A model generated the notes under the pieces. That model ran no database searches, was not told the origin of the DNA, and was given only the letters and a program-made list of their open reading frames with translations. Shown one piece after another: positions 1-64,000 of a DNA stretch of 64,000 nucleotides. How positions within the stretch are numbered: position 1 is the first letter of the stretch; each line of letters starts with the position of its first letter. The translations under genes and the position numbers were made by a program. This DNA comes from Gloeobacter morelensis MG652769 (GTDB lineage Bacteria > Cyanobacteriota > Cyanobacteriia > Gloeobacterales > Gloeobacteraceae). Where the stretch lies: the NCBI RefSeq assembly GCF_021018745.1, contig NZ_CP063845.1:4836001-4900000 (forward strand), written 5' to 3'.

Positions 1-349
1 CAGAACACTCGAAAACCACCCTAGCCGGGCGAACGGCTCCGCTCAGGCAGCGCGCCGCACAGCCAGGAATGCTGCAGCAGATTTAACATGCGACTCTCCT
101 TTTTGTGCTTGAGCGAGCTTTGTGCTTGAGCAAGCGCATAATACACGCGTAGTATCGACGGTACCAGAGGGGCCGATCGCCTGTCAATTGCCAAGGTGGA
201 CCCAACCGTAACCTTCAGAGGCTGGGATCCTTAAAACCAGCGTAGAGGGAGGGATTCGAACCCTCGATAGGTGAGCAATCCGCCCATAAGTCGCTCTGTG
301 AGGCATTTAGAAATATTTGTGCCTGAAAGCGTGCCTAAATTTGGGCGTT
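1..349. other. Left flank without a recognisable gene
   Basis: I find no convincing gene here. A direct repeat of TGTGCTTGAGC occurs near 105-130. From 244 the sequence becomes similar to the 3' half of a tRNA-Ser gene (annotated separately). The rest has no feature I can support. Confidence 0.5.
244..293 (-). pseudogene. Decayed tRNA-Ser(GCU) 3' fragment (att-like remnant)
   Basis: Positions 244-271 are identical over 28 bp to 27103-27130, the T-arm and part of the acceptor of the intact tRNA-Ser gene. Beyond that the variable arm is lost, but AGCAATCCG (the GCU anticodon region) and TCGCT are still recognisable. The acceptor end differs (GTAGAG in place of GGAGAG), so this copy cannot form a normal acceptor stem. 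It is either the scar of an earlier integration at the same tRNA or a displaced old tRNA copy. No conserved 5' half is visible. Confidence 0.6.
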
Positions 350-649
350 TCACCTATTTTCCCCGCGCCGCTGAAGAACATCGAGGATGCACCGGTTCTC
401 CAGTTGCAAGCCGCGCACATCCAACTGGATCGACTGGATAATCGGCACCAGCACGCGGATCGACTCCGCCAGGGTATCGACCCGCTCGGCCATGATATTG
501 ACCCGTTCGTTCATCGCCGCTTGATTGGCCTCAAGCCGGGTGATGGCGACGGTGTTGGCGGCAATCTGCTCGCTGTTGGCAGCCACCAGGGCCTCAATGC
601 GACCGAGTCTGGTGGAAAAGTCTGAGGGTTGTCCGTTGCTGGTGGTCAT
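350..649 (-). CDS. Small coiled-coil protein of unknown function
   Basis: A 99-residue protein starting MTTSNGQPSD. Almost the whole chain after residue 15 is heptad-like (RLGRIEALVAANSEQIAANT, then ITRLEANQAAMNERV), predicting one long amphipathic helix or coiled coil. There is no signal peptide or catalytic motif. Short proteins of this style are common and uncharacterised in cyanobacteria, which suggests that this stretch is host DNA rather than part of the mobile element. A longer upstream start (739) exists, but its added residues are low-complexity basic sequence, so I prefer 649. Function unknown. Confidence 0.6.
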   Translation of the reverse strand: MTTSNGQPSDFSTRLGRIEALVAANSEQIAANTVAITRLEANQAAMNERVNIMAERVDTLAESIRVLVPIIQSIQLDVRGLQLENRCILDVLQRRGENR

Positions 650-762
650 TGGCGCTTGTGGGGTGGCTCTCTTGCTGTGATTCTTAACGCCGACGGGCCG
701 TGCTCGACGAAGATGAGCACTATGGCTGCGCCGTAGCACTTATGATCGGCTGTGCGCGGCCG

Positions 763-1263
763 TTATCGCAAGCGAACCATCAAGAGTGCGCGACCCCATT
801 CGGTGTCCTGCTCGACATCGCGGACAAAGCCCGCCTTCTCATACGCACGGATCGCGCGGGCGTTGGAGGGATGAGGGTCGGTTCCTACCGCGGGCGCGCC
901 TTGCGCGAACAGCCGCTCGACATGGGCGCGGATGAAGGCCGAGCCGTGCCCGCACCCGAGCATATCCGGCTCGCCGATAAACTGGTCTATTCCCCTGGAG
1001 CCCAAGGGAAGGGATGCGAAGTGGTGATTTGCCCAAGCGTGCGGGTCGTAATCCTGTATGTAGGCGAACGGTCGGCCCCCGTGCGACACGATCCAAAGGG
1101 CGATGTTCGGATCGCCGAGTGCTTCTTCGAAAGGAAGCTCATCGTCGTCTCCCTTATCCTGATCGGGGTCACCCCACCAGCGATCGACCTCGGGAGTCGT
1201 CAGCCAGCGGTGAACCAGGGCGAAGTCGTCGGTTGTCATCCCGCGAAAAGTGTACACGCTCAT
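763..1263 (-). CDS. GNAT acetyltransferase, AAC(6')-like
   Basis: A 166-residue GNAT-fold protein. N-terminal FRGMTTDDFALVHRWLTTPE followed by VDRWWGD is the pattern seen in aminoglycoside 6'-N-acetyltransferases and siderophore-type acetyltransferases. The acetyl-CoA region is GCGHGSAFIRAHVERLF, and the C-terminal NARAIRAYEKAGF is the usual GNAT beta6-beta7 element. The likely role is acetyl transfer from acetyl-CoA to an amine; the substrate cannot be told from sequence, and aminoglycoside resistance is only one option. It stands alone on the minus strand between two tRNA-Ser-like fragments (244 and 1385), so it may be the cargo of an older insertion. A later start at 1239 is possible. Confidence 0.75.
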   Translation of the reverse strand: MSVYTFRGMTTDDFALVHRWLTTPEVDRWWGDPDQDKGDDDELPFEEALGDPNIALWIVSHGGRPFAYIQDYDPHAWANHHFASLPLGSRGIDQFIGEPDMLGCGHGSAFIRAHVERLFAQGAPAVGTDPHPSNARAIRAYEKAGFVRDVEQDTEWGRALLMVRLR

Positions 1264-1341
1264 ACTTTCGCTGTATCACACCTGGCAGGCTCTAATGCCG
1301 GTCACGCAACGCAAAATATTTGATCCAAGATCGCCTTATAC

Positions 1342-1442
1342 CCCAATCGGCCGACGCGTCACACAACAGCGTGGAATCGACGGGATGGCGGAGAGGGTGG
1401 GAGATTGTTCGAACTCTCTCTATGACACTCTAGCCGATTGGG
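1342..1442. repeat. 10-bp inverted repeat flanking the left att core
   Basis: CCCAATCGGC at 1342-1351 and its exact reverse complement GCCGATTGGG at 1433-1442 bracket the att-like core at 1385-1397. It could be a recombinase binding pair, part of an oriT upstream of mobC, or chance. If 1385 is the junction, the left arm is in the flank and the right arm in the element. Confidence 0.3.
1385..1425. repeat. attL-like copy of the tRNA-Ser 3' end
   Basis: ATGGCGGAGAGGG is identical to 27096-27108. After it a degenerate T-arm is still visible (TTCGAAC at 1408-1414 inside paired CTCTC-type bases). The copy lies in the same reading frame as the recombinase at the other end of the element, as expected if the crossover site sits inside the recombinase gene. 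Confidence 0.6.
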
Positions 1443-1492
1443 AAGCCCAGCTTAAACACGCAAATGTCTCGTTCGAGGAGCCGTCCCCATGA
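1398..1492 (+). other. Displaced 3' end of the serine recombinase gene (native tail in the circular form)
   Basis: Reading in the frame of the ATG in the core (1385), the sequence encodes MAER followed by a 31-residue tail ending NVSFEEPSP and a TGA at 1490-1492. The recombinase at 25560-27215 has the same MAER at its residues 513-516. Joining the two ends, as in an excised circle, gives a 547-residue recombinase whose TGA overlaps the mobC ATG (ATGA). In the chromosome this segment is cut off from its gene and has no own start that I trust. This is inference from frame continuity and the shared core; an independent small gene starting at 1295 is the alternative. Confidence 0.55.
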
Positions 1493-1947
1493 CAGGCTCC
1501 CCGGATCAGAATGCCAGCCGCCTCAATGACTTCCTAACTGCCGCCAAGGGCGAGTCGGCCTCTTTGGCTACCCAGAAGGGCAAGCCGCTCCATCCGTTCT
1601 CGATCCGCCTGACGCAGGAGGAACGCGAGCGACTGGAAGCCGAGGCCAAGGGCAAACCCTTAAGCGTCTATATGCGCGAACGGCTCTTGGGTGATGGTTC
1701 CACGCCCCGAAAACTCCGGCGCAAGCCTGCCGCCGATCAGGCTGGGCTGGCCAAGGTGCTGGGGATGCTGGGGCAGTCAAGGCTGGCCAATAACCTCAAC
1801 CAGATTGCCAAGGCCGCCCATATCGGGGTGCTGGTCGTCTCTCCGGCGCTGCTCGAAGAGCTTGAGAATGCCCGCCGGGATATCCGCATCATGCGCGATG
1901 CCCTGCTGTCGGCGCTCGGATTTCCTCCCTCGGGGGCCAGTTCATGA
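1489..1947 (+). CDS. mobC: MobC-like relaxosome accessory protein
   Basis: A 152-residue basic protein with the MobC pattern: a ribbon-helix-helix-like segment (HPFSIRLTQEERERLEAEA, then GKPLSVYMRERLLG) and a C-terminal helical part with LGQSRLANNLNQIAKAAHIG, the classic MobC motif (xxxNNLNQIAxxA). MobC proteins bind oriT and help the relaxase open the strand. The start ATG overlaps the preceding TGA (ATGA) and the end overlaps the relaxase start in the same way, so translation is coupled on both sides. An oriT would be expected just upstream. Confidence 0.85.
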   Translation: MTGSPDQNASRLNDFLTAAKGESASLATQKGKPLHPFSIRLTQEERERLEAEAKGKPLSVYMRERLLGDGSTPRKLRRKPAADQAGLAKVLGMLGQSRLANNLNQIAKAAHIGVLVVSPALLEELENARRDIRIMRDALLSALGFPPSGASS

Positions 1948-3257
1948 TTCTCGTCGGCAACCAGCGCGGCGGCGGGCGTGATCTCGCCGCCCATCTTTTC
2001 TCCCCGGACAATGATCATGTCACCGTGCATGAAGTCCGGGGCTTTGCGTCGGACGATGTGCATGGGGCCTTTCAGGAAGCCTATGCCATGAGCAAGGGGA
2101 CGCGGTGTAAGCAGTTCCTCTTTTCGCTCTCCTTCAATCCGCCGCCCCGTGAGAACGTCTCGACCGAAACCTTTGAAGACGCCATTGCCCGCGCCGAAGC
2201 CAAGCTGGGCCTCACCAATCAGCCCCGCGTGATTGTCTTCCACGAGAAGGAAGGCCGCCGCCATGCTCATGCGGTGTGGAGCAGGATCGACATTGAAGAA
2301 ATGAAAGCCGTCCAGCTTTCGTACTCCCACCGCAAGCTGCAAGACCTTTCCCGCGAACTCTACCTCGAACATGGCTGGCGGATGCCCGAAGGGCTGGCGG
2401 ATCAAAGCCGCAGCGATCCGCGCAATTTCACGCTGGATGAATGGCAACAAGCCAAGCGCCAAGGCCACGATCCGCGCACCATCAAGACGGCATTGCAAGA
2501 TGCTTGGGCGATCTCGGACAACAAGGCGGCACTCGTCCATGCCCTGAAGGAACGCGGCTACAGCCTCGCGCGCGGGGATCGGCGGGGGTATGTCGCCGTC
2601 GATCATAATGGGGAGGTCTACGCGCTCTCCAAATGGGCGGGCGTCAAAACCAAGGATGTGCGCGCCCGTCTGGGTGAGGCCAATACGCTGCCCTCGCTGG
2701 ATGAGGCCAAGGCCACCTTTGCCAAAGAGATGCAGCCCGCGCTTTCCCGCTGGGAGCGGGAACTGCAAGAGCGGATCGACGCGCACCACGCCCGCACTGA
2801 AGCCAACAAGCACGGCCTGATCGAGCGGCAAGCCGCCGAACGAAAAGCCCTGTTCGACGGCATAGAAGATCGCCGGATCAAGGAAACCCAAGCACGGCAG
2901 GAACGCTTCCGCACCGGGCTGGCCGGGTTCTGGGACAAGCTCCGGGGCGAACACCGCCGTCTGCGCGAAGAGAACGAGAAGGACGCCTATGAGTGCCTGC
3001 TGCGGGACCGCCGCCAGAAGGACGATCTGATCTTCGCACAACTTGAACAACGCCGCGCCCTGCAAGAGCGCCATAAGCAGGATGTGGAACGGCTACAGGA
3101 TCAGCAACGCGGCTTGGCTGAAGACCGCACGCGGTTTGATCGGGCCGCGCAAGGACCGCCGGACCCGGTGGATGACCGCAAACGCGCGTTTCTGGAAAAC
3201 CGCCGGAATACGGGGGATTCTCCCGAACGGCCCCGCGCGCCTGAGCCGGAACATTAG
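1944..3257 (+). CDS. Relaxase / mobilization nuclease
   Basis: A 437-residue DNA-nicking relaxase. The histidine motif HAHAVWSRID (H107, H109) is the metal-binding HxH of VirD2/MobP-type relaxases, preceded by the conserved FLFSLSFNPP strand (about 59-68) and the candidate tyrosine region EAYAMSKG (about 45-52). The C-terminal half (about 240-437) is a long charged coiled coil (RQAAERKALFDGIEDRRIKE and similar). It would cleave oriT and pilot the strand with the coupling protein at 22117. Overlap with mobC is 4 bp. Subfamily (MOBP or MOBQ) cannot be fixed by eye. Confidence 0.87.
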   Translation: MILVGNQRGGGRDLAAHLFSPDNDHVTVHEVRGFASDDVHGAFQEAYAMSKGTRCKQFLFSLSFNPPPRENVSTETFEDAIARAEAKLGLTNQPRVIVFHEKEGRRHAHAVWSRIDIEEMKAVQLSYSHRKLQDLSRELYLEHGWRMPEGLADQSRSDPRNFTLDEWQQAKRQGHDPRTIKTALQDAWAISDNKAALVHALKERGYSLARGDRRGYVAVDHNGEVYALSKWAGVKTKDVRARLGEANTLPSLDEAKATFAKEMQPALSRWERELQERIDAHHARTEANKHGLIERQAAERKALFDGIEDRRIKETQARQERFRTGLAGFWDKLRGEHRRLREENEKDAYECLLRDRRQKDDLIFAQLEQRRALQERHKQDVERLQDQQRGLAEDRTRFDRAAQGPPDPVDDRKRAFLENRRNTGDSPERPRAPEPEH

Positions 3258-3339
3258 AATTTCTCGAATATCCCCCTGAGAAAGACTCAAACTCCGAATA
3301 AGCTGGCTGAATCGAGCTGCGGAAGCGAACGGACGCGCC

Positions 3340-4071
3340 ATGTCCTTCCTTGATGATCTTTTGACCAACGCCGAACGCCGCGCGCGCCGTCTGCCGCGCG
3401 CCAAACGGATTGCGGCGGCGATGCTGGATGATCCGGCGCTTCTGCATCGCGTTGTTTACCGCCAGAGCCGCAGCCTGTGGGCGGGGCATCTTTGGGCGCT
3501 CACCTTCTGGACAGATACTCTAAGCGCCTATGTCGATCTCTGGCACGAACGCCATGACTATTTCGCGGTTCAGGGGACGCCCGCCTTCGATCAGGTGACG
3601 CTGGCCTATGCGCGCGCCACGATCACGCCGGAGCGCGAGATTCCTCGCTTCATGCGGCAAAGGCCGGGCACGTTCTTTCTGCATCTGCCGCGCGAGAATT
3701 TGTTTCCGCGCCTCAAGCAAACGCCCTCGGCGGATATCCCGAAGCATGAATGGCCATGGCTCTATTTCTATTTCGCCGAACAAAGCGCACGGGGTTACTT
3801 CCCGCCTGAAAGGGCGTGGCCTGTGGCGATTGCCGAAGCGGGTTACTGGACGGCCTTGATGCTCAAGACCCGCAACACGGATGAAACAGCGCGGCTGCTT
3901 AGCATGAGCGGAATGCACTTCCGCGCGGCTATCGCCAAGGCGCGGCGTCTGGCCGAATGGCCGGAAGCGGAGAACGTCAAGCGCGCGAAGGATGAGTTTC
4001 TGCGGCGGCATGAGGGCCACCGGATGCGCATTCAGCCGGAGCGCATCATTCCCGAAGGCGCGCCATTCTAA
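3340..4071 (+). CDS. Unknown conserved-looking protein of the mobilization region
   Basis: A 243-residue soluble protein, rich in arginine and aromatics (SLWAGHLWALTFWTDTLSAY, PWLYFYFAEQSARGYFPPE). No signal peptide, TM helix or motif that I recognise. It lies 82 bp after the relaxase in the same direction, and its stop TAA shares a base with the ATG of the next gene (4071), so it is part of the same transcriptional unit. Genes in this position often serve mobilization or replication of the element, but nothing in the sequence shows that here. Confidence 0.6.
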   Translation: MSFLDDLLTNAERRARRLPRAKRIAAAMLDDPALLHRVVYRQSRSLWAGHLWALTFWTDTLSAYVDLWHERHDYFAVQGTPAFDQVTLAYARATITPEREIPRFMRQRPGTFFLHLPRENLFPRLKQTPSADIPKHEWPWLYFYFAEQSARGYFPPERAWPVAIAEAGYWTALMLKTRNTDETARLLSMSGMHFRAAIAKARRLAEWPEAENVKRAKDEFLRRHEGHRMRIQPERIIPEGAPF

Positions 4072-4334
4072 TGCGCCCGGACCTGCCAACCCCGGATGCT
4101 GCGCTGTTGGACGATCTCGAAACGCTGCTGCTGGCCTTGGACATGCATCCCATGTTCATGCGCCAGCCCTTCAAAATCCTGCGCCTGAACCTGCTTGAGA
4201 TGAAAGCGGACCGCCTGACGCCAAACCTTGCAGCGATTAAGGCGCGGTTTGCAGCGATGCCGGATGCAGAATTGTTCGCCGCGTGGGGCGCGCTGCATAA
4301 CCCTCTCCGGCTGCAAGACAGGGTGCTGAATTGA
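4071..4334 (+). CDS. Small unknown protein coupled to the preceding gene
   Basis: An 87-residue leucine-rich helical protein (DAALLDDLETLLLALDMHPM, FKILRLNLLEMKADRL). Its ATG overlaps the TAA of the upstream gene by one base, which supports real translation. No known motif. Confidence 0.55.
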   Translation: MRPDLPTPDAALLDDLETLLLALDMHPMFMRQPFKILRLNLLEMKADRLTPNLAAIKARFAAMPDAELFAAWGALHNPLRLQDRVLN

Positions 4335-4382
4335 GCGGCCTGTTGCACGTCGCCGCAAAGAGTACGGGCGCGGCCCGGACGG

Positions 4383-4406
4383 TGTTTGCATGTGGCCATG
4401 CAAACA
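4383..4406. promoter_or_regulatory. Palindrome, likely operator
   Basis: TGTTTGCATG, TGGC, CATGCAAACA: a perfect 10-bp inverted repeat with a 4-bp centre, 21 bp upstream of the ATG at 4427. A related palindrome (TTGCATAC, four bases, GTATGCAA) lies inside the gene at 18562 (19131-19150). The shape fits a dimeric regulator site; a hairpin role is also possible. Confidence 0.45.
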
Positions 4407-4426
4407 TTTGCAGGGTGTGAGGACTC

Positions 4427-4771
4427 ATGACCAACGGCACGCAACATCGGATCGACGGAAAACAGCGTGTGCAGATTCTCACGCTGTACGGTGCGGCCCG
4501 CCGCGTGGCCGCGCGTCATTTCAACGATTACGACGCGGATGTTGCGGCGATGTATTGGGTCGGCCTGCATGTCTCGGCGGTGCTGAAACTGCGTTCGCCG
4601 CTCATCCGGCTGGCGGTGGTGCTTGAACGCGAGCCGTATTCTTTGGTGAGCAGCATCGGCGCGTTTCAGGCGCTCAAAGCCCGCGAACCCGTTACGTGCG
4701 AACGGGCGTACCCTGAGTTTCTGGGGCTGTACGATGAAATGACGCGAAGGCCGCTTCGCGCGGTCGGCTAA
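4427..4771 (+). CDS. Unknown 114-residue protein
   Basis: Starts MTNGTQHRID just after a perfect palindrome that could be its operator. The chain looks helical with an aromatic patch (DVAAMYWVGLHVSAVLKLRS) and no recognisable catalytic residues or membrane segment. Same strand as the mob genes but after a 92-bp gap, so it may have its own promoter. Confidence 0.5.
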   Translation: MTNGTQHRIDGKQRVQILTLYGAARRVAARHFNDYDADVAAMYWVGLHVSAVLKLRSPLIRLAVVLEREPYSLVSSIGAFQALKAREPVTCERAYPEFLGLYDEMTRRPLRAVG

Positions 4772-4814
4772 AGCGGGCGGGAAAGCGCGGCGGTCCGCGC
4801 TTTCGCCCATGCTT

Positions 4815-5480
4815 TCAGTGTTGCCAGAAGATATGCACTTCCTCGAAGCCCGTTTCGATGGCGAGGATATCGCACATGGCCAAATCGCGGCCCATGCGCT
4901 CCCAGTCGATGTAATATTGCAGGTTCTCCGGGATTGTCGTGGTTTCCTCGGTGATCTGCTGCACGAAGTCGGCCACGGAGGAATGAACGCCGCAATAGCG
5001 GTCCTCCAGCGCCTCCTTGGCCTCTTCAAGATCGCCGAAATATTCGACCAGCTTCCCGGCAATCGCGCCGTGTTCCTCAATGAACGCGGCCAGCTCGGCA
5101 ACGCGCTGCACACTCTCGTATTCACTCAGGGAAACGCCTTCAAAGCCCTCATAGTCATGGATGGCGTGTTCTTCGGCTCCTTGGATCGGGGACGCGGCCA
5201 GCATGGCCTTGATGCCGTCCCAGATATGATCTTCGCCAAGCGTGGCGTCGATCCAGCGCCCGTGCTGGATGCCGTTATTGTACGCGGCGAGACACGCCGC
5301 ATAGATGCGGATCGTTGCGTCTTCGCCGCCCACCGGATGGATTCCGGGTGGCAATTCAGCCAACGCGAAGCCTTGCGCGGTTCGGCTGGCTTTCTCCGCT
5401 TCGGAAGCATCGCAGGTCAGCTTGATCCAGATGCCATTTGCATAATCGGGGTGACGGCCCCAGAGGATCGTGTTCGTCAT
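4815..5480 (-). CDS. ardA: ArdA-type antirestriction protein
   Basis: A 221-residue acidic protein of the ArdA family, DNA mimics that block type I restriction enzymes when mobile DNA enters a new cell. Diagnostic features are IRIYAACLAAYNNGIQHGRW (about 57-76), the Asp/Glu-rich body and the C-terminal ELAAFIEEHG and EVHIFWQ. The start at 5480 is supported by GAAAGGAAA upstream; in-frame codons further upstream add a basic, repeat-like stretch unlike ArdA. It stands alone on the minus strand, and the presence of ardA fits the mobilizable nature of the island. Confidence 0.88.
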   Translation of the reverse strand: MTNTILWGRHPDYANGIWIKLTCDASEAEKASRTAQGFALAELPPGIHPVGGEDATIRIYAACLAAYNNGIQHGRWIDATLGEDHIWDGIKAMLAASPIQGAEEHAIHDYEGFEGVSLSEYESVQRVAELAAFIEEHGAIAGKLVEYFGDLEEAKEALEDRYCGVHSSVADFVQQITEETTTIPENLQYYIDWERMGRDLAMCDILAIETGFEEVHIFWQH

Positions 5481-5500
5481 CGGAAGGTTTCCTTTCAATA

Positions 5501-5531
5501 GGAAGGGGTTGCTCATGCAACCCTGCCTTCC
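5501..5531. other. Strong hairpin upstream of ardA
   Basis: GGAAGG GGTTGC, loop TCAT, GCAACC, CTG bulge, CCTTCC. It lies in the leader of ardA, 21 bp upstream of its start, so it may act on ardA translation or be its promoter-region operator. A second small hairpin GGGGC GAA GCCCC lies at 5621-5633 in the same 272-bp intergenic stretch, which otherwise holds nothing I can name. Confidence 0.4.
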
Positions 5532-5752
5532 GGCGAGGATGGGGTTAGCAAGCGCAAGGAGGCTCCGAACGAGGGTCCGCGCCAACGGCGTGGATGCGTT
5601 GGGATGCCTTGCGTGCGCGAGGGGCGAAGCCCCATAGCTTTTGAATTTTCTTATTGCGCGAAGGATCGAAGCCGGATGGCGGAGACGCTGGCGGCTCCGT
5701 TCACGAGAGCCTGACCGGGCTTGCCTGACGCGCGCCAAAACAATGAAAAACG

Positions 5753-6601
5753 CTATTTCTTTGCGTTGCTCCGCTGATTGAGCAACCACGTCCACAATTC
5801 AGGCTTCGCATAGACAGTCGGCCCGATATCGTGTCCCCGGCCAGAAAGAGAGTTGAAGCGCGCGGCCACGCCGCGAGCCTTCAATTCTGCCGCCAATGTG
5901 CGGCTGTGCGCGAAGGGCATGGCGGGATCGGCGGTGCCATGCAGAATCCAGAGGGGATCGTTGACATGCCGCGTCTGCGCGCCATCCCACAATCCAGCGC
6001 TGGCGATGCCCGCCGCGAAGCGGTCGGGGTATCGTTCAAGCGCGCCCATGACGCCCGCTGCGCCCGTTGAATGCCCGACGATATAAACGCGGCTGCGGTC
6101 AATCGAATAGGACGCCGTAATCGCGTCAATCCCCGCCATGACCTGCGCAAGGTGGTCTGGGTAGGGAATATTCCGCTTCATCCGGTAAGCCGGATTCTCC
6201 GGTGTGGCCCAGAATGCGCGCGCGGGCGCGATCGGAACCATGACAAACGCAGGAAAGTTTTTGCGGAAGGACGCAGACGCCAACGCCTCGGCGGCGTAGA
6301 TGCGGCTGCTGACGCCATGCAGTGCGACCACGAGCGGATAGGATTGCCTCGGGTCATACCCTTCGGGCGTCATCAGGAAATAGGAGCCTACAAAAGGAAA
6401 CGTCCCGCTCCATGAGACGTGCCGTTCGTAAAGTTGCGGCGCGGCGCTGATGCTCTCCGGGACGCGGTACAGATGCGAGAACTCGTTGATGGCGGCAAAG
6501 ATCAGGATCAGCACCGCAAAGGCGTTAATCGCCCGGTCAAAAAGACTTCGCTTGGGTTTCTGCGGCTTCGCGTCCATCGGGCCATACGGGCGGACAGGCA
6601 C
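5753..6601 (-). CDS. Alpha/beta hydrolase, feruloyl esterase / PHB depolymerase-like
   Basis: A 282-residue protein with one N-terminal membrane anchor (RAINAFAVLILIFAAINEF, about 24-42) and an alpha/beta hydrolase domain. The nucleophile elbow is GHSTG (about 177-181), the oxyanion strand YPLVVALHG (about 92-100), the acid region LHGTADPAMPF, and the catalytic histidine GRGHDIG. It is 20 bp downstream of the RTX gene in the same direction, so the two are probably cotranscribed and the product is likely outward-facing. Substrate unknown; similarity is to polyhydroxybutyrate depolymerase/ferulic esterase type serine hydrolases. Confidence 0.75.
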   Translation of the reverse strand: MPVRPYGPMDAKPQKPKRSLFDRAINAFAVLILIFAAINEFSHLYRVPESISAAPQLYERHVSWSGTFPFVGSYFLMTPEGYDPRQSYPLVVALHGVSSRIYAAEALASASFRKNFPAFVMVPIAPARAFWATPENPAYRMKRNIPYPDHLAQVMAGIDAITASYSIDRSRVYIVGHSTGAAGVMGALERYPDRFAAGIASAGLWDGAQTRHVNDPLWILHGTADPAMPFAHSRTLAAELKARGVAARFNSLSGRGHDIGPTVYAKPELWTWLLNQRSNAKK

Positions 6602-6621
6602 TCACTCGTCCGCCAACGCTC

Positions 6622-9600
6622 TTAGGCGACAAGAAGCTTGCCGCTGGCCACCAGCGCCGCTTCGTCGGTCATACCCGTCTGGCCTTGAATCGCCGCGATC
6701 TGAATGAAGTTGTCGCCGCCGCCGTCCACATCGACAGCCAAGAGGCTGTTTGATCCGCTTGTGGTGATCTGCACAAAGTCCGTGATGATCTCCGTGAGAG
6801 GATCGTACTCGTAAAGCACGTCCCGAAGGTCGATTGCATCGTAGCTCGGGTTGAAGTCCTTGATCGTGTCCACGGCGTCAAAGGTTTGGCCTTCAACGAA
6901 GCGGAAGGTGTCGTTCCCGTTTCCTCCGGTCAGTTCGTCGGCACCCAGTCCGCCCATCAGGATATCGTTGTCGTTATCGCCAAAAAGCTGATCCGCTCCG
7001 GCCCCGCCACTGAGGGTATCGGCTTGTGAACCGCCATAGAGCAAGTCGTCACCATCTCCGCCGTCGATGGTGTCATTGCCGTTATAGCCACGCAGCGTGT
7101 CGTTCCCGGCATTGCCTTCAATCGTATCGACGCCGCTTCCGCCGTGGACTTGATCGTCCCCGTCACCCGCATAGAGAAAATTGGCTTGCGCGGTCGTGGA
7201 GCCCCGATAGCCGTAGATGATATCGTTGCCGCCGTGCCCGTAGATCGTGTCCACGCCCGAGCCGCCAACATTGACGCCGTAAAGCGTTTCTCCCGCAGAA
7301 GTGCCGTTCAGGATAAGATCGTAAGAAGTAAGGGCAACGGTTGAGCTATCGGCAAATTCCAGCGTTTCGATGATATTGCCGATGGTCTGCCCTGAAACGA
7401 TGATGGAGCCGCCAGCCCCGCCGTCGATCTCAATCTTCACGTTGTCGTTGGATATGCGGAAAACACTGAGGCTGGCCGCCGTGATTCCGGCTCCGAAGAC
7501 GATGCGGTCCGTGCCGCCCGTATCAGAGAAGGTGTCGTTGCCGTCGCCGTAGTTGAAGACGTAGCGGTCATCCCCTGCGCCGCCCGTCGCGGTATCGTCG
7601 CCCGCGCCGCCCACCAGCGTATCGTGCCCGCCATAGCCTGTGAGCGTGTCGTTATCGGCTTCCCCATACAATTCGTCATTGCCGCCGTCGCCGTAGAGCG
7701 AGTCATTGCCGTTTCCGCCGTAGAGCCAGTTGACCTTGACATCGGATTCGTTGCCCGCGTCGGCATATAGGATATCGTTGCCGTCCATGCCGAAGATTGT
7801 GTCCGATCCTGTTCCCATGCTTCCGGCAAGCATCCCGCGCAGCGTGTCGTTGCCAGACGTTCCGATCAGGGTCTGATCCATCGTTCGCAGATCGAAGGTC
7901 GAGGCGTCCGCGAATTTCAGGATTTCCAGATTCCCCAGTTCGACCGTGATCGAACCCGTGCCCGCAGAGGGCAAAATCCCGATGCGCAGAGCTGTGTTTG
8001 AAATGCGGATGATTTCGAGGTCGGCGAGCGTGATCCCCGCGCCGAACTCTAGCGTGTCGATATCCGTCCCGGATTCCCAGAGAACATCGTCACCGTGCCC
8101 CGCATAAATCTTGTAAAGGTCAGCGCCGCCGTCGCCGTCCAGACGGTCGTTGCCAAGCCCGCCGAACAGAATATCCGCACCGTTTCCACCGGACAGGATA
8201 TCGTCGCCCAATCCGCCCGAAAGGTCGTCGTTGCCGTTTCCGCCCGTGAGCGTATCGTTGCTGGCGTCGGCAACGAGCGTGTCGTTGCCTGTGGTGCCTT
8301 GAAGTGTGTTGCCTGTGTGGGCCGTGCCCAAATGAATATCGAGCGCCCACTGGATACGCTCCAAAAGCTGATCCACGCTGAGTGTGAAATCGCTTGCAGC
8401 AAGCGTGTCATTGAGCACCTGCAAATCCCCCGAAGAGAGATTGGCCACGCCTACGGCCTGATCGACAACATTAACCACCTGCAACCAGAAGGCGGTTTTG
8501 TCGGAGACAGCATTCGGATCAAGGGATTTAGCAAGCAAGACGTCCAGAGTGTCCTGATTGAATCCGACAAAGCCCACGAAGCCATCTGTAACAGGATTGT
8601 AGAACGCGCCACCTGCGAACAACGACAGGCCCGCGCCCTGCGCAATGAGGCGTGCGGAAATGGCGTTCAGGGCAATATCAAACGCTACATCGAGTTGATT
8701 GGCCGCAAGGCTACCGGGGTCTTCCAAGATACCCTGTTGTAGAAACTCTTGTCCGAACAATTCTTCCAGAAACTCAAGCTTCCGGGCATCGAGATGCGCG
8801 CCCCGGCTGGCCGGGTCCACGCCGTCCACTCCGGCCCAACGGAACATGATGGCTTCCACGTCCGCGAGGACCGAACCATCATCGACAAGCAATTCGTCCA
8901 GCGTCTTCCCGGAGAAAGCCGTAAGAAGGCTCAACAGGCTGTCCGGGTCGTTCAGGTCGTTATCTTCGGACGCAGCGATATAGAGGTCCGGTAACGTGCC
9001 GTAGCCGCGCTGGTTGAACGTGAACAATGAGGCGAGGTCCAGTGTGTAGTCGCCCACAAAATCCGTGTTGATATCGTCGTACTGGAACCACACGTCCACG
9101 ATAGCGAGATTCTGCGGGCCGCTTACGCCGTCATCGACGGTGTAGGTCGAGACGTGCGAGATATCGTGTCCCTGATTAGTCTGATTCACCGCTGTTGCGT
9201 TTGCGTTGATGGAGACGATGTTGAGCGCCGACAGTGAGAATAGCTCGTTCGCCTCGCTGAGACCGTTTTGGTTCAGGTCGCGCCACACCAGTAGAGCGGC
9301 AAAAGCCGTATCACTGGCGTTAATGACGTTATCCGAATTGGAATCGAGCAGGCGCAGGTCTGTAAACCCGTCCTCTGCCACGCTGCCGAACAGTTCGGAA
9401 TGGTCGGTGATAATCCCGTCGCTATTGGCGTCGATGGCCAAGAACCCGTCATCGGCCTGAACCCACCCGATGGCTTCCGCGAAACCGTCTTGGTCGATAT
9501 CCCAATAGACGTTGCTGTTTACCAGCGAGACAAGCTCGATGCCGTCCCCATCAAGGTCGAGCACAAGCGGCGAACCGCTATTCCATGCGGCCCAGAACGC

Positions 9601-10638
9601 ATCCCATGCAGCCAAAACAAAGGGCGCGAGGGTTGCGAACGGCGGCGATGTGATCGAAAGGGCGAGAAGAATTGCATCCTGTATATCATTCGCGGCATTA
9701 GCGGCTACTGCGGCGAGCGCGTCCGGCAATTGAGTGCCACCCTCGTAAAGCGCAATCAGGTTATTGACCGCCGCTTCAAGGATAGGACCGACTACCCCAT
9801 AGCCTATCCACTGTAGAGAGCCGTCTTCAGGTTCCGTGCCTTCGTAATCTCTCTCGACCGATAGCCCCTCCCATCCTGCGGATGGTCCATTCCAATCATC
9901 GCGGGCCTCTTGGGCCGGATCGAGCACGTTCCCGGACGCATCCATCGGAACATCGTCATTCTCTCTTGCATCGTCGAGGCGTTGTTTGAACTCGTCTTTG
10001 ACGCGGCGTTGCTTCTCGTCCTCAATCTCCTGCGCGGTCCAGTTCTGCCCTGTGGCGGGATTGATCGAAGACTCGCTTATCCCTTCCGTCTGCATCTGAG
10101 TGGCGACCTGTTGCTCGAAGCCCTCGGCTTGCATTTGCGCTGCAATCTCGCGCTCGGTCGCGGCTTCAAGAAGCTTGTCGTTGTTGTGAGCGTCAACGAT
10201 CAGCTTATCCATCACTGCGTCTAGTTCGGCTTCAGTGTAGTTTTGCCCCGTCGCCGGGTTAATATCGCTTTCCGTAAATTCGTTGTCTTCCATCCACTGC
10301 GCGATCAGGCGACCAACTTCGTTATTGTACTGATCCTTCCATTCGTCGCCGTCCTGATCGGTCCCGGCGTATACTCCCGGCGTTTCCTCTTTCAGATCGC
10401 CAAGGGTTTTTGCCCAGTCATAACCGTGCTCCCGCGCAATGGACGCGCTCTCATGGGCGTGCGCAATCGCGTTGCGGGCCTTGCCATCAGTGTTTGGGTG
10501 AAGGTCGATGCCGTTGGAAACCGCCTCAGCATCGCGGGCCATCCAATCAACCGTTCCACCCCAAATATCATGTAGTAACTTTAGAAAGTCGTCGCTTAAA
10601 TCTCCTACATCATACGCAAACCCTATCGCATCGGTCAT
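6622..10638 (-). CDS. Large RTX calcium-binding secreted protein
   Basis: A 1338-residue type I secretion-type protein. Residues about 1-300 are unique, with two related segments (FTESDINPATGQNYTEAELD and ISESSINPATGQNWTAQEIE). About 355-460 has several EF-hand-like loops (DLDGDGIEL, DIDQDGFAE, DANSDGIITD). From about 780 three blocks of GGxGxDxLx nonapeptide repeats occur, separated by beta-rich spacers. The end (DTFRF, DTIKDFNPSYDAIDLRDVL) is the serralysin-like cap that carries the C-terminal secretion signal. There is no signal peptide, as expected for ABC-type export, and no HlyB/D/TolC genes are nearby. The unique N-terminal part may be an effector or adhesin domain; I do not recognise it. 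Confidence 0.85.
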   Translation of the reverse strand: MTDAIGFAYDVGDLSDDFLKLLHDIWGGTVDWMARDAEAVSNGIDLHPNTDGKARNAIAHAHESASIAREHGYDWAKTLGDLKEETPGVYAGTDQDGDEWKDQYNNEVGRLIAQWMEDNEFTESDINPATGQNYTEAELDAVMDKLIVDAHNNDKLLEAATEREIAAQMQAEGFEQQVATQMQTEGISESSINPATGQNWTAQEIEDEKQRRVKDEFKQRLDDARENDDVPMDASGNVLDPAQEARDDWNGPSAGWEGLSVERDYEGTEPEDGSLQWIGYGVVGPILEAAVNNLIALYEGGTQLPDALAAVAANAANDIQDAILLALSITSPPFATLAPFVLAAWDAFWAAWNSGSPLVLDLDGDGIELVSLVNSNVYWDIDQDGFAEAIGWVQADDGFLAIDANSDGIITDHSELFGSVAEDGFTDLRLLDSNSDNVINASDTAFAALLVWRDLNQNGLSEANELFSLSALNIVSINANATAVNQTNQGHDISHVSTYTVDDGVSGPQNLAIVDVWFQYDDINTDFVGDYTLDLASLFTFNQRGYGTLPDLYIAASEDNDLNDPDSLLSLLTAFSGKTLDELLVDDGSVLADVEAIMFRWAGVDGVDPASRGAHLDARKLEFLEELFGQEFLQQGILEDPGSLAANQLDVAFDIALNAISARLIAQGAGLSLFAGGAFYNPVTDGFVGFVGFNQDTLDVLLAKSLDPNAVSDKTAFWLQVVNVVDQAVGVANLSSGDLQVLNDTLAASDFTLSVDQLLERIQWALDIHLGTAHTGNTLQGTTGNDTLVADASNDTLTGGNGNDDLSGGLGDDILSGGNGADILFGGLGNDRLDGDGGADLYKIYAGHGDDVLWESGTDIDTLEFGAGITLADLEIIRISNTALRIGILPSAGTGSITVELGNLEILKFADASTFDLRTMDQTLIGTSGNDTLRGMLAGSMGTGSDTIFGMDGNDILYADAGNESDVKVNWLYGGNGNDSLYGDGGNDELYGEADNDTLTGYGGHDTLVGGAGDDTATGGAGDDRYVFNYGDGNDTFSDTGGTDRIVFGAGITAASLSVFRISNDNVKIEIDGGAGGSIIVSGQTIGNIIETLEFADSSTVALTSYDLILNGTSAGETLYGVNVGGSGVDTIYGHGGNDIIYGYRGSTTAQANFLYAGDGDDQVHGGSGVDTIEGNAGNDTLRGYNGNDTIDGGDGDDLLYGGSQADTLSGGAGADQLFGDNDNDILMGGLGADELTGGNGNDTFRFVEGQTFDAVDTIKDFNPSYDAIDLRDVLYEYDPLTEIITDFVQITTSGSNSLLAVDVDGGGDNFIQIAAIQGQTGMTDEAALVASGKLLVA

Positions 10639-10647
10639 TGATCCTCT

Positions 10648-11235
10648 CTATTCTTTTTCCCTTATACTCAGAAGTATTTGTAATTCGCCGTTTTCCCATC
10701 TTCGGCCGTTCGTACCTGTCGTGAAAAACGCGCGCTCTTTATCGGCGCATTCATGCCTTCCGGGCGCGGCGCCTCGTACCATCTGCACCTTGTCGATCCT
10801 GAAATATTCGATCTTGTTGGGCGGATAGATGAAGTAGATTCCCCAGCCAAAATCTTCGAGAAATTTAGTCTCATCCCTTGGACGGTTTATGACCCGTATT
10901 TCGTCTTCATGAACTCCCAAAACCCACGCCGCAGTGTCGTATCCTTCCCCTCCGACCCCCGAATCAATGGTGAAGCACACTTTCGTCCAGTCGCCCGGAT
11001 GAATGTCTGAGACGCGAACCGAATCTCCTTTTTTCTTTATGTGCTGCTTGATCTTCGCCACGAACTCGCGATCCTCTGCGGATGAGTAATCGCCGCACGA
11101 AGGCAACAGGAAACCAGCCACGAGAATGAGCGCGGCTTTGCGCGCGTTCTTGCGTCGCCATGCTCGTTGCTGTCGTATCGCTGCTTCTGAAGCCGAGACG
11201 TTGGAAACTTCACGTTTGCGAATAGGTGACGTCAC
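10648..11235 (-). CDS. Lipoprotein upstream of the RTX gene, possible immunity partner
   Basis: A 195-residue protein with a basic N-terminus, hydrophobic helix (KAALILVAGFLLPSC) and lipobox LLPSC giving an acylated cysteine near residue 47. The mature part is about 148 residues, beta-rich (DWTKVCFTIDSGVGGEGYDT), with no known domain. It ends 9 bp before the RTX start, so both are read from one mRNA. A small outer-envelope lipoprotein directly before a large exported protein fits an immunity or surface-anchoring partner, but this is inference. A start nearer the hydrophobic helix is possible. Confidence 0.65.
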   Translation of the reverse strand: MTSPIRKREVSNVSASEAAIRQQRAWRRKNARKAALILVAGFLLPSCGDYSSAEDREFVAKIKQHIKKKGDSVRVSDIHPGDWTKVCFTIDSGVGGEGYDTAAWVLGVHEDEIRVINRPRDETKFLEDFGWGIYFIYPPNKIEYFRIDKVQMVRGAAPGRHECADKERAFFTTGTNGRRWENGELQILLSIREKE

Positions 11236-11398
11236 GCCTCGAAGTCTTATGTAGTGAAATGAACAGTGCCCTGAGAACTATACGAAAATAGACACTAGGC
11301 ATTGCAAGCAAAAATTGAAATGACGCGCAAAAACGCAACAAAGTTGCTGTGTTTCGTCTCGCAAAACGCTGCGAAGCATACGCGCGTATTCAACGCGC

Positions 11399-12730
11399 TT
11401 ATGGCGCGAAGGGCGGCGCGTTCATCCGGTTCTGTCCAAGGACAATCACGGTGCAATGGTTCTGCGCGCGCGTGATGCCGTTGTAGAGCAAGCGGCGCAG
11501 ATGCTCAGCGCTGCCTGTCGCCGTGTGCGGCCAAAGCACAATGACGTTCGGAAACTCACGGTTCTTGGCGCGCTGGATTGTCATAACAAGATGACCGCGT
11601 TGCTGCCGGAACCCCAGACGCGAACGGTTGCGAACGGACTCCCGGACGAACTCGGTGACTTGCGCGGCAGTGAAGGACGCTTGCCCGTGTGCGCGGCGCA
11701 AGCGGTCCATGCGGCTGATGGCTTGCGCGATGGGCGCGTTCCCGGCCAACGGCGTGAGAAGCGCGCGAAGATCGGCATAGGACGCCGTTTCGGGCAAGGC
11801 GATGTCGGCCAGCAAGGCGTTTGCTTCTTCGTTATCGTGGCGGTCCCATGAGTGCGGATACGGGCCGAAGGTCGCACCGTTGTTGCGTTGCCACTGTCTT
11901 GTTTGCACCGTCGCAAGCGCCGCGCGGATGATCGCGTTGCTTCCGTCCGGCGTGAGAATAACCACCGGACCTTGGCGCTGCGCCATGTCGTTCGCAATCG
12001 CCCATGCGAGAAGCCCCGTATTCGCTTGCGTTGCCGCTGCGTCTTGAAGCCGGAAGCCCGCGCCGTTCCATGATGTGCGGTTGTTGAAGGTGTTGGCTGT
12101 CAGAACGGTTTTCACATCCCGGCCTTCACGCACGGCCAGCGCGGCGGCCAGCAATCCCTGCTGCGTGGTGCGCCGGACCTGCGTGAGACGGTGCGTCTGT
12201 CCTGCGCCTTCAAGCCAACCCATGAGGGGCGCGGTATCGCGTCCGTTGTGAAGGCATTGGAAGGCGTCCGCCGCCGCGACGATCCGGCAGGAGGGCGCAA
12301 GCCCTTGCAGAACGCGCATCCGGTGTTCGTCGAGGTCTTGCGCTTCATCGACCAGAACGAGCGGGAAGCTCCGCGCCACCCACTGCCGGACAGATTCATT
12401 TTCCAGAAGTGAGGCGGCCAGCGCGCACGGCCCGTCAAATTCACTCAGAGCGTCGGCTTGCGTCTGCATGGCGGGCGTAATCAGGCTCCTGCGCCGCGCA
12501 GCCAGCGTCCGGGCGAACACGTCAAACGTCTGGCAATCGAAGCGCCGGCGGAAGGCCGGGTTCTCGCCAAGGCGCGCATCCAGACGGCGGCGCGCGCCGT
12601 TCATGAAGGTGAGCGCCAAGAGCTTATGGCCATCGCCCAGCACTCCGCCCTGAACGATCTCTCCCGCGCAGCCCACCAGATTGTGGGTCTTTCCTGTCCC
12701 CGCCGCGCCCTCGAAGAAATCGAACGTCAT
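11399..12730 (-). CDS. UvrD/REP-like superfamily 1 helicase (GajB-like)
   Basis: A 443-residue compact helicase. Walker A is GAAGTGKTH (8-16), Walker B LVLVDEAQDLDEHRM, motif III region VAAADAFQCL, and motif VI LRRLLYNGITRAQNH. This is the layout of GajB, the DNA-end sensing helicase partner of the GajA nuclease in Gabija defence. The start at 12730 overlaps the stop of a small upstream frame (ATGA); an upstream in-frame start at 12868 adds sequence without helicase similarity. It follows the OLD-family nuclease gene in the same direction and is last in the RHH-MTase-nuclease-OLD-helicase operon. Slightly short for GajB but all core motifs are visible. Confidence 0.82.
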   Translation of the reverse strand: MTFDFFEGAAGTGKTHNLVGCAGEIVQGGVLGDGHKLLALTFMNGARRRLDARLGENPAFRRRFDCQTFDVFARTLAARRRSLITPAMQTQADALSEFDGPCALAASLLENESVRQWVARSFPLVLVDEAQDLDEHRMRVLQGLAPSCRIVAAADAFQCLHNGRDTAPLMGWLEGAGQTHRLTQVRRTTQQGLLAAALAVREGRDVKTVLTANTFNNRTSWNGAGFRLQDAAATQANTGLLAWAIANDMAQRQGPVVILTPDGSNAIIRAALATVQTRQWQRNNGATFGPYPHSWDRHDNEEANALLADIALPETASYADLRALLTPLAGNAPIAQAISRMDRLRRAHGQASFTAAQVTEFVRESVRNRSRLGFRQQRGHLVMTIQRAKNREFPNVIVLWPHTATGSAEHLRRLLYNGITRAQNHCTVIVLGQNRMNAPPFAP

Positions 12731-12882
12731 GCAGGCACAAACCGGAAGACGTGCATGTCGGCGGTCGAGTCCGCCGCCATCCGGGTAAAGAGCGGTGTGT
12801 TGGCGCTCAAAGGATCGCGCAGCACTTCGCACAAGGCATTGAGCACCTGAGCGGCGCGCGCACGGCAAGCCGCATTGCCCAT
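12727..12882 (-). CDS. Possible 51-residue coupling peptide between the OLD and helicase genes
   Basis: Between the OLD stop and the helicase start lies an open frame MGNAACRARAAQVLNALCEV continuing to a TGA that overlaps the helicase ATG. It is in the same frame as the OLD gene, open from directly after its TAG. It could be a small protein, a coupling leader, or a C-terminal extension reached if the TAG were read through or mutated from sense. No known motif. Confidence 0.35.
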   Translation of the reverse strand: MGNAACRARAAQVLNALCEVLRDPLSANTPLFTRMAADSTADMHVFRFVPA

Positions 12883-12915
12883 GAGGGTGACGGCGGCGCT
12901 CTCATGGGTGGGTGC

Positions 12916-14559
12916 CTAGGATTTCTGGGTGAGCAGATGAGCGGTGAGTGCCTGAGCGTCGGCGAAGTTCGTTCCCAAAGCTGTGCCCAGCGCGACCAGC
13001 ATCGCGGCTTCGTCTGCTCCCGCAATCCATGAAACCACATGCTCCATCGCCCAGCCTTGTGGCCAGAAAACAGCGGCGCGCGGCGGCGGGTTACTGGTCT
13101 TCACCGCATCGAAATAGCCGCGCCCGTCATTGTCGCCGTCCACGAGGATGCAGGGCCGTGCGTGAACGGCGCTCACAAGCGCGAATGTGTCGGCAATCTT
13201 CGCGTCGATGGTCGGCACGACGCCAACAAAGGTGGAGAGAAGCGGCGCGCCGTCTCCCGCGTCCTGCCAGCCTTGATGCAGTTCAAGGGCGGTTTGCAGC
13301 GCCTCAAGCCATGCCACATCCGAAACCCCTTCGGGGATCAGGACGCAATCGTGCATGAGCGCGCCCACCAGCTTCTGCCGCCATGCAAAGAGCAAGTGCT
13401 GCTGGTGGTTGGTCGGCTGCGCGGGAACGGGGTCCATGAGCGGCTTGGCGTTCAGGACGCCGCTGCGTGTTTCGATAAAGAGCGTATCGGGCGCGGGGAA
13501 CATCGCGGCCACGATGGGCGAATGCGTGGTCACGATGGTCTGGTTACAGAGCGCATTGAGGCGGTTGACCAGCCGCTTTTGCTGCGAAGGCTGGATGTGA
13601 AGCTCCGGTTCCTCGACGGCCAGCACGAAGGACTGGCCCGTTTCCGCGCGCGCCTTGCCGAACTGCATGAGCAAGAGAAGGCTTTGCAGCGAGACAAGCC
13701 CCGTGCCCTGCCGCTGTGAGGGAAGGGTTGGCCCCATGCCGTGCGCGAAGTGCGGGACCACGCTTTCCAGAACGGAGTCGCTGTCGGTTGAAGTCAAACG
13801 CAACTGGAGTCGGGGTGCGCTGGCCATAAGCGCGCGCAACTCGTCATTGGCCGCGCCGACAATCTCGGACAGTCCCGGCTGGTCTTCGAGCCGCGTCCCT
13901 TCCGGCGGCGTCCAGAGCCGCGCGCGTTCCGCCCGGACGGCCTGCGCGGGCATGTCCCCGCGCGTGGCGACCACGCGGCGGAACAACTCGGACGAAAAGG
14001 AAATCCACTTATCCCAAGTGCGCGACGCCGGGACCAGAAAGAAGCCCAACTCTTGGAGAATCTTCGTGTGGATGGTGCGCAGGTGGGCGTCCTCCGCGAA
14101 CGGATCGCCCAGCGTCGCCTCGTCATCAACAAAGAAGCGGATCGTCTCGGCTTCGAGCTCGTCCAGATCAAACCGCGCGGCGAAGCCAATCTGCACGGCC
14201 AGGTCGGTATGCTGCGCGTCCGGCGCGGCGCTCAAGGTCTTGGCGTTGGGATCAAACCATTTCTCAACGCCGCGTTCCGGGCTGAACCAAGAGGAATGGT
14301 GCTGCGGGTCGTTCGGTGTGAAGCCCGTGACGGTGGCAATGCAACGGATGCGGGCCTGCTCGTCGGGCGTGCTGCCGTGAAAATCATGCTCGGTGAGGCG
14401 GCGCACCAGACGGTCGCGTCCGAACAGCAAGGCCAGCGCCTCGATGATGGTGGTCTTGCCGCTGTTGTTCGGCCCCACCAGCACGGCATGGCGGCCCAGC
14501 GTAATGTCCGCCGAAGAGACGCCCCGGAAGCCGGAGATTTTGAGGCGGACAATGTGCAT
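12916..14559 (-). CDS. OLD-family ATPase-TOPRIM endonuclease (GajA-like)
   Basis: A 547-residue protein with an SMC/ABC-type ATPase split by dimer helices: Walker A GPNNSGKTT (29-37), signature region about 270-290, Walker B VLAVEEPELHI, H-loop TTHSPIVAAMF. The C-terminal third is a TOPRIM nuclease: LIPEGVSDVAWLEAL (glutamate) and CILVDGDNDGRGYFDAV (DxD). This matches GajA of Gabija, which nicks DNA when nucleotides are depleted during phage infection. It lies 54 bp after the PD-(D/E)xK nuclease gene and before the UvrD-like helicase gene, the normal GajA-GajB order. All catalytic residues look intact. Confidence 0.87.
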   Translation of the reverse strand: MHIVRLKISGFRGVSSADITLGRHAVLVGPNNSGKTTIIEALALLFGRDRLVRRLTEHDFHGSTPDEQARIRCIATVTGFTPNDPQHHSSWFSPERGVEKWFDPNAKTLSAAPDAQHTDLAVQIGFAARFDLDELEAETIRFFVDDEATLGDPFAEDAHLRTIHTKILQELGFFLVPASRTWDKWISFSSELFRRVVATRGDMPAQAVRAERARLWTPPEGTRLEDQPGLSEIVGAANDELRALMASAPRLQLRLTSTDSDSVLESVVPHFAHGMGPTLPSQRQGTGLVSLQSLLLLMQFGKARAETGQSFVLAVEEPELHIQPSQQKRLVNRLNALCNQTIVTTHSPIVAAMFPAPDTLFIETRSGVLNAKPLMDPVPAQPTNHQQHLLFAWRQKLVGALMHDCVLIPEGVSDVAWLEALQTALELHQGWQDAGDGAPLLSTFVGVVPTIDAKIADTFALVSAVHARPCILVDGDNDGRGYFDAVKTSNPPPRAAVFWPQGWAMEHVVSWIAGADEAAMLVALGTALGTNFADAQALTAHLLTQKS

Positions 14560-14613
14560 TCCGGCTCCCCCTTGCGTCCGGTGTTACGGAGTGGGCGCTA
14601 TTCCAGCCCCCGC

Positions 14614-15417
14614 CTAATCTTCATCGTCTTCCAAAGCCTCATCCGCTGCGCCCAAGCCCGCGAGTATCTGGTTGCGGGCGCGCAAAGTGACGGCATCGGT
14701 GGGATCGCCCGCCACGCGGTAGGCTTTGAACACATGCTCGCGGCCCGCATTCGGGTTCGCCACTTGCGTGGTGGCGAGTTCATTCGTGCGCAAATCGAAG
14801 CTGTAGGCCACGACAACCTGATCAACTTCGCGCCGCGTAAATGTGCCGACTTCAACAAGATCGGCATCGACTTGATGGCCTTCGGGCACGATCAAGGTAC
14901 GGCGGTGCGCGGTGCCCTCGGCCAGCGCGAAGGGCGTGGGAGCGACATACATTTTGCGGTCCCGCACCAGAATGTCGCCGTAGCTGCCAAAGCCCCGGAA
15001 ACTCTTGTTCTTGTGAACGTAGGTGTTGTCGGCGTTGAGCAAGCTGCCGTGGCACAGAACCAAATCAAGGACGGGATAGCGGTTGCCGTCCGGGTTCACC
15101 GGATAGCGCCCGAACACGTAATAGACCTGCCGCCCGTTATGCTCTCCGCACGGCACTTGGCTGTTGCAGTCGTAATCGGCTTCGCGGCCCGGATAGGCCA
15201 GCCCCTTGAGTTCAAAGCCTTCGGTGAAGCGGACCAGCCGGAAATCCGGGTAGGAATTGCGGCCCGGTGAATCGAAGTTGAGATTCAGCACCTCAAGCCG
15301 CCGCTTGAACCAGTTCTGGAAATGAAACTCCTTGTCGCTGCGGCCCTCGCGCTCGATCAACTCGCCGCGTTGGATCGCCTGCACACAGGCTTTGAAAATG
15401 GCTGAGGCATTCGACAC
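14614..15417 (-). CDS. PD-(D/E)xK nuclease, probable restriction endonuclease
   Basis: A 267-residue protein. The motif SYPDFRLVRFTEGFELKG (D58, then E69-x-K71) is a PD-(D/E)xK core, with E30 in the preceding helix (SDKEFHFQNWF) as the usual extra acid. I do not recognise a named restriction family, but it begins 3 bp after the methyltransferase stop, so the pair is cotranslated and is best read as the cleaving half of a restriction-modification system. Residues 145-267 are a beta-rich region of unknown role. A nickase or phosphorothioate-type reader is an alternative. Confidence 0.7.
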   Translation of the reverse strand: MSNASAIFKACVQAIQRGELIEREGRSDKEFHFQNWFKRRLEVLNLNFDSPGRNSYPDFRLVRFTEGFELKGLAYPGREADYDCNSQVPCGEHNGRQVYYVFGRYPVNPDGNRYPVLDLVLCHGSLLNADNTYVHKNKSFRGFGSYGDILVRDRKMYVAPTPFALAEGTAHRRTLIVPEGHQVDADLVEVGTFTRREVDQVVVAYSFDLRTNELATTQVANPNAGREHVFKAYRVAGDPTDAVTLRARNQILAGLGAADEALEDDED

Positions 15418-15420
15418 GCG

Positions 15421-17682
15421 CTACACCGCTCCCTTCCGTTTGACGGGCTTGTCTGATTGTCCGGTCCCCCCGCCATGTATCCGGTCGATTAGGGCTTCGG
15501 TGTCGCCGTTGGCGCTGTCCAGTAGGTGAAGGGCGGTATCCAATGTCGGTGAGCGGGATAGCTGCCGCAGAAGCTGCGCCATGACGATGATCCGCACGTC
15601 ATTGCGGCTGAGCTTTCGGTTCGCGGCCCGCAAACGGTTGACCTGTTCCTGCGCGGGCGGCGCGACGGTCCCCCAAAGATCGCCGTTCCAGCGGTGCGTC
15701 TCAAGCTTTGAGCGCTTGCGGCAGACAAGGATGATATCGAGGTCAATCGGCTCCTTGGCCTGCTGCTTGGGCATGGCCACGGACATTTCGGCCTTGATCG
15801 GATGAGCGGCGGTGATGCCGAACCCCGCTTGCATGAGCGCCTGCAAGACGCAGCGCCAGCCCTCTTGCCGTGAGTGATGGTAGGTGAAGGCCAGCAAGCC
15901 ATCGTCTTTCAGGACGCGGTGTGTTTCCTCCCAAACCGAAGCCAGACGATCTGTAAACTCATTGCCGTCCGCGTTCTGCACTTCGCGGTCGGAGCGCGTG
16001 GTATCCGTGACGCGGGTGCCGTTCTCTCCGAGAATGTGCCGCTGCCAGACATGGAAGAAGTCGGCGAGTTGCGAGTAATGTACGTTGTCGAAGAAGGGCG
16101 GATCGGTCAAAACCACGTCCACCGAACGGCCCGGCAGGTCGGTAGACCCGGAATCCCCGCAGGACAGATAAACGCGCGCATCCCTTGCGAACGCGGTGTA
16201 GTCGTCGGCGACAGGCGCGCCGATTTTCTCGGACAGGCCGAAGACTTTCTCGGTCTTGCTGCCTTTGCTCACCCGCAATTCAAAGGGATCGTCGGCGTAG
16301 TCGAGCGCGCGGCGGATACGGCCCTCGAACATCGTTGAGAATGAGCCGGAGCTTTTTGCGGTGCCCCAAAGGTTGGCTTCAAGCGGCACACGCTCGGGCT
16401 TCAAGATGTGGTGCGCGAACATGTGGCGCACCGCGCCCGTCCCCTCGCCCTTGTAAGAGGCGAACATGTTGTTGAACTCAAGCGCGCCGGAGAACAAGCA
16501 GGTGAACAATTCACGCAGGACGGGATCGGAAATCGCGCGAATGCGGTCGGCAAGCATGGAAAGGCAGAGAAGCTGGCGCGCGTTGAACATGTCGTGCCAG
16601 CTTCGGTAATTGTAGCCCAGCGCCTGATTGGTGTTGTAGCCGGGTTCGATGGCCACAACCGGATACGCATTTTTGCGCTTGGCCAGTGCGCGTTCGGCCT
16701 TAGCATACAGCGCGCGGTCCTCGTCGGTAGCCGGGTGGTATGCCTTCTTCCCATCCGGCAAGAGAACCAGCTTCGCATACATCCTGTGCGCGGGCGGTTT
16801 GCCAGACGCGCGGATGGTCTTGGCAATCGGAAACGTGTGTTCGCAGCACGGGCAGGTCGCGCTCTGCCCTTTGGCGGGACCTGCGTTCGGATCGAACGTC
16901 TTCTTGCAAGAGCCGCACTTCGTATCCCGCGCTTCGACATGGACTTCATTGATGCCGCCGCAATGCAGACAAACGGCTTGCGATTGCGGGAATTTCTTCG
17001 GGTAGGCGTGGCGCGCGAAGATCTGGGAGGAAAACAGATCCACGGGCGACGCGCACGAGGGACAGTCCGCCGTCTTGACCCAGAAATAATACAAGACCTC
17101 CGCCTGCGTTCCGTCCGGCAGGGTGGCGCGGTAGAAACTGCGGAGCTTGCCCGCCACGTCCCGTTCGATGGCGTGGAAGGTGTCTAGGATCGCCGCGCGG
17201 TCATGGACGGACAGCGCGCACTTCACGAGGAAATGCGCCACAGGATTGATATCGCGGCCAACGGCCTTCGCGCCCAGCTTGACGGTTTCAGCTAGCGTTG
17301 TGCCGCTGCCCATGAAGGGATCGAACACCGTTCCGCCGGGAATGCGCACGGGCTTGTAGAACAGATCGAAGATATCGGTGCCGGACGGAGCGAATGCGCC
17401 GATGGTCATGGCGCGGAAGACGGTCCCGAGGCGCTGCGCCCACCATTTATGAATGTGGGTGGTCGGGCGGTTGATTTCCTTGCGCCAGCTTTCTGTCTCG
17501 GCCACGTCGCTCAGTGCCTCGAACGGAAAGCCGTCATCTTCCAGCGCGCGCGTTCCCGGCAACGGGGCCAGCGCGATGCCGTCGCTCGGAAGCGATTCAA
17601 ACGGCAGTTCCGGCGCCTCGGTTCGGGCCAGACGCTCCCAGCCGGATGATGCTGCGCGGCGTATCGCTGCCCTGCCGCTCAT
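15421..17682 (-). CDS. Large DNA methyltransferase with zinc-ribbon insert
   Basis: A 753-residue amino-methyltransferase. Motif I is FDPFMGSGTT (120-129) and motif IV VVLTDPPFFDN (about 535-545), giving N6-adenine or N4-cytosine chemistry. In between are two cysteine pairs (CPSC, CLHC, then CGSC, CPCC) forming zinc ribbons, as in DUF1156-type antiphage methyltransferases. TTHIHKWWAQRLGTVFRAM (about 74-92) is also typical of that group. The start at 17682 overlaps the stop of the RHH gene (ATGA). It should protect host DNA from the nuclease encoded 3 bp downstream. The recognition site cannot be predicted. Confidence 0.85.
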   Translation of the reverse strand: MSGRAAIRRAASSGWERLARTEAPELPFESLPSDGIALAPLPGTRALEDDGFPFEALSDVAETESWRKEINRPTTHIHKWWAQRLGTVFRAMTIGAFAPSGTDIFDLFYKPVRIPGGTVFDPFMGSGTTLAETVKLGAKAVGRDINPVAHFLVKCALSVHDRAAILDTFHAIERDVAGKLRSFYRATLPDGTQAEVLYYFWVKTADCPSCASPVDLFSSQIFARHAYPKKFPQSQAVCLHCGGINEVHVEARDTKCGSCKKTFDPNAGPAKGQSATCPCCEHTFPIAKTIRASGKPPAHRMYAKLVLLPDGKKAYHPATDEDRALYAKAERALAKRKNAYPVVAIEPGYNTNQALGYNYRSWHDMFNARQLLCLSMLADRIRAISDPVLRELFTCLFSGALEFNNMFASYKGEGTGAVRHMFAHHILKPERVPLEANLWGTAKSSGSFSTMFEGRIRRALDYADDPFELRVSKGSKTEKVFGLSEKIGAPVADDYTAFARDARVYLSCGDSGSTDLPGRSVDVVLTDPPFFDNVHYSQLADFFHVWQRHILGENGTRVTDTTRSDREVQNADGNEFTDRLASVWEETHRVLKDDGLLAFTYHHSRQEGWRCVLQALMQAGFGITAAHPIKAEMSVAMPKQQAKEPIDLDIILVCRKRSKLETHRWNGDLWGTVAPPAQEQVNRLRAANRKLSRNDVRIIVMAQLLRQLSRSPTLDTALHLLDSANGDTEALIDRIHGGGTGQSDKPVKRKGAV

Positions 17683-17888
17683 CGCTTGCTCCGCTTGGCC
17701 GGGGCGTTCGCCGGGGTGAGCGTGATGGCGCGCCCTTCGTATTCGTCGAGAAAGCGCCGGATGGCGAGCCGCACCGCATATTGCAGCGGAAGCGGCGGGC
17801 GCTGTGCCTGCGCCAGTGCGCACAGAGCGTCGTAGTCTTGCGCGTCGAGCGAGACGGTAAAACGCTTGAGCGTGGTCGGGTCGGGCAT
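17679..17888 (-). CDS. Ribbon-helix-helix small protein, first gene of the defence operon
   Basis: About 69 residues. TLKRFTVSLDAQDYDALCAL is a CopG/Arc-like beta strand plus helix, then LQYAVRLAIRRFLDEY the second helix; the tail is basic (PAKRSKR). Such proteins are DNA-binding repressors. Its TGA overlaps the methyltransferase ATG, so it opens the RM/Gabija-like operon and is a plausible operon regulator, like C-proteins of restriction systems. Starts at 17909 or 17930 are possible; I chose MPDPTT as the first residue before the conserved strand. Confidence 0.65.
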   Translation of the reverse strand: MPDPTTLKRFTVSLDAQDYDALCALAQAQRPPLPLQYAVRLAIRRFLDEYEGRAITLTPANAPAKRSKR

Positions 17889-17996
17889 TCGGTGAGGCCT
17901 AGAATCCATACGGACGGGGTAACGACTCAAGGTTTACATAAAAATGCACCAGAATGCACCACCGGAATGCCGCGCGCCTCCTGTGGAAAACTGCAT

Positions 17997-18296
17997 CCAA
18001 GGCCGCGCCTTGGTCGTGATCCAGCGGCGAAACGCTGATCTGGTGTCCAGAGGGCCGGAACGCTCTCTGGTCGTGGGTTCAGGGGCGCGAAAGCCTCTGA
18101 CGGCATCCAAACGGCGCACGGTTGGTCGATGGGTGTCCAGAGGGAGAGCGAACTCTCCCACGGTCTCCATGAAGTGGTCTGGGTGTCGGGGCAGGAACGC
18201 CCTGACGAGTGGGGTTCAGGGGGCGCGACAGCCCCTTTAGCGATGGGTGCAGGGAGATCGAAATCTCCCGCTCGTGGTCAATCGGCGAAACGATTG
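17997..18296. ncRNA. Array of ten hairpins of about 30-bp period
   Basis: Ten consecutive inverted repeats: 17997-18013, 18022-18037, 18047-18070, 18079-18100, 18107-18125, 18142-18159, 18185-18206, 18218-18237, 18252-18269, 18279-18296. Stems are 5-9 bp and differ in sequence while keeping pairing (CAGCG/CGCTG, CAATCG/CGATTG, GGGAGAT/ATCTCCC). Loops are similar: GCGAAA three times, CGAA twice, CGGAAC, AGGAAC, GCGACA. Linkers share TCGTGG or GATGGGT-like pieces. Only the fifth stem has a mismatch. Paired changes argue that structure is selected, in RNA or single-stranded DNA. I do not recognise a described family. Strand of transcription is unknown. Confidence 0.6.
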
Positions 18297-18378
18297 CTGG
18301 CGCGGGAAGGCTCAATGCCTGATCTGCGCCACAGGCCGGGAGGGATGCAACGGGAGGCGCGCAGCGGGCCTCCCTTGC

Positions 18379-18410
18379 CAAGATGGCGTTGTACTACAAC
18401 GCACATCTTG
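18379..18410. promoter_or_regulatory. Long palindrome containing a TTGTACTACAA core
   Basis: CAAGATG, then GCGTTGTA, C, TACAACGC, one A, then CATCTTG: 15 paired bases per side with one extra base. It has no following T-run, so a terminator is unlikely. The core shares GTACTAC with the pair at 18440-18465, suggesting repeated sites for one DNA-binding protein, either operators for the 18562 gene or initiation sites. Confidence 0.45.
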
Positions 18411-18439
18411 CGGCCCTCCAAATTGGTCAAACCGGGTGC

Positions 18440-18465
18440 GTAGTACGATCAGCGCTTTGTACTAC
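18440..18465. promoter_or_regulatory. Inverted GTAGTAC / GTACTAC pair
   Basis: GTAGTAC at 18440-18446 and its reverse complement GTACTAC at 18459-18465, about 100 bp before the next start codon. Same box as in the palindrome at 18379. Likely operator. Confidence 0.4.
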
Positions 18466-18561
18466 AGGCCAAGCTCAAACATCGGGGGCCGGAGCCTCTT
18501 CACGATTTCCGTAATCGTATCCTCCTGAACGAGTCGCGCTCTGCTATACAAGACGCGCCCA

Positions 18562-19665
18562 ATGCAAACGCCTCTGCCATACGTCGCGCCCTCGAAGGGA
18601 CTTATCCGCTCTCTGGAAACGGATGTGAGGATGCTCGCGCATGAACGGCTCTCCGACATGCTGCGCTGCTATCAGGCGCTCCACGGCTTCGATGATGAAA
18701 CCATCGCCATGCAGATGAACGCCTGTCCAAGCGTTCTCGGCATTCGTGGTCGGGATGACGACGTTCACGCCCCGATCAGCGCCGCAAAAGTCACGCGCTT
18801 CAAGGACCGCAAGACAAGGCCGCAATCCCAGACACTGGACCAGATGACGGCATTTTTTGAGGAGCGACTCGGCGCTCACCCCTTACTCTTCTGGGCGGAT
18901 ATGGATGACGTGTTGACCGCACTCCACGATGCGCGGCGCTTTCGCAAGGAGCGGACCCGCAAAGACCTGATCGACCTCGCAACAGGCTGGCTGTTCGCCG
19001 ATCTCTTCGCGCCCACCTGCGCGATGGCCTTCCAGCTTACGCCACTGGCCAACAACCCCATCATCCTCACGCGCGGACGGATCGCCGTGTTTGAGGAAGA
19101 AAAGCCCGGACAGCGCGCCGTGACGGACGTTTGCATACATGGGTATGCAACGCTCACCGCGAAGAACCTGAACCTGCACATGCGCGATAGCACGGGACGG
19201 CAGTTCATCGTCACCATCGACGTGGACGCCGGACCCTTTGAGGACGACAGCGAGGATACGCCGTATCTCGTCATCAAGCAGGTGCGCATCCATCTGCCCC
19301 CGGAGTTCGGCGCGAATTTCCCGCCGCTCTTCGTCAAGGCCCGCACGGTGCGCAGCCGGGAGGGTTATTCGCTCCATCTGACCGAACAGGATTCCGGGAT
19401 GAACGGCAGGCCGATGGCCGCGTCATTCTTCAGCTTCGGCAAGGTCGAATGGGATGCCATTCAACTGATTGCTTGGGGCGACAAGCAGGTGGACATGCTC
19501 AGCGCAAACCTCGATCCAAGCCTGGCACGCCTCGGACTTCTCAGCCCCGAACCCGCGCGGGATGACGATGACCGCCTCATGGCCGCGACCGACTTCGGGC
19601 GGAAGATTGGCGATCTCAAATTCCTGATCCAGATTGTCGAGAACAAGCTGGCCGAACGATTCTGA
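18562..19665 (+). CDS. Unknown 367-residue protein, possible replication or plasmid-type regulator
   Basis: Starts MQTPLPYVAPSKGLIRSLET. Residues 15-100 are helical (ERLSDMLRCYQALHGFDDET, DQMTAFFEERLGAHPLLFWA). The second half is beta-rich with acidic stretches (TIDVDAGPFEDDSEDTPYLV). No signal peptide, membrane segment or known catalytic motif. It sits downstream of repeated palindromes, which would fit an element-specific DNA-binding or replication protein, but I cannot show this. A palindrome TTGCATAC/GTATGCAA lies inside it at 19131-19150, similar to the one before 4427. Confidence 0.55.
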   Translation: MQTPLPYVAPSKGLIRSLETDVRMLAHERLSDMLRCYQALHGFDDETIAMQMNACPSVLGIRGRDDDVHAPISAAKVTRFKDRKTRPQSQTLDQMTAFFEERLGAHPLLFWADMDDVLTALHDARRFRKERTRKDLIDLATGWLFADLFAPTCAMAFQLTPLANNPIILTRGRIAVFEEEKPGQRAVTDVCIHGYATLTAKNLNLHMRDSTGRQFIVTIDVDAGPFEDDSEDTPYLVIKQVRIHLPPEFGANFPPLFVKARTVRSREGYSLHLTEQDSGMNGRPMAASFFSFGKVEWDAIQLIAWGDKQVDMLSANLDPSLARLGLLSPEPARDDDDRLMAATDFGRKIGDLKFLIQIVENKLAERF

Positions 19666-19793
19666 CGGGCGCTAACGCCCTGAAGACAATGCCAGAAACA
19701 AAATCCGAAAAATCACGAGTCGTTTTGTCGGAGCCTTGAACCGAACCCTTTCCATAACGGCGCGCACGCCGCGCCGCCGGAAAGGACGGACCC

Positions 19794-20153
19794 ATGGGCG
19801 CTTGCGCACTTTGCATCATCGAAGAGACCTGCACCCGAACGCCGCTGGTCACAGACCGTGAATTGGCCGATCCCGCCTTCATCCGCTGTCTGCGCGATCT
19901 CTGCTTCAGCCTGAACGTCTCAAGCTATCACTGGCTCGACTTCCTGACCGATCTCTACCGGGATTATCGCGGCTGCATCGTCGATGAGGCGGGCCGCACG
20001 GTCCTGCTCGATATGGAAGTGTTCGAAGTGCCGCATATCCGCGACTGGTTCCGCGATTTCTGCTGCACCCCATGTCCACCGAACATCACGCCCTACGTGC
20101 GGGGAGAGGCGAAGGAACGTGTGCGGATTTTGGGGACGATACTGAAAACTTAA
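19794..20153 (+). CDS. Unknown 119-residue cysteine-rich protein
   Basis: Starts MGACALCIIEETCTRTPLVT after a good ribosome site (GGAAAGGAC). It has N-terminal cysteines (CALC, ETC) and a second cluster near the end (FCCTPCPPN), so a metal-binding or disulfide fold is possible. Aromatic-rich middle (LNVSSYHWLDFLTDLYRDYR). No family recognised. Confidence 0.5.
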   Translation: MGACALCIIEETCTRTPLVTDRELADPAFIRCLRDLCFSLNVSSYHWLDFLTDLYRDYRGCIVDEAGRTVLLDMEVFEVPHIRDWFRDFCCTPCPPNITPYVRGEAKERVRILGTILKT

Positions 20154-20197
20154 AAAAAGCAAGAACGGCATTACTTACACAGCAAGCCCTAGGCGAC

Positions 20198-21388
20198 TTA
20201 AACGCTTGATCTAGAGACAAGAGATTCCAAACTTTCCAGAAGATCATCATACAAGAGGATGTCGAGATTTTTTAGTGAGTCACAGAGTATGCGAAAATCA
20301 TCTTGCAACTTTTTCGATTTTAACTGCTCTCGCTTTCCCGCAATTATAAAACCGCGCGGCCTAACGATGTTAACCTCTATGCCTTTATGTTTTCGGATAT
20401 CATTTGTCAGCGCGTCCGCGTTCCTTTGAGACTGATGGATGTAGTTTTCCGTTTGAGCAATTGCCTTAGAAATTTCCGTATCCCAATAATAATTATTGCG
20501 ACTTGCGTCTAGTTTCATCAAATTTGTGGACGGCTTTTTTATCTCATAGATATCCAAATAACCATATGGGTCTATCAAAAGAAAATCAGGAAATTTCCCT
20601 TGAAGGGAAACACTCTCTTTTTGCAGAACTTCCCCGTAGCTGTGTCGCAAAATCAGAATGTATTCAGTGAGAAAATCCTGCCAAGTTGATTCGTTTTGGA
20701 CATCCTTGGCAAGTTTCCTGCGAAACTCCTCTAAGACCTTTTTCAAATAGATCGTTTTTCCGGCGTCTAGCGAGTCATAGACGACCTTTAGTTTCTTTTT
20801 GGACCGCAGCGTTCCGGTTATTGAAGACAGATATTCAGGAATGAAGCTTTCAAGGGCTGCTTGATCTTGTTCACTCAGGTTTTGAACAAGTTTAGGGCTC
20901 TCTAGAATCTTTGCGATGCTACCGCCAGAATACGCTGGAACAGCTTCATACATGTCTTTGAACTGAGTTAGAGCACCCCCCAATATACGTTGCGTTTCCG
21001 CGCGCATCTCTTCATTTCTTGCCTTTCTGATTGTCCGCGCCGCTTCACCTGCTTTCGATAATACAAGCTGCGAAAGCGACAGCTTCACGCTCTTTCCTCG
21101 CGCATCAAGCTTCGAATCTCGCGAGGCAGTTACAGTAAGATCGATAGACTTTTCGTATCTTCTGTAAATTTCATCAATGATACTCTTGCCGCCAGCAGTC
21201 AGGCCATATCCTTCTTTGTAAAATCCTGAAGGCATCCTTTCAAAACCGACTAACTTTATGGGAGTCCGGACTTTTTGGGAGTTATTGCTGTCTTGGACAA
21301 GATGGTACTCACCGATCTTAGTATTGGGATCGATGCGGTAGACCAACGTTCCATCCTTATTCTTGTGTATGATAATCTTTCTCTTCAT
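20198..21388 (-). CDS. sduA: Shedu immune nuclease (DUF4263), SduA-like
   Basis: A 396-residue single-gene antiphage nuclease. The C-terminal domain has the Shedu signature: WQDFLTEYILIL (about 225-236), GKFPDFLLIDPYGYLDIYEI (about 263-282, the PD...ExK core with EIKKP) and STNLMKLD, followed by AIAQTENYIHQ. The N-terminal half (1-200) is variable as usual in Shedu, with basic beta strands. Visibly more AT-rich than its neighbours, indicating separate acquisition. It faces away from the coupling-protein genes and ends 45 bp after the convergent gene at 19794. All nuclease residues appear present. Confidence 0.85.
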   Translation of the reverse strand: MKRKIIIHKNKDGTLVYRIDPNTKIGEYHLVQDSNNSQKVRTPIKLVGFERMPSGFYKEGYGLTAGGKSIIDEIYRRYEKSIDLTVTASRDSKLDARGKSVKLSLSQLVLSKAGEAARTIRKARNEEMRAETQRILGGALTQFKDMYEAVPAYSGGSIAKILESPKLVQNLSEQDQAALESFIPEYLSSITGTLRSKKKLKVVYDSLDAGKTIYLKKVLEEFRRKLAKDVQNESTWQDFLTEYILILRHSYGEVLQKESVSLQGKFPDFLLIDPYGYLDIYEIKKPSTNLMKLDASRNNYYWDTEISKAIAQTENYIHQSQRNADALTNDIRKHKGIEVNIVRPRGFIIAGKREQLKSKKLQDDFRILCDSLKNLDILLYDDLLESLESLVSRSSV

Positions 21389-21542
21389 AATTGCATGATT
21401 TTATACAGAAATGGTCGGCACCGCCATGATAATCGCTCTCGAACTAACAATGAGCATCAACCGATTCGACAGCCATAAACGTATCCCCCTAAACTCGCAC
21501 CGCGCCTGACGTAGCCTCTCCTTCACGAAAGGAGTCGCCGTC

Positions 21543-21851
21543 ATGCAGCCATGGCATCAACAGCAACACCATCAAAACCAAGCCGGACGGTCGATCTTCA
21601 TGTCGAGCGTCATCGGCCTCTCGAACGTCATCGCGGTGGTGGTCGCCTTCTTCGCCACGCCCGTTGCGTATAACCGCACGGTCGGCTGGGTCCAGCTCTT
21701 CACCTCGAACCATTACGGCTACGGCTTCGAAGACATCACCGCCTTCGTCTGGTGGCTGATTGTCGCGCTGCTGATCTTCTTTTTCGCCCGCGCCTCAATC
21801 TCCACCGCCCTCGTGATGGGCGGTCTGGCGATTGCGGCACGTTTCCTCTGA
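21543..21851 (+). CDS. Small two-helix membrane protein
   Basis: A 102-residue protein with about three hydrophobic segments (SSVIGLSNVIAVVVAFFATP, AFVWWLIVALLIFFFARASI, TALVMGGLAIAAR). It follows a clear ribosome site (AAAGGAG). It begins the run of genes leading to the coupling protein. Since that coupling protein lacks its own N-terminal TM helices, this protein may supply the membrane anchor; this is inference. Confidence 0.55.
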   Translation: MQPWHQQQHHQNQAGRSIFMSSVIGLSNVIAVVVAFFATPVAYNRTVGWVQLFTSNHYGYGFEDITAFVWWLIVALLIFFFARASISTALVMGGLAIAARFL

Positions 21852-21886
21852 TCCCTGATCCTCAACCGCAGAAAGGAGCAACACGC

Positions 21887-22033
21887 ATGTTCACCAAGCA
21901 TAAGAAAACCGGGCACGGCTATCACGTCCGCCCGTTTGAAACCCACAAGAAGGTCATCGACTGGGAAGCGGTCGGCGGCGCGGCATTCCTTGCCATTCTC
22001 GCGCTCTGCATCATCGGCTGGCTCACTACCTGA
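21887..22033 (+). CDS. 48-residue single-pass membrane protein
   Basis: MFTKHKKTGHGYHVRPFETH, then one TM helix (GGAAFLAILALCIIGWL). Ribosome site AGAAAGGAG precedes the ATG. It is 35 bp after the membrane protein at 21543 and likely works with it. Confidence 0.5.
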   Translation: MFTKHKKTGHGYHVRPFETHKKVIDWEAVGGAAFLAILALCIIGWLTT

Positions 22034-22062
22034 AGCGCCCTGACAGCCATGCTCTCCCCCTC

Positions 22063-22097
22063 GAAGCCGGGCCGCTCTCAAGCGTCCCGGCTTTTTT
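22063..22097 (+). terminator. Rho-independent terminator-like hairpin
   Basis: GAAGCCGGG, loop, CCCGGCTT followed by a run of six T at 22092-22097. It lies between the small membrane genes and the coupling protein gene. Confidence 0.65.
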
Positions 22098-22116
22098 CAT
22101 CTGAAAGCCTTCGCCC

Positions 22117-23727
22117 ATGATCTCAGACCGCAATGAGCATTACCGCTTCGGCTCCGCCGCTTTCGCCGATGCACGGGAATTGGCGGATGCTGGCTTCTTC
22201 CGGCAAACGCCCACTGCGCTCTTTGTCGGCTTCTCGGGCGGGAAGCCTCTTTGGTATCACGGCGCGGGCGGACTTCTGCTCACTGCCGGGGCGCGTTCGG
22301 GCAAGCTCCGGGATATTCTCGCATATAATCTCTGCTCCGGTATCTACAGCGGCGGCTCGCTGCTGGCGCTCGACATGAAAGGCGAACTGGCCGCGATCTC
22401 ACAGGATCAAACGCCGGACGGCAAATTCTGCGCGTACTGGAATCCGCTCGGCCTGCACGGCCTCCCGCAGAACAGGCTGAACCCCGTCTCCTACATCCGA
22501 CAGGGATCAAACACGCTGGTTTCAGACGTGAAGGTCTTCACCGAGAACATGATCCCGCTCTCCGGCTCGGCCAATGGCAAGTATTTCGAGCTGCGGGCGC
22601 GGGAACTGGTCGAAGCCCTGATCCTGACGCTGGTTGAACGGCACGGCGCGCTGACGCTGCCTGACCTGTACCGCGTCATCAACCTGATCCCCGGCAACGG
22701 CGAAGAATGGCTGGACTTCGCTTACGGGATGCATATTTCCGCATTCCCGCTGGCGCGGCGCGTCGAAGAAGAAATCAATCAATCCCGCAAGGACACGTCA
22801 AGCGGCGGCTTCCAAGGCATTCTGGGCGAAGTGTTCAAGGGCTTCTCATGCCTTTCGGACCCGGTTCTGCTCGAATCCGTCTCACCGCCTTACGACTTCG
22901 ATTGTTCGGCGCTCACGGACTCTTCCCAACGCTGGCAGGTCTATCTCATGCCGCCCGCCGAGTTTGTCGATGCGTGGTCGCCCGTCATCAAGGCGATCTT
23001 CGTGTCCGCGATGATCTACAAGTCGCGCGCGCCGTCTGCGCCGCAGCAGACTTGGATTCTCGATGAATGCGCACAGCTTAATAACTTCCCGCTGGTGGTG
23101 AAGCTCTTCACCTATGGCGCGGGGATCGGCATTCGCCCGTGGGCGGTCTTTCAGTCTACGGATCAGATGAATGCGCTGGGGCCAAACGCCAAGAACATCG
23201 TCACCTCAAGCGCCGCCTTGCAAATCTACTTCGCCCTGCGCGAGATTGGCTCTGCGAAAGACGTGTCCACCATGCTGGGCACGCAGACCTTGGAATTTAA
23301 CGACGCGCTGCAACAGGGACAGAGCCGCTTGGCCAAGGGCCGTATCCTGCAATCGCTGCTGACAGGCGAAGACCCGCTCGCAGCCGGGATCGCCTTCAAT
23401 CATTTCAAACAGGCCGAACATCACCGCTCGAAGCAATCGCGCCCGCTGCAAACGCCGGATGAGGTGCTGAACGCGCGGCGTGATAGCGCCTTCCTCTTCA
23501 CCGATGCCGTGCAGCATCCGGTGCTGGCGCAGCGCCAAGCCTATTACGCGCAAAGCTTCATGGCGGGGCGGTTTCATCCGAACCCGTATCACCCTCCCGC
23601 AGACCGCGTGCGCGTTACACTCGGCCTCGGACGATCAGGCTGGCTGAATGTCAAACGGGAGGCCGTTCCGCGCCGCTTCGCGCACTTCCCGCAATACGCA
23701 AACGGTCAGTGGTCGGTCGTCCGGTGA
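22117..23727 (+). CDS. VirD4/TraG-like type IV coupling protein without TM helices
   Basis: A 536-residue ATPase that delivers relaxase-DNA to a conjugation channel. Walker A is LTAGARSGKLRDIL (GARSGK at 58-63), followed by SLLALDMKGELAAIS, a TraG-type hallmark, and Walker B TWILDECAQLNNFPLV. FALREIGSAKDVSTMLGTQT is the conserved sensor region. Standard VirD4 proteins are over 600 residues with two N-terminal TM helices; here the chain starts right at the FGSAAFAD segment, so membrane attachment must come from elsewhere, perhaps from the two small membrane proteins encoded upstream. It serves the relaxase at 1944. Confidence 0.82.
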   Translation: MISDRNEHYRFGSAAFADARELADAGFFRQTPTALFVGFSGGKPLWYHGAGGLLLTAGARSGKLRDILAYNLCSGIYSGGSLLALDMKGELAAISQDQTPDGKFCAYWNPLGLHGLPQNRLNPVSYIRQGSNTLVSDVKVFTENMIPLSGSANGKYFELRARELVEALILTLVERHGALTLPDLYRVINLIPGNGEEWLDFAYGMHISAFPLARRVEEEINQSRKDTSSGGFQGILGEVFKGFSCLSDPVLLESVSPPYDFDCSALTDSSQRWQVYLMPPAEFVDAWSPVIKAIFVSAMIYKSRAPSAPQQTWILDECAQLNNFPLVVKLFTYGAGIGIRPWAVFQSTDQMNALGPNAKNIVTSSAALQIYFALREIGSAKDVSTMLGTQTLEFNDALQQGQSRLAKGRILQSLLTGEDPLAAGIAFNHFKQAEHHRSKQSRPLQTPDEVLNARRDSAFLFTDAVQHPVLAQRQAYYAQSFMAGRFHPNPYHPPADRVRVTLGLGRSGWLNVKREAVPRRFAHFPQYANGQWSVVR

Positions 23728-23741
23728 GAGAAGGATAGGAC

Positions 23742-24257
23742 GTGGCCAAGGATACAGGGATCGGAAGCTATTCATACGCCAACCGCGCCGATCTTCCGGG
23801 CGGGGAGCCGAGCTTCTATGCCAACGCCCCGAAAACGCGCGACGCCTTCGACAACGCCCGCGATCCGCTGATTGCCGAACAGAAGCGCGATCTGGAAAAG
23901 AGCGAAGCGCAGCGCCGCTTTGAACAGAGCCGCCGCACGGACTCTGGCTTGGACCGGGGCTCGGACATGATCCGCCGCGATCAACCCAAGCCCGTCCTGA
24001 AACCTTCGCCTGCGCTCTCGATGGGGCCAGACCGCGCCGCCTTCAACCGCGCTTGGTCGGATGAGCATCGCGCCGCGCGCAAGAAGGACAAACACCAAGG
24101 GGCGGACCCGTTGCCGGAAACCTCCGCTTACACGCCGCCGCTGCAACAGGTGCGCGTCACCTTCGCGTTCCGCGAAATCGAAACGCGCGAAACTTTCACC
24201 GAGTCCCGCCGCCTATCGGCCAAGACCGCGCGCAAGCGCGAAACGCAATCCCGCTAA
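23742..24257 (+). CDS. Unknown basic protein downstream of the coupling protein
   Basis: A 171-residue charged protein, start near MAKDTGIGSYSYANRADLPG, 14 bp after the coupling protein stop; a GTG is used at 23742. Rich in Arg, Asp and Gln (LIAEQKRDLEKSEAQRRFEQ), probably partly disordered. The end (FREIETRETFTESRRLSAKT) is strongly basic. Likely a mobilization accessory factor from context only. Confidence 0.55.
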   Translation: MAKDTGIGSYSYANRADLPGGEPSFYANAPKTRDAFDNARDPLIAEQKRDLEKSEAQRRFEQSRRTDSGLDRGSDMIRRDQPKPVLKPSPALSMGPDRAAFNRAWSDEHRAARKKDKHQGADPLPETSAYTPPLQQVRVTFAFREIETRETFTESRRLSAKTARKRETQSR

Positions 24258-24272
24258 CGAAAGGAGCATCCC

Positions 24273-24680
24273 ATGAACGACCGCAATCATGATCCCGGCC
24301 AACAGCCGCAACAGCAAGAGAGTAACGGACCCGCCGATGTGCTGCGCGATGGCAACATCAAAGCGACCATCTGGAAGAATGAACGCGAGAACGGCCCTTC
24401 GTACAACACCACCTTCGCCCGCACTTGGCAGGATGAAAGCGGTGCATACAGGGATAGTCACTCCTTCTCGGGCACCGAACTCCTGCGCGTCTCCGAACTT
24501 GCGCGCGGCGCTTACGCCCGCACGAACGAACTCCGGCAAGAACATCGGCAGGAGCTTGAAGTCGAAATCACACGCGATGACGAAGACACGCCGCCGCAAG
24601 ATCAGCGCGAAACCTTCAGGTCCAAGCGCGGGGCGCAAGAGCAAGAGGCTCGAAGTCAAACGGTGAGCCGCCGGAAGTAG
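24273..24680 (+). CDS. Small mobilization-region protein, paralogue of the 24826 gene
   Basis: A 135-residue protein whose core (VLRDGNIKATIWKNERENGP, then HSFSGTELLRVSELARGAY) is repeated in the product of the next gene but one (VIRDGVLKATIWENESENGV, HSFSGSELLRVAELARQAY). This core looks like a small beta-sheet plus helix domain, similar to the uncharacterised proteins commonly found next to IME/ICE coupling genes. N- and C-termini are low-complexity (Gln/Glu). Ribosome site GAAAGGAG. Function unknown. Confidence 0.6.
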   Translation: MNDRNHDPGQQPQQQESNGPADVLRDGNIKATIWKNERENGPSYNTTFARTWQDESGAYRDSHSFSGTELLRVSELARGAYARTNELRQEHRQELEVEITRDDEDTPPQDQRETFRSKRGAQEQEARSQTVSRRK

Positions 24681-24749
24681 AGAACATTCACACTAGGAAT
24701 ATTTTCTTGCCATCGAAGAAATGTTCTGGTATTGTTCTCACTAGAAATC

Positions 24750-24796
24750 GGCGGCCCCATTTTGCGTTTTGAGCGCACTGGGGCCGCCTTTTTTTT
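24750..24796 (+). terminator. Rho-independent terminator
   Basis: GGCGGCCCCA, 19-base loop, TGGGGCCGCC and eight T residues (24789-24796). It closes the coupling protein unit before the gene at 24826. Confidence 0.8.
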
Positions 24797-24825
24797 CACC
24801 ACAACATGAAAGGAAAACCCAAACG

Positions 24826-25143
24826 ATGAAGACTCATCCATCGACTGCCAGCCCCAAAAACAAGCCCATCGAAGTCATCCGGGACGGTGTGCTGAAAGCC
24901 ACCATCTGGGAGAACGAAAGCGAGAACGGCGTGATCTACTCGACGACGCTCGCGCGGACCTATCACGCGAACGATGGCTCACTGAAAGACGCACACAGCT
25001 TCTCGGGAAGCGAATTGCTGCGCGTCGCCGAACTCGCGCGCCAAGCCTATGCGGCGGTGAATGCGTATCGCCGCGATCATGCGCCGGAGCCTGAACCTCA
25101 ACATGAAGAGAGCCTGACCGATGCGTATCACAACGCGCTCTAA
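24826..25143 (+). CDS. Small protein, paralogue of the 24273 gene
   Basis: A 105-residue protein starting MKTHPSTASP after AAAGGAAAA. It shares the core domain of its neighbour (KATIWENE, TTLARTYHAN, HSFSGSELLRVAELA). A tandem duplication is the simplest origin. The unit begins directly after a terminator, so this gene and those to the recombinase may have a separate promoter. Confidence 0.6.
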   Translation: MKTHPSTASPKNKPIEVIRDGVLKATIWENESENGVIYSTTLARTYHANDGSLKDAHSFSGSELLRVAELARQAYAAVNAYRRDHAPEPEPQHEESLTDAYHNAL

Positions 25144-25153
25144 CCCGCTCAAA

Positions 25154-25179
25154 GCACGCCCGGAAGGTTCCGGGCGTGC
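25154..25179. other. Perfect 12-bp hairpin without T-run
   Basis: GCACGCCCGGAA, GG, TTCCGGGCGTGC between two same-direction genes, 28 bp before the next ATG. No poly-T, so it is more likely an mRNA-stability or pausing structure, or an operator, than a terminator. Confidence 0.4.
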
Positions 25180-25206
25180 GCCACCCGAACCGCACGGACA
25201 ACCGCC

Positions 25207-25559
25207 ATGACCGACAAGACACCTATCCACGAAAGAGACCCGACGCCGCCTACGCTGGCCATTCAATTCGATGCGCAGGAATTTGCGCACTTCCTCGATG
25301 AGAGCGATCTGACTCACAATCAGAAGCTGGAATACGTCCAGACCATCTGGGGCATCGTGCTGCAATTCATCGACATGGGCTTTGGCATCCATCCGCTTCA
25401 GCAAGCCTGTGGACAGTTTGAGGACGCTGCCCTTCTTTGCGGCGATCCCGATTCGGATGCGTTAGACTCTCCCCATTCAGAATTTTGCAAAGACTTCGAG
25501 CGCGCGGGGCTTTCCCTGTGCCCGAAACGGATTCAACACATGCAGGGAGGGGACACGCC

Positions 25560-25563
<4 letters not shown>
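25207..25563 (+). CDS. Unknown protein coupled to the recombinase
   Basis: A 118-residue acidic protein (IQFDAQEFAHFLDESDLTHN, LEYVQTIWGIVLQFIDMGFG). No motif recognised. Its TGA overlaps the recombinase ATG (ATGA), so the two are cotranslated; a directionality or regulatory factor for excision would fit, though nothing proves it. Confidence 0.6.
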
Positions 25564-27215
<1,652 letters not shown>

Positions 27216-27251
27216 CATAACCCGCCTCCCAGGTGGCTCCCATAGACAAAA

Positions 27252-27279
27252 CCCCACCCGGACTGCATTCCAGGCGGGG
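27252..27279 (-). terminator. Terminator after rpsU
   Basis: Hairpin of CCCC/GGGG plus inner pairs with two mismatches; on the minus strand it is followed by TTTT. It ends the ribosomal/ffh minus-strand group before the tRNA gene. Confidence 0.65.
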
Positions 27280-27299
27280 CCAATGGCAATAAACATAAG

Positions 27300-27473
27300 C
27301 TAGCGGCGGCGCTTGCGGGCCGCTTCGGCTTTGCGCTTGCGGCGGGCGCTCGGCTTTTCGTAGCGCTCGCGGCGCTTGATTTCAGAAAGAATCCCGGCTT
27401 TTTGGATTTTTTTCTTGAAGCGCTTGAGGGCCGACTCGATCGATTCGTTTTCTCCCAGGCGAACCTCGGTCAT
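27300..27473 (-). CDS. rpsU: 30S ribosomal protein bS21
   Basis: A 57-residue basic protein, [20 protein letters not shown], ending in the Arg/Lys-rich tail ([14 protein letters not shown]). Start at 27473 is fixed by AAGGAGG nine bases upstream; in-frame extension upstream is not bS21-like. It is the last gene of the ffh-rpsP-KH-rpsU group. Confidence 0.95.
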
Positions 27474-27522
27474 CGCTAAATTCACCTCCTTCCCCATGAC
27501 GACGGGCGACCGGTGGCCGCCC

Positions 27523-27792
27523 CTACTCGTAAACTTCCAGACTGACGTCCTGACCGGCAGCCCGGGCCGCGCACTCCAGGACCGTCCGCACGGCGTTGAT
27601 CGTCCGGCCGCCGCGGCCGAACACCCGGCCTTTGTCCGTGGGGGCAAAGGCGACGCGCAGGCGAATCTTGCGACCCCCCAGCGTCGTCTCGGAACTGATG
27701 ACCAGTTTTTCGGGCGTATCGAGCAATGGCTGGATCAAAAAGAGGGCCAGTTCTCGATAATTGGGCGGCTTGTCGGCTTCGGAACTAATCAC
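27523..27792 (-). CDS. khpA: KH-domain RNA-binding protein, KhpA-like
   Basis: About 89 residues with one type II KH domain: [20 protein letters not shown] containing the GxxG loop (GRGG), then [18 protein letters not shown]. KhpA proteins bind RNA in partnership with KhpB and affect ribosome-related and cell-division functions. I chose the GTG at 27792, which overlaps the rpsP stop (GTGATTAG); an ATG at 27822 would overlap rpsP by 38 bp. Position directly after rpsP is the usual one. Confidence 0.88.
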
Positions 27793-28072
27793 TGTCGGGC
27801 GTAGAAGAGGACGGGGATGCATAGACCTGGGCGCGCTTCAGCAGGCCCTGGACCGTTTCGGACGGCCGGGCGCCGTGGGAGAGCCACCTGCGGGCGGCCT
27901 CGACGTCGAGGGTGACCTCGGGCAGGCCCTTCTCGGTGTTGGCGCGAGGATCGTAAAAGCCGATTTCCTCGATCACCGCACCGTCGCGGCGGGAGCGCGA
28001 GTCGGTCACCACGATGCGGTAGACCGGCTTTTTCTTGGCGCCAATGCGCTTCAAGCGAATTGCAACAGCGAT
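27785..28072 (-). CDS. rpsP: 30S ribosomal protein bS16, apparent AUC start
   Basis: The body [39 protein letters not shown] is clear bS16. Homologues begin M-(A)-V-x-I-R-L-K-R, so the start should lie at or just before the codons for A-V-A-I-R-L. Here that frame reads ATC GCT GTT GCA ATT CGC TTG, with no ATG, GTG or TTG before the TTG at 28054, which would remove the conserved first strand. A strong AAGGAGGT lies at 28081-28088, nine bases before the ATC (28072). I therefore annotate an ATC start giving 95 residues. A base error in the sequence is the main alternative. Confidence 0.85.
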
Positions 28073-28112
28073 TGCTGTTCACCTCCTTGGTAGGTTACAA
28101 AAAACTCAATTA

Positions 28113-29609
28113 TCACCCAAAACCCTTGCGCTTTTTCTTGCCTTTGCCTTTGGGCGGCTTGGGCGGGTTGGCTCTTCGAGATCCGGAAGCGGACTGTCCG
28201 CGCCAGCCGGGGCCAAAAGCCGGATTGGGACCGGCGCTTTGGGCCGCTCGGCCGCCACCGCCGCCGAACATGCCGCCCAGGCCACCCCCAGGCATGCCGC
28301 CCCCGAAAGGGCCGCCGCCGCCCATCATCTTCATCATCTGGCGCATCTTGCCAAAGTCGTTGAGCAACTTGCCCACGTCTTCGAGGGAGACACCGGAACC
28401 TCTGGAGATGCGGCGCTTGCGCGAGAGATTGATCAGATCCGGGTTGCGCCGCTCTTGAGTGGTCATCGAACCGATCATCGCCTCGGCTTTTTTGAGCTGT
28501 ACCTCGCCCTGGCGAATCTGGTCGTCGCTAATCTTGTTCATGCCGGGGATCATCTTTAGAACACCGCCCAGAGGCCCCATGTTCTTGATCATCCGCATCT
28601 GCTTGATGAAACTTTCGAAGTCGAACTGGCCGGTGAGCAGCTGCTGCTCCATCTTGGCCGCGTCGGCAAAATCGATCTCCTCCTGGGCCTTTTCGACCAG
28701 GGTGAGCACATCGCCCATCCCGAGAATGCGCGAGGCCATCCGCTCGGGATAGAAAGGCTGCAGCGCTTCGACTTTTTCGCCGACGCCCACGAACTTGATG
28801 GGCTGACCGGAGATTTTGCGCACCGAGAGGGCGGCGCCGCCGCGGGTGTCGCCGTCGAGCTTGGTGAGGATGGCCCCGGTAATCCCCAGCCGGTCGTGGA
28901 AGGCGCGGGTGAGGTTGGCCGCCTCCTGACCGGTCATCGCGTCCACGACCAGCAAAATTTCTTCGGGGTCGATGGCCGCCTTGATGCGCTCCAGTTCGGC
29001 CATCATCGCATCGTCGATCGACAGCCGGCCGGCCGTATCGACGATGAGCACGTCGTGGCGGTCCGCGATGGCCCGCTCCAGGGAAGCGCGGGCGATATCG
29101 ACCGGATCGGCCTCCTTGCCCAGGGTAAAGACCGGTACCTTAATTTGGCCGCCCAACGTCTGCAGCTGGTCAATGGCGGCGGGACGGTAGACGTCGGCGG
29201 CGGCCAGCAGCGGCTTCTGACCGTTCTTTTGTAAATAGAGTGCGAGCTTGGCGGAGGCGGTCGTCTTGCCGGTACCCTGCAGACCGGCCATCAGCACCAC
29301 CGCCGGACGACCCTTGGCGCGCGGCTCGGCTAGGGGGACGTTCTGCTCGCCCATCAGGGCGACGAGTTGGTCGTGGACTATCTTGATGAACTGCTGGTCA
29401 GGGGTGACGCCGCTGACGACCTCGGCGCCGAGCGCGTCGTCGCGCACGTCGGCGACGAACTCCTTGGCCACCTGAAAGTTGACATCGGCTTCGAGCAGAG
29501 CGCGGCGCACCTCGCGCAACGCCTCGTCGATATTGCCCTCGGTGATGCGGTCCTGGCCGCGCAGCTTCCGCCAGGCACCTTCAAGCTTTTCACTGAGCGA
29601 TTCGAACAT
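28113..29609 (-). CDS. ffh: Signal recognition particle protein Ffh (SRP54)
   Basis: A 498-residue SRP GTPase. N domain (1-85), G domain with P-loop GLQGTGKTT (about 109-117), ADVYRPAAIDQL, DTAGR and TKLDGDTRGGAAL, and M domain from about 325 with methionine-rich helices (KQMRMIKNMGPLGGVLKMIP) and the RNA-binding RKRRISRGSG. The C-terminus is an unusual glycine-rich and then lysine-rich tail (GGGMPGGGLGG, KGKGKKKRKGFG) beyond the standard M domain. It targets nascent membrane proteins to FtsY and the translocon. First gene of the group with rpsP, 40 bp upstream of the rpsP ribosome site. Confidence 0.96.
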   Translation of the reverse strand: MFESLSEKLEGAWRKLRGQDRITEGNIDEALREVRRALLEADVNFQVAKEFVADVRDDALGAEVVSGVTPDQQFIKIVHDQLVALMGEQNVPLAEPRAKGRPAVVLMAGLQGTGKTTASAKLALYLQKNGQKPLLAAADVYRPAAIDQLQTLGGQIKVPVFTLGKEADPVDIARASLERAIADRHDVLIVDTAGRLSIDDAMMAELERIKAAIDPEEILLVVDAMTGQEAANLTRAFHDRLGITGAILTKLDGDTRGGAALSVRKISGQPIKFVGVGEKVEALQPFYPERMASRILGMGDVLTLVEKAQEEIDFADAAKMEQQLLTGQFDFESFIKQMRMIKNMGPLGGVLKMIPGMNKISDDQIRQGEVQLKKAEAMIGSMTTQERRNPDLINLSRKRRISRGSGVSLEDVGKLLNDFGKMRQMMKMMGGGGPFGGGMPGGGLGGMFGGGGGRAAQSAGPNPAFGPGWRGQSASGSRRANPPKPPKGKGKKKRKGFG

Positions 29610-29819
29610 GATCTTTGCAGCACGGACCGCCAGTATCGCACGGGAAAAAACCGCTCAGCAAGTCCCGCGCTCCCCGACACCCCCGCAAAGCCCTCAAGCG
29701 CCGCAACGGGACGAGCGCAACCGTCTCCTCATCTCCAGGCTTATTTCAGCTGGGGGAGGTAAGCCCGGTTCTCAATTTTTAAGATGCAAACAAGGACAAT
29801 CGATTCGAGAGGAAAAGCA

Positions 29820-29981
29820 ATGTTGAATCTGCTCTGGCTTGTGGTCGTCTTGATGGTCATTGCTGCCCTACTGGGCTTTGGCGGCGTTGTCTCCTCGCTT
29901 CAAAGCGTCGCCTGGTTTTTGATTGTGGCCGCCGTTGTGCTGGCCGTAGTGGGCTTTGTCACCGGCCGCCGCGCACTGTGA
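29820..29981 (+). CDS. UPF0391/DUF1328 small membrane protein
   Basis: A 53-residue protein, two TM helices (LLWLVVVLMVIAALLGFGGV and VAWFLIVAAVVLAVVGFVTG), the YtjA/UPF0391 layout with GFGG at the turn. Start after GAGAGGAAAAGCA. Function unknown; homologues are often stress-induced. It is monocistronic between ffh and the heptose kinase gene. Confidence 0.85.
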   Translation: MLNLLWLVVVLMVIAALLGFGGVVSSLQSVAWFLIVAAVVLAVVGFVTGRRAL

Positions 29982-30145
29982 ATCCACAGGTTCTGTGTCC
30001 CCGGCCCTGCCGGAGTAAACCGAACACACCTTCGTCGATTCGCAACATTCTGATAGAAAGTCAGTCATAGATTCGTCCATAGCGGGCTTTTGATGCCGCC
30101 GTTTGCGCCGCGCCGCGGGCGTGGTAGATTTGTCTGAGTTTTGGG

Positions 30146-31159
30146 GTGGGCCGTTTGAGCCTCAGAGACGATTTGCATCGCCTGATCGATCGCTTTACCG
30201 GTCGGCGGGTGCTGGTGGTGGGGGATCTGACCCTTGACGAATTTATGACCGGGCTTGCGGAGCGCATCTCGCGCGAGGGACCGGTGCTCATCTTGCGCCA
30301 CGAACACACCCGCCAAGTCCCTGGAGGGGCCGCCAATGCCGCCTACAACCTCGCCCGGCTTGGAGCGCAGGTGGCGCTCGCCGGGGTCATCGGTCAGGAC
30401 AGCCAGGCGGGAGCCCTCACAACCTTACTCACCGGGGCCGGCATCGACGTGAGCGGCCTGGTGGTGGATCCAGAGCGTCCGACCGTCACCAAGACCCGCA
30501 TCGCAGCCCACAGCCGCCAGTCGGTCACCCAGCAGGTGGTGCGCATCGACCGCAAATCCGACCGGCCACTGCCGCCGCCACTGGCCCGGCAACTGGCCGA
30601 GCGCATTGGTGCATTGGCCGGCAGCTGCGCCGCCGTCGTCTGCTCCGACTACTCCGAAGGCGTATTCTGCGACAAGACGATCGCTGCGTCTCTTCTGCAC
30701 CCGTGCGTGGTCGTCGATACCCACCTGCAACTGGAGCGCTACCAGGGTGCCACGGTATTTACACCCAATCTGCCGGAGGCGGAGGCGGCAGTAGGCTATG
30801 CGATCCAGGATGCGGATACGCTGGGGCGGGCGGGGCAGGAGCTGCTCGTCCGCACCGGTGCCCGGCACGTGCTCATCACCCGCGGTGAAGAAGGCATGAG
30901 CTTGTTTAGCGCCGGGGAGGCCGAGGCGCGGCACATCCCGGCCTTTAACCGCACGCAGGTTTTCGATGTGACCGGTGCGGGCGACACGGTGGTAGCGGCC
31001 TTCACCCTGGCACTGGTGAGCGGCGGCAGCGCTTACCAGGCAACGATCCTGGGCAACCTGGCCGCGAGCATCGTCGTGCGCCGCTTTGGCACCGCCACCA
31101 CCCGCCCCGACGAACTGCACGCCCACCTCGAGGAGCTGGAGTGGACGAGCGGGTTTTGA
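30146..31159 (+). CDS. rfaE1: PfkB-family heptose-7-phosphate kinase (HldE kinase domain)
   Basis: A 337-residue ribokinase-fold enzyme: VLVVGDLTLDEFM at the N-terminus, PGGAANAAYNLARLG substrate loop, C-terminal DVTGAGDTVVAAFTLAL with the catalytic aspartate and anion hole. RISREGPVLILRHE is specific for RfaE/HldE kinases, which phosphorylate D-glycero-D-manno-heptose 7-phosphate for LPS inner core and S-layer heptose. Start GTG at 30146. The stop overlaps the start of the nucleotidyltransferase gene (31141), so the two HldE activities are on separate, overlapping genes rather than fused. Confidence 0.88.
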   Translation: MGRLSLRDDLHRLIDRFTGRRVLVVGDLTLDEFMTGLAERISREGPVLILRHEHTRQVPGGAANAAYNLARLGAQVALAGVIGQDSQAGALTTLLTGAGIDVSGLVVDPERPTVTKTRIAAHSRQSVTQQVVRIDRKSDRPLPPPLARQLAERIGALAGSCAAVVCSDYSEGVFCDKTIAASLLHPCVVVDTHLQLERYQGATVFTPNLPEAEAAVGYAIQDADTLGRAGQELLVRTGARHVLITRGEEGMSLFSAGEAEARHIPAFNRTQVFDVTGAGDTVVAAFTLALVSGGSAYQATILGNLAASIVVRRFGTATTRPDELHAHLEELEWTSGF

Positions 31160-31626
31160 GCGTCGAGGCGCTCCAGCAGCTTCTTGCAGCCGAGCCCGAG
31201 CGCTGGCGTCCGCTGGTGCTCACCAACGGCTGCTTCGACATCCTGCATGCGGGCCACGTCCATTACCTGGCCCAGGCGCGCGCCCTGGGACGCACCCTGG
31301 TGGTGGGCCTCAACAGCGACAGCTCCGTGCGCCGCCTCAAGGGCGAGTCGCGCCCCCTCAATGGCGAGGGTGAACGGGCGGCGGTGCTGGCGGCCCTGCG
31401 CGCAGTCGATGCCGTCATCATTTTTGCCGAACCGACCGCCGCCGAACTGGTGGCGGCTTTGCGCCCCGACATCTACGTCAAAGGCGGCGATTACACCGCT
31501 GAGACGCTGCCGGAAGCGGCGGCGGTGGCAGCCGTGGGCGGTCGAGTGGAACTGATTGCGTTGGTCTGGAAAACATCGACCACCGCCATCGTCGAGCGCA
31601 TCCGCAGACCCGGCCCATCAATCTAG
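31141..31626 (+). CDS. rfaE2: Heptose-1-phosphate adenylyltransferase (HldE C-terminal domain)
   Basis: A 161-residue cytidylyltransferase-fold protein: LVLTNGCFDILHAGHVHYLA with the HxGH nucleotide-binding motif, LVVGLNSDSSVRRLKGESRP, and the end VWKTSTTAIVERIR (the KTSTT signature of RfaE2). It activates heptose 1-phosphate with a nucleotide. GTG start inside the end of the kinase gene (19-bp overlap). Its 3' end overlaps the convergent phosphatase gene by 9 bp. Confidence 0.9.
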   Translation: MDERVLSVEALQQLLAAEPERWRPLVLTNGCFDILHAGHVHYLAQARALGRTLVVGLNSDSSVRRLKGESRPLNGEGERAAVLAALRAVDAVIIFAEPTAAELVAALRPDIYVKGGDYTAETLPEAAAVAAVGGRVELIALVWKTSTTAIVERIRRPGPSI

Positions 31627-32508
31627 CTGTTCGACTTGCGAGAGCACATCCGGCAACAACTTGCACCAACTGCCGTGGGTGACGCCGTTGTCGGCAATAA
31701 GACCGCCCCACAGGTGCAAGTCCGGCTGGTTGTAGAGCAAATCGCCGCCGTCGAAATGGCTCATCGCACCGCCCGCCTCAGTCAAGACGATCTGCGGCGC
31801 AGCGAGATCCCAGTCGCAGGGGGCGCTGCGCCCCGAGAGCCCCACGTACATCTCCGCCTCACCTGCGGCGATGGCACACAGTTTGCAGCCCAAGCCGCCA
31901 TGGACGATGCGCTCCCTTTTCGGTAGCCGCGCCAAGAGCGCGTCGAGCCGCCAGTCGCGGTGGACGCGGCTCACGATAATCCGGCACTGGTCAAGCTGGC
32001 TGATCTGGCTGACCTGCAGGCGTTCGCGCACCCCGGCGCGGTTCTCAGAGTAAGCCCCACACCCTTTGCGGGCAAAGTAGACGCGCTCGCGCACCGGCCA
32101 GGCCACCGCCGCCAGGACCGGTCGGCCCGATTCCACCAGCGCGATGTGCACAGCAAATTCGCCCGTATGGTCGATAAAATCGCGCGTACCGTCGAGCGGG
32201 TCCACCACCCACAAATAAGGGCGCTCGAAGCGCTCCAGGCCGCCGATCGTCTCCTCGCTCAAGTACGCAAACGCTTCGTTGCCGCAGGCAGAACGCAACT
32301 CACTCAAAATAAAGCGGTCGGCGGCCAGATCCGCGTCGGTGACCGGGCCGCCGTTTTTCTGGCGAATCTTGAGCGGACGTCTGTAATAGTCCAGCAAAAT
32401 ATCCGCCGCCCCCCACGCCGTGCGCCGGGCCACTTCAAGCAGGTATTCGGGCGACCTTTGCACGGGAGCCATCTGGGTGAACGGTGGATTCAGCCCTCCA
32501 GAGGTCAT
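31618..32508 (-). CDS. cysQ: CysQ-like 3'(2'),5'-bisphosphate nucleotidase / inositol phosphatase family
   Basis: A 296-residue Mg-dependent phosphatase: YLSEET (about 82-87), WVVDPLDGTRDFI (about 99-111) and CDWDLAAPQIVLTEAGG (about 231-247) are the three metal and substrate motifs of the IMPase/CysQ superfamily. The likely substrate is PAP from sulfate assimilation, but inositol 1-phosphate or fructose 1,6-bisphosphate cannot be excluded. Convergent with the heptose genes. First ten residues are uncertain; M13 is another start. Confidence 0.85.
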   Translation of the reverse strand: MTSGGLNPPFTQMAPVQRSPEYLLEVARRTAWGAADILLDYYRRPLKIRQKNGGPVTDADLAADRFILSELRSACGNEAFAYLSEETIGGLERFERPYLWVVDPLDGTRDFIDHTGEFAVHIALVESGRPVLAAVAWPVRERVYFARKGCGAYSENRAGVRERLQVSQISQLDQCRIIVSRVHRDWRLDALLARLPKRERIVHGGLGCKLCAIAAGEAEMYVGLSGRSAPCDWDLAAPQIVLTEAGGAMSHFDGGDLLYNQPDLHLWGGLIADNGVTHGSWCKLLPDVLSQVEQLD

Positions 32509-32540
32509 AATAACGGCGATGTCCCGATTCTGGTCAGCCC

Positions 32541-32861
32541 ATGGCCCCCGCGCGCCCCGCCTTTCCCGATCCGCTGCCTGTCGAGCTTGAACCTGTCTGC
32601 GAGGCGCTGTTGGCCATTGCCGAAAAGCGCCGGGGCAACGCCGTCGAACTGCTGCAGATGCTGCGGTTTTTAGAGAATTTCCACCACTGGCTGCGCGACA
32701 CCTACTACATGGAAGCGCTGCCCACCAATCGCCAGGAACTATTCGACCTGCTGATGCAGATGGAACAGCAGGGCAACTGGCCGAATCTGCCGCGCACGCA
32801 GTTGCGCTCGCTTCTAGCCCGCCTCACCCAGAGCGGTCCGATGGGCGAGGACCCCCATTAG
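32541..32861 (+). CDS. Conserved-looking helical protein
   Basis: A 106-residue helical protein (GNAVELLQMLRFLENFHHWL, NRQELFDLLMQMEQQGNWPN). No signal peptide or motif. It is divergent from the phosphatase gene with a 32-bp gap, so the promoters overlap. Function unknown. Confidence 0.6.
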   Translation: MAPARPAFPDPLPVELEPVCEALLAIAEKRRGNAVELLQMLRFLENFHHWLRDTYYMEALPTNRQELFDLLMQMEQQGNWPNLPRTQLRSLLARLTQSGPMGEDPH

Positions 32862-32879
32862 GAACTGCCTGCCGCAGAT

Positions 32880-34148
32880 TTAGGGCAGCACTTGAAAATG
32901 CTTGGCACTGCTGGCGTTGCCGCCGGGGGTGACGACGGTGATTGGACCGCTGGCCGCCCCGGTGGGCACCACCACGCGCACAGAACGGCTGGAGACCGAG
33001 GTCGGAGTGCTCGACACGCCGCCGAATTTGACCGCGGTGGTGCCCTCCAGGCTGCTGCCGCGGAGGGTCACCCGGGTACCGACTGTGCCGGAGGTGGGGC
33101 TGAAGCTCGTCACCACGGGCAAAGGCTGTGGCGGCGGCGCAGCGTCGCCGTCCGAGAAACAGGCCCAGTCGCGCGCGTAGGACAGGGCTTCGTCGGTGGT
33201 CGGGGCGGTGTGGGGGTTCTCAACAGGGATGGTGATTTTGACCCAGTCGTTGTTGGGCTGGGTCTCGCTGGTCGATGGCACCATGCCCAAAGCGGCGAAG
33301 TTGGTGGTGATCTTCTCGTAGCCGTCCTCATCCTCGTGGACGATGCCCTTGAGCGAGGCGGTCGGTGTCTTCCAGGCGCCTTCGCTCAGCCAGGCGGCCG
33401 GGACGATCACCCCCGGGTCGTCGAAGGCATCTTTTTCGGTGACGGTGTCCTCCGGCGAGGCCATAAAGCACACCCGCTCAGTCAGAAAATCCCGCCCGAT
33501 ATAGCCCGCGTGGCCGCCCCCCTGGCTGCCGCCCCCGACGCGCACCTGGCTCCAGTCGACCGCAGTGCCCGCGAAGGCTGCCGGCAGGGCCGATGCCGGC
33601 TCGAAGTTCTCCTCCAAAAAATCCACCAGCGCGTCCATGCGGTTCAAGATGCTGTTGGCTGTGTTTACACTCACCTCCGGCGAAACCGCGTTGCCGTAGA
33701 TGACCTCCTGGCGCGCGAGCCCGTAGCAGGCGCTGTCGCCGCCGCACAACTGGCCGATCGTCTCCGGGTTGGCGTAAGCGAGGGCAATAAACAGAAAGTT
33801 GCGCGCCAGGGCATCTTCGAGAATCTGTCCCACGGAGTACCCGCCCGTGGCCTGATCGTAGGGTCTGGCCCCCGAACCCATCAAGTGCACGTAGACCCCC
33901 TGAATCCGGGTCGGATCGCCCGGAATGCCGACCACGTGATAGCCGTAACCTTTGCTGCTGGAACCGGCGTCTTGGATGGCCGGGTCGGTACGGCTCGGCT
34001 GGATGACGCAGCCGATGCCGCCGGTGACCGTCCGCTGGGTGTAACTGCCGGTTGGACACTCGGCCGCCCAGGCGCTTGAACTCATAAAAATACAGCAAAA
34101 TACTATAAAGCCGCGCAGCAAGCCGGCGGCCAGTGAAGCATCGTTCAT
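32880..34148 (-). CDS. Secreted alpha/beta hydrolase with C-terminal IPT/TIG domain
   Basis: A 422-residue exported protein. Signal peptide LLRGFIVFCCIFMSSSAWAA (about 10-29). The catalytic part (about 45-330) has GVYVHLMGSGARPYD, a GGGSQGG nucleophile-type elbow, and late acid/His regions, similar to the BPSS1187-type hydrolases. Residues about 345-422 (VTSFSPTSGTVGTRVTLRGS...) are an immunoglobulin-like IPT/TIG domain. Cysteines (CPTG, CVIQP, CGGDSACYG) suggest disulfides outside the cytoplasm. Substrate unknown. Starts upstream of 34148 add a non-signal sequence. Confidence 0.75.
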   Translation of the reverse strand: MNDASLAAGLLRGFIVFCCIFMSSSAWAAECPTGSYTQRTVTGGIGCVIQPSRTDPAIQDAGSSSKGYGYHVVGIPGDPTRIQGVYVHLMGSGARPYDQATGGYSVGQILEDALARNFLFIALAYANPETIGQLCGGDSACYGLARQEVIYGNAVSPEVSVNTANSILNRMDALVDFLEENFEPASALPAAFAGTAVDWSQVRVGGGSQGGGHAGYIGRDFLTERVCFMASPEDTVTEKDAFDDPGVIVPAAWLSEGAWKTPTASLKGIVHEDEDGYEKITTNFAALGMVPSTSETQPNNDWVKITIPVENPHTAPTTDEALSYARDWACFSDGDAAPPPQPLPVVTSFSPTSGTVGTRVTLRGSSLEGTTAVKFGGVSSTPTSVSSRSVRVVVPTGAASGPITVVTPGGNASSAKHFQVLP

Positions 34149-34433
34149 GGTCGAATCCTCGATAGCGATGGCGTTGGTCAGTACAGGCGGAAACCTCCGA
34201 ACGGTTCCGCTCGCGATAGGCACTTAGAAGCTGGTCAAAAACCGATAGCGTTCACCGATTGCTGGATGAGGCAAGCGGGCGGATAGAGGGTTACAGGTCA
34301 AACTCTACGGGCACTTTGCCCCCGGAATCTATCACTAAATAGGGGAAAAATATGTCGTGGCCTTTACCGTCCGCGGCGCTCCTCAGTGCGCAAAACCGGC
34401 TGCCGGCGGCGTCGCCGTCGTTCATGGACCCAT

Positions 34434-35291
34434 TTAGAACAAACTTTCGACTTCTTCAAGTTCGAGCAGCGGCGACTTGCCGACCCCGTCGGCGGCAAGG
34501 TGTACAGCATCGACAAACTGGCGGGTGCGGTGGGGGTCGATGGGCTGTTCGGGTTTGCCGAAGCGCTTGAGGGCGCTGGCGACGATCACGCCGTCGGCGA
34601 GGCCCAGCAGATCACCGGCATTGGCAGGGTCGGCCCCCGAACCGATCAAGATCGGCGCGTCGGGTACAGCGGCGCGGGCGGTGACGAGATCTTCGCGCCG
34701 GGGCGGGCTGCCGGTGGCCACCCCCGAGACGATAATGCCGTCCGCCAGCCCCCGCTCGACGGTGTCGCGGCAGGCCTGGAACAGATCGCCCGCCCCCAGA
34801 GGCGAAGCGTGTTTAACCAGGACATCGGCGAAAATGCGCGTTTCGGCTCCCAGTTCGCGCCGGTAGCGCAGCACCGAGTGCGCCTCACCCTGAATGATGC
34901 CCTGATCGGTAGCCATGGTGCCGGTGAGGATGTTCACCCGGATAAATTGGGCACCGGTGCAGGCGGCGACGGCGAGGGCGGCGTGGGCGTCGTTGCGCAG
35001 CACGTTGACGCCCACCGGCACCGGCACCAGGTGAATGATGCGCTTGACCACCAGGCTCATCGCCGCCACCACGGCCGGGTCGACGCGGCCGGGCACAAAA
35101 GGGGCGTCGTAATAATTTTCGACAATCAGCGCGTCCACGCCGCCGGTGGCGAGGGCGGTGGCCTCCTGTTCGGCGCGGGCCATCACCGCATCGAGCGAGC
35201 CGGCCCAGCGCGGCGCAGTCGGCAAGGGCAACAGGTGAACGACCCCGATGATCGGTTTGGCCGTCGAAAAGAGATCTAGCAAAAGTGACAC
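34434..35291 (-). CDS. btpA: BtpA-family photosystem I biogenesis protein
   Basis: A 285-residue TIM-barrel-like protein: PIIGVVHLLPLPTAPRW near the start, GGVDALIVENYYDAPF, and VPVGVNVLRNDAHAALAVAA, all typical of BtpA. In cyanobacteria BtpA stabilises the photosystem I reaction centre proteins on the thylakoid; homologues outside photosynthetic organisms are sgcQ-like. The last part (DAPILIGSGADPANAGDLL) is the phosphate-binding-like barrel loop. Divergent from the folK fusion gene. Confidence 0.88.
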   Translation of the reverse strand: MSLLLDLFSTAKPIIGVVHLLPLPTAPRWAGSLDAVMARAEQEATALATGGVDALIVENYYDAPFVPGRVDPAVVAAMSLVVKRIIHLVPVPVGVNVLRNDAHAALAVAACTGAQFIRVNILTGTMATDQGIIQGEAHSVLRYRRELGAETRIFADVLVKHASPLGAGDLFQACRDTVERGLADGIIVSGVATGSPPRREDLVTARAAVPDAPILIGSGADPANAGDLLGLADGVIVASALKRFGKPEQPIDPHRTRQFVDAVHLAADGVGKSPLLELEEVESLF

Positions 35292-35369
35292 ATGCAGCTC
35301 GCTGCTTCAGCGGTGCTGAAGAAAGATTCTCTCGAAATATATCCTGGGGGAAAAGAGAGGGCAACAGCC

Positions 35370-36362
35370 ATGGCCAGAGCAGCGATCGCGCTGGGCGCCA
35401 ATCTGGGTGAGCGCCTGGAGACGCTCACCCGGGCGGTGCGCTCGCTGCACCGTCCTGCGGGCGGTCTGGCGGTGACGGCGGTTTCGAGCTGGTACGAGAC
35501 AGAACCCGTCGGTCCGGTGCAACCGCTCTATATCAACGGTTGCCTGACCCTCCAGACGGAGCTGACCCCGGGGAGCCTGTTGGGCGAGCTGCAGCAGCGC
35601 GAGGCGGCGGCCGGGCGAACGCGCGCGGTGCCCTGGGGAGCACGCACGCTGGATCTCGACTTGTTGTGGTACGACGACTGGGTGCAGGCGGATGCTGTCC
35701 TGACGCTGCCCCACCCGCGCCTGGAGGAGCGTCCCTTCGTGCTGATACCGCTGGCCGAGATTGCCCGCGACTGGCGCCATCCGCTCACGGGCAAGCGCGT
35801 CGCCGACCTGGGCGCCGAGGTCTCAGCGCGGGGCGTGGAGCGCGTCGCGGAGCGGGCGCTGGTGGCCACTGCCCTCGGCCCGCTGGATCTCAGACCCCTC
35901 GCCCCGGCGGATCACCTGCCGCTCAGGGATCTGGCGGGGCGCTGCTGGTGGGCGACCTACCGGGGCCTGCTCGAAGACGAATATATCGAATCGTTCGTAG
36001 ACTACACCTACAACCTCGAAGCGATTGGCCGGGCTGCCGCCCGCCCGGACGGCCATTTTTGGGTGGCGGAGGAGCCGGAGGGCGCTCTGGTGGGTTTTAC
36101 CCAGGTGCTGGTGGTCGGGCGGGTCGCCCATCTCGCCCGCCTCTACGTGGCCCCCGAGGTTCAAGGCATCGGCATCGGTTCCGCCCTGTGGCGCCTGGTC
36201 CACAAAAAACTCGCCGCCCTCGGAGTGCGTGTGTGTAACCTGACGGTGCTTGCCACCAACATCGGCGCCATCCGCTTCTACGAGCGCAAAGGTTTTGAGC
36301 GCACCGGCAGCACCCCCGGCAACCGCTTTGAGTACCGCATCCGGATCGGGGGCGATGGCTGA
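35370..36362 (+). CDS. folK: FolK (HPPK) fused to a GNAT acetyltransferase domain
   Basis: A 330-residue fusion. Residues 1-158 are 6-hydroxymethyl-dihydropterin pyrophosphokinase: AIALGANLGERLETL, WYETEPVGP, PWGARTLDLDLLWYDD (HPPK signature) and LPHPRLEERPFVLIPLAEIA. Residues about 168-330 are a GNAT domain: LRPLAPADHLPLRDLAG, LYVAPEVQGIGIGSALWRLV (acetyl-CoA loop) and NIGAIRFYERKGFERTG. HPPK activates the pterin for folate synthesis; the acetyltransferase has no known link to it. The fusion is continuous, without a stop or weak linker. The stop overlaps the rnc ATG. Confidence 0.88.
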   Translation: MARAAIALGANLGERLETLTRAVRSLHRPAGGLAVTAVSSWYETEPVGPVQPLYINGCLTLQTELTPGSLLGELQQREAAAGRTRAVPWGARTLDLDLLWYDDWVQADAVLTLPHPRLEERPFVLIPLAEIARDWRHPLTGKRVADLGAEVSARGVERVAERALVATALGPLDLRPLAPADHLPLRDLAGRCWWATYRGLLEDEYIESFVDYTYNLEAIGRAAARPDGHFWVAEEPEGALVGFTQVLVVGRVAHLARLYVAPEVQGIGIGSALWRLVHKKLAALGVRVCNLTVLATNIGAIRFYERKGFERTGSTPGNRFEYRIRIGGDG

Positions 36363-37083
36363 ATCGGCTCTCACTCCCCTGCGAGTGGCCCAACTGCACC
36401 GCTTTGCCGCCCGATTCGCCCTTGCCGAACCGGAGGCTCTCGATTGGGAGTTGTTGCACAGGGCGCTCATCCACCCGAGCTGGTCCGCCCAGGAAGGCGG
36501 CGAGGACAACGACCGGCTCGAATTTTTGGGCGATGAAATCCTGCGGCTGTTGGCGGCGGAATTTTTGTACCGGGCCGACCCGGAACTGACGGTGGGCGAG
36601 ATGACCGCCGTGCGCTCGGTGCTGGTGAGCGATGTCGCCCTGGCCGGGCTGGCAGAAAGTTACGGGCTGGAGGAATTTCTGGTGGTGGGCCGCTCGGCAA
36701 GCGGCGATGAGCGCGGCCGGATTACCCGACTGGCGGACGGATTTGAGGCGGTGATCGGGGCGATGTATCTGAGTACCGGCGATTTGGGGCTGATTCGTCC
36801 GTGGCTTTTGCCCCAACTGGCGCGCCTCGCCGCAGCGGTGATGGCCGATCCGACCCGCGGCAACCACAAATCGGCGCTGCAGGAGCTGACCCAGAAGTTT
36901 GGCGCCGGCGAGTTGCCCGAGTACCGTCTGGTGGAGCCGGGGCCGCCCTTTCGCTACGAAGTCTGGGCGATGGGCCGCCTGTGGGGCAGCGGCGAAGGAC
37001 CGTCTAAAAAACTCGCCCAGCAGCGGGCCGCCCGGGGCGCCTACGCGGCGCTGCGCTCGGCCTTCGATACGGCGCTGCAGTAG
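36355..37083 (+). CDS. rnc: Ribonuclease III
   Basis: A 242-residue RNase III. NDRLEFLGDEILRLLAAEFL (about 51-70) is the catalytic signature, DGFEAVIGAMY the second acidic site, and the C-terminal NHKSALQELTQKFGAGELPE, GEGPSKKLAQQRAARGAYAA the double-stranded RNA-binding domain. Start 36355 overlaps the folK stop (ATGGCTGA). It processes rRNA precursors; cyanobacteria often carry several RNase III types, and this is the full-length one with the dsRBD. Confidence 0.93.
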   Translation: MAESALTPLRVAQLHRFAARFALAEPEALDWELLHRALIHPSWSAQEGGEDNDRLEFLGDEILRLLAAEFLYRADPELTVGEMTAVRSVLVSDVALAGLAESYGLEEFLVVGRSASGDERGRITRLADGFEAVIGAMYLSTGDLGLIRPWLLPQLARLAAAVMADPTRGNHKSALQELTQKFGAGELPEYRLVEPGPPFRYEVWAMGRLWGSGEGPSKKLAQQRAARGAYAALRSAFDTALQ

Positions 37084-37109
37084 GATGGGGACAACTTTGC
37101 CGCCGGTCT

Positions 37110-39467
37110 ATGCTCGCCTTTGAGATCCTGCAGAGCTTTGTCAACTTCCTGGGTTTCCTGTTATTGATCCTCGTGCAGGGGATGGTCTTTGCCTTCGCCT
37201 ACTTGCTCATTTTCGTAGGCGGCACGGGGCTGGGCAAAGGGGCGAAAGCGCGCCGCCCAAGCAGCGGTGGGCCTCTGGCACGCTGGTTGGGGCGCTACCG
37301 CGAGGGCGAGCGCGACCGGGAGGTGCGCTTCTGCGACATCGTCGGCCTCGAAGAAGCGAAGCAGGAACTCGAACAACTGGTCGACGTGCTCAAACACCCC
37401 GAAGCCTACCGGGCGGTGGGGGCCGAACCGCCCCGGGGGGTGCTGCTGGTAGGACCGCCGGGCACCGGCAAGACGATGATCGCCCGCGCCATCGCCAACG
37501 AGGCGGGGGTGCCGTTCTTTAGTCTGGCGGCGGCGGATTTTGCGAATATGTTTTTGGGCGTCGGTTCCCAGCGCATCCGCCAGATCTACCGCACCGCCCG
37601 CCGCCACCCCAGGGCGATCGTCTTTATCGACGAAATCGAAGTGCTCGCCAAAGCGCGCGGCACGGGCCTCGGCACCTTCGAGGGCGACAGCAACACCCTC
37701 AACGCTTTTCTTAACGAACTGGACGGCTTTGCGATCAACCCCGGGGTGATCACGATCGGAGCCACCAACCTCGAAGATCAAGTCGACGCGGCGGTCATGC
37801 GCCCGGGCCGCCTCGACTGGCAAATTTATATCGGTCCGCCTGCGGAGGCCGATCGCGAAAAACTGTTTCGGTTCTATCTGGAGCGCACCCAAAACGCCGC
37901 CGACCCGGCGGCGGCTGCCAAGCTCGCCGTCAACTTCACCCCCGCCGAAATTCGCCGGGCGGTCAACGAGGCGGGTCTGCTCGCGGTGCGCGGCGGGCGG
38001 GCCGCGATTGCCGACTCTGACCTCACCGCCGCCGTCGACAAGGTTTCAGCCACCCTCGAGCGGCGCAGCGGTACCTTTGTCATCGGCCGCTCCGGCGATC
38101 TGGGGGTGCGGCTGGCCGAGGTGATCGGCTGCGAGGAAGCCAAAGGCGAGGTGCAGGAATTTATCGATTTTTTGCGCTCCCCGGATCGCTACCGCCGCAT
38201 CGGCGCCAAGGTGCCCAGGGGCTTTTTGTTTGTCGGTCCCCCGGGTACCGGCAAGACGCTCCTGGCCAAGGCGATCGCCAACGAGGCGGGGGTGCCCTTT
38301 TATGCCCTGTCCGGCTCCGATTTCACCGAAGTCTGGGTGGGATTGGGAGCCTCCCGCGTCCGCCAGGTCTACCGCCAGGCGCGCAAGCACAAGGCGGCCA
38401 TCGTCTTTATCGACGAAATCGACGCCCTTGCCGCCCGCCGGGGGCTCGATTCGAGCGGCGAAGCCGACCGCACCCTCAATCAATTTCTGGTCGAACTGGA
38501 CGGCTTCGGCCGATCCAACGTGCTCACCATCGGCGCCACCAACCGCCTCGACACCCTCGATGCGGCCCTGTTGCGGCCCGGCAGGCTCGATCGCACCGTG
38601 GCGGTGCCGCTGCCGGATCTCGATGCGCGCGAGCGGCTTTTTGCCCACTACCTGTCTGGGGTGCAGTCGGTAGACGGGATCAACTGCCGCCAACTGGCCC
38701 GCGCCTCCTGGAACATGTCGGGGGCGGAGGTGGCGGCGAGCGTCAACGAAGCCAGTTTCATCGCCGTGCGCGACGGGCGCGAGCAAGTCACCCAGTTCGA
38801 CCTCAACCAGGGCATCGAGCGGGTGCTCTTTGGTCTCAATTCCCGGCGCAAAGTCAACGCCGAGGACCGGCGCCTCGCGGCCATCCACGAGGCGGGCCAT
38901 GCCGTAGTCGAATACCACGCCCGCCCGCGGCGCATCCTGCACAAGCTCACGATCATTCCGGATCTGGAGGGTACCGCCGGGTACAGCTGGTCGATTCAAG
39001 ACGAGGAGCAACTGTCCTTTGAGACGTGCGAGGGGATCCGCGCCGAAATCCAGGTGCTCTTCGGGGGCCGGGTGGCGGAGGAGTTGTTCTACGGCACCGT
39101 CACCACCGGGGCGAGCGCCGATCTGGCCCGGGCCGCCCACCTCGCCCACCGCTACGTCTGGCAGTTGGGGATGGGCGAAGAATTCTTGGCCGACTATGCG
39201 CAGATGGCCAGGGAGGCGGCGGGCGGCCGGGTAATCTCTGAGCGCACCAAAGAGCGCCTCGACCTCGCAGTCGAGAAACTGCTGCGCGAAGCCAAAAGTG
39301 AAGCGCGCACCATCCTCGAAGCGCACCGCGACGAGCACGAGCGGCTCACTGCCGTCCTATTGGAGCGCGAATCGCTCTACGGCGAAGACATCCTGCGGGT
39401 GCTGCGCGGCGAGACTATCGAGCCTTCCGGGCGCGCCGCCTACAAAGACGACGGCGGCGATGGCTGA
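37110..39467 (+). CDS. FtsH-like membrane protease with two AAA modules
   Basis: A 785-residue protein. One TM segment near the N-terminus (about 9-37). First AAA module with Walker A LLVGPPGTGKTMIARA (about 112-127), Walker B AIVFIDEIE and RPGRLDW. Second AAA module with FLFVGPPGTGKTLLAKA (about 372-388), AIVFIDEIDALAARRG and LLRPGRLDR. Then an M41 zinc protease domain with HEAGH at 593-597 and TGASADLARA. Normal FtsH has one AAA module after a periplasmic domain and two TM helices and is about 620-650 residues. Here the extra AAA module replaces the periplasmic loop. Both ATPase sites look intact. Ends overlapping the TPR gene (ATGGCTGA). Confidence 0.88.
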   Translation: MLAFEILQSFVNFLGFLLLILVQGMVFAFAYLLIFVGGTGLGKGAKARRPSSGGPLARWLGRYREGERDREVRFCDIVGLEEAKQELEQLVDVLKHPEAYRAVGAEPPRGVLLVGPPGTGKTMIARAIANEAGVPFFSLAAADFANMFLGVGSQRIRQIYRTARRHPRAIVFIDEIEVLAKARGTGLGTFEGDSNTLNAFLNELDGFAINPGVITIGATNLEDQVDAAVMRPGRLDWQIYIGPPAEADREKLFRFYLERTQNAADPAAAAKLAVNFTPAEIRRAVNEAGLLAVRGGRAAIADSDLTAAVDKVSATLERRSGTFVIGRSGDLGVRLAEVIGCEEAKGEVQEFIDFLRSPDRYRRIGAKVPRGFLFVGPPGTGKTLLAKAIANEAGVPFYALSGSDFTEVWVGLGASRVRQVYRQARKHKAAIVFIDEIDALAARRGLDSSGEADRTLNQFLVELDGFGRSNVLTIGATNRLDTLDAALLRPGRLDRTVAVPLPDLDARERLFAHYLSGVQSVDGINCRQLARASWNMSGAEVAASVNEASFIAVRDGREQVTQFDLNQGIERVLFGLNSRRKVNAEDRRLAAIHEAGHAVVEYHARPRRILHKLTIIPDLEGTAGYSWSIQDEEQLSFETCEGIRAEIQVLFGGRVAEELFYGTVTTGASADLARAAHLAHRYVWQLGMGEEFLADYAQMAREAAGGRVISERTKERLDLAVEKLLREAKSEARTILEAHRDEHERLTAVLLERESLYGEDILRVLRGETIEPSGRAAYKDDGGDG

Positions 39468-39957
39468 GCGGGCGTTCTACTGGCTGGCCAATGCCTCCTA
39501 CCGTCGGCGGCAGTGGGTGCAGCTGTTGGTGCTGGGGGCGATTTTTACCTTGCTCGGGGGCTTTGGAGCTTTCGCCCGCTTCAGCACCCAGATGCTGGGC
39601 GAATATTATCTGCTCACAGGCGAGACTGCCCCCCAGACCCTGGACGGCCAGCGCGCCCTCAGGCAGGCGGCGGCGCTCAGGCCCGACTGGGTGCGGCCCC
39701 ACTTGAGTCTGGCCCAGGCGTTCTACAGCGACGACTGGTACGAAGGGGCGATCCGCGAAGCCAACCGGGCTTTTGAACTGTCCACCGACCCGATCGAAAA
39801 GTCCTTCGCCATCTCGATTGTCGGTTTTAGCCACATGGGGGCCGGTCGCAACGCCGAGGCCCTCGACGCCCTGAAACTCGCTGTCGAACTCGATCCCAAC
39901 AACGCCAAAGCCCAGACCGCCCTTGAGCAGCTACAACAGAAGGAGCCCGCCGAGTAG
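39460..39957 (+). CDS. Membrane-anchored TPR protein
   Basis: A 165-residue protein with an N-terminal TM helix (WVQLLVLGAIFTLLGGFGAF) and about three TPR-like repeats ([53 protein letters not shown]). Its ATG overlaps the stop of the FtsH-like gene by eight bases, so the two are cotranslated. It may be an adaptor for the protease in the same membrane; that is inference from context. Confidence 0.75.
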   Translation: MAERAFYWLANASYRRRQWVQLLVLGAIFTLLGGFGAFARFSTQMLGEYYLLTGETAPQTLDGQRALRQAAALRPDWVRPHLSLAQAFYSDDWYEGAIREANRAFELSTDPIEKSFAISIVGFSHMGAGRNAEALDALKLAVELDPNNAKAQTALEQLQQKEPAE

Positions 39958-40327
39958 GATCCGCATTATTTCGAACCCCGCCGCCGTCAATCCCAAGAAA
40001 AATCAGCGCCGCTGCGTCAGTTGCCGGCGCACGGATGCTCGTGAGAGCTTTTGGCGGATCGTCCGGGTCCACCCCGGCTGGCAGATACAATTGAATGAGG
40101 GAATGGGTCGCTCGGCTTACCTGTGTCCCCGCGAGGAATGTTTGCGTCTGGCACAGCGCAAAAATCGGCTCGCTCGGGCGCTCAAGGCTCGCGTCGACGA
40201 GGCTGTCTACGAGCAGCTTCGCAGCGAACTGGCTAAGATCGTAAAGCCTCAGGCGTCGGCGACCGTCTCATCGGAATCTAGTGGAGGGCCAGTGGATGAC
40301 CAACGCGAACATGCAAGGGAAAATTAG
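39923..40327 (+). CDS. ylxR: YlxR/RnpM family RNA-binding protein
   Basis: A 134-residue protein with the YlxR core: [20 protein letters not shown] (zinc-like cysteines), [20 protein letters not shown], then [11 protein letters not shown]. In other bacteria this protein (RnpM) lies in the nusA-infB operon and affects RNase P. Here it precedes infB, as expected. The only in-frame start is TTG at 39923, inside the end of the TPR gene. The C-terminal tail after residue 112 is unstructured. Confidence 0.88.
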
Positions 40328-43067
40328 GATCTACGACCTGGCTCGCGACCTTGGACGGGACAATCGAGATGTGATGGCGGTTTGCCAGCGACTGGGCATT
40401 GCCCACAAAACCCACAGCAGCACGATCTCCGAGCAAGAAGCCGATTCGATCCGCGAAGCATTTCAGCGCGGACTGCCCCCTGGAGGCCGCAAAAAGGCCA
40501 AGATCCAGCAGCAGGGGGCTGCCGCCGCCAACAAGCAGCAAATCCTCGAAGTGCGTCGGCCGCCGGTGGGCTACCAGCCACCCGTGCGCACCGAGGTTTC
40601 CCAGATTCTAGTCTCCACCGTCGCCCCTGCACCCCCCACCGAAGCGCAACCCTTACCCATTGCCACCCTCCCCGAACCGCCCCTCCCCGCCCAGGTCGCC
40701 GAGCAGGCGGCCCCGCCGAGCGTCCAGGAGGCGGTCGAGCCGATCGCCGTGAGTCCAGTCACCTCGCCGTTGCCTATCGACGCGGCGGACGTTGAAGCCG
40801 ACAACTACACCGCAGACGAAGACTCGATGCCAATCTCGATCGCCCAGACCGTTGTGGAGGCTCCCGCCGCCCCGACCATCGAGGCCGCCCCGCCGGAGCC
40901 GCAGCCGACACCGCTCCCCGCCCCGGTCGCCGAAGCGCCGGAACCAGTGCGTCCGCCCGCTCCCCCGGCCCCGGCCAAGCCCACCCCGGCCCCGGCGCCC
41001 CGGCCCACCGCCGAGCAACCGCCCGAGCCGCGCCGGCCCCAACCGCCCGCCCAGCCGCCGAGCCGCCCCGAAAAGCGCGGCGGACCATTAATCGCTCCCA
41101 ACCGGGCAGGCGCCCAGCCCTCCCGGCCGGTGCCGGCCCAGCCCGCCTCCCAGACCCCGACCCGCTCCGGTTCCGGCATCGCCAAAAAAGGGGCGATCAC
41201 CAAGGCCGGCAGTGGCAGTGGCGGCGGCCGTCCCGGCGGCCCAATGCGCCGCCGCGACGAGCGCGAGGCGGCGGTCGTCGATGAGCAACCCAAGATCCTG
41301 TTGCTCAGTGGCAACATCTCGGTGCAGGATCTGGCCCAGCGCATGCACGTGCCTACCACCGAAATCATCAAGACGCTCTTTATGAAGAGCGTCATGGTCA
41401 ACATCAACCAGACCCTCGATCAGGCCACCGCCGAACTGGTGGCCCGCGAACTGGGTTACGAAGTGCAGGCCGAGACCGCCGTCGCCCAGGCCACCAAGAC
41501 CGAAATGCTCGATGTCGGCGATATCGAGAGCCTGGAGGTGCGCCCGCCGGTCGTCACGATCATGGGCCACGTCGACCACGGCAAAACATCGCTATTGGAT
41601 GCCATCCGCTCGGCGCGGGTCGCCGAGGGCGAGGCGGGCGGCATCACCCAACACATCGGTGCTTATCAAATCGAGGTACCCACCGAAGCAGGCCCGCGCA
41701 AGCTGGTGTTCCTCGATACCCCCGGCCACGAGGCGTTCACGGCGATGCGCGCCCGCGGCGCCAAAGTCACCGACATCACCGTGCTGGTGGTGGCGGCGGA
41801 TGATGGCGTCAAACCCCAGACCATCGAAGCGATCTCCCACGCCAAGGCTGCCGGGGTGCCGATTTTAGTCGCCATCAACAAAGTCGACAAGCCCGACGCC
41901 AACCCCGAGCGCGTCAAGCAGGAACTCACCGAATACGATCTGGTCCCCGAGGAGTGGGGCGGCAAGACGGTGATGGTGCCGGTGAGCGCCAAGCAAAAGC
42001 TCAACCTCGACTTGTTGCTTGAGAATCTGCTGTTGGTGGCCGACTACGAACTGGAGTTGATGGCCAACCCCAACCGCCAGGCCAAAGGCACGATCATCGA
42101 AGCGAACCTGGACAAGGCCCGCGGTCCGGTGGCGACCGCCCTGGTCCAAAACGGCACCCTGCACGTGGGCGACATCATCGTGGTGGGCTCGATCTTCGGC
42201 AAGGTGCGCGCGCTCTACGACGACCGCGGCAACCGGGTCGACGCGGCGCCCCCGTCGATGCCCGTCGAGGTATTGGGCCTGACCGATGTGCCCCAGGCGG
42301 GCGACGAGTTCGAGGTCTACAGCGACGAGCGCGAAGCCCGGCGCATTGCCGACGAGCGTACTTCCAAGGCCCGCGAAAACCGTCTGCAGCAGCAGATGGC
42401 TTCGCGCCGCGTTTCGCTCGGGGCTTTTTCGGCCCAGGCCCAAGAAGGCGAACTTAAAGAACTCGCCATTATCATCCGCGCCGATGTCCAGGGCTCGGTG
42501 GAAGCGATCAGGGCTTCACTGGAGAAGCTCCCGCAGGACAAGGTGCAACTGCGCGTCCTGCAGGCGGCGGCGGGCGAAGTTTCCGAGACCGACATCGACC
42601 TGGCTGCCGCTTCCAACGCCGTCATCCTCTCCTTCAGCACCACCCTGGCGAGCGGTGCGCGCCAGGCGGCGGAGCAGGCGGGTGTGGACGTGCGCGAGTA
42701 CGACGTCATCTACAAGCTGCTCGAAGACATCCAACTGGCGATGGAAGGTCTGCTGGACCCCGAACTGGTCGAGGAAGCCCTCGGTGGGGCCGAGGTGCGC
42801 CAGGTCTTCCCGGTGGGCAAGGGCCAGGTGGCCGGTTGCTACGTCAAGGAGGGCAAGCTGCTGCGCAACGCCCAGATGCGGGTGCGCCGCGGCAAAGAAA
42901 TCGTCTTCGAAGGGCACGTCGATTCGCTCAAGCGCTTCAAAGAGGACGCCAAAGAAGTGGCCACCGGCTTCGAGTGCGGCGTCGGCTCCGACAAATTCGC
43001 CTCCTGGCAACCGGGCGATCTGATCGAGTGCTTCCGCATGGTCACCCAGAAGCGCACGCTGAACTAG
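40296..43067 (+). CDS. infB: Translation initiation factor IF-2
   Basis: A 923-residue IF-2. The N-terminal cap [20 protein letters not shown] is followed by a long Pro/Ala-rich linker (about 90-315), as in cyanobacterial IF-2. GTPase domain: [13 protein letters not shown] (about 423-435), [22 protein letters not shown]. Then domain II ([17 protein letters not shown]), III and the fMet-tRNA binding C-terminal domain ([20 protein letters not shown]). Start 40296 overlaps ylxR by 32 bp, preceded by GGAGGG. It positions initiator tRNA on the 30S subunit. Confidence 0.95.
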
Positions 43068-43090
43068 GTTCCAGGATTTGTTTTTGTCAC

Positions 43091-43121
43091 AATGGACCGG
43101 CCTTGACCGGTCCATTTTTTT
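43091..43121 (+). terminator. Terminator after infB
   Basis: AATGGACCGG, CCTTGA, CCGGTCCATT with a seven-T run (43115-43121). A textbook rho-independent signal. Confidence 0.9.
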
Positions 43122-43199
43122 GCTTTTGCAACAGCAGCTGGATGTTCAGAATGTTTGATTTGTCACGCTTTTCATGTACAATTTGCATGGATTTAATAG

Positions 43200-43907
43200 C
43201 AAACATCCGCAGATGCGATCATCTTCGACTATTGGCAGACCGCTGACGTAGACGCAAACCTTACAAGAGAAGATCTGAAAAGCCACTTTGATCTATCCAA
43301 TTGGCAGGATAACGACTCCAGCCTGGTTGAGGAATCTATGCTCATTGGTTTCGACGGTGCAATCTCTTATGAAGCTGTCTCTGCTCAATCGGATGCCAGT
43401 GATGTAGTACCCCAGGAACAGAGCGATTTTGTGACTTGGAATGACAACGATCAGCCGGCCTATCTTGCTTCGAGCGGCTTTGTGGGGCAGCCAGACTACT
43501 TTGGCTTCGACGGACTAGAAACCACCAGCGGCACAGACGCAGAGCTGCTAGCCCGAGATCCGGAATCTTTGAAGCAGGGTACTCCTTCTCGCAACCAACA
43601 GCGCTGTGATGAGCTGTACCAAGCACACAAAGGGCAGCCTAAGCCTGATCTAGCAGATGTGGAAGCCGACCGGCGTGTCAGCGAGATTGGCTGGACAGCC
43701 GCTGGGGGTTGGCTTGGTGGGCAACTGGGTAAAACAGTAGGGGCAGCATCCAAGTTTCCAGGTGCGGACAAGCTTGGTGAAGGTATAGGTACGGTGGGCG
43801 GTGCTGTGATCACTCAGATAGCTCTGGAAGGAAAACAAAAAGTCGATGCCTGGGAGGACGCTTGCAAAGAAACGGGCTTGCCTCCGGATAATGGGCGCGT
43901 TCCATAA
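43200..43907 (+). CDS. Unknown protein with glycine-rich tail; 5' end probably frameshifted
   Basis: The ATG at 43338 gives 189 residues (MLIGFDGAISYEAV...). The same frame is open back to 43200 and encodes plausible protein (SADAIIFDYWQTADVDANL, LKSHFDLSNWQDND) but has no ATG, GTG or TTG there. An ATG at 43187 (MDLIANI) is one frame away, so a one-base change near 43200 may have broken the gene. The C-terminal part (WTAAGGWLGGQLGKTVGAAS) is a glycine-zipper-like stretch, as in bacteriocin-type or membrane-inserting proteins. It precedes a gene for a membrane protein by 31 bp. Confidence 0.5.
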   Translation, partial: QTSADAIIFDYWQTADVDANLTREDLKSHFDLSNWQDNDSSLVEESMLIGFDGAISYEAVSAQSDASDVVPQEQSDFVTWNDNDQPAYLASSGFVGQPDYFGFDGLETTSGTDAELLARDPESLKQGTPSRNQQRCDELYQAHKGQPKPDLADVEADRRVSEIGWTAAGGWLGGQLGKTVGAASKFPGADKLGEGIGTVGGAVITQIALEGKQKVDAWEDACKETGLPPDNGRVP

Positions 43908-43938
43908 AAACACCGATTGCAGAGAGACCTGGTGAGCA

Positions 43939-44793
43939 TTGAAAGACAAAGCGCGATTTGAGGTGAAGCCGAATCGAAGACGAGAAATCGCATTTTCGTT
44001 ATTCGCTTCAGTGTGTGTTTTCTTGATCTGCTCACTGCTCATCGGTACGGGCAACATAGGATATGTGGCTACCGGTGTTGGAACCCTTATCTTATTCAGT
44101 ATGTCCATCTCATCTGTGTTGATGAGGCTACTTACTCCTGCACCAAGGCTATTGCTTTCGGCAAGCAAAATCGAACAGATATTCGATGATGGAGTCATCT
44201 CGGTTGGTTGGAAAAATATTCAAGAAGTTCGACATTCAAATAGTTATATTGGCCTCAAAATTTTTGAGAAAAAATTACTGGATAACGCTCGAGATATTAA
44301 AGGAAAGCAATTTAATGCTCTGAAAGCGGCCGTTCTTATAGAGTGTTTTTTTATGCCATCACACTGGTTGCAGATAGGAAAACTGCTCACGGCCAGAAAC
44401 CTGGAAGAACTGATGCAATGGACTGGCAAAAATCTCAAGTCTGACCTTCTTTTCTATTGGTACGAAATTGATCGTTCCCTTGATAAATTTGCTGAACTTA
44501 TCGCTTCGCGTGTTCCTAATACTGTGCCGCCGGAGTGGCGCAAAAAATCATTGAATTTCAGGTGGCTTGTTGGTTCCCTGGCTGGCGTTCTTGGCGTCAG
44601 CGTTGTTCGTATTTGGGGCATTCCGGATCTTTTCAAGGGCCTCGCAAGCCGTGAGGAATTATGGCAGGCTACAGGCGCAACATTGATGGCAATGGTAATA
44701 GGACTGAGCGTTTTCTCAGGCGTGGCTCTGGCTGTCAAGCAACCGTGGAAAGGAAAAATAACTTCGCAAGAGCATGATCGCTTGACCAAGTAA
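43939..44793 (+). CDS. Membrane protein, possible partner of the upstream gene
   Basis: A 284-residue protein starting with a TTG codon (KDKARFEVKPNRRREIAFSL). Two N-terminal TM helices (FASVCVFLICSLLIGTGNIG, VATGVGTLILFSMSISSVLM), a cytosolic PH-like part (LLLSASKIEQIFDDGVISVG, VGWKNIQEVRH), and two C-terminal TM helices (WLVGSLAGVLGVSVVRIWGI, GATLMAMVIGLSVFSGVALA). More AT-rich than nearby housekeeping genes, so probably acquired. Context suggests a toxin-immunity pair with the glycine-rich protein, but no family supports this directly. Confidence 0.55.
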   Translation: MKDKARFEVKPNRRREIAFSLFASVCVFLICSLLIGTGNIGYVATGVGTLILFSMSISSVLMRLLTPAPRLLLSASKIEQIFDDGVISVGWKNIQEVRHSNSYIGLKIFEKKLLDNARDIKGKQFNALKAAVLIECFFMPSHWLQIGKLLTARNLEELMQWTGKNLKSDLLFYWYEIDRSLDKFAELIASRVPNTVPPEWRKKSLNFRWLVGSLAGVLGVSVVRIWGIPDLFKGLASREELWQATGATLMAMVIGLSVFSGVALAVKQPWKGKITSQEHDRLTK

Positions 44794-44843
44794 TAATGCA
44801 CATACGCAAAGCCTTGATGTCCGGGCATGCAAGCCGCAGCAAT

Positions 44844-47800
44844 TCAGGTCTCAACCGCTCCCAACGCCTTGAGTGTTGCCACCTGCGTCGGGGTGAGACC
44901 CGTTGCCCCGGCGATGTTCATCCCTTCGTAGAGCCGCTCCACCTGCACCGTTTTGAGGCACTCACCCGTCTCGCGGTCCCAGAGTTTGAGCATAACGTCG
45001 ATGCCGGCGGTGAGCAGGGTGCGGCCGTCTGGAGAAAAAGCGACCGAGATCACCCAGCTGTTGTGCGCCTGCCAGGCACGCAGACGGCGGCCCGTGGCCA
45101 CCTCCCACAGCACCACTTTCGAGTCGGTACCGGCGGAAGCGAGCCAATGGCCGTCGGGGCTGAAGGCCACCCGCCACACCCAGCCGCGGTGGGCCTCCAG
45201 CGTGTGCAACAACTTGCCCTCGGCGCTGTCCCAGAGGCGGACGGTGCCGTCGTGGCTGCCGGAGGCCAAAATCCGGCCGTCGGGGCTGAAGGCCACCTGC
45301 CAGGCCCATTCGCGGTGGCCCGGAAAAATTTGCAGCGTCTCGAGCGTCTCTAGATCCCAGATCTCGGCGCGGTCGTCGATCAGGCCCACCGCCAGCCGCC
45401 TGCCGTCGCAGGCGACCGCGACGCTGTCGACCAGTTGTTCGCCGCCGCTGCGCAGCAGGCGACCGGTGGATACCTGCCAGACTTTCACGCCGCTGTCGTA
45501 ACCGCAACTGACCAAAAGCGCGCCGTCGGGGCTAAAAGCCAGGCCGCGGATGGCGGCGGTATGACCTTCGAATACCGCCATCTGGCGGTGGGTGGTCACA
45601 GACCATAGACGAATCGTCCCGTCGGCGCTGGCGCTCGCCAGGTGCTCGCGGTCGGGGCTGAAGACGACGGCGCCCACCGCACCGGTGTGGCCCACCAGCC
45701 GCCACTGCCGGTCGGCGATGCGGTCCCACAAAAGCACCAGATCATATTCGCCCCCGGCGGCTACAAACCGCCCGTCGGGGCTGAAGGTGCCCGAGGTCAA
45801 CCAGTTGATCCGCCCGCAGATGGTGCGCAGCAGGCGGCCTGTAGACACTTCCCACAGGCGGAGCGCCTGATCGTCGCTGCCGCTGGCAAGCCGGGTCCCG
45901 CAGGGACTGAGGGCCAGAGCCATGACGTTGTTGTCGTGGGCGGCCATCAGCCGGGTGCAACGGCCGGTAGCCACGTCCCAGAAGCGGATGGAGCGGTCGG
46001 TGCTGCCGCTCGCCACCGTGGTGTCGTCGATGAACAGCACACTCAACGTCGGGCCGGTGTGCCCTTCGAGAACGGCCACGCATTCGCCGCTGAGCGGATC
46101 CCAAAGCCGCACGGTGCGATCGATCCCGGCGCTTGCCACCAGGTGTCCCGAGGGACTGAAGGCCACCGATTTGACCCAGTCGGTGTGGCCGCTGAGGACT
46201 CGCAGACAGGCGCCGCCCTCGACATCCCAGACCCGCAACAGGCAGTCGGCCCCGGCGGAAACCAGCCACCGCCCGTCGGGGCTGAAGGCCAATCCGTAGA
46301 CCGTTCGGGATAACCCCACCAGGACGCAACTCTTGTCGTAGCCGTCCGCGCGGTGCCACAGGTGAATCTGGCCGTCCGCTCCACCGCTTGCCAGATACTC
46401 GCCGTCGGCGGAGATGGCAAGGGTCGGGATCGTGCCGGTATGGACTTTGTGGGAGCGCAGGCAGCGACCGCTTTCGACGTCCCAAAATTGAATTGCCGCA
46501 TCGACGCCGCGCCCGGCCGCCGAGACGAGCGTGTCGCCTTCTAGACTGAAGACCAGGCCCCAGACCGCCTCCGGTTGGGCCTCGAAGCAGGCGACCTGTC
46601 GGCCGGTGTCGGTCTGCCACAGATAAATCTTGCCGGTCGAATCGCCGCAGGCGAACAGGTGGCCGCGTGGATGAAAAGCGAGGGCCACGATCAGCGCGAA
46701 GACGCGGGCAAATACCGAACTGCTCAGATCCGCCCCGCCAAAATCGACCCGGCACAGGCGCCTTTCCGGCAGGTACGCCTGCCAGACCGCGAGCCCGGCA
46801 AGGTCCATTCCACTGAGATCTGCGCCCAGATAGCCCAGCAAATTGAGGGCGTTGCCGGCGGCGTAGCCGCGCCCCACCCTTGAATGGCGCAGGCCGGCAA
46901 CCAGTGCTCGCAGTTGGCCTTCGGCGGCGGCGGGGGAGCCCAGCTCGGCGATGAGCGCCTCGAGCACCGGCTGGAGGATGAGTTGTTGCTGGGTGGTGCG
47001 CAGGTAATCTTTGGTCTGGGCCTGCAACAGAGCGTGGCGGTGGAGGACGGCCGGGGCCAGGGCGCCGATTTCCCGGCAGGCCGCTTCCACCAGCCGGTCC
47101 GTCAGATATTCCAGCACCACCGGCTGCAGCGCGAAGCCGCCCCCCTCCGCGCCGGGCCGCTCGGATCGCAGTTCAATCAGCGAGCGGCGCGCGAGCGATT
47201 CGAGCACGCCCAGCAACCGCTCGATGGCCCAAGGTGCCACCAGGGTCGCGCGCAGGCGGTCGATGGGCACCGGTTCGCGGTGGATGGCAAGCCAGAAAAG
47301 TAGTTGTTGCTCCATCGGCGCGGTGCGGGCAAACTGCTCGTCCAACAGCGTGCGGATGCCGCCCATCACGCTCGCCCCCTGGGCCAGAAAACCCGTCAGG
47401 CTGCCCGCGAACGTGTCGCGGACGGTGGCGGCGACAATCTTGAGCGCCAGCGGATTGCCCTGGTACAGATCCACCAGGCGGACGCACTCAGCCGGGGTGG
47501 CCTGCAGATCTTTCGCGAGCAACAGCGCCTTCGCCTCGGGGGCGGACAGCCCTTCGATGGGCAGCGAGCGCACCGGCAGGCGGCTACCTTCCTGGCGGGC
47601 CACCGCCTCGGGTTTTTCGCGGCTGGTCAGGACCAGGCAACTGTCGTGGGGCACCTCGCCGAGCCTGCGGAGCAGTTCCCCGTAATCCTCAAAGCCCGGT
47701 CTGCATAGCCCCGCACGACCGGCAACTGCCTCGCCCCCCTGCAAAATCGTCTCGCAGTTGTCGAGTACCAGCAGGCAGCGGTGGGCGCGCAAGTACCGCA

Positions 47801-48431
47801 GCAATAGGGAGATCTGCGCTGCTGTAGTGTCGGGTAGCTCCACTGCGCTGCCTCCGACCAGAGCCACCCACTCGGCCAACAGTTCGCCCATCGGCGGCGC
47901 GTTGGCGAGGCTGCGCCAGATCACCCACTCGAAATGCTCCTGTACTTGTTGTGCCAGTTTCACCGAGAGCGAAGTCTTGCCCATCCCCCCCATGCCCAGG
48001 ATGGCTACCAACCGGCAGCGCTCCTCCACCAGCCAGCTTTCGAGCGTGGCCAATTCCCGCCCGCGGCCAAAAAATACGGACACGTCGACCGCTTCGCCCC
48101 AGTCCTGGTGGGTCTGGGGACGCACCACCGCGAGCGCTTCCAGCGGTGGGCTGGTGTAATCGGCTGTGTCCAGGTGCAAACCGAAGCGCGAAAAACAGTG
48201 CTCCAGCGTGCTGCGGTCGAGCCCCTCCCGACCGGCGAGTATCCGCGCGATCGTGCGGGCAGTCAGGCCGATGCGGGCACTCAGCGCCTCCAGGGTGTAG
48301 CGCCAGCCTTCGAGTTCTTCTTGCTCCGCCGCCGCAATCGCCCGGCGCAATTTCTGCAGGCCCCACCCACTCAAGACGACGCCGCGCCGCCGCCGCCGTT
48401 TTCTAGGTAGATCCGCCTGGTGTTGGGACAT
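44844..48431 (-). CDS. STAND protein: helix-turn-helix, NB-ARC ATPase, WD40 repeats
   Basis: A 1195-residue protein. Residues 1-95 are a basic stretch and an HTH-like region ([20 protein letters not shown]). The NB-ARC domain has Walker [18 protein letters not shown] (about 143-159), [11 protein letters not shown], Walker [12 protein letters not shown] and [12 protein letters not shown] winged-helix/helical part and a short pentapeptide-like region ([12 protein letters not shown]) follow. From about 590 there are fourteen WD40 repeats (LWQTD, FWDV, LWHR, VWDV, LWDP, FWDV, LWEV, LWDR, LWSV, VWQV, IWDL, LWDS, LWEV, LWDR). Such signal-transduction ATPases are common in cyanobacteria and some act in phage sensing. 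Ligand unknown. Confidence 0.9.
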
Positions 48432-48757
48432 TGTCCGCGCTCACCCAATTGTGGCGAAAAACTGCGCCCATTCAACAGTAGATGCTACAAATCCGTCCGG
48501 CAACGCTGCCGCATCCGCAATCGGACATTTGGCTTATCTTTCCGCTCTATCGTTCCGGTGGCAGGTGGGAGCAGCAGGGCGGGGATCAAGCCCCCGGTGC
48601 GATGGCGATCGGAGCTTTGCCCAGGTGTAGCCGTAAGTTTCCAACTTAACGATGACAACTTGCCTGGAAGCAACCGGGGTGCTGTTACAGACTGTTAACT
48701 GTCAGGCGATCGGATACCCATCCGGTCGCAACGAAACCCTTATTTTGGAGTGCCGTT
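48432..48757. promoter_or_regulatory. psbA upstream region
   Basis: No gene in these 326 bases. They separate the divergent STAND gene and psbA and must hold both promoters. Near psbA, TTGCCT (48660-48665) with a TGTTAC 17 bp later is a weak candidate promoter. CTGTTACAGACTGTTAACTG (48682-48701) contains the repeated CTGTTA unit. The ribosome site is TTGGAG before the ATG at 48758. Confidence 0.35.
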
Positions 48758-49846
48758 ATGACTGCAACGCTCGAGCGCCGTCAGGCGCAGGGTCTGTGGG
48801 ACCGCTTCGCCGATTGGGTGACCTCCACCAACAACCGCTTCTACGTCGGTTGGTTCGGCGTGCTGATGATCCCCACCCTGCTTTCGGCCACCATTTGCTT
48901 CATCGTCGCCTTTGTCGCCGCCCCGCCGGTGGACATGGACGGCATCCGCGAACCGATTTCAGGCTCGCTGCTGTACGGCAACAACATCATCACCGGCGCG
49001 GTGATTCCTTCTTCCAACGCCATCGGTCTGCATTTTTACCCGATTTGGGAAGCGGCTTCGATGGACGAGTGGCTCTACAACGGTGGTCCTTACCAGCTGG
49101 TGGTTTTTCACTTTCTCATTGGGGTGTTTTGCTACCTGGGCCGCGAGTGGGAACTGAGCTACCGTCTGGGCCTGCGTCCTTGGATTTGCATTGCCTACAG
49201 TGCTCCTGTGGCGGCGGCGACGGCGGTATTTCTGGTCTACCCGATTGGGCAGGGCAGCTTCAGTGACGGTATGCCGCTGGGCATTTCGGGCACGTTCAAC
49301 TTCATGTTTGTATTTCAGGCGGAGCACAACATTCTGAATCATCCGTTCCACATGCTGGGAGTGGCGGGGGTGTTCGGCGGGGCGTTGATCTCAGCGATGC
49401 ACGGCAGTCTGGTCACTTCTTCGCTGGTGAGCGAGACTTCCAACGAAGAATCGCAGAACTACGGCTACAAGTTCGGCCAGGCGGAGGAGACCTACAATAT
49501 CTCTGCTGCCCACGGTTACATCAGTCGGCTCGTCTTCCAGTACTTCGCGTTCTGGGGGGCGAATTCCCGCTCGCTGCACTTCATCATGGCGGCCTTCCCG
49601 GTGATCGGCATCTGGTTTACCTCGCTGGGCATCAGCGTGATGGCGTTCAACCTGAACGGCTTCAACTTCAACAGCAGCATTGTGGATTCTCAGGGTCGGG
49701 CGATTTACACGTGGGCGGACATCGTCAACCGGGCAAATCTGGGCATGGAAGTGATGCACGAGCGCAACGCCCACAACTTTCCCTTGGATCTGGCCGGGAC
49801 GGAGTCGGCTCCGGTGGCGGTCAGTACCGCTGACGTGGGCGGTTAG
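48758..49846 (+). CDS. psbA: Photosystem II reaction centre protein D1
   Basis: A 362-residue D1. Tyr-Z ([10 protein letters not shown]), Mn ligands (D170 region, [18 protein letters not shown] with H332, E333, H337, D342 and A344 by standard numbering), P680 ligand [11 protein letters not shown] and iron ligand HGSLVTSSL are all present, so it should support water oxidation. The C-terminal extension after LDLA is removed by CtpA. E is found at position 130 (GREWE). The QB pocket differs: F255 to I, S264 to A, and two extra residues before NSRSLHF ([10 protein letters not shown] against the usual ASFNNSRS). M to N next to the P680 ligand. This points to an early-branching cyanobacterium. Confidence 0.96.
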
Positions 49847-50206
49847 TATTGCGGCTTCGGGAGGGGGGCTCTACCGGTCTCCTTCCTTTTCGGAGCGGAT
49901 CAAAGACTCCCGAGCTCCCCCCTGAGCGGACCTTTGGGTCCTCTCATACACGAACGACGTATATCAAGTAAGCAGTCATTGTTTCCCGCGGGCGGAGTCC
50001 TTCTGCCGGCGGGTTTTTGTCTGGGCTTCGATGGGCTGTTGGGGCAGATTGGGGGCTGGGCACGCGGGCAACTTTCCTTCGGCTGCCCGCTCTAGCGGCG
50101 CATCTCGATTGAAGCAGCACAATTCGAAGAACTGGTCGTCGTCGAGCAAGAGTACAGATTTCAGGTGTAGAGAAAGTGCAATGGCCCGGGAGTCGTGGGT
50201 GTCCGC
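49847..50206. other. psbA downstream region
   Basis: A 360-bp gap with no gene. Contains a GC-rich imperfect inverted repeat at about 49860-49925 and a clear terminator at 49985-50018. Nothing else visible before the convergent map gene. Confidence 0.5.
49985..50018 (+). terminator. Terminator downstream of psbA
   Basis: CCCGC, inner GGCGGAG/TTCTGCC stem with loop TCC, GCGGG, then TTTTT at 50014-50018. A compact two-part stem. Confidence 0.7.
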
Positions 50207-50980
50207 TCAGTCTAAAAGCGTGAGGATCTCGACCCCGTCCTCGGTAACGGCGACCGTATGCTCGAACTGGGCGCTTAGCGAACCGTCCTTGGTGACCGCC
50301 GTCCATTTGTCGGGCAGTACCACCGTCTCCCAACCCCCGACATTGATCATCGGCTCGATTGTAAAGACCATACCGGGCCGCAGGCGCGTCCCCTTGCCCC
50401 GTACACCGAAGTGGGGCACCCACGGTTCGGTGTGAAAAGTCCGGCCGATGCCGTGGCCGACAAAATCGCGCACGACGCTGAAACCCGCCGCTTCGGCGTG
50501 GGCCTGGATGGCCGCGCCGATGTCCCCCACGCGGGCGTTCGGTTTGACCTCGGCGATTCCCAGCATCATGCACCCGTGGGTGGTCTCGACCAGCCGCTGC
50601 GCCTCGGCAGTGACCTGGCCTACGCAGAAGGTCTTGCTGGAGTCACCGTACCAGCCGTCCAGGATCGGGGTAACGTCGATGTTGATGATGTCGCCCTCTT
50701 TGAGCAGCTGCTTTTTGTTGGGGATGCCGTGGCAGACGACATGGTTGACACTGGTGCAGGTGTGCTTGGGATAGCCGTGGTAGCCCAGCGGAGCGCTCAC
50801 TGCGCCGTGGGCCTTGGTCCAGCGGGCGCACAGATCATCGAGTTCCTGCGTACTGACGCCGGGCTGCACGAACGGTTCGATGTACTGAAGCAACTGGGCG
50901 GCCAACCTGCCGGCGGCGCGCATTTTCTCCAACTCCTTGGCCGATTTGATCTCGACGGGCTTGGGGATCTTCAGTTCCAT
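50207..50980 (-). CDS. map: Methionine aminopeptidase type I
   Basis: A 257-residue metalloprotease: YHGYPKHTCTSVNHVVCHGI, NIDVTPILDGWYGDSSKTF (two aspartate ligands), DFVGHGIGRTFHTEPWVPH (histidine ligand), MVFTIEPM (glutamate) and QFEHTVAVTEDGVEIL (second glutamate). It removes the initiator methionine from nascent proteins. Length and motifs are normal. It is transcribed alone, away from the phosphoesterase gene by 62 bp. Confidence 0.95.
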   Translation of the reverse strand: MELKIPKPVEIKSAKELEKMRAAGRLAAQLLQYIEPFVQPGVSTQELDDLCARWTKAHGAVSAPLGYHGYPKHTCTSVNHVVCHGIPNKKQLLKEGDIINIDVTPILDGWYGDSSKTFCVGQVTAEAQRLVETTHGCMMLGIAEVKPNARVGDIGAAIQAHAEAAGFSVVRDFVGHGIGRTFHTEPWVPHFGVRGKGTRLRPGMVFTIEPMINVGGWETVVLPDKWTAVTKDGSLSAQFEHTVAVTEDGVEILTLLD

Positions 50981-51042
50981 AGGCGCTTCGCAACTCCGGC
51001 AGTGAGGACAGCTAGATCAATTCTGGCAGACGCCCGGCGCTC

Positions 51043-52629
51043 TCAAAACGCCGCGAGGCCAAATGCGTCGAAGGCGATGACGGGACTGTCCGGCCGGCGG
51101 GTGTCGAAGCGGTAACTGGTCACCGTACCGGTTGCGGTCTCGAGGATGCTGAAGGCGGTGATCTCGTTGCTCGCCAGATACGGCTGCGGCTTGCCGTCGG
51201 GGTCGATGAGGGGTGCCAGGTTTGGGATCACAGGTTCCAGACCGTTCGGGTCGCCGGTAGGTTGATAATCGTCCCCGGCGGGCAGCGGGCTGCGCGCTCG
51301 GCCGGGCGGGTAGGCGCCGAAGGTGTTGCCGACGTTGGAAGTTTCCAGATAGTGGGTCGCCCCGCTGGTGAAGCGGTTCCACAGGTGGCAGTGGCCGAAG
51401 AGCACCAGTTGCACGCCATAGGCTTCCAGCAGTGGCTGCAACTCGCGGATGAGCACGTCCTGGGCTTTTGGATAGCGGTAGCGGACCGCTGTCACCCGAC
51501 CGGTGGCGTCGCGCTCGATGTAGGGATGCGGATCGGTGTAGGGGGGAACAATATTTCCGCCCAGCCCGTGCACCGGGTGATGGAGCATGACTACCCGCAA
51601 ACGGGCGTTGCCAAAGGCGGCTGAAGCCAGTTCGCGCTCCAGCCAGGCATATTGCGCACTGCCCGCGTGGAGAGGCTCGAAGATAAATTCGCCGTAGCCC
51701 CACCGCTGCGGATAAGCTAGATCTTCGGGATGTTCGCTATATTTACCCCGCGTGCCCGGTTCGGGAGAACGCCAGATGCGCGTGGCATACAGAGAAATCA
51801 GTCGCACATCGCCAAAACTGACCGCGTAGTAGGGCGGAGCATCGAAGATGGCCCGGTAGCTCCAGGTATTGAACGATTCGGCTTCGAGGTGAGTTTCTGG
51901 ATAACCCAGATCCCGGGCGGCCTGTACGGGTCTGGCGAAGGAGAGATTGAGCGCTTCTGTGCCTGTGGCGATGCCCATCACCTCGTGGTTGCCGATGCAC
52001 GGAAAAATCGGGGCGTGCTGGAGAATTTCGCCACCGTGCCAGATACGTCCTCCAAGCGGGTAGTGGGCACGGCCCTGCAGGCAGGCAAAAAAAGCGTTCC
52101 CGCGGTTGTCGTCGAACCACTCGCTGGCTCTATCCGGCACATTCACCAGATCCCCGGCAAAAAACACCGCATCGACGCGGCCGACGGTTTCGGTCACTTT
52201 TTGGAGATTGGCCGCCACCATCGGCAGGATCTGATGATCTGAGGTGAGCAAAATCTTCAGGGGAGTACCGGGGGCGGGCGCGCTCGCCAGTTCGTAAATA
52301 TCGCTGCTGCTGTGCTGACCTTCGACTTCGCTGATGACCTGGTAGGGTAGCCGCTCTCCTGCAACCAGACCGTCCACCACCGCTTCGTGGCGATGAATGT
52401 TGCGCCGGTGGATCTGTTTGTAAAGTTCCCCCTGGCCGCGTTGAGCCCCGACGTAGGAGCGGGCATCCTCGCCCAGGTAGGGCAGAGGGCGGCTCACGGC
52501 CGGGATATGCCGTTCGAGGTTTTGGCCGGCGCGCACATGGTGGTGATTGCCCTGGCCCTCGCTAAACCAGACGACGCGCACCGAATCGGCCGCAGGCCAC
52601 AGCAACAGCGGATCGCTCAACAGGGGCAT
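51043..52629 (-). CDS. Calcineurin-like metallophosphoesterase
   Basis: A 528-residue protein. The phosphoesterase domain from about 120 has LLTSDHQI (first metal motif in a variant form), FFAGDLVN, IFPCIGNHEVMG, VVMLHHPVHG and LVLFGHCHLWNR, so the di-metal site is complete apart from the unusual first motif. Residues 1-115 have a beta-rich region (LLWPAADSVRVVWFSEGQGN) like the FN3-type N-terminal domain of purple-acid-phosphatase-like enzymes. No clear signal peptide. Substrate unknown. The first about 38 codons and the upstream region are duplicated at 53663-53844. Confidence 0.82.
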   Translation of the reverse strand: MPLLSDPLLLWPAADSVRVVWFSEGQGNHHHVRAGQNLERHIPAVSRPLPYLGEDARSYVGAQRGQGELYKQIHRRNIHRHEAVVDGLVAGERLPYQVISEVEGQHSSSDIYELASAPAPGTPLKILLTSDHQILPMVAANLQKVTETVGRVDAVFFAGDLVNVPDRASEWFDDNRGNAFFACLQGRAHYPLGGRIWHGGEILQHAPIFPCIGNHEVMGIATGTEALNLSFARPVQAARDLGYPETHLEAESFNTWSYRAIFDAPPYYAVSFGDVRLISLYATRIWRSPEPGTRGKYSEHPEDLAYPQRWGYGEFIFEPLHAGSAQYAWLERELASAAFGNARLRVVMLHHPVHGLGGNIVPPYTDPHPYIERDATGRVTAVRYRYPKAQDVLIRELQPLLEAYGVQLVLFGHCHLWNRFTSGATHYLETSNVGNTFGAYPPGRARSPLPAGDDYQPTGDPNGLEPVIPNLAPLIDPDGKPQPYLASNEITAFSILETATGTVTSYRFDTRRPDSPVIAFDAFGLAAF

Positions 52630-52694
52630 ACTCGATACCGGGTAGGGCCGGGGCCTATCATAGCCCGTGGACCTCTGGGAGAACGGACCTGTGG
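52516..52694. repeat. Direct repeat copy A (5' end of the phosphoesterase gene)
   Basis: About 179 bp matching 53663-53844 with a modest number of substitutions, most in the coding part being conservative. It contains the start of the phosphoesterase gene and its upstream region, including GAGAACGGACC. Together with copy B it brackets the MNT/HEPN genes. Confidence 0.8.
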
Positions 52695-52811
52695 TCCAGA
52701 ACGATTCGTTCCATTGACAACAGTTTCGCGTGGGCAGTCTCTTGAGTTCCCTATGGTAAGTGGCCGAAAAATGTCAAAAATAAAGAAGTAGACCAGTGGT
52801 TGGAGGGAGCA

Positions 52812-53174
52812 GTGACATCCCCGGTTGACCGTTCCCCTGCAGGCAGCGTTCTGAGTGGCAGTCGGCTCGACCTGCTGCTTGCCGAGGTGCGTCGCGGGCT
52901 TGAGCATTTGTATGGCCTGCGCATGCTCCACCTGGTGCTGTTCGGTTCCTACGCCAGGCAGGAGGCCGGTCCCGAGTCGGACATCGACGTGCTCATTGTG
53001 CTTGAGGGATCGTTCGACTATGCCGAGGAAATCGAGCGCACCAGTGCCCTGATTGCGCGCCTCAGCCTGGAAAGCAATCGGGTGATCAGCCGTAGCTTCT
53101 GCAGTGCTGAGTACTTTGCCCGTGCGGTTACACCCTTCCTGCGCAACGTCCGGCGCGAAGGCAGAGTCATTTGA
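52812..53174 (+). CDS. mntA: MNT-domain nucleotidyltransferase (antitoxin)
   Basis: A 120-residue minimal nucleotidyltransferase: LHLVLFGSYARQEAGPESDI (GSYARxxxxxxSDID), DVLIVLEG completing the catalytic aspartates. MntA antitoxins AMPylate and neutralise the HEPN toxin. The start GTG at 52812 follows GGAGGG; a TTG at 52800 is an alternative. Its TGA overlaps the HEPN start TTG (TTGA), so both are cotranslated, the standard order of MNT/HEPN modules. Confidence 0.85.
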   Translation: MTSPVDRSPAGSVLSGSRLDLLLAEVRRGLEHLYGLRMLHLVLFGSYARQEAGPESDIDVLIVLEGSFDYAEEIERTSALIARLSLESNRVISRSFCSAEYFARAVTPFLRNVRREGRVI

Positions 53175-53557
53175 CTCCGGAGCAAGAGCGGCTGCTACAG
53201 CGTGCGGAACAGACCCTCAAAGCCTCACGCGCGATGTCTGAGCAGGGCTTCGGTGCCGAGAGTGTATCGCGCGCTTACTACGCTATGTACTATGCTGCCC
53301 AGGCATTTTTGCTGGATCAGAATCTGCAGGCGAAGACACACGCCGGGGTCATTGCCCTGTTCGGTCAGCATGTCGCCCGCACTGGACGGGTCGATGCAGT
53401 GATGCACCGACAACTGCTCGACGCGCAAGACCTCCGCATCCTCGCCGACTATGATCTAGACGCGCAGATCGGCCAAAAGGCAGTGGAGAATCTACTGGAA
53501 CAGGCCGAGAGTTTCTTGCAGATAGCCAAGCAGCTAGTTGGGCGAGGCGCCCCTTGA
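53171..53557 (+). CDS. hepT: HEPN-domain protein (toxin)
   Basis: A 128-residue helical protein of the UPF0332-type HEPN family: QRAEQTLKASRAMSEQGFGA, SRAYYAMYYAAQAFLLDQNL, and the end YDLDAQIGQKAVENLLEQAE, FLQIAKQLV. HEPN toxins of this type are RNases whose activity needs a polar residue pair; a strict RxxxxH motif is not obvious here, so it may be a variant or have weak activity. Partner of the upstream MNT protein. Located between two direct repeats. Confidence 0.78.
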   Translation: MTPEQERLLQRAEQTLKASRAMSEQGFGAESVSRAYYAMYYAAQAFLLDQNLQAKTHAGVIALFGQHVARTGRVDAVMHRQLLDAQDLRILADYDLDAQIGQKAVENLLEQAESFLQIAKQLVGRGAP

Positions 53558-53662
53558 GTCGTACGGAGTGCAGAACAAATGCTCGATGCGATGCCTTCGG
53601 TACGCCTCGCCCAAACGGGTCACTCAGAAAACTGGTCAGCATCACATCGAAATCAGCTGCTT

Positions 53663-53776
53663 GAGGTTTTGGCCGGCGCGCACATGGTGGTGATTGCCCT
53701 GGCCCTCACTAAACCAGACAACGCGCACCGAGTCGGCCGTGGGCCACAGCAACAGCGGCTCGCTCAACAGGGGCAT
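53663..53776 (-). pseudogene. Truncated copy of the phosphoesterase gene start
   Basis: Encodes MPLLSEPLLLWPTADSVRVV, WFSEGQGNHHHVRAGQNL, nearly identical to the first 38 residues of the phosphoesterase at 52629, then diverges and stops. It is a gene fragment created by the segmental duplication. Translation would give no useful product. Confidence 0.8.
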
Positions 53777-53844
53777 AGGGCAGTACCGGTGGGGACCGGG
53801 GCATATCATAGCCCGTATTACCACTGTGGAGAACGGACCCGTGG
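53663..53844. repeat. Direct repeat copy B (next to the WYL gene)
   Basis: Matches 52516-52694. It ends at the start of the WYL gene (GAGAACGGACCCGTGG), 1147 bp from copy A. Confidence 0.8.
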
Positions 53845-54917
53845 ACCCAGCCCATCCGGCTCCGGTCGAAGAAAAAGCTTTACCCGATCGCGGTCGCCTC
53901 AAGCAGCGCTACTGCCGCCTGCTGAAGATTCAACAATTGCTGCTTGCCTCCGAAAACGGCTTGACCCCGCGGCAATTGCACGAAGCGCTCAGCAAACTGG
54001 GGCATCCCTTTGATATCAAAGAGCGCCGCCTCTACGACGATCTGCAGTTTCTAGCCGAAACCCTCGAAGAAGGAACCTTTTTCAACGACAACGGTCGCTA
54101 CCGCGTGGTTTTATCCGGAGGGCAGGTTGCTCTGACCGCCCAGGAGGCCCAGTTTTGCCTGCGGCTGGTCGCCGGACTGAGCACCCGGGTGCTTACTCGG
54201 GAGACCCGCAGGCAAAGAGAAAACCTGTTCCGGCGCGCCGGCAATCTGTACCCCTTGCTGATGGAAAAGGTCAAATCGCCTCCTGAGCAAATTCTTTTTC
54301 CGGTGACTTACCAACTGGAAGATGAGGCGGACCAGGGGGTAATGTTTGCCACACTGACCAGTGCCATCGAGGCCAAAAAACAGGTCAACCTCCAGTTCAA
54401 AGACTCGTCCCTAGGCCAGGTGTTGGGTTGCTGTCCGCTGCGGCTGCTGTTTTACATCCGGGCCTGGTACCTGATTGGCTACTGCAATCCGCCCAGCGGT
54501 TTGAAGAAAAAGATGCGCAGGCAGCTTTGCGCCTTGAGACTGGACAATATCGAACAAGCCGAAGTGTTGATTGCAGGCTTCAAGCTGTCTGAGCAGATGA
54601 ACGTGGATGCCGCCCTGGATCGAGCCTGGGGACTGAATTTTTATGATCCTATATGTGAGGCGGTTTTGCGGTTCAGCCCGGCGCTAGCAGAGCGGATCGA
54701 GCGCAACCGCCGCCATCCAACCGCCACACTTGAACGCCAGAGCGACGGTTCTTTAATATTTAAAGTCTTTTACTACGAAGGCTCCCTAGATTTTCGTCAG
54801 TGGGTTCGACAGTATGGACCGGAAGTCGAAGTTAGAGAACCTGCTCAGTTGCGAGAGCAGATGATCCAGGACTGGCAAACTGCCCTTGGTTTATATCATC
54901 CTTGCGAAGCTGTGTAG
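53826..54917 (+). CDS. WYL-domain transcriptional regulator
   Basis: A 363-residue protein (GTG at 53826; GTG at 53841 is also possible). N-terminal winged helix (YCRLLKIQQLLLASENGLTP, FDIKERRLYDDLQFLAETLE), then a WYL domain (LRLLFYIRAWYLIGYCNPPS, LRLDNIEQAEV) and a WCX C-terminus (FKVFYYEGSLDFRQWVRQYG). WYL proteins bind nucleotide or nucleic-acid ligands and often control defence and CRISPR genes in cyanobacteria. It is convergent with the Cmr operon and once overlapped the 3' end of the CARF-HEPN gene by 86 bp, so it is a candidate regulator of that operon. Confidence 0.85.
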   Translation: MENGPVDPAHPAPVEEKALPDRGRLKQRYCRLLKIQQLLLASENGLTPRQLHEALSKLGHPFDIKERRLYDDLQFLAETLEEGTFFNDNGRYRVVLSGGQVALTAQEAQFCLRLVAGLSTRVLTRETRRQRENLFRRAGNLYPLLMEKVKSPPEQILFPVTYQLEDEADQGVMFATLTSAIEAKKQVNLQFKDSSLGQVLGCCPLRLLFYIRAWYLIGYCNPPSGLKKKMRRQLCALRLDNIEQAEVLIAGFKLSEQMNVDAALDRAWGLNFYDPICEAVLRFSPALAERIERNRRHPTATLERQSDGSLIFKVFYYEGSLDFRQWVRQYGPEVEVREPAQLREQMIQDWQTALGLYHPCEAV

Positions 54918-55101
54918 TTACCCACTGACGAAGAACCGAAAATAAATAATACTCCGACAAATCAAAATCGATATGCAATCCGTTGTTGACTATTGCTCTT
55001 GTCGTTGTGTTGAGCCTATCAATACTTCCAATAATCTTTTGAGATTCAGCGCTCGTAATTGACACACCTTGTCCTATATGGGCGAGCTGGTTGCGCTTTT
55101 C
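54832..55101 (-). pseudogene. 3' fragment of the CARF-HEPN ribonuclease gene
   Basis: Codons from the 8-bp duplication onward encode EKRNQLAHIGQGVSITSAES and so on to ATEQVL. The arginine and histidine of RNQLAH form the HEPN RxxxxH motif. The upstream part of the gene is on the other side of the IS. Joined, 562 residues in one frame. Separated, this fragment has no start and is not expected to be made. Confidence 0.85.
55094..55101. repeat. 8-bp target site duplication, left copy
   Basis: CGCTTTTC, identical to 56333-56340; flanks the IS exactly. Confidence 0.9.
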
Positions 55102-56332
55102 GGCTCTCCTGAGTTCAAGGTGAGCAGCATCCCTTCTTGGCAAAGCCAGCGAGCAGCCGCAAGCGCAGGTTCTCAAAGTTTGTAAAGCCGTAGCCCTGGC
55201 GTTTGATTAACTTGATGCGGTTGTTGATGCCCTCCATCACTCCACTACTCGACCGACGGATAAAATAGTTGCAGACCCCCTCGAAATGTTCTGTAATGGT
55301 CTGCACCACCTTCCCATATACCTTGCGGGCTTTCAAAAGCCAGTCTTCCAACTTCTGCTGACCTTCATCTACACTCTGACTCCTCTCATAAATCCACCGA
55401 AATTCCTCTTTGTATTCATACGCTTTGCGTAAACGTTTGTCGATCTGCAGATAGGTTTCTAGCTGAACTTTCTGCCCGGCATTCAAGTCCACTCCATTCT
55501 TTAGGAGCAAAAATTGCTCCTTGCGCTTGCCCAAGCCACATTGGCGAGCAATCTTCTTGACCTCTTCGTTCACCATCCGCATCACGTGAAACCGGTCGTA
55601 GACAATCACAGCATTGGGAAAGGCTTCCTGGACAACCTTTCGAAAACCTCCCCACATGTCGATGCTCACTTCTTCAATAGCTTCGCGCACCTCAAGCGCT
55701 TGCAGGCAAAGGCTTTCAATGATCTCTTTTTGTTTGTGACTATCGATGACCTCCAGCAATTCGCCAGTCTCGATATCGCAAAGTACCGTTTTAAAATCGT
55801 GGCCGCGCCGCCCACTAAACTCATCGATGCTGATGCGCTTGACGGGGCCCCAGTCTTTTTTTTAACTGCCTGGCCACATGCTCGAACATGCCTCGTACTT
55901 CGTCTGGACTGATGCCTTCTTCGCGCGCAATCTGTTCGAGACTTGAGGCGGGTACCCGCTCGTAGATATCCTGCTCGAAACGGCGGGTGTGTCGCCGTCG
56001 CCAATCGACGAAATCCAGTTGTTCGGTACAGTAGCGTTCGCAGGTTTGGCAGTAAAATTGTCTTCGAGGAATGTGCAAAAATACGGGCATTTTACGTATT
56101 TTCAAGTCTCGGATGTGCAGGGGACGTGCTTGATGTTCGCGGTCGGTAAACTGGCCGCAACCGCCGCAGAGTATACCTGGAGCAAGCGGCTTGAGATAGA
56201 AGATAATGCCCCGTTCATCGATGGACTGCCGTTCGACATAAACGTTGGGTAGCCCGAGCAGTTGCGTCAGTTCGATACTCATTGGCAGAATGTATGGTGC
56301 TATACAGCATACACCATGGACTCAGGAGAGCC
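55102..56332 (-). mobile_element. ISL3-family insertion sequence, 1231 bp
   Basis: Terminal inverted repeats GGCTCTCCTGAGTTCA (55102-55117) and, at the other end, GGCTCTCCTGAGTCCA (reverse complement of 56317-56332), 15 of 16 identical, and an 8-bp duplication, as usual for ISL3. One transposase gene on the minus strand, in two frames. It splits the CARF-HEPN gene and is in the same direction as that gene. Confidence 0.93.
55115..56282 (-). CDS. ISL3 transposase with one-base frame break at A8
   Basis: N-terminal part (from 56282) has the ISL3 zinc finger CGGCGQ...CQTCERYC and helix-turn-helix SLEQIAREEGISPDEVRGMF, ending at 55821 in the first frame. The rest (from the D of KRISIDEFSGRRGHDFKTVL) is in the next frame and ends at 55115: DMWGGFRKVVQEAF, VIVYDRFHVMRMVN and YFIRRSSSGVMEGINNRIKL (E) form the DDE site. 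The frames meet in a run of eight A residues (55856-55863). One A less gives an intact 388-residue protein. Slippage on A8 could restore it; otherwise it is a pseudogene. Confidence 0.85.
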
Positions 56333-56340
56333 CGCTTTTC
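56333..56340. repeat. 8-bp target site duplication, right copy
   Basis: CGCTTTTC, identical to 55094-55101. Confidence 0.9.
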
Positions 56341-57759
56341 TATCCAGTCGTCAAGAAGATATTTCAAGTCTATTTTGATTTTGTTCCAAGCGGCTAAATC
56401 GTTGATGACAATTTTTTCATGCTTCTCATCAAATTGAAAAAGGGAGTCCACATAACGGATGAGAGTATGAGTATATCTCAGGCGATAACCATCCCTGACT
56501 TTTTCTCTCTTAGGGTTTTTATTATTGTCTTTTTCGTTGAGATTATTTTCAAAGACTGTTATGAAATCATCAGGCAATCGATTAATTTTCAAACAATACC
56601 AGCCCTCATTCTGCACGATGACGGTTTGTCCGAATAGTTTTTGAGACCATTCCAAAGCAAGTTTTTTCAGGAGAAGCTCACAAAATGTAGACATTCGCCA
56701 CAGAAGGTCTGGAATCTCCTGCAATTCAAGTTTTATCTTGCACTGTGCATAAAGATTTTGTAAGGTGTCATGTTTATCGATACTTGTTCGATCAAAACCA
56801 ATGCATGCCTCCAAAGCCGGTTGTCCTTGAATGGCTACGAGAGCAGCTTCGGCATCAAGCTTAAGCAAGTTCTGTGCACATTCTAAAGCTGTAGCGATGG
56901 TACTTACTTCCTGTTGTGGCACCCCGGATGTGTAACGAGAAGCCCAGTCCAAGTCATTATTCCATTGCTTCCATATTTCTGCTGCACCATCAAAGTCCCA
57001 ACGAGAAAGTAGTTGTGTAATAGCCTGATGTTTTTGATTGCGGACGAACCGCCAGTACGAGGTAACTTCACATACCGACGGCAATCCAGCCATAACCTTC
57101 TCAGCGGAAAACTCCGGTTCAAAAAATAACAGCTTTCTTATGCCTGATGCGAGTGCTTGAATGCGCAATGCAGTTTGCATTTGGGGGGTTCCACCTTTGA
57201 TGCTAACCAAGATCACCTCATTGTCCGGAAGCTGTTCAAATTGGGCTCTGTAGTAATCGAACAAAGCATCTAACTTCCTGGGATCGATATCCTTAAGCGG
57301 ACGTTTCTCGAAAGAAAGTGAGGGATATTTATGCTCAAACCATCGCTTAGAAACTTCAAACAAATAAACCGTATCATTGTGATGATAATCAGGCCTTAAT
57401 TCGGTAGCCTGGTCGGTCACAAACAAGTACACTTTGTCAATTTTCAATTCTTGGAATAATTCAGCTTTTGCCAAAAGACCATCAACCCTGCTGATGCGAA
57501 TGAGTTGTTGCCAGCGTTGGGGATCTTTCATATAAGCCTCAGCGAGGCAGTTTGTGAGTGGCCTGAAGTACTCTTTTTGATTTGTAAGCTGTAGTTGAAT
57601 TTCCTGTCTCAAAAAGTCTTTGACTAATTTGCTGCGTTCATTCCACTCCTGTAAGTTTTCAGATACATTCGGCTCATCGCGGACGTCGACGGGAAGAAAA
57701 CATTCTCCAACTTTTACGGACAGATCCGAGACTCCCAGGTTGGCAATCAAAATAGCCAT
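56333..57759 (-). pseudogene. CARF-HEPN (Csx1/Csm6-like) gene, 5' part, interrupted by ISL3
   Basis: Encodes residues 1-476 of an originally 562-residue protein. The N-terminal CARF domain (1-240) begins MAILIANLGVSDLSVKVGEC, with the ring-ligand motif VSIKGGTPQMQT near 186-197, which binds cyclic oligoadenylate made by Cas10. The helical part (about 240-562) is a HEPN ribonuclease. The IS lies between codons of E474-K475-R476 and N477, so after R476 the frame now runs into IS sequence (ALLSPWCMLYSTIH...) and histidine 481 is lost. Last gene of the Cmr operon, 6 bp after uma2. The CARF half could still be made. Confidence 0.88.
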
Positions 57760-57765
57760 ATCACA

Positions 57766-58404
57766 TTACTCCAAGTAGTATCGCTGGATCCAGGAACGAA
57801 GCGCACGATAAAGCTCTGTGTCATTCGACTCACTGTATGTCTGAAGGAAGCGAATGACATCAGCAGCGGCCAGGAATGCGAATGTCAGGCTGTAGGTGAC
57901 GCTGCGATATTGCCGAATTGTTGGATCGAGTTGGTAAAAAATCAGTTCTCTATCTTTGTATCTCCATACCTCTGTCACGCCCATCGCAGCGTAAATAGAC
58001 ATGCGATCTAATGAACTGCTCGCTACATCGATCTCGATAACTAGGTCCGGAGGCGGATCGACAGCGAGATCGATCTGGGCTTTGCCCTGTACAGCGGCGA
58101 CGTTTTGGATGTAGAAGCACTCATCCGGCTCAAGGCCACGATCGAGATCTTGGCGCCTGAAGGTTGCCGATCCGCCCGCAATCATGGGCAAGTTGAGTTC
58201 CTCCGTCAAGATCTCAACAAGGCGACCGAGGCGTTTTTTGTAGCGCTCGTGATTGTAGGAAGGGCTCATCAGTTCAAGAAGCCCCCGATCGTAGGTTAAG
58301 TGAACGGGCTGATTCCCAATAATGGCCAATAATCTGTCATAACTTTCCCATGAGATGCTCGTCAGTAAAAACGTTCGATCCAGAGATGGTGCTAGATTTG
58401 TCAT
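57766..58404 (-). CDS. Uma2-family putative nuclease
   Basis: A 212-residue protein of the cyanobacterial Uma2 family (PD-(D/E)xK fold): YDRGLLELMSPSYNHERYKK, PDECFYIQNVA, PPDLVIEIDVASSSLDRMSI (acidic core; the usual lysine of ExK is not present in this stretch) and MGVTEVWRYKD. These genes are multicopy in cyanobacteria and their role is unclear. It sits inside the Cmr operon, 48 bp after cmr6-cmr1 and 6 bp before the CARF-HEPN gene, so it is cotranscribed with them. Start MTNLAP chosen; 58434 is also possible. Confidence 0.78.
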   Translation of the reverse strand: MTNLAPSLDRTFLLTSISWESYDRLLAIIGNQPVHLTYDRGLLELMSPSYNHERYKKRLGRLVEILTEELNLPMIAGGSATFRRQDLDRGLEPDECFYIQNVAAVQGKAQIDLAVDPPPDLVIEIDVASSSLDRMSIYAAMGVTEVWRYKDRELIFYQLDPTIRQYRSVTYSLTFAFLAAADVIRFLQTYSESNDTELYRALRSWIQRYYLE

Positions 58405-58452
58405 TGCTGTAGCTAACCTGATGGGGAATCTCAAATACAGAAAAACCTACCG

Positions 58453-60432
58453 CTACGGCCAAACGGTATAGGCACCCGACTTTTGTAGCAATTCTTTCAC
58501 GAAGAGGGCTCGATCCCCATGCTTCGCCCCGAAAACAGTTACGATCTGATACGGCTCTTGCTCCGCCGGAAAATGGGATTTGATGATTACAAATGAAGGT
58601 ACTTCCAAAGCTCCGCCTACAAATTTGTTACCGAATACAATATATCGGTCACCTTCTTTAATTCGTTTTTCTCCTTTAAATTGGTCATTACTGTAGAGCA
58701 AATCCAGTGCCTCTCCTATTACCTTTAGTTTATGACCTGCCTTCGACCAATTCTCTACTTTCTGCGGATGCATGAGTGACGCCGAAGGCACACAGCAAAT
58801 CGCCGTGTCTTTGTTAAGGGTGTCCTGGTAGCGAACGACCTTGTCTTTTCCGTTAATTTTGGTTAGCTTGCCAGGAGCGCAAACAATGGGATTACCTTCA
58901 GGCTGGTAAAGTTTGAGCAAACTCTCGTACACTAATCGAAACAAGTTCTTCCACGCCTGGAGATTCAAAGGAATTGACACTTCATCAACTTGCCAATGGC
59001 AGCCGCGCATCCTTCCAGAGTTCCAATGCAATGGCCTTCGCGAGCCTCGGCCGAGACCACCGAGTGCAACTGCAATCGTAAGCAGACTTTGTGCAAGTTC
59101 TAGATACTTTATATCTTGTGCTTCCAGAAGTATCTTGCCTGTATAGTTGTGTGGGTCGGTAGACACTACCTGCCAATCCATCCCTAATCGCACCTTACCT
59201 TCTTGGCTTAACGCTCCAAAAATCTCGTTTTCCATCTGCAGAACTTGTTGGGGTGGGTAGCTTCCCAGTGCAGCAGCTCTGAACCAATACCGCAGGACAC
59301 CTCTAATAGCTGTTGGACGCAATTCGATATTTCCTTGCCAGTTATTTTCTTTGCTAGGAGGAACGGCTCCGTATATGCCCTGGGTCCACAGTTCGAAACT
59401 ATAGGTTTTGCTGTTGCTCCAGGCGGGTTTTAATTCGGTTCTTCCATAACCGGCGCTGACGCGCGAACCCAACCCTTCGCAGAGAGCTTTCTGCAACCAG
59501 TGCTTAACCTCAGCTACGTCGGTCTGTTCCCCGCGACGAGTGGGAGCAAGGCCAATTACCAACTCAGGCTGCTCTAAGGTGAGTAAGGCATGCGGCGATG
59601 GGCTATATTTGACACGCTCTCCCTCCCATGACCACTGTGGATTGGCCATATCGACGCTCAGGCACGGCCCGGATGGAAAAGCGTCAAAGATCTCAACGCG
59701 GGCCACACCATCGGTGAGAGAGCCGAGTAGTCTATCTGGATCCTGGTTGTGGCGCCTAGCCCAGGCGCGAGCTGCCCCCTTTAAACTACTCGCCGGGATA
59801 TACGGAACTCCGTAGACAGGGTGCAAGACCGGCAACAGCAGATCCCGAAAACCGCGCAAACCACCTACGCGTAGCCTCCAGGGGAAACGGACTGTAAGAA
59901 TGTTTTCCTCCGAACCAGCTAGTTTATGAGTCCTCTGAATGAGTTGCTTGTAGAGTGGACTGCATTTTTTTTCGGCCGCTGCAGCGGCATCGAGTACGGG
60001 TTTCACCAAATCATCACCATCTTTACCCGGGCCGTATGGTTGGAAAAGCAGTGACTGCAAAGGATTTTCCAGCCTCGGGCCTCTAACAACGATATGCTTC
60101 GGATTCTTCATGGTTTGGGCAGCTTGAATAGGTACCTGAGCAGCAGGTAGTGCGATAGCACTTTCTACTTCACATTCGACCCGCTTGCTTTTGAACTCCG
60201 GAGGCAACCTCGTTATGATACTTTGCACCTGCTGCTGGGCTGCATCCTTTAACTCGTTAGACGGAAACAACAGTACTAAGGCTTTTTCATCAACTGAATA
60301 TAGCTTGCTATGCTGCAGAGCGCCATAAATCTTTGGCGGTGGTTTTTGCTTTGACATGCTATTTAAAAACTCCTTCCATTTTTGCTGAGGAGATTTTTCC
60401 TGATCATCATGTCTGCGTCGATCAAAGTTCAT
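58453..60432 (-). CDS. cmr6-cmr1: Cmr6-Cmr1 fusion of the type III-B effector
   Basis: A 659-residue protein. Residues about 1-110 are an extra domain (QQKWKEFLNSMSKQ, SVDEKALVLLFPSNELKDAA). About 165-345 is Cmr6: VGGLRGFRDLLLPVLHPVYG, VPYIPASSLKGAARAW and the end GLGSRVSAGYGRTEL (glycine-rich loop). About 355-659 is Cmr1: FELWTQGIYGAVPPSKENN, IELRPTAIRGVLRYWFRAAA, VALGGLGRGSRRPL. In standard III-B loci Cmr6 and Cmr1 are separate, placed at the 3' end of the backbone and close to the target-entry end. The fusion has no stop or frameshift. Start 60432 overlaps the cmr5 stop (ATGA). Confidence 0.88.
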   Translation of the reverse strand: MNFDRRRHDDQEKSPQQKWKEFLNSMSKQKPPPKIYGALQHSKLYSVDEKALVLLFPSNELKDAAQQQVQSIITRLPPEFKSKRVECEVESAIALPAAQVPIQAAQTMKNPKHIVVRGPRLENPLQSLLFQPYGPGKDGDDLVKPVLDAAAAAEKKCSPLYKQLIQRTHKLAGSEENILTVRFPWRLRVGGLRGFRDLLLPVLHPVYGVPYIPASSLKGAARAWARRHNQDPDRLLGSLTDGVARVEIFDAFPSGPCLSVDMANPQWSWEGERVKYSPSPHALLTLEQPELVIGLAPTRRGEQTDVAEVKHWLQKALCEGLGSRVSAGYGRTELKPAWSNSKTYSFELWTQGIYGAVPPSKENNWQGNIELRPTAIRGVLRYWFRAAALGSYPPQQVLQMENEIFGALSQEGKVRLGMDWQVVSTDPHNYTGKILLEAQDIKYLELAQSLLTIAVALGGLGRGSRRPLHWNSGRMRGCHWQVDEVSIPLNLQAWKNLFRLVYESLLKLYQPEGNPIVCAPGKLTKINGKDKVVRYQDTLNKDTAICCVPSASLMHPQKVENWSKAGHKLKVIGEALDLLYSNDQFKGEKRIKEGDRYIVFGNKFVGGALEVPSFVIIKSHFPAEQEPYQIVTVFGAKHGDRALFVKELLQKSGAYTVWP

Positions 60433-60816
60433 TGCTCTGCTGCAACTCCTAAAACATGTGTTGCCCAAAACGACCACTCGCGAGACAGTTCGATCGCCAG
60501 ACGATTGAGGGCTGTGTACTCTCTAAGGGGCATTTCGAGCAGGGTTTTAGGTTCATCCGCAGTAAACTTGATATTGGAATAACTTTGTAGTTTTCCGAGG
60601 AACTTGCGGTAGATCTTGCCTTTGTATTTAGTATCTTCTGATGCTCGGGGCTGCAAATATTTCTGGGCATCGCCTGCCAGGCGATGTAGTCCCCACGTTG
60701 CGATATAAGACGGCAGTTCCTGAACTAGGCTGCTCGCTCTTATGTAATACGTGGTTTCCAGCTCCTGAGCTATTTCCGTTAATGCTCTGTACGCTTCTTG
60801 ACTCGGTGCGCGCATG

Positions 60817-60827
<11 letters not shown>
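60429..60827 (-). CDS. cmr5: Cmr5, small subunit of the type III-B effector
   Basis: A 132-residue all-helical protein: SYIATWGLHRLAGDAQKYLQ, REYTALNRLAIELSREWSFW. Cmr5 packs along the RNA-guided backbone beside Cmr4. It overlaps cmr4 (11 bp) and the fusion gene (4 bp). Length is normal. The first four residues are uncertain, since M5 is another start. Confidence 0.88.

Positions 60828-64000
<3,173 letters not shown>

Follow-up and report, generated by a model that had tools for sequence, protein, structure and literature searches.

We analysed a window of 64,000 nucleotides, the whole stretch of DNA under study (G000:C1:4836001-4900000 of a 5.1 Mb genome), in which a single open reading frame encodes one chain consisting of a complete HPPK (FolK) followed by a GNAT acetyltransferase domain (Table 1). 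The maximal open reading frame begins at an ATG at position 35292, and the start common to the relatives is the one at 35370. On one side lies a btpA-family gene and on the other rnc, whose first 8 bases are also the last 8 of the fusion gene; by reading, the rnc start at this overlap is an ATG in five family genomes and a candidate GTG in the sixth (G005). The order btpA (other strand), fusion gene, rnc is the same in all six genomes of the family, which comprise that of the window and five others (G001-G005) and represent three genera. The spacer separating btpA from the fusion gene, conserved in part around TATATCCTGGGGGAAAA, is a possible promoter or leader element. Beyond rnc, the window encodes an FtsH-like protein of 785 residues (37110-39467, forward strand), in which, by reading, two AAA modules (two GPPGTGKT motifs) precede one HEAGH peptidase motif. 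Such a protein also follows rnc in loci L001, L077, and L078, and no match to it was obtained in the short remaining stretches of L079 and L080. A 447-residue protein (32880-34223, reverse strand) carries a C-terminal IPT/TIG domain and is otherwise unmatched in Pfam at E ≤ 0.001.

Table 1 Coordinates of the fusion gene, its domains, and the adjacent features in the window
Feature	Coordinates	Strand	Basis
FolK-GNAT fusion CDS, 330 aa	35370..36362	+	Pfam/NCBIfam; present over its full length in all 6 family genomes
HPPK (FolK) domain, residues about 4-158	35379..35843	+	Pfam, alignment, structural match
Interdomain linker, residues 159-169	35844..35876	+	Codon alignment
GNAT domain, residues 170-326, PaiA-like, loop QGIGIG	35877..36347	+	Pfam, alignment, structural match
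rnc (ribonuclease III)	36355..37083	+	Pfam; gene order shared by all 6 family genomes
btpA-family gene, divergent neighbour, family-conserved	34434..35291	-	Pfam, synteny
78-base spacer between btpA and the fusion gene	35292..35369		Stretch around TATATCCTGGGGGAAAA, conserved in part across the six family genomes

The preliminary description had recognized a full HPPK and a full GNAT domain in one chain, and both Pfam and NCBIfam bear this out. The HPPK profile (PF01288) matches residues 6-132 with an E-value of 2.5e-36 (125 bits, cut-off 25.7) and the Acetyltransf_1 profile (PF00583) matches residues 200-309 with an E-value of 2.7e-17 (63.5 bits, cut-off 20.7); both domains are matched in all six fusion proteins, and the folK equivalog TIGR01498 scores the fusion protein at 119.3 bits against a cut-off of 54.1. 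In sequence comparisons with solved structures, the first half resembles HPPKs, and the second is most similar to an N-acetyltransferase from Thermoplasma, other entries of which are named PaiA. An AlphaFold2 model of the whole protein, built from 36 alignment rows, reached a pLDDT of 93.9 and a pTM of 0.89, an earlier model from 6 rows having been poor (pLDDT 64.8). Of the chains compared, the predicted HPPK half superimposes best on the HPPK of S. aureus (5etq; Z 27.8, rmsd 1.2 over 156 residues), and the predicted GNAT half, with a structural match spanning residues 170-326, on PaiA of T. acidophilum (3f0a; Z 25.2, rmsd 1.0 over 155 residues, 29% identity), followed by B. subtilis PaiA (1tiq, Z 21.9), 3fnc (21.7), LcGNAT (8osp, 21.3), and RimI (2cnm, 19.4). 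The C-terminal half thus has both features of the GNAT superfamily, a PF00583 match over the cut-off and the GNAT fold. Production of two separate polypeptides through an internal start was considered and rejected: in the codon alignment of the six fusions, two GTG codons of the window gene, 165 (G003 has CTC GTT there) and 156, are not kept, and the linker holds no start codon common to all six.

HPPK is needed for folate synthesis, and because the HPPK family matches only once in the genome, so that the fusion chain is its single FolK, this pathway should depend on the HPPK half. Twelve ATP/Mg and pterin residues of this half (N11, Q51, Y54, N56, E78, R83, W89, R92, D95, D97, H115, and F123) are invariant in all six fusions; their E. 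coli equivalents, assigned by reading, are N10, Q50, Y53, N55, E77, R82, W89, R92, D95, D97, H115, and F123, which, according to the structure titles, are positions mutated in solved HPPK structures. In its whole domain, catalytic residues, fold, and single genomic copy, this half is like other HPPK/FolK proteins, from which the chain differs by the GNAT domain added at the C-terminus. Sequence and fold identify the N-terminal half as the cell's HPPK, which would pyrophosphorylate 6-hydroxymethyl-7,8-dihydropterin for folate synthesis. The genes folB and folP, which the preliminary description had advised looking for, are separate single-copy genes at distances of about 330 kb and 1.4 Mb, and neither is joined to the fusion.

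For the GNAT half, the closest proteins of solved structure are of the PaiA type. In LcGNAT, a PaiA-like enzyme, Glu92, Tyr97, and Tyr142 matter for activity as judged by mutagenesis (excerpts of PMC10416765). Positions 92, 97, and 142 of B. subtilis PaiA are likewise Glu, Tyr, and Tyr and correspond, in a profile alignment and by our own count, to His254, Tyr259, and Tyr304 in the fusion protein. Tyr259 and Tyr304 are invariant in all six fusions, that is, the tyrosine pair of PaiA/SSAT is present. By contrast, the catalytic Glu, which occupies this position in T. acidophilum PaiA, 3fnc, and B. subtilis PaiA (alignment without 8osp), is replaced by His in five fusions and by Leu in that of G004 (L022:2257-2259). 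The acetyl-CoA loop QxxGxG is kept in five of the six proteins and reads QGHRLG, with Arg for the first Gly, in G004 (L022:2290-2307); the loop of T. acidophilum PaiA, EYTHKKIGK, is similarly unusual. Given the loop change in G004 and the replacement of the PaiA Glu, some members may have changed activity or none, and the G004 fusion is possibly an inactivated one.

The PaiA proteins of B. subtilis and T. acidophilum are counted among spermidine/spermine acetyltransferases in the excerpts of PMC4964394 and PMC8076852. With PaiA-type GNATs (3f0a/3k9u, 1tiq, LcGNAT 8osp), the fusion shares the fold and the two key tyrosines; unlike them, it has His or Leu in place of the Glu and is joined to FolK. 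Because the catalytic Glu is replaced, we do not call the GNAT half a spermidine acetyltransferase or file it as PaiA. Judged from its sequence, it probably works like a PaiA-type acetyltransferase, and the modelled fold suggests that its substrate is probably a small amine and probably not a folate. As a PaiA-like GNAT, the C-terminal half would bind acetyl-CoA and acetylate an amine, probably a small molecule, outside the folate path.

The fusion protein matched 57 of 59 relatives and did so over its full length in six, namely the genome of the window and G001-G005, in which the identities are 90, 96, 67, 50, and 57%, respectively (locus L001, at 97% identity, and G002 were counted as one genome). 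The search of the remaining 53 relatives yielded no full-length fusion: 51 match the HPPK half only, some of them partly and separate GNATs elsewhere in the genome aside, and two (G045 and G049) gave no match. Three outgroups of the same order (G006-G008) have stand-alone FolK proteins of 165, 167, and 155 residues in other surroundings, and the stretches around their folK genes contain no GNAT match, the contig of G006 ending about 500 bases after folK so that its downstream side is hardly seen. A tree built from 36 HPPK domains unites the fusions with support of 96/94 and in 95% of the 200 bootstrap trees, all values being rough; it places none of the three outgroups with them and gives no firm nearest neighbour.

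Among 289 genomes from the phylum of G631, 205 were matched at E ≤ 1e-30; none of the matches listed extends past profile position 195, and the one reaching it reads through three stops. None was found at E ≤ 1e-43 in samples of 279 and 43 genomes, which, having no positive control, show little. A survey with HPPK matched 373 of 388 genomes, frame lengths being known for the matches listed, and in seven stretches with long frames, crude patterns detected both motifs together in none (L119 and L121 gave nothing). Plasmid records match in 75 cases, none covering over 80% of the fusion. The GNAT profile matched 212 of 386 genomes of the phylum, a sample that left out the other family genomes (G001-G005), at E ≤ 1e-8; since the fusion of the window scores 302 bits and the next best match 71.5, no close stand-alone copy of this GNAT was seen among them. 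This is a genuine fusion of long standing, maintained in one small early-branching cyanobacterial family. Its distribution suggests that the GNAT domain would have been joined to folK once, before the family diversified.

Selection was assessed by the Nei-Gojobori method over the 15 pairs of the six fusions, with the HPPK and GNAT parts taken apart; dS is saturated in many pairs. The dN/dS ratios are 0.12-0.26 for the HPPK part (14 of 15 pairs computable) and 0.20-0.45 for the GNAT part (10 of 15 pairs computable, the other five, all with G004, being saturated), and both domains are under purifying selection. In three close pairs, the ratio is 0.13-0.17 for HPPK vs. 0.41-0.45 for GNAT, a difference partly due to few silent changes, since in these pairs the GNAT part has a smaller dS than the HPPK part, which inflates its ratio. 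The pair formed by the window fusion and G003 is reversed (GNAT 0.200, HPPK 0.262). The GNAT part has the higher dN in 14 of the 15 pairs, and this domain is probably somewhat less constrained than HPPK. The suggestion that the fusion may be neutral appears too weak for the GNAT domain, given its presence in all six family genomes and the ratios below 1 in all 10 computable pairs, and holds at most for the act of joining itself, which could have been neutral. The conserved fusion may reflect linked chemistry or may simply be tolerated.

We consider it reasonably likely that the chain is bifunctional, combining FolK with a PaiA-like acetyltransferase that has an unrelated substrate, the two having been joined once. 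The two domains presumably have unrelated substrates, and each would act alongside the other instead of in successive steps. According to the preliminary description, the GNAT half might act on a pterin or folate intermediate, a proposal for which we obtained no support, the closest solved relatives being PaiA-type acetyltransferases. More broadly, a role in folate metabolism, in which the GNAT half acetylates such an intermediate or lysines of HPPK and thereby ties folate output to acetyl-CoA, appears quite unlikely: although both parts are kept in one chain throughout the family, the two-domain model as a whole has a high pTM, and the replaced Glu leaves room for a substrate other than that of PaiA, the structural relatives speak against it, as do folB and folP, which lie elsewhere in the genome and are not joined. 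Nothing points to a folate-directed acetyltransferase beyond the fusion itself. There is a slim chance that the His-for-Glu GNAT constitutes a lineage-specific, acetyl-CoA-dependent folate control or side branch by acetylating a pterin-pathway intermediate or the HPPK half, in which case folate output would follow acetyl-CoA.

A GNAT half that is catalytically dead or nearly so, retained as a structural or dimerising appendix of FolK, is unlikely, too. The PaiA Glu is absent from all six proteins, the G004 loop is altered, and dN is elevated relative to HPPK, all as such a scenario would have it; against it stand the invariance of both catalytic-type tyrosines, the acetyl-CoA loop kept in five fusions, and the GNAT dN/dS ratios below 1. 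It is very improbable that the GNAT half is the RimI of the cell, the acetyltransferase of ribosomal protein S18, carried beside rnc. RimI is indeed the best NCBIfam match among acetyltransferases (47.8 bits), but this identity was rejected because the fusions score 49.6-57.5 bits, below the TIGR01575 cut-off (86.4 bits), and a separate gene exceeding that value is present in all six family genomes. As to a sequencing or assembly artefact joining two genes, the preliminary description had stated that its own observation would be refuted if the relatives had the genes apart and a sequencing change had joined them here; instead, the same join recurs in all six family genomes at 50-96% identity, within the conserved order btpA/fusion/rnc, and three of the six carry it on contigs of 4.6 Mb or more, so that we rejected this explanation as scarcely conceivable. 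The bifunctional chain, with an acetyltransferase probably serving a substrate unrelated to folate, is the reading we retain.

Fusions of FolK are known, and the statement that its partners are FolB or FolP agrees with print: folK-folP, folB-folK, and folB-folK-folP are described in the excerpts of PMC1971073 and PMC4224340. As in these, FolK is here one part of a longer chain; unlike in these, where, according to the same excerpts, the partners are other folate-synthesis enzymes, the GNAT is not one. Among the titles and passages listed by searches of the open-access literature, we recognized no description of a FolK-GNAT fusion, and protein databases may well list the architecture. The fusion is a new pairing of known parts, in which FolK gains a partner that does not belong to folate synthesis and has been retained across an early-branching cyanobacterial family.

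The genomes outside the family show a different partner. Of the 53 non-family relatives, 49 have both folK and a Nudix gene (best Nudix match only); the two are no more than 2 kb apart in 29 of these and on different draft contigs in several of the rest, and in G021 and G053 FolK and Nudix form one chain. The partner there is at the same end of FolK as the GNAT, but is a NudE-like Nudix hydrolase, although far below the NudE cut-off (78.1 bits in G021 and 83.1 in G053 vs. 169), and no GNAT is present. The cyanobacterial folK loci concerned are L023-L076 and L087-L088, examples being L036:913-2037 (reverse strand) and L029:1423-2520 (forward strand). In the fusion-family genomes, no Nudix gene was found within 2 kb of folK, and these genomes have distant Nudix genes only, with 33-41% identity at best. 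The excerpts of PMC1971073 state that the gene for FolQ, responsible for the dihydroneopterin-triphosphate step, is missing in most genomes and that the enzyme is a Nudix protein where known; for this reason, the folK-adjacent Nudix protein is a candidate to fill the FolQ gap in cyanobacteria or to catalyse some other linked step. Together, the fusion and the frequent folK-Nudix neighbourhood suggest that this side of folK gathers partners. The FolK frame of G330 (L122, from base 1205, forward strand) encodes 288 residues, of which the about 100 that follow the HPPK part look neither GNAT- nor Nudix-like by eye, making it a further possible FolK fusion.

Follow-up and report, generated by a model that had tools for sequence, protein, structure and literature searches.

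An ISL3-family insertion within the catalytic motif of a type III-B-linked CARF-HEPN gene in Gloeobacter morelensis MG652769, with an identical copy in cas2

The window, by which we mean the whole 64,000-nucleotide stretch of Gloeobacter morelensis MG652769 that was analysed (contig NZ_CP063845.1; G000:C1:4836001-4900000), ends within a CRISPR-Cas locus that we refer to as locus 1 (Table 1). Cas10/Cmr2 with GGDD, Cmr3 to Cmr6 and Cmr1 are all encoded here, with Cmr6 and Cmr1 fused, which is the gene content of a type III-B locus. The Cmr and Cas10 genes remain open, and the GGDD motif that the first-pass annotation had ascribed to Cas10 is confirmed in the form YSGGDD. The CRISPR array, which follows cas2, has about 27 repeats, the last of them degenerate (L045:7077-9020). 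On its other side the locus includes a CARF-HEPN gene, whose 3' end overlaps that of the neighbouring, convergent WYL gene. A direct repeat of 145 nt (52509-52653 and 53656-53800; 86% identical, spacing 1147 bp) lies upstream of this WYL gene. A long fused Cmr6-Cmr1-like RAMP protein is seen in both type III loci of this genome (for the second, L092:5497-7161) and in a related species (L044:7390-9312). In our literature searches, we did not find a description of this locus.

Table 1. Features of locus 1 in the window (positions are those of the window)
Feature	Position	Strand	Remarks
WYL-domain CRISPR-associated regulator (TIGR03985-like), convergent neighbour	53694..54917	+	
3' part of the CARF-HEPN gene, TSD copy and codons R476 to 562	54832..55101	-	collinear with the L044 ortholog
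Target-site duplication CGCTTTTC, left copy	55094..55101	.	
ISL3-family insertion sequence	55102..56332	-	PF01610 E=5.5e-53; PF13542; PF14690
Transposase ORF B (ISL3 DDE domain), from first TTG	55115..55759	-	frame open from the A8 run
Transposase ORF A (Zn ribbon, HTH)	55821..56282	-	ends just past the A8 run
Target-site duplication CGCTTTTC, right copy	56333..56340	.	
5' part of the CARF-HEPN gene, codons 1-476 (CARF, middle region, first part of HEPN)	56333..57759	-	
Uma2-family putative endonuclease gene	57766..58434	-	also in L044
Fused Cmr6-Cmr1 RAMP protein	58453..60477	-	
cmr5	60429..60827	-	
cmr4	60817..61986	-	
cmr3	61698..62870	-	
cas10/cmr2, 3' part with YSGGDD	62828..63976	-	whole gene 1078 aa, L045:829-4065

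The CARF-HEPN gene is interrupted by an insertion sequence (IS) with a length of 1231 bp. An IS of this size with an exact 8-bp target-site duplication (TSD) had been proposed in the first-pass annotation, and we found the duplication CGCTTTTC, which reads GAAAAGCG on the strand of the CARF-HEPN gene, without any mismatch at both flanks. The earlier assignment to the ISL3 family is borne out by the transposase domains PF01610, PF13542 and PF14690, and the element combines the DDE transposase, the terminal inverted repeats and the 8-bp TSD of that family. The terminal inverted repeats (55102-55122 and 56312-56332) had been described as near-identical, but they are imperfect and only 90% complementary over 21 nt, that is, similar and not identical; the exactness of the TSD, to which the same statement referred, stands.

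There are eight full-length, 100% identical copies of the IS in the genome, and exact 8-bp TSDs were found at five of them. The identity of the copies, the perfect TSD and the complete lack of stop codons in either piece of the interrupted gene agree with the event being recent, as had been suggested, and most likely we see a recent, ordinary inactivation of the CARF-HEPN gene by IS insertion. The dN/dS of the gene pieces against the ortholog in L044 is saturated, since the divergence is too deep, and therefore the event cannot be dated that way. Potentially, eight identical copies of 1231 bp could confuse an assembly, and the split frame could be an artefact of the repeated IS. We regard this as extremely improbable, because a misjoin would hardly be expected to create an exact TSD of 8 bp; furthermore, the TSDs at the CARF-HEPN site and at a second site in cas2 (see below) are perfect and differ from each other, and the assembly has 3 contigs.

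The transposase is encoded in two ORFs, A and B, which lie in different frames and meet at a run of eight A (A8) at about 55856-55863 of the minus strand. No other homopolymer in the IS reaches six bases, and the loss of one A or the gain of two would join the frames as ...KKDW...ISIDEF. The same A8 run with the same frame offset occurs in another IS group of the same genome (76% identical, with at least seven identical copies; L010) and in a 74% identical copy from another species of the genus (L076). Over the full alignment, the pairwise identity of the three ISL3 lineages is 70-74%. Since run and offset are conserved in all three lineages, we rejected the idea that the split transposase marks a dead IS; as far as the sequences can tell, the split is probably due to programmed slippage of the RNA polymerase or of the ribosome in a subgroup of ISL3, and not to decay or a sequencing error. 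A recoding review names IS1, IS3, IS5 and IS630 as insertion sequences that use frameshifts, and we found no mention of ISL3 in it (PMC5009743). The conserved frame break suggests that programmed slippage extends to a further IS family.

When the IS and one copy of the TSD are removed, the flanks join into a single frame of 562 codons (57759 to 54832) that contains R476-N-Q-L-A-H481, which reproduces the frame given in the first-pass annotation. There, the insertion was said to hit the catalytic motif between R and N. The first part of this statement holds, but the insertion point has to be refined: it lies inside the R476 codon, after its second base (CG/C), within RNQLAH. Because the first base of the IS is a G, the codon is rebuilt as CGG and the upstream piece keeps an arginine at position 476. 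The truncated product reads ...EKR-ALLSPWCMLY..., with 38 IS-derived residues before a stop at 56215, and has 514 aa in total. In this product the R is kept and N-x-x-x-H is lost (EKRALLSPW, with H missing at +5), so that the HEPN RxxxxH motif is absent. It still matches the PADLOC model CARF1--CARF_HEPN PDLC01808 (E=2.6e-104) and retains the CARF motifs NLGVSD and IKGGT. The downstream piece, owing to the target-site duplication, spells EKRNQLAH, yet it does so without the preceding 475 or so residues and hence without CARF and the greater part of HEPN.

The identification of the gene as CARF-HEPN is supported by the joined protein, which matches PADLOC CARF1--CARF_HEPN (E=1.9e-112, residues 1-490) and Csx1/Csm6 (E=1.5e-27, residues 1-503), in both cases across the RxxxxH motif; its Pfam matches fall below the cut-off. 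All of the 17 intact cyanobacterial orthologs match CARF_HEPN, too, and each of the 17 has the motif R-N-x-[LIM]-[VI]-H, in which R, N and H are invariant. Equally invariant in the family are the CARF ligand motifs GxSD and KGGT (G9, S11, D12 and K188-T191 in the numbering of L044). An HHalign comparison of this family with the CARF-HEPN family of a second type III locus of the genome (locus 2) gave a probability of 97.7% (E=1.4e-12), and the RN...H motifs of the two were aligned. A profile search of PDB sequences gave no related solved structure, and no relatives of the family were found in viral contigs. The AlphaFold model of an intact ortholog has a pLDDT of 39, and its alignment contained only two sequences, the ortholog and the protein of the window.

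The nearest intact ortholog has 560 aa, the motif RNELVH and 56% identity, and comes from a metagenome-assembled genome of Aphanocapsa lilacina HA4352-LM1 (JAHHGR010000087.1; L044) that is grouped in the genus of our source genome. The gene order is identical there: cas2, cas1, cas10, cmr3, cmr4, cmr5, cmr6-cmr1, Uma2 and CARF-HEPN. We used this locus as an uninterrupted reference, which is not to be equated with an empty allele from within the species. Some further cyanobacterial orthologs (L108, L109, L111 and L116, from G290, G111 and G102) appear with an incomplete frame or reach the end of their contig, and these could be interrupted alleles as well, or breaks in the assemblies.

In SyCsx1 of Synechocystis, the exchange H388A in the HEPN motif abolishes the RNase activity (PMC9676260). 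Since the motif is invariant in the present family, is aligned with that of the locus-2 family and contains the histidine that is essential in SyCsx1, we infer with good reason that the 514-aa product would have no HEPN RNase activity. Potentially, this product could be made and could act on the signalling, be it as a sink, as a stand-alone ring nuclease or through inactive dimers. Its GxSD and KGGT ligand motifs are intact, and several Csm6 proteins have a CARF domain that works as a ring nuclease (PMC10897365), as does SyCsm6 (PMC9676260). On the other hand, it exposes a partial HEPN domain and the 38 residues derived from the IS, and may be degraded, and an active CARF remnant seems very unlikely to us. 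The sink role that had been suggested for the CARF half is possible, and a ring-nuclease or a dominant-negative role would be just as conceivable.

A second copy of the IS, 100% identical to the first and in the opposite orientation, lies outside the window at C1:4903458-4904688 (L045:5459-6689), 12.4 kb from the first, and interrupts cas2 of locus 1. The TSD at this site is ATACGGAA, and the flanks spell MLYVVVYDIPDNRRRTKVAKILEGYG / NRVQLSVFECDISDKL... The split cas2 matches PF09827 over the cut-off, with positions 1-26 on one side of the IS and 25-72 on the other; the intact cas2 in L044 has 91 aa. One of the remaining six copies sits in a different transposase, and the other five mostly touch no recognisable host gene. 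If copies land at random, two of the eight would fall into the 14-kb locus with a probability of about 2e-4, where it has to be considered that the locus was not picked independently of the finding; the probability that some pair of IS copies comes this close anywhere in the genome is 0.13. Since random landing is unlikely to put two of eight copies into this particular locus, selection, be it relaxed or positive, or hopping over short distances may have contributed.

One could imagine that the loss of effector and cas2 was selected for, the locus being costly through autoimmunity or collateral RNase damage, and that both insertions were adaptive. The two identical copies in two genes of one locus would fit this, as would the position of the other six, mostly away from recognisable host genes, and the fresh state of both gene pieces. 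Against it, the Cmr and Cas10 genes are still open, and the locus-1 spacers have no convincing match in the genome outside the arrays; the best one (85% over 34 nt) is within the array of another locus. Selection by autoimmunity is therefore unsupported, self-targeting was rejected as a driver, and we consider adaptive loss unlikely. A search of the spacers against a phage collection gave zero matches, and against plasmids there was one weak match. Several spacers in all three arrays of the genome (L045:7077-9020; L092; L093) resemble coding sequences of pentapeptide repeats; among those of locus 1, about five of six appear to be antisense to the coding strand, which fits RNA targeting.

The first-pass annotation raised the possibility that cyclic oligoadenylate is produced while this effector is lacking, and proposed to search the genome for other CARF effectors. 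This search did find one. Locus 2 (L092; C1:3.673-3.689 Mb) is of type III-B and has a Cas10 with YAGGDD, cmr3-cmr5, a fused cmr6/1-type gene, cas1, cas2 and at least 46 repeats. Its CARF-HEPN is intact (423 aa; PDLC01806, E=2.4e-124), with the motif RNSSIVAH in an R-x6-H form and a match to the Pfam Csm6 HEPN domain PF09670 just below the cut-off (E=2e-5). In a third locus (L093), at 1.41 Mb, cas4 is fused to cas1; cas2 and about 65 repeats are also present there. As it stood, the suggestion is thus not supported, and judging from the gene content this genome probably still has an effector for cyclic oligoadenylate signalling. Because locus 2 carries an intact CARF-HEPN RNase, the signal may still reach one, and the locus-2 protein may respond to the signal of the locus-1 Cas10, provided that ring size and specificity are compatible. 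As the genome has two type III loci, it would lend itself to a direct study of cross-talk between them through cyclic oligoadenylate. In a similar way, the locus-1 array might rely on Cas2 supplied by other loci.

Our preferred reading, which is very probably correct, is that a recently mobile ISL3-family element would have transposed into the CARF-HEPN gene that belongs to a type III-B locus, destroying the active site of the HEPN RNase, and that a second identical copy would have broken cas2. Most simply, both insertions would be neutral or weakly selected IS events and not an adaptation. Locus 1 would still transcribe its array and assemble Cmr/Cas10, and it may produce cyclic oligoadenylate, which the intact locus-2 CARF-HEPN may answer; new spacers for its array would need the Cas2 of other loci. 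It appears quite unlikely that repeated IS insertion has "locked" the locus, in the sense that it would take up no new spacers and have no collateral RNase of its own, would keep nothing but the guided targeting of RNA by Cmr and the production of cyclic oligoadenylate, and would have its signal handled by the CARF half or, across loci, by the locus-2 CARF-HEPN. On our preferred reading, the CARF-HEPN insertion would amount to a natural knock-out in which a type III effector is cleanly hit in its catalytic motif, next to a GGDD Cas10 that is still open, and one IS would disable both the memory-making (cas2) and the signalling output of a single CRISPR locus. The intact second type III locus probably softens the effect of these insertions.

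With the IS204/IS1001/IS1096/IS1165 (ISL3) family, the element shares the PF01610 DDE, PF13542 HTH and PF14690 zinc-ribbon domains, the 8-bp TSD and inverted ends that begin with GGCTCT. ISL3 elements usually have a single transposase ORF, whereas here the transposase spans two frames at the conserved A8 run. The architecture of the joined protein is that of PADLOC CARF1--CARF_HEPN PDLC01808, and its family has the CARF motifs, the HEPN RxxxxH motif and the linkage to a GGDD Cas10 in common with Csm6/Csx1, including SyCsx1 of Synechocystis. Unlike in those systems, the gene is cut within the R codon of RxxxxH and encodes 514 aa without the motif. Less expected than the rest are the insertion in cas2 and the break of the frame at the A8 run. 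In CRISPR-Cas loci that are degraded by insertion sequences, the cas genes carry insertions and the array is retained, and the same holds for locus 1; the difference is that here two identical copies sit in the adaptation gene cas2 and in the signalling effector, while the Cmr genes are open.
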